Source: Chloroflexota bacterium
GTDB taxonomy: Bacteria; Chloroflexota; Dehalococcoidia; SHYD01; JACQUQ01
Reading direction: 5' to 3'
Assembly (NCBI GenBank): GCA_016210175.1
Contig: JACQUQ010000214.1
Location: 1-42,846, forward strand
Length of the DNA: 42,846 bases
The notes under the pieces were generated by a model, which was not told the origin of the DNA, did not search any database, and saw only the letters and a program-made list of their open reading frames with translations. The position numbers were made by a program, and so were the translations under genes. The number at the start of each line of letters is the position of its first letter. Within the stretch, counting starts at the first letter, position 1. Positions 1-42,846 of this stretch are shown here, piece after piece.

Positions 1-126
1 CCGCCGAGACAAAGGAGGTGAGTCAGTAATTTCGTCCGTCAGGTGTCTCATTCCTATTGACAGGTTCCGGCCTGCTAAGGCCCACGCCGCACGAGAACGC
101 GAACTCGATGGGCGCCAATGGCACGA

Positions 127-144
127 AATCTAATCAATTAGATT
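127..144. promoter_or_regulatory. AT-rich palindrome upstream of HerA-like gene
   Basis: Two perfect 8-base arms (AATCTAAT / ATTAGATT) are separated by CA, in an AT-rich pocket of an otherwise GC-rich window and about 80 bases before the first start codon. Size and symmetry suit an operator for a dimeric regulator. No regulator gene is adjacent, and I could not place a convincing -35/-10 pair beside it. Confidence 0.3.
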
Positions 145-226
145 CTACTGAAGGACGTGTTAATCTTGATATTGAAGCGTCTTATAGCACTGGGAATGAT
201 GAATAGCGAGAATAGGATGAGAGGGT

Positions 227-1954
227 ATGGCTAACCTCTTCCGCAACTCTGACTCCTTCGGCCCATCGGAATTGGACGCCGCCCCACGCCTGGGCATGGT
301 GGTGAAGGGCTCCCTCAAGAGCGGGGTGGATGTGAAGCTCGACCCCGCCGTGTCCGTGGAGGACCCGGAGGTGCAGGTGGGCCGCTACGTGGTCATCGAG
401 GGGCGGCGCCAGCGCTTTTTCGGCCTCATCACCGACGTGGCCCTGGAGGCCATTGACCCCCAGTTCGCGGTCACGCCCCCGGACACCGGCGATGACTTCA
501 TCGCCGAGGTGCTCCAGGGCACCGCTACCTACGGCACCCTCCACGTGCTGCCCAGCCTCACCGTCCCCCGCACGGCGGTGCGCGGGCTGGAGGGCGCCGC
601 GCCGCAGCCTGTCAAGACGGTCCCCAGCCACTACGCCGCCGTCCATGAGGCGTCCGAGGCCGACATTGCCCTGATCTTCGGGGAGGAGGGCGCCACCAAC
701 TTCTTCGTGGGCTCGCCCCCCGACATGGAGAGCAAGGTCTGCCTGGACCTCAAGACCTTCATTACCCGCTCCAACGGCGTCTTCGGCAAGAGTGGCACCG
801 GCAAGACCTTCCTCACCCGCCTGCTCCTGCTGGGGCTGGTCCAGGCCGGGAGCCAGTCTGACGCCCGCAACGTCAACCTGGTCTTCGACATGCACAGCGA
901 GTACGGCTGGAAGGGCTACAGCGAGTCGGCCCCCGGCCGGGAGGTCAAGGGCCTCAAGCAGATCCCCGGCTTCGGCCCGCGGGTGGCCATCTTCAGCCTG
1001 GACGAGGAGAGCAGCCGCCGCCGGGGGGCCAGCCCGGACCACGTGGTGCGCATCGGCTACGATGAAGTGACCCCCGAGGACCTGCTGCTGCTGCGGGAGC
1101 CACTGAACCTCCATGAGCGCGGCCTGGACGCCGCCCACGAGATGCATGACCTGTTCGGCAAGGGCTGGCTCTCCTCCTTCCTGGAGACGCCCACCAGGGA
1201 GATCAAGGAGGCGTTGGAGGCAAAGGGCGGCTCGGAGTTCCATCCCGGCAGCCTGTCGGCCCTCAAGACCAGCCTCCAGCGGCTGAGGCGCTTCCGCTTC
1301 ATGGTCGAGCCGGGCGCGGTGGAGCAGGCGGTCCGGAAGGGGTCGGTGCAGGCCATCCTGGACTACCTGGAGAGCGGCCGCCACGTGATCCTGGAGTTCG
1401 GGCGCTACGGGAGCGACCCCACGGCCTACGTGCTGGTCGCCAACCTGCTGACCCGCCGCATCCACGAGCGCTGGGTCGAGCTTACCGAGAAGGCGCTGGG
1501 CGACCCGGTGCAGATGCCCCCGACCCTGGTCATCACCATCGAGGAGGCCCACAAGTTCCTGAGCCGGGAGGTGGCCCCACAGACCATCTTCGGCAACATC
1601 GCCCGCGAAATGCGCAAGTACAACGTGACCCTGCGGGTGGTGGACCAGCGCCCCAGCGGCATCGACGACGAGATCCTGTCCCAACTGGGGACCAAGCTGT
1701 GCTGCCTGCTGGACAACGAGCGGGACGTGGACAGCGTGCTGGCAGGGGTGGCCGGGCGCAGCGAGCTACGGGAGGTGCTGGCCCACCTGGAGAGCAAGCA
1801 GCAGGCCCTCATCTTCGGCCACGCGGTGCCCATGCCCGTGGTGGTCAGGGTGCGCGACTACGGCACCGAGCAGTCCTATGCGGCCTTCGGCGAGGGCAGC
1901 CGGGGCGGGCTGGACCGGGAGGCCCTGCGCCGGGCCATGTGGGAGGACACCTAA
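227..1954 (+). CDS. HerA-like DUF87 family ATPase
   Basis: 575 aa, a hexameric HerA/FtsK-superfamily ATPase. The N-terminal ~130 residues look like the beta-rich HAS-barrel of HerA proteins. A Walker A motif, GKSGTGKT, lies at residues 187-194. A Walker B-like strand (VITIEEAHKF, around 435-444) has paired glutamates, and a downstream RQ-rich segment (VVDQRPSG) fits the sensor/arginine region. Archaeal HerA works with the nuclease NurA in DNA end resection; bacterial homologues act in DNA repair or defence. No NurA-like nuclease is visible nearby, so the substrate is unknown. The ATG is preceded by GAGAGG. The gene stands alone ahead of a CoA-transferase, with a repeat between them. Confidence 0.85.
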   Translation: MANLFRNSDSFGPSELDAAPRLGMVVKGSLKSGVDVKLDPAVSVEDPEVQVGRYVVIEGRRQRFFGLITDVALEAIDPQFAVTPPDTGDDFIAEVLQGTATYGTLHVLPSLTVPRTAVRGLEGAAPQPVKTVPSHYAAVHEASEADIALIFGEEGATNFFVGSPPDMESKVCLDLKTFITRSNGVFGKSGTGKTFLTRLLLLGLVQAGSQSDARNVNLVFDMHSEYGWKGYSESAPGREVKGLKQIPGFGPRVAIFSLDEESSRRRGASPDHVVRIGYDEVTPEDLLLLREPLNLHERGLDAAHEMHDLFGKGWLSSFLETPTREIKEALEAKGGSEFHPGSLSALKTSLQRLRRFRFMVEPGAVEQAVRKGSVQAILDYLESGRHVILEFGRYGSDPTAYVLVANLLTRRIHERWVELTEKALGDPVQMPPTLVITIEEAHKFLSREVAPQTIFGNIAREMRKYNVTLRVVDQRPSGIDDEILSQLGTKLCCLLDNERDVDSVLAGVAGRSELREVLAHLESKQQALIFGHAVPMPVVVRVRDYGTEQSYAAFGEGSRGGLDREALRRAMWEDT

Positions 1955-1968
1955 CGGGAGTTACCATC

Positions 1969-2052
1969 TCACCACAGAGAACACCGAGCACACAGAGAGG
2001 GGGAAAAGAAAGAAGACAAGTATCTCTGTGCGCTCTGTGTGCTCCGTGGTGA
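1969..2052. repeat. Intergenic 'ACCACAGAG' inverted repeat
   Basis: Imperfect inverted repeat: two 30-base arms (left begins TCACCACAGAGAAC, right ends CTCCGTGGTGA) around a 24-base A-rich spacer. It resembles the ACCACAGAG-type intergenic repeats common in many GC-rich environmental bacteria. It ends just before the Shine-Dalgarno (GAAGGAGGG) of the CoA-transferase, so a folded transcript would place a hairpin in that leader. A single-arm copy occurs near 22052. Confidence 0.7.
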
Positions 2053-2070
2053 ATTGCGAAGGAGGGAAGA

Positions 2071-3285
2071 ATGGGCGCGCCCCTGGCGGGCATTCGGGTG
2101 CTGGAAGTAGCCAACTGGTTGGCGGTGCCGGCGGCCGGGGCGCTGCTGGCCGACCTGGGCGCCGAGGTGGTGAAGGTCGAGCCGCCCGGCGGCGACCCCT
2201 GGCGGGCCTTCCAGTGGCGGTCGCAGGGCCTGGCGACGGAGTTCCCTGGCAACCCCGCCTTTGAGGTGGACAACCGCGGCAAGCGCAGCGTCGCCATCAA
2301 CCTGGACCGGCCCGAGGGCCGGGAGGCGGTGCTACGCCTGGCGGAGCGGGCCGATATCTTCCTCACCAACCTGGTCCCGGCTCGGCGCGAACGCTACGGC
2401 CTGACCTACACCGACCTGGCACCCCGCAACCCGCGCCTTATCTCCCTGGGCTTCAGCGGCTACGGCACAACCGGCCCCGACCGGGACCGGCTAGGCTTCG
2501 ACTACGCCGCCTTCTGGGCGCGCTCCGGCATCATGTCCCTGGTGGGCGAGCCCGGTGGCCCGCCCGCGCTCCAGCGCACCGGTATGGGCGACCACAGCAC
2601 CGCGCCCCTGCTGCTGGCGGGGGTGCTGGCCGCCCTCTACGAGCGAGAGCGATCGGGCCAGGGCCAGGAGGTCAGCGGCTCGCTGCTGAACACCGGGCTG
2701 TGGGTGCTGGCCTCGGATCTCCAGGCCGCGCTGGTGGCCCGCCAGGAACCGCGCCGCACGCCCCGCACCGCCGCGCCCAACCCTATCTGGAACACCTACC
2801 AGGCGGGCGACGGCAAGTGGTTCCTGCTGGTGATGCCCACGCCCGACCCCTACTGGCCGCGGGTCTGCGCGGCCATCGGGCGGCCCGACCTGGCCGAGGA
2901 CCCCCGGTACGCCACCCTGGAGGGGCGCATGGCCCACTGCCGGGATCTGGTCGCCATCCTGGACGCGGCCTTTGCCACCGCATCCCGTGAGGAATGGGGG
3001 CGGCGGCTGGACGCCCACGGGGCCATCTGGGCGCCGGCGCAGGGGCTGAGCGAGGTCATGGAGGACCCCCAGGTGCGGGCCAACGCCTACCTGACGACGG
3101 TAGAGCACCCGGCCTACGGGCCGTATGAGACCATCGACACGCCCCTGAAGTTCGGGCGCAGCGAGGTGGGTGCACGGGGAGCCGCCCCGGAGCCCGGCCA
3201 GCACACCGAAGAGGTCCTGCGGGAGGCTGGCTACACCTGGGAGGACCTGGCCCGCCTGCGGGACGCGGGCGCCATCGGGCCGTAA
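2071..3285 (+). CDS. CaiB/BaiF family (class III) CoA-transferase
   Basis: 404 aa, the normal length for class III CoA-transferases, which move CoA between acyl-CoA and free carboxylic acids as interlocked dimers. The N-terminal Rossmann-like block carries the family signature (GIRVLEVANWL, then LGAEVVKVEPPGGD). The NRGKRSVAINL and SLGFSGYGTTGP segments are typical. The expected catalytic aspartate is probably D174, in GMGDHSTAPL. The substrate cannot be told from sequence; formyl, oxalyl, carnitine, succinyl and benzylsuccinate enzymes all look alike. The start has a strong GGAGGG site. The following gene begins 31 bases downstream and may be co-transcribed. Confidence 0.9.
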   Translation: MGAPLAGIRVLEVANWLAVPAAGALLADLGAEVVKVEPPGGDPWRAFQWRSQGLATEFPGNPAFEVDNRGKRSVAINLDRPEGREAVLRLAERADIFLTNLVPARRERYGLTYTDLAPRNPRLISLGFSGYGTTGPDRDRLGFDYAAFWARSGIMSLVGEPGGPPALQRTGMGDHSTAPLLLAGVLAALYERERSGQGQEVSGSLLNTGLWVLASDLQAALVARQEPRRTPRTAAPNPIWNTYQAGDGKWFLLVMPTPDPYWPRVCAAIGRPDLAEDPRYATLEGRMAHCRDLVAILDAAFATASREEWGRRLDAHGAIWAPAQGLSEVMEDPQVRANAYLTTVEHPAYGPYETIDTPLKFGRSEVGARGAAPEPGQHTEEVLREAGYTWEDLARLRDAGAIGP

Positions 3286-3316
3286 TCGGTCCGTAACCGG
3301 GACGGAAGGTGCCCCC

Positions 3317-4480
3317 ATGCGATGGGTACGTCTCTGGCACCTGGTCATTGTCCTCCTGCTGGCGCTCACGCCGACGCCGGCGCGTGCGGCAGAACCCCGT
3401 TTCGATGGCGAGGTCATCGTCGGGCCGGGGGAGATCATCGAAGACGATCTCTACGCGTTCGGCGGAACCGTGACGATCCAGGGCACGGTGATGGGTGACG
3501 TTATCGCTTTTGGCGGCAGCGTTTCTGTGGCTGGCCCAGTCACCGGTGACGTCATCATTGCCGGCGGGAATACGACGATTTCCGGTGAGGTTGGCGGCAG
3601 TGTCCGCGCGGCCGGTGGGGATCTGGTCATTACCGGACCGGTGGGGGAAGATGTGCTGGTGGGCGCAGGCACCCTGAGCATCGGCCCGGATGCCCGGATC
3701 GGGCGTGACCTGCTGGTAGGGTCCGGCTCGGCGACGGTCGCCGGGCAGGTGGGACGGAACGTCCTGGCTGGGGCCGGCGATCTTACCCTGGCGGGAACGG
3801 TGGACGGCAACGTCCGGGCCGCGGTGGAGACGCTCCGGGTCATGCCGAGCGCGGTCATCGGGGGCAACCTCGCCTATACCAGCGAGCGGGAGGCCGAGAT
3901 CGCGCCGGGGGCAACGGTCCGGGGAACCGTCGAGCGGCAGGAGCCGGAGCGAGCGCCGGCGGAACGCGACCCGCTGGCCCGCGCCCGCGACCAGGCGCTC
4001 GGCTGGCTGCGGACCCTCGTCGGGATGTTTGCCCTGGGCGCGCTGTTTGTCCTGCTGGTGCCCGGCTTCAGCCGCCGCACGGCGGACACCCTGGGCAGGT
4101 CGCCGTGGGCGAGCCTTGGCCTGGGGGTGGCGTTGCTCCTCACCGTCCCGCTCGCGGCCCTCCTCCTGTTCCTCATCGGGCTGGTGGTTGGCGGCTGGTG
4201 GCTCGGCATCATCACCCTCGCCCTCTATGGGATCGGCCTCGCCTTGAGCTATGCCATGACCGGGCTCTTCGTCGGTCGCTGGCTCCTGGTGCGGGCGGGA
4301 CGGACCGGGGTACACCTCGTCTGGGCGCTGCTGCTGGGGCTGATCCTCCTCACGCTGGCCGGTCTGCTACCGTTCGTCGGTGGCGTCATCGTCCTCCTCG
4401 CCGTGCTTTTCGGGCTGGGCGCCCTGGTCCTGGCCGGAGCCCGCGCTCGGCAGATGGCCGCGCCCGCCGCCAGCGTGTGA
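3317..4480 (+). CDS. Bactofilin-like/polymer-forming membrane protein
   Basis: 387 aa from the ATG at 3317; the track's longer ORF starts inside the previous gene. Residues 1-24 are a signal peptide ending near ARA. About 170 residues of repeating short beta-strands follow, with recurring 'V-G-D-V' and 'I-x-G-x-V' turns. This is the right-handed beta-helix pattern of bactofilin/polymer-forming (DUF583) domains. The C-terminal ~150 residues contain four to five hydrophobic segments. This layout is common in bacterial membrane proteins of unknown role, probably envelope scaffolding. Probably co-expressed with the CoA-transferase, without an obvious functional link. Confidence 0.7.
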   Translation: MRWVRLWHLVIVLLLALTPTPARAAEPRFDGEVIVGPGEIIEDDLYAFGGTVTIQGTVMGDVIAFGGSVSVAGPVTGDVIIAGGNTTISGEVGGSVRAAGGDLVITGPVGEDVLVGAGTLSIGPDARIGRDLLVGSGSATVAGQVGRNVLAGAGDLTLAGTVDGNVRAAVETLRVMPSAVIGGNLAYTSEREAEIAPGATVRGTVERQEPERAPAERDPLARARDQALGWLRTLVGMFALGALFVLLVPGFSRRTADTLGRSPWASLGLGVALLLTVPLAALLLFLIGLVVGGWWLGIITLALYGIGLALSYAMTGLFVGRWLLVRAGRTGVHLVWALLLGLILLTLAGLLPFVGGVIVLLAVLFGLGALVLAGARARQMAAPAASV

Positions 4481-4552
4481 CCCGCGCTGAGGAAATGGAG
4501 CGCTACGGCGTCGCCGGACCGCGCAGATCCAGCGTCGTCCAGGACCCCATCC

Positions 4553-4664
4553 CTAGTGCTCTGTCAATCCTGTTTTGATGGGTTCCATCCCGCCGCCCTG
4601 AAGGGCGGGCCCGCCGTTCACGGCGGCAGTCGCACCCATCAGTTTATGCCTGACAGAGCACTAG
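4553..4664. mobile_element. 112-bp MITE-like element, copy 1
   Basis: Bounded by perfect 14-base terminal inverted repeats (CTAGTGCTCTGTCA at each end, inverted). Inside are an 8-bp stem (TGATGGGT/ACCCATCA) and two adjacent perfect 7-bp GC hairpins (4593-4608 and 4611-4626), giving a cloverleaf-like fold. A second copy of identical length at 42735-42846 differs at four positions. There is no coding capacity. CTAG at both ends suggests a TA duplication within CTAG, as IS630/Tc1-type transposases make. The mobilising transposase is not in the window. Confidence 0.85.
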
Positions 4665-4769
4665 TGCAGGATTAGGAAACGTTTTCGGCATGGGCAACCG
4701 GTAGGGGCGCATGGCCTTGCGCCCCTACCACCGCACGATTCCCAATGACCTCCCCTGATCCTGCACTAT
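4661..4769. mobile_element. Second MITE-like element abutting the first
   Basis: Starts in the CTAG that closes the first element. Near-perfect terminal inverted repeats run TAGTGCAGGATTAGG on the left and CTGATCCTGCACTA on the right. The centre holds a perfect 11-bp hairpin (GTAGGGGCGCA/TGCGCCCCTAC). It shares only the outer TAGTGC with the neighbouring element; the interior is unrelated. The shared TA junction suggests insertion into, or next to, an existing copy. No ORF. Confidence 0.65.
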
Positions 4770-4815
4770 GGCGTAGGGTCTGGCCTGCGGGGCGGGGACG
4801 CCACGGGCCGCAGGG

Positions 4816-4867
4816 GGCGGAACGCGGGGAGGGACGGCTTTGCGCGTCCGTCCCTCCCCGCCGTTCC
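4816..4867. repeat. Long intergenic hairpin
   Basis: A 12-bp perfect stem (GGGGAGGGACGG/CCGTCCCTCCCC) extends outward through GC pairs and a bulge to GGAACG/CGTTCC, about 20 bp in total. It lies between the convergent bactofilin-like gene and the small membrane protein gene. There is no T-tract on either side, so it may be a repeat or a transcript-stabilising structure rather than a canonical terminator. Confidence 0.5.
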
Positions 4868-4883
4868 TGCGTCGTGCCGGCAG

Positions 4884-5165
4884 TTAGCTGCCGGTCGCCC
4901 GCCACGGCTCGGTGGCGCCGGGCTGCATTTCCCGCGAAGGTCGCAGCAGCTTGTTGAACATCCCGAAGCTGATGAGGGTAGGCGCCCACAGGCCCACGAA
5001 CACCGACTCCCAGCGTCGGCCCATGAGGAAGAGCCAGGCAGAGGTCAGGACCGAGGCAGCCATCGCCCAGAAATAGACGTTGGTAGGGACCTCCTCCAGT
5101 TGCTGCATGGCCTGCCGGCCCTGCTCCATCGCCTGCCTACCCATCTGGCCGGGTTGCGTGGTCAT
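4884..5165 (-). CDS. Small two-TM membrane protein, unrecognised
   Basis: 93 aa. A hydrophilic, glutamine-rich N-terminus (about residues 1-27) precedes two hydrophobic helices (roughly 29-47 and 53-70) separated by a short RRW loop. The C-terminus is basic and proline-rich. The start ATG has an AGGAGG-like site (GGAGGATATT upstream). It lies 136 bases downstream of the selenoprotein candidate on the same strand and could be expressed with it. I do not recognise a family. The hydrophobic pattern and good ribosome-binding site support a real gene. Confidence 0.65.
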   Translation of the reverse strand: MTTQPGQMGRQAMEQGRQAMQQLEEVPTNVYFWAMAASVLTSAWLFLMGRRWESVFVGLWAPTLISFGMFNKLLRPSREMQPGATEPWRATGS

Positions 5166-5301
5166 GGGGGAATATCCTCCTTGAGCGATCGCGCGACGCT
5201 CGAAAGGAGCGTCCTCCCAGGATCAAACGTTCCCCGCCTTCCGTCCGGCTAAGCCCACGCAGCCTTCCGCCCGGCGGCTGACGGCGGGGCGCTGTCCCCC
5301 G

Positions 5302-6798
5302 CTACAGCGCAGCCAGTCCCTTCAGCTCCAGGGTGGTCACCGCTCCCGTCGCCAGGTCGGCCACCCGGATGGCGTGGTTGTTGGTGTCGGCGATGTAGAC
5401 CTTGCCCGCGGCGATGGACAGGCCACCCGGCTCGTAGAAGAGCGCCGCCGCGCCCGGCCCGTCCCGGTGGCCCGGCTCGCCCTGCCCCAGCCAGGTCGTC
5501 ACGGCACGCGTCTGGGGGTCGGCCCGCTTGATCTTGTTATTGTAGCTGTCGGCCACGTAGAGCACGCCCTCGTGGGAGCACACGCCCAGGGGGTGCTGGA
5601 GCCGCACCGCCTCGCCCACGCCATCCACGTCCCCGAACTCAAAGAGGCCCTGCCCCACGATGGTCTGCACCCGACGGGGCGCGCCCGTAAGGTCGGCGGT
5701 GCGCAGGGCGCTGGTCTCACTGTCGGCGACGTAGAGCCGGGTCCCATCACTGGTGAGGCCGCTGGGCTGGGCCAGCCACGCCTGGCTCAGGGGGCCGTCC
5801 CGCAGCCCCTCGTGGCCGCTCCCGGCGTAGGGCTGCGCCACCCCGGTCCGCGGGTCCAGGCTCCAGAGCTGATGGCAGCCCGCCATCGCAATCAGCAGGA
5901 TACCCTCGTGCAGCACCAGGTCCCAGGGAGAGTTGAGGGCCGTCTCCCGGTCCGGTCCTCCCTGGGGTACCCCCATCGCCTGTTCGCCGGTCCCGGCCAG
6001 GGTAGCCACTGTCCCGTCCCGCAGGTCCACACGGCGGATGGCGTGGTTCTCGGTGTCGGCCACATAGAGGAGATCCCCGTCCAGGGCCACCCCCTGGGGC
6101 CGGTTGAACTGGGCCTCCGCCGGAGGGCCGTCCCGCAGCCCGATCTGGCCGCTCCCGATCACCCGGCGTATGGTCCCGTCCAGCCCGGCCACCAGGATGC
6201 GGTCGTGGTTGGAGTCCACGATGAACAGCCGGTCCGAGGCGGCGTCGGCCAGCACCTTGCCGGGGAAGGACAGGTCCGTGGGGCGCTCCTGCTCGGGCCG
6301 GAAGCGGAGGGGCGTGCGGTCCAGCAGCCCCATCGCATCGAACTGCGCCACCATCTCCCCAACGAGTTGCTCCAGGGTCTCGTACGGGACTTCCCCTTCC
6401 AGCTTCCCGATGACCTTCCCTTGGGGGTCAATGAACATCAGCGTCGGCCAGGCCCGCACCGCGTACTCCTGCCAGATGCGGAAATCGCGATCGTTGACCA
6501 CGGGGTGGTCCACCTGGTAGCGCAGGACCGCCTTGCGCACGTTCTGGGTGGCGTGCTCCGACGGGAACTTGGCCGAGTGGACGCCCACCACCACCAGCTC
6601 CTGGTGGTAGCGCCGTTCCAGCTTCCGCAACTGCGGAAGGAGGTGCATGCAGTTGATTCAGCAGTAGGTCCAGAAGTCGAGCGCGACCGCTTTGCCTCGG
6701 AGCTCTTTGATGCTGAGCGGATGGTCGGTGTTCAGCCAGTCCAGCCCCGGCGGAAAGTCCGGGGCGTTGACGGTGCCGAGGTAGGAACGGTTGGGCAT
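5302..6798 (-). CDS. Thioredoxin-like NHL-repeat protein, probable selenoprotein (Sec at TGA 6658-6660)
   Basis: 498 aa if the in-frame TGA at codon 47 is decoded. The track splits it into 6658-6960 and 5302-6648. The N-terminal ~150 residues are a TlpA-like thioredoxin fold: FWTYC, then TGA, then INCMHLLP, with the cis-proline at residue 118 (AWPT). The remainder carries repeated NHL beta-propeller blades ([30 protein letters not shown]). Relatives such as NHLRC2 have CCINC here, so TGA replaces the first cysteine of the CxxC pair and gives a UxxC motif. A perfect hairpin follows at bacterial-SECIS distance. The ATG at 6798 has GGGAGA six bases upstream. The frame is otherwise intact, which argues against a pseudogene. 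The Sec machinery is not in this window. Confidence 0.8.
6622..6639 (-). promoter_or_regulatory. Candidate bacterial SECIS hairpin
   Basis: On the minus strand the mRNA 18 nt after the UGA reads CUUCCGC-AGUU-GCGGAAG, a perfect 7-bp stem (8 if the loop A-U closes) with a tetraloop. G is the second loop base, 26 nt from the UGA. Published bacterial SECIS rules, as I recall them, ask for an upper stem of at least 4 bp, a G among the first two loop bases, and a UGA-to-loop spacing of roughly 16-37 nt. All are met. It lies inside the coding region, as bacterial SECIS elements do. Confidence 0.7.
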
Positions 6799-6878
6799 GC
6801 GGGTCTCCCTTTCCGGCGCGGCCCCGCACGCTGGCCGGGCGCCGACCACTGCCGCGGGCGCACTGACGCTCTCTCTGG

Positions 6879-6908
6879 ATTGTGCCGCCTTTTGCCCTGG
6901 ATGTCCAA
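6879..6908 (-). promoter_or_regulatory. Possible promoter for the selenoprotein gene
   Basis: On the minus strand TTGGAC and CACAAT are separated by 18 bases, about 80 bases upstream of the ATG at 6798. The -10 is a weak match, so this is tentative. Confidence 0.3.
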
Positions 6909-6973
6909 CGGTATCCAGGCCCAGAAACCGATCAGGACGGCGAGGCTCCCGCTGATCCATTCATAGACAAATA

Positions 6974-7002
6974 TTGGAAGAGGCCGTACACTACCTGATA
7001 AT
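6974..7002 (+). promoter_or_regulatory. Sigma-70-type promoter for phosphoesterase gene
   Basis: TTGGAA and GATAAT are separated by 17 bases, in an AT-richer pocket about 70 bases before the start of the phosphoesterase gene. Spacing and hexamers match a housekeeping promoter. Confidence 0.5.
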
Positions 7003-7072
7003 GGACGGGACGTAGTCCTGGACTCCGTATGAATTGCACGAGGGGAATGGGCGTGCTGGCGCGCCATACTAC

Positions 7073-7744
7073 ATGAACGAGCGCATGATAACCCGTATTG
7101 GCATTATTTCGGATACCCACATCCCGGAGGCGGGCGCGGCGCTGCCGGATCCCCTATGGGAGGCCTTCGCCGGAGTCGATCTGATCCTCCATGCCGGGGA
7201 TATCCACGACCTGAAGGTGCTGGACTGGCTGGAGCGCGTGGCGCCGGTGCGGGGCGTGCGCGGCAACGGCGAGGACGGCAGCGGCGGGCGCGCCCGGCAG
7301 CCCGACGATCACCGCCTCAAGCGCGCCGACGTGCTCACCATCAACGGCATCCGCATCGGCGTGGTCCACGATGTGCCCCTGCCAGAGGTCCCGCCCGACT
7401 GGACGCTGGAGTGCACGGTGCAGCGGGAGTTTGGCGGGCCGGTGGACGTCATCGTGTGCGGCCACACCCATATCGAAGGGATCGCCACGGTCAAGGGCAT
7501 CATGATCGTGAACCCCGGCAGTCCTACCCTGCCCCACAACCTGGCGCCCCGCTACGGCACCGTCGGCATCCTGGACATCGCAGGCGGGAACGTCACGGCC
7601 CGCATCGTCCCGCTGTGGGACTTGGGCTACGATGGGTACGCCTCCGGGAGCACGCCGGTCCCCCCCGGCCTCACCGCGCAGGTGTGGCGTGGCAGCGGCC
7701 CCTGGTGGGGCCAGTGGTCCCGCAAGCTGAGTGCTGAGTGCTGA
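7073..7744 (+). CDS. YfcE/MJ0936-type metallophosphoesterase
   Basis: 223 aa from the ATG at 7073; the MITRIG start at 7085 is equally possible and neither has a strong ribosome-binding site. The two-metal calcineurin-like motifs appear in order: SDTH (metal site 1), HAGDIHD (bridging Asp), RGNGED (Asn site), and CGHTHIEG near the C-terminus. YfcE-type enzymes hydrolyse phosphodiesters; the physiological substrate is usually unknown. The GN motif reads GNGED rather than the common GNCD, a small departure. It converges with the ATPase gene that ends seven bases downstream. Confidence 0.85.
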   Translation: MNERMITRIGIISDTHIPEAGAALPDPLWEAFAGVDLILHAGDIHDLKVLDWLERVAPVRGVRGNGEDGSGGRARQPDDHRLKRADVLTINGIRIGVVHDVPLPEVPPDWTLECTVQREFGGPVDVIVCGHTHIEGIATVKGIMIVNPGSPTLPHNLAPRYGTVGILDIAGGNVTARIVPLWDLGYDGYASGSTPVPPGLTAQVWRGSGPWWGQWSRKLSAEC

Positions 7745-7750
7745 GTATCC

Positions 7751-8683
7751 TCAGGCTTGGTGGTAGCGGAGGACCGCCGCGCGCACGGCATCGTAGTCCC
7801 GCGTGCCCTCCTGGCCCAGGGCAGTGAGGTACGCGCTGCGGGCCTCCCGCTCCCGGCGCAGGCGGGCCACCGGCAGCCGCAGGCGCGCCGCAAGGGCGAC
7901 CCACACGGCCTGCTGGTCCGTAAAGTCATAGGTGTCGGTGGCAGCATCCCAGGTGCTGAGGGGGTCGGCGTGGACGGCGGCCGCATCCTCCCCCGGTCGC
8001 AGCAGCAGCACGCTGGTCACCCGCCGTACCAGACGGCGCTCCTGGTACCCCGCGGCCAGCAGGACGGTCAGGGGAACCCGTTGTGCGAAGGTGCGCCGGG
8101 GCACTCCCACCGGAGGCGGCTCCAGCTGTCCTACCAGCTCGTCGAGGCTTGCCGCGTGCATGGTTGCGGCCAGCGCGTAGCCGCGCCCGGCCAGGTCGAA
8201 CACGGTGGCGGCCTGACGCCCCCAGAGGTACCCCGGCAAGTGGTCGCTGATCTCGTTCACCAGAATGCGGGTGCGGGCCGGGTCGGTACGCTCCACAAAG
8301 GCGAAGGTCTCCCGCTGCCCGGCGGTAAACACGGGAGTGGCCTCGGGCGCCAGGAAGGCCAGGAGCGCGGTGAGGAGCGTCGTCTTGCCGACGCCAGGAG
8401 CGTGCCCGCCCACCACCACCAGGGAGGCATGGCGCTCGATGGCGAGCCAGAGCAGGGCAGCCAGGGGCGCGTCGAGCGTGCCCTCGTCCATCAGGTCGAG
8501 GACCGAGCGGAACTCCCGGCCCCACCAGAAGCCGCCGCCCCACCAGTCATCGGGGAAGTCGAAGCTCTGCACCGTCGTTGCCCCAAACCGCGTCGCCCAC
8601 CACCACATCGTCCCCACCGCCTGCCAGGAAGGTCGCGGCCAAACCGCCTTGCCCTCCCGCTGAGACACGGCTGCGTTTGGCAC
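7751..8683 (-). CDS. Orphan VirB11/CpaF-like secretion ATPase homologue
   Basis: 310 aa from GTG at 8683. Residues ~65-200 form a P-loop domain with Walker A GHAPGVGKTTLL and a later segment (GRGYALAATMHAASLDELVGQL) like the His/Walker region of type II/IV secretion and pilus ATPases, where 'TxHA' is typical. The N-terminus is unusually tryptophan-rich (PDDWWGGGFWW). The C-terminal ~80 residues are Arg/Ala-rich. No pilin, TadB/C or secretion gene is adjacent. A TTGGCA/TATGAT promoter lies immediately upstream; since its -10 sits two bases before the GTG, a downstream start such as ATG 8608 may be the true one. Confidence 0.6.
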   Translation of the reverse strand: MPNAAVSQREGKAVWPRPSWQAVGTMWWWATRFGATTVQSFDFPDDWWGGGFWWGREFRSVLDLMDEGTLDAPLAALLWLAIERHASLVVVGGHAPGVGKTTLLTALLAFLAPEATPVFTAGQRETFAFVERTDPARTRILVNEISDHLPGYLWGRQAATVFDLAGRGYALAATMHAASLDELVGQLEPPPVGVPRRTFAQRVPLTVLLAAGYQERRLVRRVTSVLLLRPGEDAAAVHADPLSTWDAATDTYDFTDQQAVWVALAARLRLPVARLRREREARSAYLTALGQEGTRDYDAVRAAVLRYHQA

Positions 8684-8685
8684 CG

Positions 8686-8714
8686 ATCATAACGCACCGA
8701 TGCGGCAGTGCCAA
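8686..8714 (-). promoter_or_regulatory. Promoter for the VirB11-like ATPase gene
   Basis: On the minus strand TTGGCA and TATGAT are separated by exactly 17 bases. The predicted transcript start falls just inside the annotated GTG start, implying either a downstream start codon or a leaderless message. Confidence 0.5.
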
Positions 8715-8883
8715 GGGGGAATACAGGAAGCTGCGCTGCCCGGCGACCCGGCCGCTTTTCCAGGCGATCACCTGGCCAAACGGCGGATGTGCTCCTGCGG
8801 CGCCAGGTGTACTGTAGGAAGTGCGAGACCACATGGCACGTTGGGGTACGGCAGTGCCCGCAGTGGCCGGGCAGGAGGGGAAC

Positions 8884-9807
8884 ATGGCGCAACCGGAGCA
8901 GGCAGGGGCGACCGGCGTGTTGGCCGGGCTATCGGATGAACTGGCAGGGGCAGTCGAGCGGGCGGCAGCCGCGGTAGTCCGGGTGGACGCCCGGCGTCGG
9001 CTGAGCGCCAGCGGGATCATCTGGGAGGCAACGGGCCTGGTGGTCACCGCCGACCATGTGCTGGAACGGGAGGAAGATATCACGGTCGGCCTGGCCGATG
9101 GGCGGGACCTGGCAGCGACCATCGTGGGCCGCGATCCGGGCACCGACCTGGCGCTGCTGCGGGTGGAGGCCCAGGGCCTGGCCGCGGCGGCGCCCGGTCC
9201 GGCCCCCCGCGTCGGGCACCTCGTACTGGCCCTGGGACGCCCCGGCCCGGGCGGGCCGATGGCGACGGCCGGCATCGTGAGCGCGCTGGGCGGCCCGGCC
9301 CGGACCTGGCGCGGCAGCCGGCTGGAGGGGTTCATCCGCACCGATGCGGTCCTGTACCCCGGCTTTTCCGGTGGGCCGCTGGTGGATGTGACCGGGCGGG
9401 TGCTGGGCCTCAATAGCTCCCACCTGGCCCAGGGGATGAGCCTCGCCATCCCGGTGGAGAGCGTTGCCCGCATCGTGGCGGCGCTGCTGCAAACCGGCCG
9501 AGTGCGGCGCGGCTTCCTGGGTATCACCAGCCAGCCGGTCCTGCTCCCCATCGGGCTGCGGCGCCGCCTGGATCTGGACCAGGAGACCGGCCTGCTGGTC
9601 GTGGGAGTAGAGCCGGACGGCCCCGCCGACCGCGGCGGCATGCTGCTGGGTGATGTGCTGGTGGGCCTTGCCGGAGCGCCGGTGCGGGATACCGATGACC
9701 TGCAACGCCTGCTGACCGGCGAGCGGATAGGGCAGCCGACACCCGTGCGGGTCATTCGGGGCGGCGAGGTGCGTGACCTGACCATAACGGTCGGTGAGCG
9801 GCGCTGA
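8884..9807 (+). CDS. HtrA-like serine protease with PDZ domain (first copy)
   Basis: 307 aa from ATG 8884, which has AGGAGGGG just upstream; the track's start at 8821 lacks such a site. This is a trypsin-like DegP/HtrA fold with the triad visible: His58 (TADHVL), Asp88 (GTDLALL) and Ser162 (GFSGGPLVD). The C-terminal ~90 residues form a PDZ domain (LLVVGVEPDGPADRGGMLLGDVLVGLAG). No signal peptide or membrane anchor is visible, unlike most HtrA proteins, so a cytoplasmic location is inferred. GFSGGP replaces the usual GNSGGP. It is followed 24 bases later by a second, more canonical protease. Confidence 0.85.
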   Translation: MAQPEQAGATGVLAGLSDELAGAVERAAAAVVRVDARRRLSASGIIWEATGLVVTADHVLEREEDITVGLADGRDLAATIVGRDPGTDLALLRVEAQGLAAAAPGPAPRVGHLVLALGRPGPGGPMATAGIVSALGGPARTWRGSRLEGFIRTDAVLYPGFSGGPLVDVTGRVLGLNSSHLAQGMSLAIPVESVARIVAALLQTGRVRRGFLGITSQPVLLPIGLRRRLDLDQETGLLVVGVEPDGPADRGGMLLGDVLVGLAGAPVRDTDDLQRLLTGERIGQPTPVRVIRGGEVRDLTITVGERR

Positions 9808-9831
9808 GTCACGGGTACGGGGAGGTGTCCC

Positions 9832-10719
9832 ATGGCGATCGTAGCAACGCCCCTCCTGGAGCAAGCCTCCGCGGAGGTGGCTGCCCTGGCGGCGCAGGTG
9901 CAGCCGAGCCTGGTGCTGGTGCAGACGCCGGGCGGTGGCAGCGGTTCCGGCATTATCTGGAGCGCCGATGGGCTGATCGTGACCAACCATCACGTCGTTC
10001 CCCATGGGCAGGCTGAGGTAGTGCTCCAGGAGGGCCGCCGGCTCCCGGCAGCCGTGGCCTTCCGCGATCCACGGCGGGACCTGGCAGCCCTGCGGGTACC
10101 GGCCCAAGGGTTGGCCCCGGCCACGTTCGGCGATTCCACCCGGCTGCGGGTGGGGGAGCTGGTGCTGGCCGTGGGCAATCCCCTGGGGCTGCGCGGCGCG
10201 GCAACCGTGGGGGTCGTCAGTGGCCTGGGGCGGCGCTTCGGGCTACCGGGACGCCGGGGACAGGAGGTGATTCAGGCGGACGTTGCGCTGGCGCCGGGGA
10301 ACTCCGGCGGCCCCTTGCTGGACGTGCAGGGCCGAGTCGTGGGGATCAACGCGCTGATCCTCTCGCCCGGCATGGCCCTGGCTGTGCCCAGCCATGTCGC
10401 CCAGGCTTTCGTGTCAAACGAGGACGGCGGCGTCCGGTTGGGGATCAGCGTCCAGGATGTGGCGCTGTCGCCCGCGCTCCAGGCGCGCACCGGCAGGGCG
10501 CGGGCGCTGCTGGTGGCAGATGTGGTCACCGGAGGCCCGGCGGACCTGGGCGGACTGTTGCCGGGCGACCTGCTGCTGGCCCTGGAGGGGCAGCCCGTCG
10601 CGACCACCGACGACCTGCTGGACCGTCTGGCAGAGCAGCGTCCGGGCGTGGCGCTACGGGTTGCCACCCTGCGGGGCGGGCGATTACGCACGGTCGTGGT
10701 GCTGCCCGTGCGCGCCTGA
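9832..10719 (+). CDS. HtrA-like serine protease with PDZ domain (second copy)
   Basis: 295 aa, paralogous to the preceding gene. The triad is His54 (TNHHVV), Asp83 (RRDLAAL) and Ser158 (GNSGGPLLD). The C-terminal PDZ domain contains LVADVVTGGPADLGGLLPGDLLLALEG. Again there is no signal sequence; the N-terminus is an amphipathic Ala-rich helix. The ATG is preceded by GGGGAGGTGTCCC. The 24-base gap before it and the 13-base gap to the following regulator indicate one operon. Differences at the active-site loop suggest the two proteases divide substrates or form a mixed oligomer. Confidence 0.88.
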   Translation: MAIVATPLLEQASAEVAALAAQVQPSLVLVQTPGGGSGSGIIWSADGLIVTNHHVVPHGQAEVVLQEGRRLPAAVAFRDPRRDLAALRVPAQGLAPATFGDSTRLRVGELVLAVGNPLGLRGAATVGVVSGLGRRFGLPGRRGQEVIQADVALAPGNSGGPLLDVQGRVVGINALILSPGMALAVPSHVAQAFVSNEDGGVRLGISVQDVALSPALQARTGRARALLVADVVTGGPADLGGLLPGDLLLALEGQPVATTDDLLDRLAEQRPGVALRVATLRGGRLRTVVVLPVRA

Positions 10720-10732
10720 AAGGAGCCTGACG

Positions 10733-11371
10733 GTGGCACGGGTCCTTGTCATCTCGCCGCTGCCCGCGGTGCGTGCGGGCCTGGCGATGCTCCTCCAGGT
10801 GGAGGCCGGGCACGAGGTCGTGGGGCAGGAGGCGTCGCTAGCGGCCCTGGACCAGCTGCCTCCGGACCGCGCGCCCGAGGTCGTGGTGGTTGCCCCGGAG
10901 TCCGCCGACGAGATGGATGCCCTGCTGGAGCACGCCGCGACGGACCCTGCCCTGCGGGTCGTGGTCCTGGGGCCGGTGGCCGGTGATGAGCGGCTGGGGG
11001 AGGTCTTTGCCGCCCGTCCCTGGGCCTACGTGCCCCGCGACGCCAGCGGCGAAGAGCTGGGGGCAGCGGTCGCGGCGGTGGCCCGCGGGCTGATCGCGCT
11101 GCACCCCGGCCTGGCGCTGCGCCTGGCGGAGGCCGGGAGCGCTCCCCTGCCCGGAGGCCCGGCCACGCCGGGCGCCGATCTGACGCCCCGCGAGCGGGAG
11201 GTACTGCACCTGGTGGCGCAGGGGCTTCCGAACAAGGCCATCGCTGCGCACCTGGGGATCAGCGAGCACACGGTCAAGTTCCACGTGGCCTCGGTCCTGG
11301 CGAAGCTGGGGGCTGCCAGCCGGGCCGAGGCCGTGCGCCTGGGCGCGCGCCGGGGGCTTATCGTGCTGTAA
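10733..11371 (+). CDS. LuxR/NarL-family regulator with degenerate receiver
   Basis: 212 aa from GTG 10733, with AAAGGAG seven bases upstream; the track ORF starts inside the protease gene. The C-terminal ~65 residues are a LuxR HTH (LTPREREVLHLVAQGLPNKAIAAHLGISEHTVKFH). The N-terminal ~125 residues align with a NarL receiver, but the acidic pair after strand 1 is replaced (VISPLPAVRAG), the phospho-acceptor Asp position reads VVVAPESAD, and the conserved Lys region reads YVPRDAS. It is therefore probably a pseudo-receiver not controlled by phosphorylation. Operon position behind two proteases suggests a linked regulon. Its 3' end overlaps the convergent DUF815 gene by 14 bases. Confidence 0.85.
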   Translation: MARVLVISPLPAVRAGLAMLLQVEAGHEVVGQEASLAALDQLPPDRAPEVVVVAPESADEMDALLEHAATDPALRVVVLGPVAGDERLGEVFAARPWAYVPRDASGEELGAAVAAVARGLIALHPGLALRLAEAGSAPLPGGPATPGADLTPREREVLHLVAQGLPNKAIAAHLGISEHTVKFHVASVLAKLGAASRAEAVRLGARRGLIVL

Positions 11372-12755
11372 GCCCGTCGGGGTTATGATGCCCTGTGAGG
11401 GCTAATTCGCCGGTGAGGTGGTCGATGAACTGGCGGGCGGTGCGCCCAGAGCGGCCGTTCTGCCACTGCGCCCAGGCGATAGCCCGCCGCCGTACCTCCT
11501 CACGCGGGACCGCCAGGCCCCGCTTCTGGGCCAGGGACTCCACAATCGCCAGGAAGCGTTCCTGACTGGGAGCCATGAAGGTCACACGCAGGCCGAAGCG
11601 GGCCGCCAGGGAGAGTTTCTCCTCCATCGTGTCCTGCACGTGGAGTTCATCATCGCCGGGGGCAACGCGGTCGCCGAAGTGTTCCTTCACCAGGTGCCGC
11701 CGGTTGGAGGTGGCGTACAGCAGCACATTGTCGGGCCGGGCCTCCAGCCCGCCCTCCAGGATGGCTTTCAGCGCTTTGTAGTGGGTCTCCTGCTCCTCGA
11801 AGGACAGATCATCGACGAACAGGATGAAGCGCTCCGGGCGTCCCCGCAACAGCGCCAGGATGCGGGGGAAGTCGGCCAGGTCTTCCTTGGCGACTTCAAT
11901 CAGGCGCAGGCCGCGGTCGGCGTAGGCGTGGAGCAGGGCCTTCACCGTCGAGGACTTGCCGGTGCCCTGGTCGCCGTAGAGCAGCACGTTGTTGGCCGGG
12001 GATCCCGCCACAAACTGGAGCGTGTTGCGGACGACCGGCTCCCGCTCCCGCTCGTAGCCCACCAGGTCTTCCAGGCGGATAGGGTCTGGCGTCGCCACCC
12101 CCTCCAGTCGCCCCTCGCCCCCGCGGCGGGTCCAGCGGAAGGCCCGATAGCGTCCGAAGTCGCCGGCCCCCGCGGCGCGGTAGTAGTCGGCCAGGGACTC
12201 CACCATCGCGCCCCAGTGCGGTGCGGCGGCCAGGTCGTGCTTGGTACGCTGCCGTGCGGAATGCTCGACCGCGGAGCCGTCTTCCAGGGGCCGGAAGCCG
12301 ATCCATGGCACCCACGACGTGTCGCCGGTTGCGGCCGCCAGGGCCGTGCAGACCTGGGTGGCGTCTACGACGAACAGCGCCTGGAGGGCCCGCAGGTCGC
12401 GGCTCGCCTGGGCAATGAGGGCCGGGCCAATGGCCTCGATAGCGACGCGCTCTGCCTTGCGGCTGAAGGGGTTGGCGCTGTCCAGGAGCCGGTTCAAGAG
12501 GTGGTTCTGCCAGGCGTCGCCCACCGGCGGCTCGGCGCTCAGTTCCTCCGCTTCCGCCAGCAAGCAGAAGACCCGGCCGTACTGGGCTGCCAGGACCGTC
12601 GCGTTGGCCCCCTCGCAGAGCGCCTCCAGCAGCCCCAGCCACTCCCGTCCGATCGCATCCTCCACCACGTCATGGAACAGCGCGAGGGTAGCGGTGCGCT
12701 CTCGGGCCGTCCGCAGGGCGTCAAACTCATGGCTGGCCGACCACACTCCGGCCAT
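11358..12755 (-). CDS. DUF815 family AAA ATPase
   Basis: 465 aa from ATG 12755, which has a strong AAGGAGG site; the longer ORF in the track merely reads through from upstream. The N-terminal half is helical and variable. The C-terminal half is the DUF815 ATPase: YEREREPVVRNTLQF, Walker A GDQGTGKSS, Walker B FILFVDDLSFE, then a sensor region LLYATSNRRHLVKE. The family is widespread and of unknown function. It lies 34 bases downstream of the ene-reductase on the same strand, so co-transcription is likely. Confidence 0.88.
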   Translation of the reverse strand: MAGVWSASHEFDALRTARERTATLALFHDVVEDAIGREWLGLLEALCEGANATVLAAQYGRVFCLLAEAEELSAEPPVGDAWQNHLLNRLLDSANPFSRKAERVAIEAIGPALIAQASRDLRALQALFVVDATQVCTALAAATGDTSWVPWIGFRPLEDGSAVEHSARQRTKHDLAAAPHWGAMVESLADYYRAAGAGDFGRYRAFRWTRRGGEGRLEGVATPDPIRLEDLVGYEREREPVVRNTLQFVAGSPANNVLLYGDQGTGKSSTVKALLHAYADRGLRLIEVAKEDLADFPRILALLRGRPERFILFVDDLSFEEQETHYKALKAILEGGLEARPDNVLLYATSNRRHLVKEHFGDRVAPGDDELHVQDTMEEKLSLAARFGLRVTFMAPSQERFLAIVESLAQKRGLAVPREEVRRRAIAWAQWQNGRSGRTARQFIDHLTGELALTGHHNPDGLTAR

Positions 12756-12789
12756 AGTGTCCTCCTTCGCTGCGTGGTGGCCCCCTGGT

Positions 12790-13830
12790 CTAGCGTTTTG
12801 CCCGCAGGTATTGCCAGGGCCAGGCAACCTCGCGGCCCAGGACCGACGCGGCGTGCAGGGGCCAGTAGGGGTGTCGCAGGAGCTCCCGGCCGAGCACCAC
12901 GAGATCGGCCCGGCCGTTGCGGATAATCTCATCGGCCATCTCGGGAGCCGTGATAAGGCCCACGGCTCCGGTAGGGACGGCGGCCTCCCGGCGGATACGC
13001 TCGGCGAAGGGGACCTGGTAGCCGGGGCCAAGCGCGATCTGCTGGGTGGGCACCAGGCCGCCGGAGGAGCAGTCGATGAGGTCCACGCCGCGCTCCCCCA
13101 GGGTCTTCGCCAGCGCCACCGACTGGTCGAGGTCCCAGCCACCGGGGGACCAGTCGGTGGCGGAGATACGGACGAACAGCGGGCGGTCCTCCGGCCAGAC
13201 CGTCCGAATGGCGTCCACCACCTGGTGGAGCAGCCGGAAGCGGTGCGGCAGGGGGCCGCCGTACTCGTCCTCCCGCTCGTTACTCAGGGGAGAGAGGAAC
13301 TCATGGATGAGGTAGCCGTGCGCGGCATGGACCTCCAGCACCTCGAACCCGGCGTCCAGCGCGCGGCACGCTGCCTGACGAAAGGCGACCACCACGCCCG
13401 CGATCTCCTCCCGGCTGAGCGCCTGGGGGACGCGCCAGCCCTCCCCATAGGGGAGCGGGCTGGGGGCGACGGGCGTCTCCGGACCGTGACCTTGCTGGTC
13501 GGTCCAGGCCTTGCGCCCGGCGTGGGCCAATTGGATCCCCATGCGCGCACCCTGGCTCTGGCAAAAGCGCACAATGCGGGCCAGGGGCTCCACCTGGTCG
13601 TCGCTCCAGAGCCCCAGGTCGCCCAGGCTCAGGCGACCGTGGCTCTCCACGGCAGTCGCCTCCACGCAGACGAGGCCCGCCCCGCCCACCGCCCGGCTGC
13701 CCAGGTGTACCAGGTGCCAGTCGGTAGCGCAGCCATCCACAGGCCCGGAGTACTGGCACATGGGGCTGACCATAATGCGGTTGCGGAACGTGGTGCCACG
13801 CAGTGTCAGCGGTTCAAAGAGATGCGGCAT
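12790..13830 (-). CDS. namA: Old Yellow Enzyme family NADH:flavin oxidoreductase (NamA/YqjM type)
   Basis: 346 aa FMN TIM-barrel ene-reductase. The N-terminus (LFEPLTLRGTTFRNRIMVSPMCQYS) has the Cys and Tyr of the YqjM subclass (MCQY). The paired histidines of substrate binding are in QLAHAGRK and the HAAHGYL segment. The C-terminal phosphate-binding strands (VGLITAPEMADEII, ADLVVLGRELLRHPYWP) are also typical. It reduces activated C=C bonds of unsaturated carbonyls or nitro compounds with NAD(P)H. The start has GGGAAGGAT upstream. The gene symbol reflects subclass resemblance; the native substrate is unknown. Confidence 0.88.
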   Translation of the reverse strand: MPHLFEPLTLRGTTFRNRIMVSPMCQYSGPVDGCATDWHLVHLGSRAVGGAGLVCVEATAVESHGRLSLGDLGLWSDDQVEPLARIVRFCQSQGARMGIQLAHAGRKAWTDQQGHGPETPVAPSPLPYGEGWRVPQALSREEIAGVVVAFRQAACRALDAGFEVLEVHAAHGYLIHEFLSPLSNEREDEYGGPLPHRFRLLHQVVDAIRTVWPEDRPLFVRISATDWSPGGWDLDQSVALAKTLGERGVDLIDCSSGGLVPTQQIALGPGYQVPFAERIRREAAVPTGAVGLITAPEMADEIIRNGRADLVVLGRELLRHPYWPLHAASVLGREVAWPWQYLRAKR

Positions 13831-13983
13831 GGGTATCCTTCCCTGTGTCCTTGGCCCGCTGGGGGCCGCTCAGCGCGCCGTACGGGCGCGGCCATCCAGT
13901 CCAGGCTGTCCAAGGCGGCACAGCACCTTAAGAGCATACACGAAAACGCCGGGAGAAGGTAAGGGGATGCGGCCGCCAACGCG

Positions 13984-15214
13984 CCGGGCGGTGTCAAAGT
14001 CGGGCGGGCAGGGCACCGATAAGGCTCAAGGTGTGGAGTGGATGGGCATCGTCGTGCCGCAGCGCAGCAGCGATGTTCTTCCAGCCCGTCTGCCGCAGCA
14101 GACCGATACAGGCATTACGCAACGCGGCCAGCGCCTGCGGTGCACTGCCTTGGTGCGTCTGCCCGGCATCCTCGCCCATGGTCACATCCCGCACGTAGTA
14201 CAGCCGGTTCTCGATCCCCCAATGCCCGCGCCAGGAGCGTTGCAGATGGTCGGCACTGGCCTGCTCGTGGGTCAGGCTGGTCACCGCAGACGTGGTCTCC
14301 TGCGCCACCTCCCCGGTGGTGATGGTCACGCGCTCGCAGGTGCGGCGCAGGACGTGGCCGCCCCCTGGCCAGTTGCGCCACCCGTTCAGGGCCGTGCTGG
14401 CCTCCAGCGTTCTGGTCTCCAGCCGGCCATGCCCCTGCTCGCAGCTCCGGTAGGTCCAGTATGCGGCAGCCTTGGCGTCTGCCAGCCACGGGGGCGTAGC
14501 GAACAACTAGCGATGGCGGCGCGGGTTTCCGGCTGATGGTCCTTGACGACCATGAGGGAGTGCCCGACCCGGTCCAAAATCCGCGGCGCCAGGTCCCGCT
14601 GGGCCAGAGCGCAGCTACCGTGGTGACCGTGCCCCGCAAGTCGCGGTCATCGTGCCGGTGCGGGGCGGCGGTCATCTCGTTGGATTGCTCCTCGGCCTGG
14701 GTCTGGCCCAGCACCAGCGTGCTCGTGTGCCGCATCAGCGACACCAGAGGACACGGCGCTCCGTGTGCGCTGGCGCCCTGCACCTGCTTGCCGTCTCTCG
14801 CCTGCCCCAGCAGCCCAGCGTGGGCAGAGGTTGCCTCCTGTTCCCGTGCGGCGGCGTAGCGGCCCAGCCGCGCTTCCACCACACGCACGTCGACCGTCCG
14901 TAGCGTCCGCCGCAGGGTGGCCTCATTGGGGAGCCGAGTGGGCTGCGGGCCGAGCGCCGCGTGCAGCGTCTCGGCAGGTTCCCGCACCCATTGGGCTATG
15001 GCCCGTCCGTGCCGCTGGCCGCGCACCAGCGCGGCCCCGATGCGGATCAACCGCAGGCTCCATGGGTGCCGTACCCCGCGCCGCTTCCTGGGGTCGGGCA
15101 CCTCCCGCAGCGCCGCCGCCCATGTCGTATCCTGATCCTCGTCCATCGTGTTTCCTCTTCCCGTCTCTCACCTGGGGGAGTTTCCGCGATGGACACGACT
15201 TTGAAATAACCCTG
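13984..15214. mobile_element. Decayed ISAs1-family insertion sequence
   Basis: About 1.23 kb. The right boundary carries the inverted CAGGGTTATTTCAAAGTCG end at 15196-15214. The left end at 13984-14002 is a diverged copy sharing TCAAAGTCG. The transposase inside is broken by two frame changes. The stop codon of its last segment lies within the left inverted repeat, as is usual for this family. No matching direct repeat was found in the flanks, consistent with age. Confidence 0.75.
13994..15146 (-). pseudogene. ISAs1-family transposase, frameshifted
   Basis: Three overlapping frames reconstruct one DDE transposase. The N-terminal part (15146 down to about 14600) has VPDPRKRRGVRHP and ARDGKQVQGA. 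A middle piece around 14500-14580 in a second frame reads GHSLMVVKDHQPETRAAIA. The C-terminal part (14506-13994) in a third frame includes HWGIENRLYYVRDVTMGEDA, the family signature with the last catalytic acidic residue. Two frameshifts make it inactive unless recoded, and no slippery run is obvious at either junction. Confidence 0.82.
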
Positions 15215-15383
15215 AAGGACGCACAGCCACTCGCTGCATTCTTTCCGACTTCGCGGTATCATGGGAGAGGAGAGCAGGCGATCTGGGAAGCCTGGCAGGT
15301 ATCTGTTCCGGGCGCGGGGCGGAGACTGCTCATCCAGCGCACCCGCTCGTTTCCACAACCCACCACGGTAAGGGGGGACCATC

Positions 15384-15797
15384 ATGCAACCTCGGACCTC
15401 CCGGCGGCACCAGCGCCTTAATGACCTCTTGCGCGACGAGCTCGGCAACCTCTTGTTGCACCATACGCGCGACCCGCGCCTGGCGACCCTGGTGAGTATC
15501 ACCGGCGTCGAACTCTCCCCGGATATGCGCTACGCGAAGGTCTACACCAGCATCCTGGGAGTGGACGAAGAGAAGCGTGCGGCCCTCCAGGCCTTGCGGG
15601 GCGCCGAGCGCTACCTGCGCCGTGAGCTGGGGGAGCGCATCACCATGCGCCGCATCCCGGAGCTTCAGTTCCAGTTGGACGAGTCGATCGAGCGCGGCGT
15701 GCGCATCTCACAACTGCTCAAACAGGTCTCCGAAGCCGAGCAAGAGCAGCATCCCCACGACGAAGCCGCGGAGCAGCCGCGGCCTCAGGAGCCGTGA
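15384..15797 (+). CDS. rbfA: Ribosome-binding factor A
   Basis: 137 aa. A KH-like single-domain protein that binds the 30S subunit and matures the 5' end of 16S rRNA, important at low temperature. Recognised from RHQRLNDLLRDELGNLL, the VSITGVELSPDMRYAKVYTSIL block, and the C-terminal MRRIPELQFQLDESIERGVRISQLL. The tail is short and Glu/Pro-rich. Its stop overlaps the start of truB by four bases (GTGA), so the pair is translationally coupled. The AAGGGGGG site upstream supports the start. Confidence 0.95.
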   Translation: MQPRTSRRHQRLNDLLRDELGNLLLHHTRDPRLATLVSITGVELSPDMRYAKVYTSILGVDEEKRAALQALRGAERYLRRELGERITMRRIPELQFQLDESIERGVRISQLLKQVSEAEQEQHPHDEAAEQPRPQEP

Positions 15798-16720
15798 GTA
15801 CTGACGGCCTGCTGAACCTTTTGAAGCCGGTGGGGATGACGTCCTTCGCCGTAGTCGCCCGGGTCCGGCGCGTGACGCACGTGCGCCGGGTGGGCCACGG
15901 CGGTACTTTGGACCCGGACGCGTCCGGCGTGCTGCCCATTGGCCTGGGCCAAGGCACCCGCGTATTCGAATACTTCGCCGAGGCGACCAAAGTCTACCAG
16001 GCCGAGGTCGTCCTTGGCGTCGCCACCGATACCTACGATGCCGCGGGAACGGTCGTGGCCCGGCACGATCCCGCTCCTATCACCCGGCAGCAGGTCGTGG
16101 CGGCCCTTGTGGAGTTTCGGGGCCACATCCTGCAACGGCCGCCCATGTTCAGCGCGCTCAAACGCGCCGGGCAGCGGCTCTACGACCTGGCGCGCCGCGG
16201 CCAGCAGGTCGAGTTGGAGCCGCGCCCGGTGCACATCCTGCGGCTGGAGCTCCTCGACTGGCGGCCGCCGGTCTTCACCCTGGAGGTGGAGTGCGGCCGC
16301 GGCACCTATATCCGCTCCCTGGCCCACGACGTGGGGCAAAAGCTGGGCTGCGGCGCGCACCTCCAGGCCCTGGTGCGGACGCGGGATGGCCCCTTCACCC
16401 TGGACGAGGCCGTGACGCTGGAGGATCTGGAGCGCGCCGTCCAGGAGGGTACCTGGTGCGATCTGCGCTATCCCCTGGATAGCGGCCTGCTGGCCTGGCG
16501 CGCCGCCATCCTCGGCCCGGAGCAGGTCCGCCGCCTGCGGGTGGGGCAGGCCCTCGCCCTGGACCGCGCCACGGCGGACCCGGCGCTCCAGTTTCCCGAC
16601 GGGGAGCCCTGCCGTGCCTACTCCACCGCGGGTGATTTCCTGGCGGTCCTGCGCTATCGCGCTGCCGACGGCCTCTGGCGCCCCGAAAAAGTCTTCGCGA
16701 CGGAGCATGAGCACAACTAG
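15794..16720 (+). CDS. truB: tRNA pseudouridine(55) synthase
   Basis: 308 aa, starting with GTG inside the rbfA stop. TruB isomerises U55 in the T-loop of tRNAs. The catalytic aspartate lies in GHGGTLDPDASGVLPIGLG. The tRNA-binding segment RPPMFSALKRAGQRLYDLAR and the CGRGTYIRSLAHDVGQKLG motif are present. The C-terminal ~70 residues resemble a PUA-like tail. rbfA-truB adjacency is widely conserved, often behind nusA-infB, which are not seen here. Confidence 0.95.
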   Translation: MSTDGLLNLLKPVGMTSFAVVARVRRVTHVRRVGHGGTLDPDASGVLPIGLGQGTRVFEYFAEATKVYQAEVVLGVATDTYDAAGTVVARHDPAPITRQQVVAALVEFRGHILQRPPMFSALKRAGQRLYDLARRGQQVELEPRPVHILRLELLDWRPPVFTLEVECGRGTYIRSLAHDVGQKLGCGAHLQALVRTRDGPFTLDEAVTLEDLERAVQEGTWCDLRYPLDSGLLAWRAAILGPEQVRRLRVGQALALDRATADPALQFPDGEPCRAYSTAGDFLAVLRYRAADGLWRPEKVFATEHEHN

Positions 16721-16827
16721 CTTCGGTGTGGTCCCCTGGCGTGGAGCAAGCAACGGGCGTATGGTGGAGATGGGACGAAGAGGTTGGGGCGGCTTCCACA
16801 GGCACCCAGACCCCCGCGCCATGGAGA

Positions 16828-17457
16828 TCAATCGGGCACGAAAGGATCGGGCCAGCCGCGCACCAGGTGTTCCCGCGCGTGGGCGGCGGCCTGGGCCCGG
16901 TGGCTCACCCGGTTTTTGACCCCGGGGGACAACTCTGCCATGGTCTGGCCCAGGTCGGGGAGGAAAAAGATGGGGTCGTAGCCGAAGCCCTGGCTGCCGT
17001 GCGGCTCAAAGGCGATACGGCCTTTGCAGTTACCCTCACAGCTAACCCAGCGGGGCGTGGCCTCCGGGGTAGCCAGCACGATGACGCAGCGGAAGCGGGC
17101 CGCACGCTTCTCCGGCGGCACACCCTCCAGGTGCGCGAGCAAGAAGGCCACCCGTTGCGCATCGGTCAGGCCTGGCCCACCGAAGCGCGCGGCGAAGGGG
17201 CCGGGCGCGCCGCCCAGGGCTTCCACTTCCAGCCCGGAGTCATCGGCCAGGGTCAGCAGGCCGCCTGCCTGGGCGTAGGCGATGGCCTTCAGGCGGGCAT
17301 TCTCCTCATAGGTGGTGCCGGTCTCGTCCACCTGGAGATCGATGCCCTCCTGGTCCGGGGTGGTCAACTGGTAGGGCACGCCCGCCAGGAGATCCTGGAA
17401 CTCCCGGAGTTTCCCCCGGTTGGTCGTCGCGATCAAGAGCTTTCTCAGGGCCGCCAC
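16828..17457 (-). CDS. rdgB: XTP/dITP diphosphatase (RdgB/HAM1 family)
   Basis: 209 aa, typical length. It removes deaminated purine triphosphates (ITP, dITP, XTP) to keep them out of nucleic acids. Motifs: LLIATTNRGKLREF at the N-terminus, LTLADDSGLEVEALGGAPGPFAARF, the FGYDPIFFLPDLGQTMAEL block, and the C-terminal VSHRAQA (SHR motif). It is the last gene of a probable mcm-fbp-rdgB run, separated from fbp by 196 bases with no recognisable signal. Confidence 0.95.
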   Translation of the reverse strand: MAALRKLLIATTNRGKLREFQDLLAGVPYQLTTPDQEGIDLQVDETGTTYEENARLKAIAYAQAGGLLTLADDSGLEVEALGGAPGPFAARFGGPGLTDAQRVAFLLAHLEGVPPEKRAARFRCVIVLATPEATPRWVSCEGNCKGRIAFEPHGSQGFGYDPIFFLPDLGQTMAELSPGVKNRVSHRAQAAAHAREHLVRGWPDPFVPD

Positions 17458-17653
17458 GGGTTCTCCACGATCTCCATCTCCGTATGCTGCGCTCCACGTG
17501 ACGAGACTGGGCAGGGGAGCGTGCGCCGTCCGGTGGTGGGCCAGGCGGCGCAGTGCGGAGCGACCGCTCGGCCCTCCGCACTGCGCCGCTTCGCTTTCCG
17601 GCGTTACCGTGATGTCACCGCGGCGGGGGAGTTCTACCCCCGGCGCCGGGCGC

Positions 17654-18778
17654 TTAGCGGCTCACGAACTCCGCATCCAGTTTCTTCAACGTATCGACCA
17701 GGCCCGTGTAGGCGATCTCCGCCTGGGAAGCCATCGCTACGCCGAAGAACCCCTGGCGCCGGATCTCAATCGCCTTCCGCTGGATGTGCAGGCGCGTGGC
17801 ATCCCAGGAAGCATCGGCGAAGAAATCGTTACTCCGACTGGCGAAACGGCCCTGGGGATCCATGGAGAACCCGAGGCAGGAGACGATGGGCAGGCAGTAG
17901 GCCCCGGACACCGCGCTATTGATCGGGACCGGCATGATCGGCATGGTATGGGACCCCCGGGCGTCGCCGGTGACGTAATGCCCAATGAAATAGGGCTCAA
18001 TCAATTCTTCCGGCGCCGGGAAGATCCCCTGATTGCGGACGATGGCGACCGGGTCATCCTTGCCGGTGTAGCGGCCGGCAATGTTGTGGAGGCGGGTCGC
18101 CGAGACCGAAACCACCTGCTCATCGGGGAAGGCGCGGGAATGGATGGCCTCAATGGCAAACCGATCCATATCCCGCAGGAGCGCACAGACATCCCAGATG
18201 CGCTCCGGGACATCGAGTTTGATGATACGGTCGCCCTCTTTCGCGTCCATATCAATGATAGTGAGCGTAAAGCCTTCATGCAGTCGAGGACTCAACAACA
18301 AGCCACCGTTGTGCATCGGGTCGCAAAAGGCCAGGTAGAGCGGGAGGTTGTATGCCCCAGGGGCACACTTGTCCGCCGCGAAGACCATGAAGGACTCGGC
18401 CGGCCGGCGGGAAGGCAGCAAGTCAAATTCAATCTCGGCGACGGCCGGGCCGGCCCCGCGCACGTTGCCGGAGGGTGCGTCGACCAGCAAGTCCTGGCCG
18501 GCGCCGTAATTCCCCTGCTCCTGGGCGATCCGGGTGGCGGCCAGGAACGCTTGCCAGGCGAGGTCCACGTGGATCTGAGAGTTGCCGGGGCCCTTGTCGT
18601 GGGACAGGATGATCGCGATGTCGTCGCCGGTGTGCGTTACCAGTCCGTCAATCGCCACCCCGCTCCGAATCGCATCGGCAAGCTGCTGGCGCACCGCGTC
18701 CAGCATCTCGACGCTGGGCTTGGTATGTCCACCGATAGACCCAACGTCTGCCTTGATCACACTCAGGGTCACGCGCAC
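17654..18778 (-). CDS. fbp: Class V fructose-1,6-bisphosphatase (FBP aldolase/phosphatase type)
   Basis: 374 aa from GTG 18778, with GGAGGT upstream. It matches the archaeal-type bifunctional FBP aldolase/phosphatase found in thermophilic archaea and deep-branching bacteria. Metal-binding and active-site segments: LSVIKADVGSIGGH at the N-terminus, HTGDDIAIILSHDKG, GQDLLVDAPSGNVRGAGP, and the C-terminal DPQGRF. It makes fructose-6-phosphate from triose phosphates in gluconeogenesis, driving carbon in the anabolic direction. It starts 26 bases after the mcm stop, so the two are one operon. Confidence 0.93.
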   Translation of the reverse strand: MRVTLSVIKADVGSIGGHTKPSVEMLDAVRQQLADAIRSGVAIDGLVTHTGDDIAIILSHDKGPGNSQIHVDLAWQAFLAATRIAQEQGNYGAGQDLLVDAPSGNVRGAGPAVAEIEFDLLPSRRPAESFMVFAADKCAPGAYNLPLYLAFCDPMHNGGLLLSPRLHEGFTLTIIDMDAKEGDRIIKLDVPERIWDVCALLRDMDRFAIEAIHSRAFPDEQVVSVSATRLHNIAGRYTGKDDPVAIVRNQGIFPAPEELIEPYFIGHYVTGDARGSHTMPIMPVPINSAVSGAYCLPIVSCLGFSMDPQGRFASRSNDFFADASWDATRLHIQRKAIEIRRQGFFGVAMASQAEIAYTGLVDTLKKLDAEFVSR

Positions 18779-18804
18779 GTTGTACCTCCTTCATTTACGG
18801 TACG

Positions 18805-20478
18805 CTAGAAGGAGCGATCCCCGGCGTATTCGCCGAAGACGTCCCGCAATACGTCACACACCTCCCCCAGGGTAGCGTACTCCGTCACCGCATCCAGGAT
18901 CGCCGGCATCACCTGCTCCGTGCTGCGGGCTACCGCCGCCAGGTCCCGCAACCGCTGCGCCACCGCCCGATTGTCTCGCGTGCGACGTACCTGCGCCAGA
19001 CGCGCCAGCTGTCGCTGGAGCCCGGCCGCGGCATCCAGTTCCAGCAAGGGCACCGGCAGCGGTTCCGGCTCAGCTTCAACGTGCGCGTTCACGCCCACGA
19101 TGAGCCGCGCCTGGTCTTCGACCGCTTGCTGGAAGCGGAAGGCGGCCTCAGCGATCTCCCGGTGGAAGAAGCCGTTTTCCATGGCCGGGATCACGCCGCC
19201 AAGGCTCGCGATACGGTGCAGATAGCCTTGCGCTGCCTCCTCCATCTGGTTGGTGAGGGTTTCGACCAGGTAGCTGCCGCCCAAGGGGTCCACGCTGTTC
19301 GCCACGCCCGTTTCGTAGGCCAGAATCTGTTGGGTGCGCAGGGCCAGCCGCGCGGCGGCCTCCGAGGGAAGGGCCAGGGCTTCGTCCAGGGCGTTGGTAT
19401 GGAGCGATTGGGTCCCGCCCAGCACTGCAGCCAGGGCCTGGAACGCGACCCGCACCACGTTATTCCAGGGTTGCTGCGCCATCAGGCTGCACCCGGCGGT
19501 CTGGGTGTGGAAGCGCAGCCAGCAGGAGCGCTCCTGGCGGGCCCCGTAGCGCTCGCGCATGATACGCGCCCACAGGCGCCGGGCGGCGCGGAACTTGGCG
19601 ATTTCCTCAAAGAAATCAAGATGGCAATTGAAAAAGAAGCTCAACCTGGGGGCAAAGTCATCGATCGCTAGGCCCCGGTCCCGGCAGGCCTCCACGTAGG
19701 CCGTGCCATTGGCGAGGGTGAACGCCAGTTCCTGCACGGCGGTAGCCCCGGCCTCCCGGATGTGATAGCCGCTGACACTGATGGGGTTCCAGCGGGGCAG
19801 GTGCGCGATGCTGAACGCCACCGTGTCCACGACCAGCCGCAGCGAGGGCTCGGGCGGGAAGATATATTCGTTTTGTGCCATGTACTCTTTCAGAATGTCG
19901 TTCTGGAGGGTGCCGCCCAGGGAAGCCAACGGGATGCCCCGCCGTGCGGCCGCCGCCAGATACATCGCCCAGATCACCGCCGCCGGACTGTTAATGGTCA
20001 TGGAGGTGGTGACCTGGTCCAGCGGAATGCCGTCGAACAGCACCTCCATATCCGCCAGGGACGACACCGCTACCCCACAGCGGCCAAACTCTCCCGCGGC
20101 CGCGGGATGGTCGGTGTCGTACCCCATCAGGGTGGGCAGGTCGAAGGCCACCGAAAGGCCCGTCTCCCCATGCGCCAGCAGAGAGCGATACCGGGCGTTG
20201 GACTCCACGGCGGTGCCGAACCCGGCGAACATGCGCATGGTCCAGAGCCGCCCCCGGTAGCCCGTCGGGTGCAGCCCCCGCAGGTACGGGTACTCCCCCG
20301 GCAGGCCCACATCCCGGAGGTAGTCAGTCCCGGCCAGGGCCGTGGGGGTAGCCACCCGGTCCACGGGGATCCCTGATAAGGTGCGAAATGCTTCCTGACG
20401 CTCTTGGACGTTCTGGAGCCGCGCTGCTGCCTGGGCTTCGCGCTCCTGTAAGGCTGCCAGCAACTCCCGTTCGAACAC
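18805..20478 (-). CDS. Methylmalonyl-CoA mutase-type large subunit (acyl-CoA mutase), lacking B12 domain
   Basis: 557 aa from GTG 20478, which has GGAGGGG about six bases upstream; the track's 642-aa version extends into the leader. The TIM-barrel substrate domain is complete ([71 protein letters not shown]). No C-terminal cobalamin-binding DxHxxG domain follows, so it belongs to the split mutases needing a separate small subunit, absent here. Methylmalonyl-CoA is the default substrate; isobutyryl-CoA or related acyl-CoAs cannot be excluded. It heads a likely mcm-fbp-rdgB transcript, linking propionyl-CoA/succinyl-CoA flux to gluconeogenesis. Confidence 0.88.
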
Positions 20479-20597
20479 CGCGTCCCCCTCCCTGGGGGCG
20501 GCGCCCATGCCGCCCCACGCCCAGCACACCCGTGGAGAGCCACGCTGCACGGCATCCGCAGTCGGAAAGCTCCCTATGAACAGAACGCATCCGTCAC

Positions 20598-20737
20598 CAA
20601 AAGGGCAGCGCGCCCTGCCAGGGGGAGCTTGGGTCCGGGAGAGCAAAACGAGGTTCGCGAGTGGGAACGATTGGTAGCCATTCACGCCCTGCGGTCGGCC
20701 TGCGCCGCCGCTCCACCGGGCGCGCGTCCCCATCTAA
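20598..20737 (-). ncRNA. Structured leader or small RNA upstream of mcm
   Basis: A ~140-nt segment lies between the strong promoter at 20744-20773 and a GC stem followed by TTTT (GGCAG...CTGCC-CTTTT near 20598-20620). Its ends can pair: 5' GCGCGCCC with 3' GGGCGCGC, plus an adjacent GGGG/CCCU, closing a rod-like structure. That 3' arm also forms the terminator-like stem, so two mutually exclusive folds are possible. I checked for T-box, cobalamin-box, 5S and SRP motifs and found none convincing. It may be an attenuating leader of mcm or an independent small RNA. Confidence 0.4.
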
Positions 20738-20743
20738 GGAAAG

Positions 20744-20773
20744 AGTGTAGCAAGGCAACCCTTCGCCTGTCAA
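20744..20773 (-). promoter_or_regulatory. Strong sigma-70 promoter for mcm leader
   Basis: Minus-strand TTGACA, 18-base spacer, TACACT. The predicted start near 20737 gives a ~260-nt leader before the mcm GTG. Confidence 0.7.
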
Positions 20774-20913
20774 GAAATCCCAAAACTGCCGGGGACCTGG
20801 CATCGTGCCACGCGGCGGAGCAGACCCGCGCAGCGTCGGCGGCAGGCGATCTGCGCGAGGCGTTTCCAGCGATCGGGACCGCGCGCCCGCGTGTTTCCGC
20901 CCTGGGGCAAAGG

Positions 20914-20922
20914 TGTTATAAT
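20914..20922 (+). promoter_or_regulatory. Extended -10 promoter for homoserine kinase gene
   Basis: TGTTATAAT is a perfect extended -10 (TGnTATAAT). The -35 region (TTTCCG, 17 bases upstream) is weak, which extended -10 promoters tolerate. It lies about 45 bases before the ATG and is divergent from the mcm promoter. Confidence 0.6.
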
Positions 20923-20966
20923 GCGGCACGGAATACCATGGGCTTGGGGGTCTCGCAGGAGCAGAC

Positions 20967-21887
20967 ATGGGGGATGCACAGGGGACTGCACGGGTCACGG
21001 TGCGGGTCCCGGCCACCACGGCGAACCTGGGTCCGGGCTTCGATTGCCTGGGCCTAGCCCTGGACCTCAGCGACCGCGTCACCCTCTCGGTCCGGCCGGA
21101 TGGGGGCGGACCGCCACTCGCCGGGGAGGGGCCGCAGCGCGGCCATAACGCGCTGATCCTGAGCGCGGCGCGCACCCTCTACGACCGCGCCGGGCTGTCC
21201 GCGCCGGACCTCTCCCTGGAGCGGCACGCGGGTATCCCCGTCGGCAAGGGACTGGGCAGCAGCGCCGCCGCTATCGTGGCGGGGCTGGTTGCGGCGAACG
21301 AACTGGTCGGGCGGCCGTTTGATCAGGACGGCCTGCTGCACCTGGCCTGCGAGGTGGAGGGCCACCCCGATAACGCCGCGCCCGCGCTCCTGGGCGGCCT
21401 GCGGGTGGCGGTGCTGGAGGAGGGCCGGGTGACCCAGACGCGGGTGCCGCTGCCGGCGGACCTCCAGGCCGTGCTCTTCATCCCCGACTTCGTGATGCCG
21501 ACCCACGAGACCCGCAAGCTCCTGCCCACCGCGCTGAGCCGCCCCGATGTGGTCTTCCAGATCGGGCGGGCGGCGCTGCTGGTGGCCGCGCTGGCGACGG
21601 GCGACCTGGGCAAGCTCCATCTAGGCACCCAGGACCGCCTGCACCAGCCCGCACGGGGGCAGGTGTTCCCGGCCATGTTCGCCATCTTCGCGGCGGCGCG
21701 GGAGGCCGGCGCCCTGGCCGCCTACCTGTCCGGCGGTGGCCCCACCATCTGCGTCTTCACCGCGGGACGGGAGCCGGAGGTGGCCGCGGCAATGGCCCAG
21801 GCCGCGGCCGCGCACGGCGTCGCCGGGGAGACCCGGGTGACCCGGCCCAGCGAGCAGGGCGCGATGATCGTGGGGGGCGACGGATAA
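20967..21887 (+). CDS. thrB: Homoserine kinase
   Basis: 306 aa GHMP-family kinase that phosphorylates homoserine for threonine synthesis. The N-terminus (TVRVPATTANLGPGFDCLGLALDL) is characteristic of ThrB. The ATP-binding GHMP loop reads GKGLGSSAAAIVAGLVAANEL. The C-terminal AAYLSGGGPTICVF glycine-rich motif is also present. The start ATG sits just after an extended -10 promoter. Aspartokinase follows about 216 bases downstream on the same strand, so two steps of the aspartate-derived pathway are neighbours, though repeats separate them. Confidence 0.95.
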   Translation: MGDAQGTARVTVRVPATTANLGPGFDCLGLALDLSDRVTLSVRPDGGGPPLAGEGPQRGHNALILSAARTLYDRAGLSAPDLSLERHAGIPVGKGLGSSAAAIVAGLVAANELVGRPFDQDGLLHLACEVEGHPDNAAPALLGGLRVAVLEEGRVTQTRVPLPADLQAVLFIPDFVMPTHETRKLLPTALSRPDVVFQIGRAALLVAALATGDLGKLHLGTQDRLHQPARGQVFPAMFAIFAAAREAGALAAYLSGGGPTICVFTAGREPEVAAAMAQAAAAHGVAGETRVTRPSEQGAMIVGGDG

Positions 21888-21944
21888 GCTCTCACCGCGA
21901 CCATAGTTGTCATGCTCTGGCGGGCACCACCGAGCATGAACGAA

Positions 21945-22011
21945 CCGCTCGTGGCGAGCTTGTCGAACCAGGAGCGACCCGCTCGCGCTTCGACCGGCTC
22001 AGGGTGAGCGG
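21945..22011. repeat. Intergenic 'CTGTCGAA'-type inverted repeat
   Basis: Two imperfect 23-base arms (left begins CCGCTCGTGGCGAGC, right TTCGACCGGCTCAGGGTGAGCGG) are separated by about 21 bases. The arms resemble the TTCGACAGGCTCAGG repeats dispersed in many environmental genomes. It lies between thrB and the aspartokinase gene. Confidence 0.6.
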
Positions 22012-22051
22012 GCTATTTCGAGGCCAGCACCGCAGATCAGCGAAAAGGGTG

Positions 22052-22084
22052 CCTCGGTGCATTCTGTGTGCTCTGTGGTGAGTA
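22052..22084. repeat. Single-arm copy of the 'ACCACAGAG' repeat
   Basis: The sequence GTGTGCTCTGTGGTGA matches the right arm of the inverted repeat at 1969-2052. Only one arm is present here. It ends about 20 bases before the aspartokinase start, the same placement (leader of a + strand gene) as the full copy. Confidence 0.55.
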
Positions 22085-22103
22085 CGTACCTACGAGGTAG
22101 GGC

Positions 22104-23330
22104 ATGGCACGCATTGTCCAGAAGTACGGCGGCAGCTCCGTCGCTGACGCGGAGCGCATCAAGAACGTCGCCCGCCGCATCGCCCGCGCCCGCGACCAGG
22201 GCAACGAGGTGGTGGTGGTGGTTTCGGCCATGGGCAAGACCCCCGACCAGCTTATCGCCCTGGCCCGCCAGGTCAACCCGTCGCCGAAAGAGCGGGAGCT
22301 GGACCTGCTGCTGTCCACCGGCGAGATGGTCTCCATCGCCCTGGTGGCCATGGCCCTGGACGCCCTGGGCTACCAGGCCATCAGCCTGACCGGCGCCCAG
22401 GCGGGCATCCGCACCGACTCCCTCTACAGCCGCGCCCGCATCCTCGACATCGGCCCGGAGCGGGTGCTCCAGGAGTTGCGGGACGGCAAGATCGTCATCG
22501 TGGCCGGATTCCAGGGCATCAGCGAGGAGATGGACATCACCACCCTGGGCCGCGGAGGCTCCGATACCACCGCGGTGGCCCTGGCTGCGGCACTGCGCGC
22601 CGACCGCTGCGAGATCTACACGGACGTGGAGGGGATCTATACCGCGGATCCCCGTCTCGTGCCTGAGGCCCGGAAGTTGCCGGAGATCCACTACGAAGAG
22701 ATGCTGGAGCTGGCGAGCTGGGGCGCCAAGGTCATGCACAACCGCTCGGTCGAACTGGGCGCGGTGTACGAGGTGCCCATTTGGGTGGCCTCCAGCTTCA
22801 CCGACGCGCCGGGGACCCTGATCCACGGAGGAGCCTCCATCATGGAAGTACGGAATAAAGTGCGGGGCATTGCCCACGACCGGAATGTTGCCAAGATCAC
22901 CGTGGTGGGGGTGCCCGACCGTCCCGGTATCGCCGCAACCCTGTTCGAGCCCCTGGCCGAGGCCGGGGTCAGCGTGGACTGCATCGTCCAGAACGCCAGC
23001 CTGAACAATATCACCGACCTCACCTTCACCGTCGCCAGGGCCGACCTGGAGCGGGCGATGCACCTGGTCGAGCCGGTCGTGCAGCGTATCAACGCGGTGC
23101 GCTGTGCGGCTGACCCCAATTTCGCCAAGGTAAGTATCGTCGGGACCGGCATCCAGAACGCCCCCGGCTACGCGGCCCGTATGTTCCGGGCGCTGTTCGA
23201 GGCCGGCATCAACATCGAATTGATTACCACCTCGGAGATCCGCATTACCTGCCTCATTCGTGACGACGCGGTCGACCAGGCCGTGCAAGCCCTGCACCGG
23301 GCCTTCGAACTGGAGCGCCCCGAAGAGTAG
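22104..23330 (+). CDS. lysC: Aspartate kinase (alpha/beta type)
   Basis: 408 aa, standard length for the monofunctional Gram-positive-type aspartokinase that starts Lys/Thr/Met synthesis. Kinase motifs: [11 protein letters not shown] at the N-terminus, then [34 protein letters not shown] and [13 protein letters not shown]. Two ACT domains follow, from about residue 262 ([17 protein letters not shown]) and 343 ([19 protein letters not shown]), expected to bind lysine and/or threonine. An internal ATG at 22842 (residue 247), eight bases after GGAGGAG, probably yields a separate 162-aa beta subunit. Confidence 0.95.
22826..22844 (+). promoter_or_regulatory. Internal ribosome-binding site and start for aspartokinase beta subunit
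   Basis: GGAGGAG followed eight bases later by ATG, in frame within lysC. The product would begin MEVRNKVRG, which aligns with the beta-subunit start (MEEAVLTGV) of Corynebacterium LysC as I remember it, and comprises both ACT domains. Confidence 0.6.
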
Positions 23331-23352
23331 CCGACAGAGGGAGGGAGAGGTC

Positions 23353-23877
23353 ATGGCCCTGGACCCCTTCCTGGCGGAAACGCTGGCGGTGCTGCGGGAG
23401 CAGCACGCGGAGATGGCGAAGCAGATCACTGGCCTTCCGGCAGCAGCCCTGGAGTGGAAGCCGGGGCCAGGCACGAACTCTTTGGCCGTGCTGGTGCTCC
23501 ACTGCCTGGGGACCGAGCGCTCCTGGCTCTCCCTGGCTGCCGCGGCCGCGCCCCTACCCCGGCGTAACCGGGAAGCGGAGTTCCGAGCCTCAGGCCACGA
23601 CGCCGCCACCTTGCTCGGCATGCTCCAGGCTGCCGACAGCGCAGTGGAGCCCCTGCTCGGTCAGGTAGATCCCGCCAAACTGGGAACACCTCTTGACCTG
23701 GGGTACACCACCGTGACGGGCCAGCGGACCGTGACGCCCGCGTGGGCCATCCAGCACACGGTCGATCACCTGGGTCAGCATGTGGGCCACATGCAGCTCA
23801 CGCGCCAGCTCTGGGACCAGGGCTGGGGCGCGCGGGGCAGCGCGGCATGTGGGGAAGATCATCAGCCCGGCGCGTAG
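23353..23877 (+). CDS. DinB/DUF664-like four-helix protein
   Basis: 174 aa from ATG 23353 (GGGAGAGG upstream), 22 bases after lysC. A helical bundle of the DinB/YfiT type, in which three histidines usually bind a divalent metal. Candidates here are in VLVLHCLGTERSW, QHTVDHLGQHVGHMQL and nearby. Members include thiol-dependent transferases and damage-inducible proteins; no specific activity can be assigned. Close spacing suggests expression together with aspartokinase. Confidence 0.72.
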   Translation: MALDPFLAETLAVLREQHAEMAKQITGLPAAALEWKPGPGTNSLAVLVLHCLGTERSWLSLAAAAAPLPRRNREAEFRASGHDAATLLGMLQAADSAVEPLLGQVDPAKLGTPLDLGYTTVTGQRTVTPAWAIQHTVDHLGQHVGHMQLTRQLWDQGWGARGSAACGEDHQPGA

Positions 23878-23921
23878 GCTTCCCTGGTGTGGGTGCTCGG
23901 TGGAGTAGTGGAGGGAAGGTC

Positions 23922-24287
23922 ATGCTTCAGGTATGCCAGGACTGCCGCTCGGCGTATCATTGGGAGTTCCCGCGGTTTGGGTGCGCCTGTGGCCGCTACG
24001 ATCCATCCCTGGCCGGCGTGGCTGGTGCGCTGACTGACGAACGCACGGCGGTGGCGAACGTTCCGCCCACCCGAACCGGAGCGCGGGCACTGTGGAGCGA
24101 CACCGGTCCCCGCCCGGCTGCGGCGCCCGGCGACCGGCAGCCGCGGCAGGCGCGCCCGCTGCGTTCCCCGTCCCGGTCGCGCCTGCGGGAGCGCTTCGAC
24201 CTGGACGACGACGTGGAAGACCTCCCCTGGCAGCACCGGTCCCGGGACTTCCGCTCTGGCAACCTGCGGTCCCGTCCCGCGGACTGA
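23922..24287 (+). CDS. Small protein with zinc-ribbon-like N-terminus, unrecognised
   Basis: 121 aa from ATG 23922, behind GAGGGAAGG. The N-terminus has CQDC ... CACG spaced by ~15 residues, a plausible four-ligand zinc site. The rest is low complexity: Pro/Arg-rich, then an acidic patch (DLDDDVEDLP) and a basic tail. The disorder-like composition suggests a binding or adaptor protein. The next gene starts 18 bases downstream and probably shares its transcript. Confidence 0.6.
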   Translation: MLQVCQDCRSAYHWEFPRFGCACGRYDPSLAGVAGALTDERTAVANVPPTRTGARALWSDTGPRPAAAPGDRQPRQARPLRSPSRSRLRERFDLDDDVEDLPWQHRSRDFRSGNLRSRPAD

Positions 24288-24304
24288 GGAGGAGGTGGTG
24301 GCTG

Positions 24305-25900
24305 ATGGCAACGCGCAAGCCCTCACGCGGCAAGCCCTCTGAGCCGGCCCGGACGCCGCCAGGTGCAGCCGCCCTCGCGCACCTGCTGGACCGCATGGAT
24401 GAGGCGGTCCTGGCCGCGGACCAGGCGCAGGTCATGGATCTGATGGAGCAACTCTGGCCGAGCCGACGGCAGGTGCCCGGCGTGCTGGCGCAGCGCCTCA
24501 GCAGCGGACAGGCGCGCGTCCCCGCCTTCGCCTTCGAGCTCCTGGAAGGCTTTGCCGGGCTGCGGGCGAAGACCCACCTCCGGCGGATTGCCCAGGACCA
24601 GAGCGCGCCCGACCTGGTGCGGTTTGGCGCGCAGCGCCGCAGCGGGTGGCCGGAGCGGGGCGAAGCCAAGCGCCGCCTGGCGTTCCTCGCATCCTTCCGG
24701 GATGCGGACGGCACGCTGGTCGCCGCGGTTAAGGACGGGGCAGCCATGTGGCCGCCGGATGGCGACGTCTTCCAGGAAGTCCTGGGCTACCTGGTGGTCC
24801 TGCCGGTTGAGCGACAACAGGCGCTCGTCACGCGTTTCGCCCGCGAGGTGGAGATCGGGGCGGGCTGGCTGCTCCATGCGATAGTGCACCTCGACGCCCC
24901 CGCGGTCCAGCGGGCTGCCCTGGACGAGTTGGTGCGGATGCGCGAGCCGGGCGCTGCCGGGGCCATCGCCCGGCTGGAGAGCACCACGCGGGATGCCGGC
25001 CTGCGGGCTGATACCGCGGCTGCCCTCCAGCGCCTGCGCATCCAGGTGGTCGACCCCAGCCAACGGGTGGAGTTTCCCCCGTTTCCCCCCGTCGAGCGCG
25101 CGTTGCTGAGCATCATCGACGGTGGTGGCAGTCAGGCCATCGTGGTCGTGCGGCGCTGGGGAGACGGCGTCTTCCTGCTGGCCGACTTCTGGTGCCGGGA
25201 TGACTGGGGCATCCGCGATACCATTGGGCTGAGCCGGGTCGTGGCAGACCAGTTGCAGGAGGTCCTGGAGGAGTTCGAGGCGGAGGGTGTCGATCTGGTC
25301 GAGGTGGACCTCGCCGCGGTCCGCGGGGCGCTGGCCGGCGCGGTCGCCCTGAACGCGGCGACGGGCCACCGCCTGCCGCCGGTCTTCGAGTGCTGGGAGC
25401 CGCTGGTCCACGAGGCGTACCCGCCGCCGGAGGGCGAACCGGTGGTGGCGCCTGAGCTGGAGGATGCTCCGTATGCCGCCCGGCAGGACCTTGTCCGTTC
25501 CAGTGGCCGGTTACTCGATCATGCCTTCTTTGCGTCCTGGGGCTTCGACCCGGGGGAGACCTCCCAGGCCATGGCTGGGGTACCGCCCCCGCGTGGCGGC
25601 CGGTGGACGGACCGGCAGTACCGACCGCTGGTTGAGCGTCTGGTTGACCCACAGACCTGCGCCCGGCTCCGACAGCGCCTGCGCCGCCAGGCCTGGCTGC
25701 TGGAGCGGAGCGGCGACACCCCCCAGCGTGACCTCGCTCTGGCGACGGCAGCCTCGTTGTCCGGGGCCGGCCCGGCCGACCTGGTCAAGCACCCCTTCGT
25801 GCGCACGCTGGTCCAGCGCAGCGTGGAGGATGTCCTTGCAGAAGCGCTCGCCGTCCTCCCCTTCCCGCCCCTGGGGCCGGAGGAAGAGACATCGGATTGA
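24305..25900 (+). CDS. Unrecognised 531-aa protein
   Basis: Starts at ATG 24305 (GAGGAGGAGG upstream); the track's earlier start is inside the previous gene. The basic N-terminus (MATRKPSRGKPSEPAR) is followed by ~220 residues of short Ala/Leu-rich helical repeats with a HEAT-like look. A beta-rich block (ALLSIIDGGGSQAIVVVRRWGD, FLLADFWCRDDWGI) and a long helical C-terminus follow. No catalytic motif, signal peptide or membrane segment. Proximity to the zinc-ribbon-like protein suggests the two work together. A clear terminator lies ~80 bases downstream. Confidence 0.7.
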   Translation: MATRKPSRGKPSEPARTPPGAAALAHLLDRMDEAVLAADQAQVMDLMEQLWPSRRQVPGVLAQRLSSGQARVPAFAFELLEGFAGLRAKTHLRRIAQDQSAPDLVRFGAQRRSGWPERGEAKRRLAFLASFRDADGTLVAAVKDGAAMWPPDGDVFQEVLGYLVVLPVERQQALVTRFAREVEIGAGWLLHAIVHLDAPAVQRAALDELVRMREPGAAGAIARLESTTRDAGLRADTAAALQRLRIQVVDPSQRVEFPPFPPVERALLSIIDGGGSQAIVVVRRWGDGVFLLADFWCRDDWGIRDTIGLSRVVADQLQEVLEEFEAEGVDLVEVDLAAVRGALAGAVALNAATGHRLPPVFECWEPLVHEAYPPPEGEPVVAPELEDAPYAARQDLVRSSGRLLDHAFFASWGFDPGETSQAMAGVPPPRGGRWTDRQYRPLVERLVDPQTCARLRQRLRRQAWLLERSGDTPQRDLALATAASLSGAGPADLVKHPFVRTLVQRSVEDVLAEALAVLPFPPLGPEEETSD

Positions 25901-25976
25901 CAGGCGCAGGAGAGCGTGCTAGCGTGGAAAGAGAGGTGTGGTGGGGAAAGGAACGGGGTGATGCGCGTGCGAACGC

Positions 25977-26011
25977 AGGACCGGTCAACGGGAAGGGGAC
26001 CGGTCCTTTTT
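25977..26011 (+). terminator. Rho-independent terminator
   Basis: A perfect 10-bp stem (AGGACCGGTC/GACCGGTCCT) with an 11-base loop runs directly into TTTTT. It closes the transcript carrying lysC and the following genes and separates it from the aldehyde dehydrogenase. Confidence 0.85.
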
Positions 26012-26104
26012 GCGTCCGGCGCAGGGCGACGGCCCTGGCCCCACTGCGTCTCCGTGGGAAGCGCTGTGTAGGAAGGACGAGGGAGGACGAGGAAGGAGCG
26101 CACC

Positions 26105-27604
26105 ATGGCGACCCAGGTCGAAGCGCGGACCTACAAGAACTACATCGACGGCCAGTGGGTGGACTCGACCACCGGCGAGACCTTCCCGAACATCAACCCG
26201 GCCACCGGCGAGGTGCTGGGGTACTTCCCCAAGTCGGGCAAGGCGGACATTGACCGGGCCGTGGCGGCGGCACAGCGGGCCTTTGCGCGCTGGCGTGCGG
26301 TCCCGGCGCCCCGGCGGGCGGAGATCCTCTTCCGGGCGGGCGAGCTGCTGGTGCAACGCAAGGAAGAGTACGCCCGCGGCATGAGCCTGGAGATGGGCAA
26401 GGTCCTGAAAGAGGCCCGGGGCGATGTCCAGGAAGCCATCGACATGACCTACTTCATGGCGGGGGAGGGCCGCCGCCTGTACGGTCACACCACCCCGTCG
26501 GAGCTGCCGGACAAGCTGTGCCTGACCTTCCGGATGCCCATCGGCGTGGTGGCCGCCATTACGCCGTGGAACTTCCCCATGGCTATCCCGTCCTGGAAGC
26601 TGATGCCCGCGCTCATCGCCGGGAACACCGTGGTCTTCAAGCCGTCCACCTGGACGCCGCAGTCGGCCTACAACCTCATCGCGGTCCTGGAAGAGGCCGG
26701 ACTGCCCCCCGGCGTGGTGAACCTGGTCTTTGAGCGGGAGGTGGGGGTGTCCCAGTATCTGGTGGAGCACCCCGGCGTGAGCCTGGTGTCCTTCACCGGC
26801 TCCACTGCCACCGGCACCGCCATCGCCACCATCTGCGCGCGCCAGAACAAGCGCTACTCCCTGGAGTTGGGCGGCAAGAACGCGGTCATCGTGCTGGCCG
26901 ATGCCGACCTGGACTTGGCGATGGACGGCATCGTGTGGAGCGCCTTCGGCACCACCGGGCAGCGCTGCACCGCGGCCAGCCGCATCATCGTGGAGCGTCC
27001 CCTGGTGGAGGAGGTGCAGCGCCGCCTGGTCGAGCGGGCCCGTGCCCTGCGCCTGGGCAGCGGCGTGGACCCCCAGACCGACGTTGGCCCGGTCATCAAC
27101 GAGGAGCAACTGAAGAAGATCCGGGGCTACATGGACATCGGCCGCGCCGAGGGCGCCCGTCTCCTGTGCGGCGGTGAGATCGCGCGGGACGGCGACCTGG
27201 GCAGGGGCTACTTCTTCCAGCCCACCGTCTTCGCTGACGTGCGCCCCGACATGCGGATTGCCCAGGAGGAGATCTTCGGGCCGGTCACCGATATCATTCC
27301 GGTGGACTCCCCGGAGGAGGCCGTGCGGGTGAACAACGCGACCCCCTACGGCCTGGTGACGTCGGTCTTCACTCGCGACGTCACCAAGGCGATGCGGGCA
27401 GTCGAAGGGATTACCACTGGCCTGGTCTACGTCAACGCCGGGACCATCGGCGCGGAGGTCCACCTGCCTTTCGGCGGCACCCGCAACACGGGCAACGGCC
27501 ACCGGGAGGGCGGCATCGGTGCCCTGGACGTCTTCACCGAGTGGAAGACGGTGTACATCGACTACTCGGGCCGGCTGCAAAAGGCGCAAATCGACGTCGC
27601 GTAA
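26105..27604 (+). CDS. NAD(P)-dependent aldehyde dehydrogenase
   Basis: 499 aa, typical ALDH length. Cofactor and catalytic elements: [14 protein letters not shown] (oxyanion Asn), [16 protein letters not shown] (Rossmann glycines), general base Glu254 in LELGGKN, and nucleophile Cys288 in [10 protein letters not shown]. The EEIFGPVT motif is present. The C-terminal [21 protein letters not shown] is reminiscent of semialdehyde dehydrogenases acting on amino-acid breakdown products, but the substrate is not certain. The ATG has AGGAAGGAG upstream. It is monocistronic, between a terminator and a riboswitch-controlled unit. Confidence 0.93.
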
Positions 27605-27634
27605 CGCCGGGGCGCCGGTAGGATGGGAGGAGAG

Positions 27635-27657
27635 GGGGCGGGTTGCAGACCCGCCCC
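27635..27657. repeat. GGGGCGGG hairpin repeat, copy 1
   Basis: A perfect 9-bp stem (GGGGCGGGT/ACCCGCCCC) with a 5-base loop (TGCAG). A near-identical hairpin occurs at 40585-40607. No T-run follows, so it is more likely a dispersed palindromic repeat than a terminator, though its position just after the dehydrogenase could stabilise that transcript. Confidence 0.6.
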
Positions 27658-27756
27658 GCCCGCGTGCCTCGCCGTGACGACGGTACGACGGTACGAAAAT
27701 CACCCATCATCGCCCTATGCAGATAAGGATGAGACAGGACTGATACGGCAACCCGC

Positions 27757-27785
27757 TTGACAGCGGGCCGGAACGCGGGTATGCT
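27757..27785 (+). promoter_or_regulatory. Sigma-70 promoter for riboswitch transcript
   Basis: TTGACA, 17-base spacer, TATGCT: near-consensus. The predicted start near 27792 begins the transcript just before the c-di-AMP riboswitch. Confidence 0.75.
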
Positions 27786-27803
27786 GCGGGGCAAGTGCAG
27801 AGA

Positions 27804-27930
27804 CGGCCGAGTCCCATTGCGGGAGCGGGGGATCCAAGGTTACAGCGTTCTCGCTGTAGGGGTGAATCGCGCAGCCGCGCGTAGGGTAGGACTCTTTCGG
27901 CCCGAACCCGTCAGCTAACCCCGTAGGCAC
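27804..27930 (+). promoter_or_regulatory. c-di-AMP riboswitch (ydaO/yuaA class)
   Basis: Conserved blocks of the class occur in order with correct spacing: GGGAGCGGGGGATCCA, GGGGTGAATC, GGGTAGGACTC, then CCCGAACCCGTCAGCTAACC with a closing CGTAGGC. Short GCC/GGC pairing closes the element. These riboswitches sense cyclic di-AMP and usually turn genes off when it is abundant, often cell-wall hydrolases or K+/osmolyte transporters. Here a terminator hairpin follows, and the controlled gene encodes an exported glycoside-hydrolase-like protein. Confidence 0.92.
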
Positions 27931-27948
27931 GCGAAAGAGGCCAGGTGT

Positions 27949-27983
27949 ACGACCAGGGCTTGCCTCTGGTCGTCTTCTTTTCT
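27949..27983 (+). terminator. Riboswitch expression-platform terminator
   Basis: An 8-bp stem (ACGACCAG/CTGGTCGT) is followed by the pyrimidine run CTTCTTTTCT, about 20 bases after the riboswitch and 50 before the start codon. It is placed to stop transcription before the gene when the aptamer is occupied; the exact antiterminator pairing was not worked out. Confidence 0.7.
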
Positions 27984-28034
27984 GGGCCCTGGCGTTTGCT
28001 CGGCCGCTTCCCAATCCAGCTTGGGAGGCGACCT

Positions 28035-29246
28035 ATGAAGATCCCCAGGTGGATGGCAAGTCCGCGCTGGCGCGCGGCGTGGGGGCGTGACGATCTGCGG
28101 CGTCACCGGCTGACCCTGCTGGGCGCGCGGTCTGGGCCGCGCCGTCCGTCACGCCGCTTCTCCTTGGTCCTGGCCCTCACCTCGGCGGCCCTGCTCCTGC
28201 TGCTGGCCCGCAACCACCCCGCGCTGGGCCAGGTGATGCAGGTGACGCCGACTGAGCCGCCCAACGTCGGCCTCACCTTTAGCAAGCGCCAGGCCGAGTA
28301 CCTTGGTCTGCCCTGGCGTGAGACCTTCCAGATGGCTCTGAACCTCTCGCCCCAGCTCGTCCGCTTGGGGGCCTACTGGGACGAGATAGAGTCCCAACCA
28401 GGCCACTACGATTTCTCGACGCTGGACTGGCAGCTCGACCAGGCCGCGGCCCAGGACCGCCAGGTCATGCTCACGGTAGGCATGAAAGCCCCGCGCTGGC
28501 CCGAATACTACCTGCCGACCTGGCTCATGTCGCGCCTGACCCTGCCCCAGGGCGCCCAGGTGTCGGACAGCGCCCGCCTGCGCACCCATGCCCTCGCCTT
28601 CGTGCGCACCGTCGTCCAGCGGTACCGTAGCCACGAGGTCATTGCCTACTGGCAGGTAGAGAACGAGCCACTGGACCCGTCCGGCCCTCACCGGTGGCGG
28701 ATTGGCGCCGATTTCCTCCGGCAAGAAGTCGAACTGGTGCGCGCGCTGGACGAGCAGCGCCGTCCGGTCATCGTCAACATGTTCGTCGCCACCCATCCCC
28801 TGAACGCCGCTCCGCCGTTGCGCACGGAGGTCAGGAAACGGGCCCGTACCATCCTGGAGACGGCCGATATCCTGGGGTTGGACCTCTATCCCAGCATGGG
28901 GACGCGGATCTTGGGCTTCGACGTGTATTTCAACTGGCTGCAATGGCCGTGGGAGCGGCCGGCGCTTGACCTCCAGCGGCTGGCCCGCCAGCACGGCAAA
29001 GAGACGTGGATCATCGAAGCGCAAGCCGAGCCGTGGGAGCCGTCGAGCGTGGTCTACACTGCTGCCCGGCAGAGCCGGAGCGTCCAGCCCAGCACTGCAG
29101 TGAGCATCTTTGGGCGGCTCCAGGCCGCAGGCTTCCAGCACATTCTGCTGTGGGGGGTGGAGCACTGGTATATGCGCTTGCAGCGCTACCGCGATGGCAC
29201 GTGGTGGGAAGCGATGGAGCCCCACTTTCCCCAGGGCGCGGGTTAG
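28035..29246 (+). CDS. Exported glycoside-hydrolase-like (TIM-barrel) protein under c-di-AMP control
   Basis: 403 aa from ATG 28035 (GGGAGGCG upstream). The long basic N-terminus followed by a hydrophobic helix (around residues 47-63) is a signal peptide or anchor. The rest resembles clan GH-A (GH5/GH42-like) hydrolases: RLGAYWDEIESQPGHYDF near the start of the barrel, WQVENEP as the acid/base Asn-Glu pair, and TWIIEAQAEPW as a plausible nucleophile strand. The specific polysaccharide is unknown; the riboswitch context points to the cell envelope. Its stop overlaps the convergent MFS gene's stop (TTAG). Confidence 0.78.
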   Translation: MKIPRWMASPRWRAAWGRDDLRRHRLTLLGARSGPRRPSRRFSLVLALTSAALLLLLARNHPALGQVMQVTPTEPPNVGLTFSKRQAEYLGLPWRETFQMALNLSPQLVRLGAYWDEIESQPGHYDFSTLDWQLDQAAAQDRQVMLTVGMKAPRWPEYYLPTWLMSRLTLPQGAQVSDSARLRTHALAFVRTVVQRYRSHEVIAYWQVENEPLDPSGPHRWRIGADFLRQEVELVRALDEQRRPVIVNMFVATHPLNAAPPLRTEVRKRARTILETADILGLDLYPSMGTRILGFDVYFNWLQWPWERPALDLQRLARQHGKETWIIEAQAEPWEPSSVVYTAARQSRSVQPSTAVSIFGRLQAAGFQHILLWGVEHWYMRLQRYRDGTWWEAMEPHFPQGAG

Positions 29247-30529
29247 GCGCTCGCCTGCGACGATGGCACCAGCAACGCCAGGGGAGCAGCGGCGAGGGTG
29301 AGCACGGCAAAGAAGAAGTTCGCCGGGGCGTAGGTGCCGGTCAGGTCAAAGGCCAGCCCCATGATCAGCGGCCCCAGGACCCCGGTCGCCACCGCCGCGC
29401 CTTGGACCAGCCCCTGGAGCGCGCCGAACGCCCGCTGGCCGAAAATGCGTCCCATGAGAATGGGCCGGGCGGGAATGGTGCTACCAAAGGCGATGCCGAA
29501 CAGCAGGGCAAAGGGGATCACCTGCCACCACTCCGTCAGGTAGGCCAGCAGGAGGAAGGAAAGCGCCTGCGCCACCAGTGCGCCGGTCAGCACCAGCCGC
29601 TGGTCTATGAGGTCCATGAGCACCCCCGCGCTGAGCCGCCCGATGCCACTCAGGAAAAACACCAGGCCCAGGCCGATGGATGCCTCGCGGGGGCTGAACC
29701 CCACGCTCTGGAACAGGGGCACCTGGTGGACCATCACCCCGCTGACGCCCAGGCCGTGGATGCCGAAGACGGCGACCAGCGCCCAGAAGGCCCGGGTCCG
29801 TACCGCCTCTGCCACGGTAAGGCCGGGGAGGTCCTGGCGGTCCCGGCGCTCCTCGTGGGCCTTGCCCTGAACGGGAGGTTTGGCCGCTGCGACGGGCTCG
29901 CCATCGGCAAGCAGCCCGTAGACTTCCGGGTGCGGCCGGGCCAGGAGCGCCAGCGGGATGCCCAGCACCCAGAGCCCCACGCCCAGGACGAAGATAGCCA
30001 GGCGCCAGCCCAGGGCCTCTTCCAACAACTGTACCAGGATGAGGAAGGGGCCGGCCACGACGGGACCCAGCATCGCCAGGCCCAGGGCACGCCCGCGCAT
30101 CCGGTGAAACCACTTGACGATGACCGCGGGCCAGGCGATACCGTGCGACGCGCCGCTCACCCCGAACGAGATAATGGCGAAGGCCAGGTAGAACATCCAC
30201 GCGGACGAAATGGCGCTGAGCAGCAGCATCCCGGTGCCGCCGACGATCACCCCGCCGAGGATGATGGTGCGCGGCCCCCAGCGGTCAACCAGGAACCCGA
30301 CGGCCGGCGCCATCACGCCCGTCTCCAGTTGGCGCAGGGCAAATGCGCCGGAGGTGAGGGTCCGACTCCAGCCGAACTCATTGACGATGGGCAGGAAGAA
30401 GATCTGGAAACCCTGGAAGAAGGCGAGGGAGAGGTAGAAGTTCATGCCGACACTAGCGGCAACGATGTACCAGCCGAAGAAGATCTTTGGCCGACGTTGT
30501 GGCAGTGTGAGGAACAGCTTGGCAAGCAC
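29243..30529 (-). CDS. MFS transporter, oxalate/formate antiporter-like
   Basis: 428 aa, about 12 hydrophobic helices in two halves with a central hydrophilic loop (~residues 195-225). The N-terminal FFGWYIVAASVGMNFYLSL, the loop DRWGPR after helix 2, and RPHPEVYGLLADGEP before the central loop are typical of the OFA/monocarboxylate MFS group. The substrate is probably a small organic acid, by family only. The GTG at 30529 lies exactly where a TTGGCA/TATACT promoter would start transcription, so I prefer it over the track's start at 30619. Confidence 0.85.
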   Translation of the reverse strand: MLAKLFLTLPQRRPKIFFGWYIVAASVGMNFYLSLAFFQGFQIFFLPIVNEFGWSRTLTSGAFALRQLETGVMAPAVGFLVDRWGPRTIILGGVIVGGTGMLLLSAISSAWMFYLAFAIISFGVSGASHGIAWPAVIVKWFHRMRGRALGLAMLGPVVAGPFLILVQLLEEALGWRLAIFVLGVGLWVLGIPLALLARPHPEVYGLLADGEPVAAAKPPVQGKAHEERRDRQDLPGLTVAEAVRTRAFWALVAVFGIHGLGVSGVMVHQVPLFQSVGFSPREASIGLGLVFFLSGIGRLSAGVLMDLIDQRLVLTGALVAQALSFLLLAYLTEWWQVIPFALLFGIAFGSTIPARPILMGRIFGQRAFGALQGLVQGAAVATGVLGPLIMGLAFDLTGTYAPANFFFAVLTLAAAPLALLVPSSQASA

Positions 30530-30535
30530 CCCCTG

Positions 30536-30564
30536 AGTATACACCCTTCGCCGTCGGATGCCAA
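30536..30564 (-). promoter_or_regulatory. Promoter giving a leaderless MFS mRNA
   Basis: Minus-strand TTGGCA, 17-base spacer, TATACT, then six bases, then GTG. The +1 would be the first base of the start codon. Confidence 0.55.
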
Positions 30565-30629
30565 CCCTCGCGCGCCGGGCCAGCAGGGAGGGACCGACGC
30601 TCCTGGACACACCCGGCAACCCAGCGGTT

Positions 30630-30659
30630 TTGACAGTGCTGCGACGCGTCTGCTACGCT
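30630..30659 (+). promoter_or_regulatory. Promoter for tRNA-Thr
   Basis: TTGACA, 18-base spacer, TACGCT, about 100 bases upstream of the tRNA: a near-consensus promoter oriented toward it. Confidence 0.65.
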
Positions 30660-30759
30660 ATCCGCAGGGGATCAGCGCGCGTCGCGGGTCCACCGCGGGC
30701 ATCGGTTGCGGTAAGGCGCAACCAGTTGGAGCAATGCCGCGTCATTGTTGCCATACGAC

Positions 30760-30834
30760 GCCCGAGTGGCGCAACGGTAGCGCAACCGACTTGTAATCGG
30801 TAGGTTGGCGGTTCAAATCCGCTCTCGGGCTCCA
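30760..30834 (+). tRNA. tRNA-Thr(TGT)
   Basis: The cloverleaf is complete: acceptor GCCCGAG/CTCGGGC, D-stem GCGC/GCGC, anticodon stem ACCGA/TCGGT with loop CTTGTAA (anticodon TGT), T-arm with TTCAAAT, discriminator T, and an encoded CCA. It reads ACA codons (and others by wobble). The ORF called on the opposite strand is an artefact of the tRNA. Confidence 0.97.
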
Positions 30835-31045
30835 CGCTTTCCCTGGGGTTGCTGCCTCCTAGCTACGTGTTCCCCTGCTCCTTCGCCCGCTTTCCTCGCG
30901 GTCCTCCCCCTGGTGACCTGCGTATGGCGGGGACTACCGCCGTTGTCGGTGCCAGACCGTCCGCACCTGGTCCCGGCCGTCCCAGACCGCGCGTCGCCGA
31001 GCCGCACCGTCACTCCCAGGCGCTTTTCCGGGACGGTGGCGGTGA

Positions 31046-33658
31046 TCAGGGCGCGGCGCCGCTCCCGGAGAACCACGCCGCGAGACTCGCCCGGTTGCGC
31101 TCCAGCCAGGCAGCGTTCAAGCGGATACGCTCCAGGGATTGTTCGACGGTCCGGCGCGCGGCCGGCACGGGATGGGTACGGAAGAACTCCTCGACCTCCC
31201 GCGCCCGCTCCAGCGTGGTAAACCCGCCCGTGAGGGCGACGAGGCTGGTGATGCTGGCGCCGCCCCGCCCGTAGCGACGGTCGAACTCCGGCCAGTTGGC
31301 CTGGACGAACTCCCACGCCAGCGCCCGCCCGTCACGGCGGTTGGCGGCGACGGACACCACGATGGTGATGGTATCCTGGCTACGCACGTCGGGGGAAAGG
31401 GAGCGCTCCAGGGTGGTCTGCAAGAGGTCGCGCTGGGGAAAACGGGTGAGGGCGCGCAAGAAGCGCAGCTTCTCCTCCTGAAACTCGGTCTGCCGTGCCC
31501 GCTCCCACATGGCCTCGTACAGGTCCCGGTCGCCCTGCTGGGCGGCCAGCGCGACCACCACGCCCCGCAGATCGGGGTGCAGCGAGGCCGGATGCTGGAG
31601 GTAGCGCGCAAAACGGGCCTGTGCCTCCTGGAGGACCGCGGGATCGCCAAAGGCCCCAGCCTGGGCCAGGACGGTGCTCCGCAACAGGGTATCCAGGTGA
31701 CCCTCACCGGGCCGGGCCTCCCAGCCGACTTGCTGCACAATCTTCTGGTAGAGCCTCCGGGCGAAGGCGTCGAAGGCCGGCAGGAACGGCTCGTGCAGGA
31801 CGAGCACTTCCAAGCCATTGAGGTTCGCCGAGAGGTCGCCCCACACGATAGCGTCCTGCTCGTTCTCGTACGCTTCTGCTAAGGATAGAAAGCGGGTAGC
31901 TGGCGCGTAGCCGGCACGCGCCAGCGCGTAAGCGTCGTTCTGGAGGCCCAGGCGGTCCACGGCGGGGAGGTCCAGGCGGCGAACAGCCTCCCGCAGGCGG
32001 TCCCAGCCGGTATCCCCATACTGCACTCGGTAGAAGCCCGTCTGCCCCCCGTTGACCTTGACCCAGCCCTGCGCCCCGGCGGCATTCCCTCCCAGGTTGA
32101 CCTCGTGCTCGCGCTCCTCCATCAGGAAGGCGAGCTTCTCGGCCAGCCCCTGCCGCGTCACACTGACGGGGATCTTCCACAGGGTCGGGTCGTCCTGGCG
32201 CTCGTCTAGCAGGTGGTCGTACAGGAACCGGCGCTGCGCCAGGTGCAGCCACAGTTGGCCGTCATGGCGGTCCACCCGCGCCTGCACGAAGGGGTAGCCG
32301 ACCTGCTTGATCCAGGTGCCCATGACCTCGGAGACCGGCTCCCCCGACGCCGCCGCCAGCGCCGTCCACAGGTCTTCCGTCCGGGCGTTGCCGTACTGGT
32401 GCGCCGTCAGATAGGCCTGAAGCCCGCGGCAGAAGGTCTCGGCGCCCAGGTACTCTTCGAGCATCCGCAGCACCGACCCGCCTTTGCTGTAGCTGATGGC
32501 GTCGAAGATCTCCCGGATCTGGGCGGGGTTCGCGACGGGGACCTCCACGGGGTGGGAGTTGCGCAGCCCGTCCAGGCCCAGGCCGGCGTTGGTATCGTGG
32601 GAGACGAACTGGGTCCACATATGCCACTCCGGATACAGGGCATCCACGCACTTGTCCCCGATCCACGAGGCGAAGCTCTCATTGAGCCAGAGATCGTCCC
32701 ACCACTCCATGGTGACCAGGTCGCCGAACCACATATGGGCCGTCTCGTGGGCGACCACCTCAAGGATGCGCTGCCGCGTGGCCGCGGCGGAGTGCTCCGG
32801 GTCGTACAGCAGGGCGGTCTCCCGGTAGGTAACGGCGCCCCAGTTCTCCATAGCGCCGGCGGCAAAGTCGGGTATCGCGATGTGGTCGAGCTTGGGCAGC
32901 GGGTACGGGATGCCGAAGTAGTTGTTGAAGTAGGAGAGCACCCGCACGGCGTTCTCCAGGGCAAAGCGTCCCTGCGCCTCTTTCCCGCGCGTCGTCCAGA
33001 CCCGCACCAGCGTCCCGCCGGGAGCCGTCGCCGCGCTGCTGACCATGTCTCCCACGATGAAGGCCAGGAGGTAGGTGGACATCCGGGGCGTCTCGGCGAA
33101 CCGCACGGCCTTGCGCCCCGGTCCGACCGGCGTCTCGCTCTCGACGGGCATATTCGAGATAGCCGTAAGGTCCGTGGGAACCACCAGCGTCACCTGGAAG
33201 GTGGCTTTCACCGCCGGCTCGTCCCAGCAGGGGAAGGCGCGGCGGGCGTCGGTCGCCTCAAACTGGGTGGCGGCGAGGTAGCGCGTGGCCCCGTCCGGGC
33301 TGGTATAACGGCTACGGTAGAACCCCCGCAGCTGGTCATTCAGCGTCCCGGCAAAGCGCAGGTGGAGGGTAACGGACCCGGCGGGGATCGGCTGGCCGAA
33401 GGAGAAGCGGGCGGTCTCCGCATCCGCGTCCAGGTGGATGTCGGCGGCGGGCAGCGCGGTGCCATCCGCAAGCGTCACCTCGCAGGAGGCGATGTCGAGC
33501 TCGCTGGCATGGAGGGTGATGTGGGTGGTCGCCTCGGCGACCTCAAGCGCAATGGCCTCCTCACCCTGAAAGGTGAAATCAGTGAGGTCCGGTGTGAGGG
33601 TGAGGGCGTAGCGTCGCGGCCGGATGGAGGCGGGCAAACGGATCCCATTGGTCGTCAT
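31046..33658 (-). CDS. M1-family zinc aminopeptidase (aminopeptidase N type)
   Basis: 870 aa from ATG 33658; the 1226-aa track ORF is read-through of an open upstream frame. The N-terminal beta-domain is followed by the exopeptidase motif GAMENWGAVTYRE and the zinc site HETAHMWFGDLV...NESFA (HExxH with the downstream Glu, around residues 302-325). The C-terminal ~330 residues are the ERAP1-C-like helical domain. It removes N-terminal amino acids from peptides. With no signal peptide, it is probably cytoplasmic and serves peptide recycling. AGGGA precedes the start. Confidence 0.95.
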   Translation of the reverse strand: MTTNGIRLPASIRPRRYALTLTPDLTDFTFQGEEAIALEVAEATTHITLHASELDIASCEVTLADGTALPAADIHLDADAETARFSFGQPIPAGSVTLHLRFAGTLNDQLRGFYRSRYTSPDGATRYLAATQFEATDARRAFPCWDEPAVKATFQVTLVVPTDLTAISNMPVESETPVGPGRKAVRFAETPRMSTYLLAFIVGDMVSSAATAPGGTLVRVWTTRGKEAQGRFALENAVRVLSYFNNYFGIPYPLPKLDHIAIPDFAAGAMENWGAVTYRETALLYDPEHSAAATRQRILEVVAHETAHMWFGDLVTMEWWDDLWLNESFASWIGDKCVDALYPEWHMWTQFVSHDTNAGLGLDGLRNSHPVEVPVANPAQIREIFDAISYSKGGSVLRMLEEYLGAETFCRGLQAYLTAHQYGNARTEDLWTALAAASGEPVSEVMGTWIKQVGYPFVQARVDRHDGQLWLHLAQRRFLYDHLLDERQDDPTLWKIPVSVTRQGLAEKLAFLMEEREHEVNLGGNAAGAQGWVKVNGGQTGFYRVQYGDTGWDRLREAVRRLDLPAVDRLGLQNDAYALARAGYAPATRFLSLAEAYENEQDAIVWGDLSANLNGLEVLVLHEPFLPAFDAFARRLYQKIVQQVGWEARPGEGHLDTLLRSTVLAQAGAFGDPAVLQEAQARFARYLQHPASLHPDLRGVVVALAAQQGDRDLYEAMWERARQTEFQEEKLRFLRALTRFPQRDLLQTTLERSLSPDVRSQDTITIVVSVAANRRDGRALAWEFVQANWPEFDRRYGRGGASITSLVALTGGFTTLERAREVEEFFRTHPVPAARRTVEQSLERIRLNAAWLERNRASLAAWFSGSGAAP

Positions 33659-33898
33659 AGCATGTCCCTTATGGTTAATAGTAGCGCCATGCTGCTGGTC
33701 ATCGGAGAGGGAGGGCGGCCCGGCTGAGCAGTCAACGAGCCTTTCCGGTTGTCCCTGATACCACGGTGCCGCCTTCTTTACGTTAGCACAGATGCCCCAG
33801 GCCGTACAGGTAGTAATCGTGGGTCCCAATGGGACACACCGGCGTGGGAGTGGAGGGCACCCCGCACCGGGGCAGGTCCCCGTGCCGCGTGCCCGCGT

Positions 33899-33928
33899 TT
33901 TCCGAGCGCCTGCCGGGTAGCCTATAAT
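33899..33928 (+). promoter_or_regulatory. Promoter for CDP-alcohol phosphatidyltransferase gene
   Basis: A perfect TATAAT at 33923 with TTTCCG 18 bases upstream. The same TTTCCG/TATAAT pair precedes homoserine kinase. This is the only clear signal in the ~350-bp divergent region 33659-34006; I saw no repeat, RNA gene or ORF in the remainder. Confidence 0.5.
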
Positions 33929-34006
33929 GAGCCGTGAGGGAGCAGCAGTGGACCGCGCCCGGCGGGGCGCCGGCGGCCTCGGTGGAAGCGATCGGAGTGG
34001 ACAGCG

Positions 34007-34609
34007 GTGAACAGGTCGCGCGCGGACTCCTATTCTGCCTTTGAGCGGAAGTTCATCGGCCCCTTCCGGCAGATGCTGCTGCGGGTGGCCCGGCCCCTGG
34101 TCGTGGTGCTGGCCCGCCTGGGGGTGCATCCCCATGTGCTCTCCGGCAGCCAGATCCCGGCGGGCTTTGCGGTCCTGGCCCTCGTGCCAGAGCACCCCCG
34201 CCTGGCCTTCCTCCTGTTCCTGGGCACGCTCTTCCTCGATGGCATCGATGGCGCGCTGGCCCGCGCCACCGGCAAAGCGTCGGCCTTCGGCGCGCTGGTG
34301 GACCAGTACTGCGACCACATCCGGGAGATCACGGTCGTGGGGGGGATGGCCGTGTTCGGGGCGCTGGCTGTCCTGCCCGCGGTGCTCTACGGCCTCATCT
34401 ACACCGGCCTGAATCTGACCCTCTACCTCGCCAACGCCTACGGGGCGCCGGCTCCCTGGGCTATCAAGTCCTACCTGGTGGTGTACCCGGCGCTGTTCCT
34501 CTACCTGTGGCTTGGCCTGAACCTGCTGACCCCGGCGGTGGTGCTCTCCGAAGCCCTGATGCTGGTAGCGGTCGGTCTGGGCCTCCGCAACCTGTGGCGG
34601 GTCATGTGA
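34007..34609 (+). CDS. CDP-alcohol phosphatidyltransferase family membrane enzyme
   Basis: 200 aa from GTG 34007. The family motif is perfect: DGIDGALARATGKASAFGALVDQYCD, i.e. DxxDGxxARx8Gx3Dx3D, binding CDP and the catalytic metals. About six hydrophobic segments. Such enzymes move a phosphatidyl or related group from a CDP-linked donor to an alcohol (glycerol-phosphate, inositol-phosphate, serine). The acceptor cannot be told here. The stop overlaps the start of the next membrane protein (GTGA), so the two are translationally coupled and probably act on the same lipid or glycolipid. Confidence 0.88.
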   Translation: MNRSRADSYSAFERKFIGPFRQMLLRVARPLVVVLARLGVHPHVLSGSQIPAGFAVLALVPEHPRLAFLLFLGTLFLDGIDGALARATGKASAFGALVDQYCDHIREITVVGGMAVFGALAVLPAVLYGLIYTGLNLTLYLANAYGAPAPWAIKSYLVVYPALFLYLWLGLNLLTPAVVLSEALMLVAVGLGLRNLWRVM

Positions 34610-35796
34610 GGCGCACAATCCTCCTTCCGCCGTCCACGCCGCGGTGGCTGCGGCCCTGGCACGTCGTCGGGGCCGTTGCCCTGCTCTACCTCGGCATCGC
34701 GCTGGCGCGCACTGGGGGCGACCCACTCACGTTCGTGATGCGCTGTCCGAACCCGGAGCAGATCCCCACCGGCACCTGCGGCTACGATGGCCAGTTCGCC
34801 TACGCCATTGCCATGGACCCGGCCGGCGCCGCGCCCTTCATGGACGTTCCGGCCTACCGGTACCAGCGCATCCTCTACCCCTTGCTGGCACGCGTGCTGG
34901 GCGCGGGGCAGCCCGACCTGGTCCCGTGGACGCTGGTGCTCATCAACTGGGTGGCGCTGGCCGCGGGCACCGCGGTACTGGAAGCGGTCCTCTGCGCGTA
35001 CGGCGTCAGCCGCTGGTACGCCCTGGCCTACGGGCTGTTTGCCGGGGTGCTGATGCCGGTCCGGCTGGACCTGACGGAGCCGCTGGCCTACGCGCTGGCG
35101 CTGGGTGGGGTCCTGGCCGCCATGCGCGGTCGAGGCGCCCTGTCCGGGGTGCTGCTGGCTCTGGCGGCGCTGACCAAAGAGACCACGTTGCTGTTCGCTG
35201 CGGGGGTGGTGGCCGGGTATGCGCTGCGCGGCGCCGGGGCGTGGCGCTCCGGCCCGGCCGGCGGGGGAGCGGTCCCTGCCAAGGGGCCGGAAGCCCGTGC
35301 TCCCCATGCCTTCCGGGATGCGGCGACGCTGGGGGTGATGGCGGTTGCGCCGTTCGTCCTGTGGCAGGTGGCGCTGCGGGCGCAGTTCGGGCAGTTCGGG
35401 ATCGGATCGGGCGGGGCGCTGGCGACGCCCTTCGAGTGGGTACCGCTGCGCGGGTGGTGGTCCCTGGTGTCGGCTCGTCCGGGCGCGTTCCTGCTTCTCA
35501 GCCTCATTATGGTGCCGATGGCGGTCATGCCGGCGCTGGTGGGGTTGTGGCTGGCGCTGCGCGACGTGGCCCAGCGCCGGTACGACGTGCCGGCGCTGCT
35601 CCTCCTCTTCCATGCGGCCGTCGTGCTGTTCACGCCGCAGTCCACTTTCCGGGAGCCGCTGGGTATGGTGCGGTTCATCGTCGGGCTGGTCGCGGCGACG
35701 GTGATCTATGCGGCCGCGCGCCGGTCGCGGCGCGGGCTGAACTACGCCCTGCTGTGGGTCTTTACCCTGGGGCTGGCGCTGAATGAGTTCGCCTGA
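34606..35796 (+). CDS. Polytopic membrane protein coupled to phosphatidyltransferase
   Basis: 396 aa from GTG 34606, in frame and overlapping the preceding stop by four bases; the track's start is upstream inside that gene. Roughly nine to ten hydrophobic helices. The loop after helix 1 has CGYDGQFAYAIA and AYRYQRILYPLLAR, a motif pair seen in uncharacterised membrane proteins resembling GT-C glycosyltransferases; the aspartate in YDGQ is the natural catalytic candidate. I infer a lipid-linked sugar transferase or flippase role but cannot show it. Convergent with the UbiB-like gene 42 bases downstream. Confidence 0.75.
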   Translation: MRRTILLPPSTPRWLRPWHVVGAVALLYLGIALARTGGDPLTFVMRCPNPEQIPTGTCGYDGQFAYAIAMDPAGAAPFMDVPAYRYQRILYPLLARVLGAGQPDLVPWTLVLINWVALAAGTAVLEAVLCAYGVSRWYALAYGLFAGVLMPVRLDLTEPLAYALALGGVLAAMRGRGALSGVLLALAALTKETTLLFAAGVVAGYALRGAGAWRSGPAGGGAVPAKGPEARAPHAFRDAATLGVMAVAPFVLWQVALRAQFGQFGIGSGGALATPFEWVPLRGWWSLVSARPGAFLLLSLIMVPMAVMPALVGLWLALRDVAQRRYDVPALLLLFHAAVVLFTPQSTFREPLGMVRFIVGLVAATVIYAAARRSRRGLNYALLWVFTLGLALNEFA

Positions 35797-35838
35797 CAGG
35801 GGTGTGTGCGCAGATCTCGCCCCGCGCCCCTCCTCCGG

Positions 35839-37500
35839 TTACCGCCGCCCGGCGCGCCAGGTGGCGAGCAGCAGGTACAGGCCCATGAGCGCGATCAGCA
35901 GGAGGCCCAATCCCAGCAGCCAGTTCCCCACCGCCCCCAGCCCCGCGGGCGGCGACAGTTGCAGCAGCAGGGCCAGGCTGATGATGACGCTTGCCGCCAG
36001 CAGGCTGAGGGACAGGCGGTTGACCATGCGGTTGATCTCCCGCAGTTCGTGTTCCCACTCGTCGTGGTGGGTCGAGACCAGCAGTTGGCCCCGTTCGACC
36101 GTGCGGAGGAGCCGGTGCAGGCGGATGGGCAGGTCGGTCGGCAGGTAGGAAATATCCAGGGCGGTGCGTCCCAGGCGCTCGCCCCAGAACCACGGGCTGT
36201 AGCGCTGCAAGGTGGCCTTGCGGACGTATGGTGCGGCCTCCTCGACCATGTTGAAGCTGGGGTCCAACTGGCGGCCGATCCCCTCGTTCATGGTGATGGT
36301 CTTCAGCAGTAGGGAGAGCTCCGGCGGTAGCACCAGGCGGTGCCGCCGGATCAGGGCGAAGAGATCGCCGATGACCATGGCCGCGTTGATCTCCCGGAAG
36401 GTCAGCCCGTAGTAGCGGTCCAGCAGGTGGGCCAGGTTCCGCCGCAGGGCCGCGCGCTGGACACGCCGGCCTGCGATGCCCAGTTCCTCCAGGGCATCCA
36501 CCGCCCGGCTGGCGTCCTGGCGCACGATGGCGGTCATCAGGAGCAGCAGGTTGTCCCGGATGTCCTCCTCCAGGCGGCCCACCATCCCGAAGTCCATCGC
36601 GCCGATAGCTCCGCTGGGCAGGACGGAGAAGTTCCCCGGATGGGGATCGGCGTGGAAGAACCCGTGCTCGAAGACCTCCTTGAGGATAATGCGGGCGCTG
36701 CGCCGGGCGATGGTGTGGCGGTCGAAGCCGGCCGCCTCCAGGGCGGCCACCTGGTCCAGTTTGATCCCGGCGATGCGCTCCAGGACGATCACCCGCCGCG
36801 TGGTAGCGTCCCAGAAGACGTCGGGCACGTAGAGGTTGGGGTCGCCGCGGAAGTTGCGGCGGAAGACGTCGGCGTTGCGCCCCTCCCGTGCGTAGTCCAG
36901 TTCGTTGCGCAGGGTCCAGGCGAACTCCTCGGCCAGCGCGGGCAGGTTATACAGCTCGCCCAGGGCCGTGCGCCGGGCGGCCAGGGTCGCCAGGTCGGCC
37001 AGGATCTCCAGATCGGTTGCCACCTGTTCCTCGACCCCCGGCTTCTGCACCTTCACTACCACGGCCTCCCCGGTGGGCAAGACCGCCCCATGCACCTGGC
37101 CGATGGAGGCGGAGGCGATGGGGACCGGATCGAAGCGCCGGAAGAGCGCCGCCAGCGGCTTCCCCAGTTCGGCTTCCACGACGGAGCGGATGGCCTCCAC
37201 CGGTACCGGGGGCACCGTTTCCCGCAGCTTGGCAAGCTCGGCAACGTAGTCCGCCGGCAGCAGGTCGGGGCGGGTGCTCAGGATCTGGCCCAGCTTGATG
37301 AAGGTGGTCCCCAGCTCCTCCAGGGCCATGCGCAGGTGCTCAGGCTGGGTGGCGCGCACCCGCGTGGGTTGCAGCCAGTGGAAGGGGGCCAGGTACGACA
37401 GGCCCAGTTGGTCCACCAGCGCGCCGAACCCGTGCCGCGCCAGGACCAGCACGACCTGCCGGTAGCGCCGCAAGTGGCGGTACGGCCAGCGCGGGATCAT
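35839..37500 (-). CDS. AarF/UbiB (ABC1) family atypical kinase
   Basis: 553 aa from ATG 37500; the track adds an upstream extension without a ribosome-binding site. ABC1 features: the KxGQ motif FIKLGQILSTRPDLLP, the Ala-rich loop ASASIGQVHGA, the lysine strand VVVKVQKPG, HADPHPGN (catalytic loop) and AMDFGMVG (metal-binding DFG). Two hydrophobic C-terminal helices (~500-520 and 525-545) anchor it in the membrane. Family members support isoprenoid-quinone synthesis or export through ATPase/kinase activity. No quinone gene is adjacent. Confidence 0.92.
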   Translation of the reverse strand: MIPRWPYRHLRRYRQVVLVLARHGFGALVDQLGLSYLAPFHWLQPTRVRATQPEHLRMALEELGTTFIKLGQILSTRPDLLPADYVAELAKLRETVPPVPVEAIRSVVEAELGKPLAALFRRFDPVPIASASIGQVHGAVLPTGEAVVVKVQKPGVEEQVATDLEILADLATLAARRTALGELYNLPALAEEFAWTLRNELDYAREGRNADVFRRNFRGDPNLYVPDVFWDATTRRVIVLERIAGIKLDQVAALEAAGFDRHTIARRSARIILKEVFEHGFFHADPHPGNFSVLPSGAIGAMDFGMVGRLEEDIRDNLLLLMTAIVRQDASRAVDALEELGIAGRRVQRAALRRNLAHLLDRYYGLTFREINAAMVIGDLFALIRRHRLVLPPELSLLLKTITMNEGIGRQLDPSFNMVEEAAPYVRKATLQRYSPWFWGERLGRTALDISYLPTDLPIRLHRLLRTVERGQLLVSTHHDEWEHELREINRMVNRLSLSLLAASVIISLALLLQLSPPAGLGAVGNWLLGLGLLLIALMGLYLLLATWRAGRR

Positions 37501-37942
37501 GGTGCCCACCTGCGATTGCGATCGCGGGAGCGTTGGGCCGGGGAGCGGCAGGGGAGCGGGGAAACCTTCACGAGCACAGGGCCCCACGCGGCAGAGTCTG
37601 GGTCGGGTGCAGCGGCGCGACGCGCGGCGGAGCAGGGAGCGCCGCAGATGCCGCTGCTATCTCATGCAATACCGGACTAGGCGTGCTGTGTCAAGGCCGA
37701 GTTTGTCCCGGTAGCGGGGTGGTGTGCTGCCGCAAGGGCGGGAAGCGAGGAGAGACGAAACGATTGCGCAAGACGCTATCCTGTATGGTGTTATTGAGTA
37801 TTATAATGTGATATAATGACTAAGAGTGTTTTTGAGCGCATTCAAAAGCTGATCCCTGGGGTATCCTCTGGTACACTCTCGCTGCGAAAACGGATAGAAT
37901 AGCATGGTTATCAACCATACGGGTGCGCACAAAGGAGGAACC
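37501..37942. other. 442-bp divergent region with AT-rich pocket
   Basis: No credible ORF. The left ~250 bases are GC-rich without signals I recognise. From about 37785 to 37830 the composition becomes strikingly AT-rich, with two overlapping TATAAT sequences, then an inverted pair AGAGTGT (37823-37829) / ACACTCT (37873-37879) at the start of the predicted VOC-gene leader. Confidence 0.5.
37809..37817 (+). promoter_or_regulatory. Extended -10 promoter for VOC gene
   Basis: TGATATAAT is a perfect extended -10, with a second TATAAT ten bases upstream. No good -35. The predicted start near 37824 gives a ~120-nt leader beginning with the AGAGTGT/ACACTCT inverted pair. Confidence 0.5.
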
Positions 37943-38371
37943 TTGGAGGCACGGGTCAGTCTTGTAACCCTGGGGGTGCAGGATCTTCAGCGGGCGCTCC
38001 GCTTTTACCGAGACGGCCTGGGCTGGCCGCTCTCCAGCGCCAGCAGTGACGAGATTGCATTCTTGCGTACGGGTGGCGTGGTGCTTGCGCTATTTCCGCG
38101 GGAAGCGCTCGCAGCAGACGCGCATGTGGCCGCCGCTGGGTCTGGCTTTGGCGGGATGACGCTCGCCCACAACGTCAGGAGCAAAGAGGTGGTGGATACC
38201 GTCCTCGCCGAGGCCGTCGCCGCTGGGGGAACCCTGCTCAAGCCGGCAGAGGAAGCCTCATGGGGTGGCTACGCGGGCTACTTCGCAGACCCCGACGGGT
38301 TCCCTTGGGAAGTGGCGTGGAACCCGCATTTCCCCCTGGCACCGGACGGCAGCTTGAGACTCCCAGAGTAG
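37943..38371 (+). CDS. VOC (glyoxalase/bleomycin-resistance fold) family protein
   Basis: 142 aa from TTG 37943, which sits five bases after AAAGGAGG; the track's ATG at 37904 lacks a site. Two beta-alpha-beta-beta-beta modules are visible: VTLGVQDLQRALRFYRDGLGW and, in the second half, MTLAHNVRSKEVVDTVLAEAVAAGG ending PDGFPWEVAWNP. VOC proteins bind a divalent metal and act as lyases, isomerases, dioxygenases or drug-binding proteins; the standard metal ligands are only partly identifiable, so no substrate is proposed. Confidence 0.85.
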   Translation: MEARVSLVTLGVQDLQRALRFYRDGLGWPLSSASSDEIAFLRTGGVVLALFPREALAADAHVAAAGSGFGGMTLAHNVRSKEVVDTVLAEAVAAGGTLLKPAEEASWGGYAGYFADPDGFPWEVAWNPHFPLAPDGSLRLPE

Positions 38372-38375
38372 CCAT

Positions 38376-38411
38376 GCCTCCATGAAGCAGTTCCTTGCTC
38401 CTCATGGAGGC
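38376..38411. terminator. Hairpin between convergent genes (1)
   Basis: A perfect 10-bp stem, GCCTCCATGA/TCATGGAGGC, with a 16-base loop, starts five bases after the VOC stop. There is no strong T-run, so factor-independent termination is uncertain. Confidence 0.45.
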
Positions 38412-38443
38412 GAGAGCGCTCTCTCTACTGAATCGGGAGCACC

Positions 38444-38471
38444 ACAGGGACGGCGCACGAGCCGTCCCTGT
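38444..38471. terminator. Hairpin between convergent genes (2)
   Basis: A perfect 11-bp stem, ACAGGGACGGC/GCCGTCCCTGT, with a 6-base loop, about 30 bases after the first hairpin and just before the 3' end of the MBL-fold gene. Symmetrical, so it could act on both transcripts. It resembles AGGGACGGC palindromes found as dispersed repeats. Confidence 0.45.
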
Positions 38472-38505
38472 CGCACCATGCAGAACTTCTGGGAGGGGTG
38501 GAACC

Positions 38506-39138
38506 TCACACCCGCGGCTCCAGGACCACGACCTGGGTTTCGCTGGGCAGGCTGGTGCGCGTCACGGTCAGCCGGGCCTGGGGCGCCGCCTCCGTAACGC
38601 CGATCTCCTTCAGGAAGTGCTCCAGCGGGGCCAGGTGCGGGGTACGCTCTGAGCGGTAGTGCATGGGGATGACGATCTTCGGCTCCAGCAGCCGCACGGT
38701 CTCAGCCGCCTCCGCTGCACCGATAGTCGAGCCACCCCCGACGGGCACCATCAACACTTCCACGCTGCCCAGTTCCCCGACCTGCGCCGTGCTGAGCACG
38801 TGGCCCAGGTCCCCCAGGTGGCAGAGGACCACGTCCTCAAGCCCGATGAGATAGACCGTGTTGGCGCCCCGCTCCTTCCCCCTGGCCCGGTCGTGGTAGG
38901 TGCGCAGCCCGGTAAGGAAGACCCCGGCGATCTCGTACTCACCGGGGCCTTCGACGAACTTGGGCGCGCCGCCGACGGCCTGGCGGTGGTTGTGGCCGGG
39001 GTGCTCGTGGCTGATGGTCACGATATCCGCGGTCACGCGTCCCAGGTTGCCCAGGCTGCGGTCATAGGGATCGGCCAGGATGGTGACCTCTCGCCCCCGG
39101 ATGCGGAAGCAGGAGTGCCCGAACCAGGTGATTTCCAC
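38506..39138 (-). CDS. Metallo-beta-lactamase-fold protein (COG2220/UlaG-like) with altered metal motif
   Basis: 210 aa, single MBL domain. N-terminal ITWFGHSCFRIRG and LADPYD are typical of the UlaG-like group, and the later HLGDLGH and IVIPMHYRSERTP strands fit the remaining metal ligands. The signature expected as HxHxDH reads HEHPGHN: the aspartate is glycine. This may mean altered metal occupancy or loss of hydrolysis. Downstream on the same strand as the MOSC gene, 67 bases apart. Confidence 0.82.
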   Translation of the reverse strand: MEITWFGHSCFRIRGREVTILADPYDRSLGNLGRVTADIVTISHEHPGHNHRQAVGGAPKFVEGPGEYEIAGVFLTGLRTYHDRARGKERGANTVYLIGLEDVVLCHLGDLGHVLSTAQVGELGSVEVLMVPVGGGSTIGAAEAAETVRLLEPKIVIPMHYRSERTPHLAPLEHFLKEIGVTEAAPQARLTVTRTSLPSETQVVVLEPRV

Positions 39139-39205
39139 AGTGATCGTGCGTCCCTTCTGAAGGTGGGTTCCTCTCCTCAGCGTCCGGTGCGGTCGTGGTG
39201 GCCGG

Positions 39206-39670
39206 TCAGGCCACGGGGGTAGCCGATGGTACCACGAGGACGGCGTCTCCCACGCGGATCCGCCCGGCGCGAAGGATACGGGCGCGCAACCCTCCCCGGA
39301 ACGCCAGCGCTTTCAGAATGCCCGGCCGCGTGAGGGATTCGAGATAGCGGCACGGGTCGCACGGGCGGACACCGGCAAGGGTCGCACCACCGATCTGAAA
39401 GGTCGTGCCGATGAGGTCGTTGAGTCGGATGCCGCGGGTCACGATGTTGCGGCGCAACTGGCCCGCATCCAGGTCCAACGCCTCTGCCACTTCGGCCTCG
39501 ACCAGGGTGAGTTCCTGATCGGGCCACTTGGGATCGCTCCAGTGGCCCAGCCCCAGCGCGTAGCGGTCACCGATGATGCCCACGCCCGGCACGACCTCGA
39601 CCCAGGCGCGGGCCTCCACCGGCGCTCCCGCACGCGGGGCCGTATACAAGCCAATGACCAAAGCCGACAT
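39206..39670 (-). CDS. MOSC domain protein
   Basis: 154 aa from ATG 39670 (AGGGGG upstream), starting MSALVIGLY; the track start at 39763 is less likely. MOSC core: GVGIIGDRYALG near the N-terminus, LTLVEAEVAEAL, RRNIVTRGIRLNDLIG, and the conserved Cys region CDPCRYLE. MOSC domains carry sulfur to or from molybdenum-cofactor enzymes and nitrogenous substrates. No molybdoenzyme gene is adjacent. Confidence 0.88.
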   Translation of the reverse strand: MSALVIGLYTAPRAGAPVEARAWVEVVPGVGIIGDRYALGLGHWSDPKWPDQELTLVEAEVAEALDLDAGQLRRNIVTRGIRLNDLIGTTFQIGGATLAGVRPCDPCRYLESLTRPGILKALAFRGGLRARILRAGRIRVGDAVLVVPSATPVA

Positions 39671-39793
39671 CAAGGCCCCCTGCTCGCTGAACTGACAATA
39701 GGTGGGCCGGAGCACCAGCGCCCGTTCCTTTGAGGGCGTGCGCTCATCCGCCGGAGGGACCATCGCCGGCTGCGATGCACGTACCCGAGACGG

Positions 39794-40462
39794 CTACCCT
39801 TCCTGGCGCTGGCCCTTGCTGCGGCTCCGCACCAGAGCCCAGGCGCCCGGCAGCGCCGCTGCCGCCAGCACCAGTTTGATCAGGTCGCCGGGGATGAAGG
39901 GGAGCAGCCCACCGGTCAGCGTCTTTTCGAGCAGGGTTGCTCCCGGAATGAGGGTTTGTAGCACACTGCTCCAGGCAATGGAGATGGCGAGCCAGGGGAG
40001 GCCAATGGCATAGATAATGACTTCGCCGATCAGCATGGCGATGCCCGCCCGCAGGACGGAGCGGTCCCATCCGTGCTCTGCCAGATACCCCACCACAAAC
40101 GCCGCGAGCGGGTAAGCGTAGAGGTAGCCCGCCGATGACCCGACGATGGCCGGGAGGCCGGTCACCGGGCTGATGGTCCAAGCGCTGGCGCCATTCGCAA
40201 ACACCGGGAGCCCGGCGAGACCTTCCGCCAGGTACGCCAGCAGCGCGAGCGAGCCGAGGCGGCTCCCCAGCACCGCGCCGGTCAAGAGCACCGCCAGGGT
40301 CTGGCCCGTAATGGGCACGGACGTGAAGGGCAGCGGAATCGAGATGCGGGCGCTCAGCGCAGTAAACAGGCTGAACCCGACCACGAGCGCCACATCCCGC
40401 AGGATACCCTGGCCGGGCACCACTACCCGGCTGAGCGTGAGCGGACGCGCCGATAGCTGCAT
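39794..40462 (-). CDS. bioY: Biotin transporter S-component BioY
   Basis: 222 aa, six hydrophobic helices. The family hallmarks are clear: LPFTSVPITGQTLAVLLTGAVLGSRLG, AYLAEGLAGLPVFANG and GYLYAYPLAAFVVGYLAE. It is the membrane-embedded biotin-binding subunit of an ECF transporter; the energising subunits EcfA/EcfT are not in the window, so it either uses a shared module or works alone. The start has GGAGGGAAAAGG upstream. No BirA-type operator was recognised. Downstream neighbour on the same strand is the MOSC gene. Confidence 0.93.
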   Translation of the reverse strand: MQLSARPLTLSRVVVPGQGILRDVALVVGFSLFTALSARISIPLPFTSVPITGQTLAVLLTGAVLGSRLGSLALLAYLAEGLAGLPVFANGASAWTISPVTGLPAIVGSSAGYLYAYPLAAFVVGYLAEHGWDRSVLRAGIAMLIGEVIIYAIGLPWLAISIAWSSVLQTLIPGATLLEKTLTGGLLPFIPGDLIKLVLAAAALPGAWALVRSRSKGQRQEG

Positions 40463-40584
40463 CCTTTTCCCTCCTCAATGAGTGGACCTGCGCCTCCCCT
40501 GAAGGGGGCGCCGCCCGCTAGCATGCTTCCGCATGGCTCCACCATGGCGCGGTCAGCCGCGGTTTGACGGACACCGCTCCGTCG

Positions 40585-40607
40585 GGGGCGGGTTGCAAGC
40601 CCGCCCC
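40585..40607. repeat. GGGGCGGG hairpin repeat, copy 2
   Basis: GGGGCGGG/CCCGCCCC stem of 8 bp with loop TTGCAAG, nearly identical to the hairpin at 27635-27657. It lies in the gap between bioY and the sigma-factor operon. Such palindromes are dispersed in many GC-rich genomes. Confidence 0.6.
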
Positions 40608-40717
40608 TGCCAGCCTACAACGCTCCTGTGACAGGCCACTACCGTATGCGTACCTCGCTGACCGTCCCGCCCACGCCGGGCGTGGGCCGACCGAGCGCCG
40701 TCCGCTGCGTGCTCCGG

Positions 40718-41041
40718 CTACCCACTGCGCGCCGGCAGGAAGGACCCCAGGCTCGCGGTATGGGGGCGGGTCTTCCAGAACAGCCAGGCGGCCCCGGCGC
40801 CGGCCCCGGCCAACGAGAGCGCAGCGGCCACGCCAAACACCAGCACGCGGGGGACCAGGGGCTTGTGGGGCTGCGCGGCCAGGTCTGCGGCGGCCTGCGC
40901 CAGACGGTCTCGCAGGTGCTCCTCGAACTCGTGGGAGGGCTGGAGGAGGACGAGCGAGGCCTGGAGCAGCGCCACGAACGCCTCCAGATCGGCATCCCAG
41001 CCTTCGTGCGGGTGCGCCGCCACGTCACGCTTCTCCGGCAT
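40718..41041 (-). CDS. Single-TM protein, probable partner of the ECF sigma factor
   Basis: 107 aa from ATG 41041 (AAAGGATGG upstream). The N-terminal ~65 residues are hydrophilic and helical (QASLVLLQPSHEFEEHLRDRL), followed by one membrane helix (~70-92) and a short tail. This layout, with the gene overlapping the 3' end of the sigma factor by 17 bases, is the usual arrangement of anti-sigma or sigma-accessory proteins. The zinc-binding HxxxCxxC motif of ZAS anti-sigmas is absent, so the anti-sigma role is inference. Confidence 0.65.
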   Translation of the reverse strand: MPEKRDVAAHPHEGWDADLEAFVALLQASLVLLQPSHEFEEHLRDRLAQAAADLAAQPHKPLVPRVLVFGVAAALSLAGAGAGAAWLFWKTRPHTASLGSFLPARSG

Positions 41042-41582
41042 GGTGTCCATCCTTTCTGGCGGTGATCTCGTCCCGCAGGCTCCTGATGGTCCGGTGCAAG
41101 AGCGCTTTAATCGCGCCTTCGCTTCGCCCCAGGGCGCGACCGATCTCCGCGTTCGATAACCCTTCCACAAACTTCAGCAACAGCAGGTGTTGCCGCTCTG
41201 GCGGCAGGTCCGCAACCGCCCGGCGCACCAGGGCAATGTCCTCGACCTGTTCCAGGCCGTCGGTGTCGTGAGTCATACTGTCCGTTTCCTCCAGCGGCAG
41301 GAGGCGGTGCCGCTGGCGGTCGCGGTGCCAATTGGCTACGACGTTGTGGGCGATGCGGTACAGCCACACCGAGAAGGGCAGCCCACGATACGCATAGCTC
41401 GACAGGTGGCTGAGGGCCTGGAAAAAGACCTTCTCGGTGAGATCCTCCGCCTCACTGACGTTTCTGGTCCGATAATAGCAGTAGCTATAGATCCGGGCCA
41501 GATAGCGCTCGTAGAGTGCGCCGAACGCCTGTGGGTCGGCCTTGGCCTGCTCGACCAGCACTTCGTCGGACTGCGTGTCCAC
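41025..41582 (-). CDS. ECF-type sigma-70 family RNA polymerase sigma factor
   Basis: 185 aa from GTG 41582 (AGAGGAC upstream); the track adds 19 residues without a site. Region 2 (residues ~10-80) contains ALYERYLARIYSYCYYRTRNVSEAEDLTEKVFFQAL and the FSVWLYRIAHNVVANWHRDR promoter-melting helix. Region 4 (~115-170) contains LPPERQHLLLLKFVEGLSNAEIGRALGRSEGAIKALLHRTIRSL with its HTH. It directs polymerase to a specific regulon. The coding end overlaps the putative membrane partner, implying a membrane-sensed signal. Confidence 0.9.
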   Translation of the reverse strand: MDTQSDEVLVEQAKADPQAFGALYERYLARIYSYCYYRTRNVSEAEDLTEKVFFQALSHLSSYAYRGLPFSVWLYRIAHNVVANWHRDRQRHRLLPLEETDSMTHDTDGLEQVEDIALVRRAVADLPPERQHLLLLKFVEGLSNAEIGRALGRSEGAIKALLHRTIRSLRDEITARKDGHHAGEA

Positions 41583-41837
41583 ACCGTCCTCTTTTCCGCG
41601 GTGGCGCGCCTGATAAGACCAACACCGCACTCGCCCCAAAGGTACGGGAAAGCGTGCAGCCCTCGACAGGGGTGGGGGTGCGCCGACCTCATCCGCGGTC
41701 TCCTTCCCGAGCCGAACACAAGAACGTGGGGGGCATCGGCATGGCTCCGCTCCGCTCCGGTGTGGAGAGGGGGAAGGAAGGGCTGGGGACTGCGCACCGC
41801 TGCGCTCAGGAGGAGGGATCCCGCCGCAGGCGTTCCG

Positions 41838-42011
41838 CTACCTGCCCGCGACCCGTTGCACCTGAAGGAAGCGGCGGTTGCTGCGCCACTCGATGACGAC
41901 GTGTACCCCCTGCTCCGGGTCCAGCAGGCGGTTGACTTCGGTCACGAAGCGGTGAATGTCCTCGGCGCGATTGGAGGATGGCAATTCCATCTGGGCCAGG
42001 ATATGCTGCAC
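41838..42011 (-). CDS. 57-aa ORF, unrecognised (below ORF-track length)
   Basis: Minus-strand GTG at 42011 with AGGAG six bases upstream, ending in TAG at 41838-41840. The peptide begins VQHILAQMELPSS and contains RFVTEVNRLLDPEQGVHVVIEW, an alpha/beta pattern with balanced charge. The good ribosome-binding site and non-random composition support a real gene; the length makes this uncertain. It lies upstream of the sigma factor on the same strand, separated by 255 bases in which I see no ORF or clear promoter. Confidence 0.5.
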   Translation of the reverse strand: MQHILAQMELPSSNRAEDIHRFVTEVNRLLDPEQGVHVVIEWRSNRRFLQVQRVAGR

Positions 42012-42202
42012 CGGAAGCTCCTGTTATCCCCATCTGCCCCGTCGGTACGTGGGCTGGCCCTGATCAGCCGGATCAGATGGATGAGTATGCCCTATTATTC
42101 CACGTCGGCGGCTGCGGTGCAACGGCAGCCTGGGGTCTTCGTCTTGTAGGGAGGAAGCGCCGGACGGAGTGACGTTGGGGAGAACGCGAGGGAGGGTGAG
42201 CG

Positions 42203-42685
42203 ATGCCAGGACAGGCGCGGCGTGGGGGAGTAGTGTGGCTGGCGATCCTGCTGGCGGTGGTGGGGAGCTTGGGCGGGGTGCAGGCGGGGCTTGGCCCGCC
42301 GTTGCCCCAGGAGCAGCCTGCGGTCCGGGTCAGGATGGAGGCCCGCCGCGCGGCCGCGACCATCACCTCTACCTTTACCATCGTGAATGGCACCGACGCC
42401 GAGGTGCGCGAGGTCTATATTGCCGGGAAGGTGCCAGCAGGAACAGACTTCGCGGGCGTCGTCGCTACCCCTGAGGGGAGCGGGTTCCGTGGGTTCGAGG
42501 CCGCGGGCACGTCCCTCCAGGCGGCGGTGTGGCTGGCCGAGCGCATCCCGGCCCACAGCAGCCTGGGGCCGTTCACTTACCGCGTCACCCTCACCGGGGA
42601 CGCCGTCACGGCCGCGTCGCAGGTCTGGGTGCGCTGGCAGGCACCCAGCGAGGGCACGGTGGTCTCGCCGCTGGTGGCTCCGTAG
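42203..42685 (+). CDS. Secreted beta-rich protein, DUF11-like
   Basis: 160 aa. The basic N-terminus and hydrophobic stretch (WLAILLAVVGSLGG) end near VQA, a standard signal peptide. The mature ~130 residues form an Ig-like beta domain (FTIVNGTDAEVREVYIAGKVPAGTDF, HSSLGPFTYRVTLTG) like the conserved-repeat DUF11 domains of surface proteins. There is no anchor, so it is probably released or wall-associated. The start has GAGGGTGAG upstream. A copy of the 112-bp MITE follows ~50 bases later. Confidence 0.7.
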   Translation: MPGQARRGGVVWLAILLAVVGSLGGVQAGLGPPLPQEQPAVRVRMEARRAAATITSTFTIVNGTDAEVREVYIAGKVPAGTDFAGVVATPEGSGFRGFEAAGTSLQAAVWLAERIPAHSSLGPFTYRVTLTGDAVTAASQVWVRWQAPSEGTVVSPLVAP

Positions 42686-42734
42686 AGCGTATGGGCAAAC
42701 CAGCTCTCGTGGGGCATCTGGTCAGGAAGTTGCC

Positions 42735-42846
42735 CTAGTGTTTTGTCAATCCTGTTTTGATGGGTTCCATCCCGCCGCCCTGAAGGGCGGGCCCGCCCTT
42801 CACGGCGGCAGTCGCACCCATCAGTTTATGCCTGACAGAACACTAG
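42735..42846. mobile_element. 112-bp MITE-like element, copy 2, at window end
   Basis: Same length as the copy at 4553-4664, differing at four positions: two in the left terminal repeat, one in the second GC hairpin, one in the right terminal repeat. The terminal repeats are CTAGTGTTTTGTCA and, inverted, CTAGTGTTCTGTCA (one mismatch). It ends on the final base of the window, as expected where an assembler stops at a multi-copy repeat. Confidence 0.85.

Follow-up and report, generated by a model that had tools for sequence, protein, structure and literature searches.

Why should a c-di-AMP riboswitch stand in front of a glycoside hydrolase gene? The known targets of switches of the ydaO/yuaA type (RF00379) are functions of K+, amino-acid or osmolyte transport or peptidoglycan hydrolases, whereas here the aptamer precedes the gene of a clan GH-A glycosidase in a metagenome-assembled genome (MAG) of Chloroflexota. 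The window, that is, the whole stretch of DNA that was analysed, is 42,846 nucleotides long. From its letters alone, the original prediction proposed a ydaO/yuaA riboswitch with a near-consensus promoter before it and a terminator after it, controlling an exported glycosidase-like protein that would be an unusual target.

A complete riboswitch leader precedes a single gene

The following features were located in the leader and the gene behind it:

27757..27785, + strand: sigma-70-type promoter TTGACA-17-TATGCT (10/12 matches; 1 found vs 0.0 expected in shuffles)
27795..27944, + strand: c-di-AMP (ydaO/yuaA) riboswitch aptamer, RF00379 (88.8 bits, E 1.4e-19, model positions 1-134 of 134)
27892..27899, + strand: aptamer pseudoknot, loop strand CTCTTTCG (8 bp with 27932-27939)
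27932..27939, + strand: aptamer pseudoknot, 3' tail strand CGAAAGAG, pairing with the loop strand
27936..27941, + strand: AGAGGC, proposed antiterminator strand, overlapping the pseudoknot tail (complements GCCTCT at 27962-27967, in the loop/3' half of the terminator)
27949..27983, + strand: intrinsic terminator with a 10-bp stem, a 5-nt loop and a T-rich tail (about -15 kcal/mol; pseudoknot strand outside)
28023..28028, + strand: Shine-Dalgarno sequence GGGAGG, read from the sequence
28035..29246, + strand: predicted ORF of a 403-aa exported clan GH-A glycoside hydrolase (ATG at 28035, end at 29246)

The covariance model of RF00379 was matched over its entire length and far above its cut-off of 38 bits (Rfam cmscan, Infernal). 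The terminator hairpin at 27949-27973 with its tail CTTCTTTTCT was found once, compared with 0.3 expected in shuffled sequences. Riboswitch, promoter and terminator were thereby confirmed and terminator-based control was supported, every part lying where it had originally been placed. Minimum free energy folding of the leader gave an unremarkable result (z -1.06), which is no surprise for an aptamer with a pseudoknot in a leader rich in G+C, and was set aside as uninformative; the evidence for the riboswitch is the covariance model.

The likely start codon at 28035 lies about 50 nt past the U-tract of the terminator. An aldehyde dehydrogenase gene upstream of the leader, on the same strand, ends at 27604, and the gene 3' of the glycosidase, encoding an MFS transporter, is convergent. 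Thus, the switch governs one gene.

The glycosidase belongs to an unnamed family of clan GH-A

The protein begins with a long arginine-rich N-terminus followed by a hydrophobic helix (residues 40-59) which may serve as a signal peptide or a membrane anchor. Structure prediction, suggested as a check, gave a TIM barrel, (beta/alpha)8, for the rest of the chain (AlphaFold; pLDDT 91, mostly >90). In clan GH-A enzymes, the catalytic acid/base glutamate follows strand 4 and the nucleophile glutamate is located on strand 7. Two glutamates that are invariant in an alignment of 87 sequences, E211 (WQVENEP) and E328 (IIEAQAEPW), are found in the model after strand 4 (strand 203-208) and on strand 7 (strand 323-330), respectively. 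Judged by alignment and model, the protein has an intact clan GH-A active site with E211/E328 as its predicted catalytic pair. Together with the putative export helix and the Foldseek matches described below, this agrees well with the proposed exported GH-A-like protein. We infer hydrolase activity, with a surface or extracellular glycan as the substrate.

The family of the enzyme was sought by profile, alignment and structure searches. In Pfam, GH42 was matched only in part (40 bits, residues 94-212, profile positions 12-138 of 376) and GH10 at the borderline. When the PDB was searched by alignment, endoglucanase H, beta-galactosidases and PslG were returned (E ~1e-9 to 1e-8), and Foldseek matched the model to GH42, GH35, GH164, GH10 and PslG at a TM-score of ~0.5; the PDB structures matched have 11-19% identity to the protein. 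Assignment as a GH42 beta-galactosidase was rejected because only about a third of the profile, and not the whole catalytic domain, is matched. Membership in GH39 (PslG) was rejected as well, the profile match being a 50-residue stretch only, with a Foldseek TM-score of 0.47 at 19% identity and no polysaccharide operon nearby, and so was membership in GH10 or GH35, where the matches are partial or at threshold only. GH42, GH35, GH10 and GH39 (PslG) share the TIM barrel and the positions of the glutamates with the glycosidase, but the latter is set apart from them by the low identity and TM-scores and by motifs of its own. Over its full length, the protein agrees with none of the named GH families, and it is assigned to an unnamed GH-A family, characterized by the motifs PRWPE, WQVENEP and ExQAEPW and occurring in Chloroflexota, Omnitrophota, Cyanobacteria and Patescibacteria.

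Direction of control in the glycosidase leader

The strands CTCTTTCG and CGAAAGAG of the leader sit where the crystallised ydaO RNA of T. tengcongensis has the complementary strands CUCCUUCG and CGAAGGAG; the paper that gives its sequence also describes a stable pseudoknot (PMC5393176). In 93 switches of the class, the loop and tail strands of the same switch scored a mean of 8.66 in pairing, whereas combinations with swapped tails scored 6.90 (sd 0.15); the pseudoknot pairing therefore covaries. In the glycosidase leader, the tail occupies 27932-27939 and the terminator begins 9 nt past it, at 27949, so that pseudoknot and terminator are compatible with each other.

Firmicute switches located before an APC permease gene and ablA also have the pseudoknot strand outside the terminator, and the separate intrinsic terminator of the Firmicute RF00379 members is likewise present here. 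For a tandem Na+/c-di-AMP leader with such a layout, OFF behaviour was both predicted and measured (PMC9337991), and the kdp switch of B. thuringiensis is an OFF switch too (PMC6488665). More generally, the leader shares its aptamer consensus, loop-tail pseudoknot and OFF layout with the ydaO/kimA-type RF00379 switches (B. subtilis ydaO, B. thuringiensis kdpFABC, S. coelicolor rpfA). As in known OFF switches, the terminator stays free when the pseudoknot is formed, so that c-di-AMP should repress the glycosidase; we consider it quite probable that the leader responds to c-di-AMP by switching off transcription of one gene, that of the GH-A glycosidase.

The proposed mechanism is as follows. The leader transcript would start from the promoter at 27757-27785. 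At high c-di-AMP, the aptamer would close and its 3' tail CGAAAGAG would be locked in the loop-tail pseudoknot, leaving the downstream terminator to form and to stop transcription before the glycosidase gene. In other bacteria, c-di-AMP falls at low K+ or under hyperosmotic stress. A similar fall would free the AGAGGC of the tail for pairing with the GCCTCT of the terminator, the polymerase would read through, and the GH-A glycosidase would be made as an exported or membrane-anchored protein. This antiterminator comprises 6 bp, which on their own do not exceed what shuffled sequences give (p 0.23), and is less stable than the terminator; in sibling switches, antiterminator forms of 8-10 bp were revealed, e.g., GAGGCATAGC with GCTATGCCTC. 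Both the direction of control and the antiterminator pairing in the glycosidase leader are what we infer from these arrangements.

Targets and two opposite layouts of the switches across the class

RF00379 was matched in 155 genomes out of 393, and 94 distinct switches of the class were analyzed for their targets and layout. The recognised targets include trehalose-6-phosphate synthase (GT20), TreT and an operon that encodes MscS together with a TreZ-like alpha-amylase; others are YihY-like proteins, small conserved proteins, a family of zinc-ribbon proteins and membrane glycosyltransferases of GT2 or GT39. Trehalose synthesis and the GT2/GT39 glycan synthases are the main ones. The genome containing the glycosidase has a second switch (L102, G000:C72:4272-4402), which precedes GT39-like and GT2 genes extending downstream to position 8217. 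Counterparts of its GT39-like target are present in two genomes of the same order (G002 and G003).

A terminator could be called in 51 switches, and in 43 none passed the criteria. The position of its start is bimodal: in 32 switches it lies at least 27 nt after the core, which we call layout A, and in the other 19 the distance is 10-16 nt (layout B). In layout B, the pseudoknot tail doubles as the 5' strand of the terminator; the ligand-stabilised pseudoknot and the terminator are thus mutually exclusive, which predicts an ON switch. All seven resolved GT2/GT39 switches have layout B, while layout A was called automatically in eight out of nine trehalose switches and in 9/9 after the ninth, L286 (OtsA), had been read by eye. 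The automatic call of an inverted layout for L286 was rejected on this reading, its U-tract being accounted for by a compact terminator that lies outside the tail. The association of layout with target (Fisher p 1.4e-3 for the automatic call, 9e-5 after L286) is uncorrected for common descent, and the p-values are descriptive because the data that suggested the rule also served to test it. Six genomes (G000, G003, G026, G028, G054 and G058) contain both layouts.

The second switch of the glycosidase genome uses its pseudoknot tail as the 5' half of the terminator and is thus predicted to be an ON switch. Two GT2 switches (L155 and L156) have no U-tract; here a hairpin that overlaps the tail seems to cover a purine-rich, SD-like stretch immediately ahead of the start codon and would appear to be the translational equivalent of layout B. 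We see about an even chance that the class wires one aptamer in opposite ways, OFF for trehalose synthesis and the glycosidase and ON for the GT2/GT39 glycan synthases. c-di-AMP switches have been described as OFF switches (PMC9960051), and no description of ON switches was found in the literature covered, which did not include the primary target-list and crystal-structure papers (Nelson 2013; Block 2010; Gao 2014; Jones 2014). Our literature search likewise revealed no dedicated paper on c-di-AMP switches in Chloroflexota. The opposite wiring of the sibling switches is a more novel lead than the glycosidase switch itself.

Several other arrangements were observed in this set. Among the recurrent targets, a family of small zinc-ribbon proteins with the motif CPRCRGSMIxERDWYGxY (L124, L128, L141, L264, L295 and others) has an ON-type layout wherever a terminator was called. 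A second family of small proteins, of ~110-160 aa (L103, L106, L122, L123, L130 and L272), is always found behind the OFF-type layout. MFS-like transporter genes of one family follow switches without a recognisable terminator in L116 (no Pfam match), L254 and L302, and L111 (G030:C101) contains two c-di-AMP switches ~3 kb apart on one strand.

Possible role of the glycosidase

An envelope polysaccharide role of the enzyme is plausible in view of its fold, its export signal and the fact that the second switch of the genome has glycan synthases as its target. The RpfA and NlpC/P60 cell-wall hydrolases, which are controlled by c-di-AMP switches, are likewise exported; like them, the glycosidase is a presumed hydrolase of a surface polymer and is predicted here to be repressed by c-di-AMP. 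It differs from them in fold and catalytic chemistry and, by its sequence, is no peptidoglycan enzyme. The regulon is usually seen as one of K+ transport, osmolytes and peptidoglycan hydrolases; the switch described here adds a glycosidase to it. If the opposite wiring proposed above holds, a single messenger would activate polymer synthesis and shut off a putative glycan hydrolase; should the sibling switches indeed be ON for glycan synthases, the making and trimming of surface sugars would be under reciprocal control by c-di-AMP, together with the making of trehalose.

Tentatively, the enzyme behind a functional OFF switch may instead act on environmental glycans or sugar reserves and not on a polymer of its own envelope, supplying a nutrient or an osmolyte during low c-di-AMP. 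This possibility is favoured by the OFF layout shared with the trehalose-synthesis genes of the class and by the neighbourhoods of the homologues, which are stand-alone genes without glycan-synthesis neighbours: in 19 neighbourhoods, no repeated partner and no conserved polysaccharide operon was found. However, the second switch of the same genome controls a GT39/GT2 glycan-synthesis pair, and cell-wall hydrolases are what OFF switches are known to control in Actinobacteria.

Conservation of the pairing of switch and glycosidase

No c-di-AMP switch was detected by a motif search of 124 loci (~120 homologue loci, some of them overlapping) drawn from Chloroflexota, Omnitrophota, Cyanobacteria and Patescibacteria, or by Rfam at the 12 nearest homologue loci. 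The view of the GH-A-like protein as an unusual target is supported, and among the ~120 homologue loci the link with the riboswitch is unique to this genome. Conservation therefore does not vouch for the pairing, which within the loci searched looks like a lineage-specific capture: the riboswitch class is a known one and its target is new and specific to the lineage.

It is rather unlikely that the pairing is an accident of recent gene transfer with little regulatory meaning. Besides the lack of a switch at the other homologue loci, this would fit the distribution of the closest homologues (48-56% identity), which occur in other classes of the phylum, those of the same class reaching at most 39%. 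However, promoter, aptamer, terminator, Shine-Dalgarno sequence and start codon are all intact and in the correct order, and nothing else lies downstream on this strand, the next gene being convergent.

A broader survey around the same-class homologues revealed one genome, G313, in which a switch lies 1.9 kb from the homologue; it is on the other strand and precedes an unrelated MFS-like gene, and its proximity was judged a coincidence. At two loci (L044, 3542-3631; L183, 2606-2695), a c-di-GMP-II-GAG riboswitch (58.8 bits) is located directly 3' of a glycosidase homologue on the same strand. At L308 (G008:C331, 3414-5812), a distant homologue (26% identity) adjoins, in convergent orientation, an aldehyde dehydrogenase gene whose product is 72% identical to the one encoded just upstream of the glycosidase switch.

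Mode of control, host genome and ligand supply

It is improbable that the glycosidase switch is an ON switch or acts on translation. The opposite terminator layout was called automatically in 19 switches of the class, and translational control by this class of switches has been reported in C. glutamicum (PMC9960051); in the glycosidase leader, however, the distance from pseudoknot tail to terminator places the switch clearly in the OFF group, and the Shine-Dalgarno sequence lies ~40 nt past the U-tract.

The contig (C189) belongs to a 3.47-Mb MAG of 274 contigs, estimated to be 91% complete with 6.6% contamination. Its G+C content is even (66-72%), and the MFS gene adjoining the glycosidase has 62% identity to its counterpart in a same-order genome; the contig is therefore probably native to the host genome. 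That an assembly chimera or a contaminating contig joined the riboswitch to a foreign gene is very improbable: the source is a MAG with the above contamination, but switch and gene are embedded in a 42.8-kb contig whose G+C is even, with the convergent MFS gene behind them, and switches of the same class are present in same-order genomes.

Finally, the search for a diadenylate cyclase proposed with the original prediction was successful, as a DAC domain (PF02457) is encoded in the same genome (G000:C6:7712-8062; E 7e-41). Among 60 related genomes, 22 have both DAC and the switch, one has the switch only, three have DAC only and 34 have neither. DAC is thus present in 22 of 23 switch-bearing compared with 3 of 37 switch-free genomes (Fisher p 3e-12, relatedness ignored).
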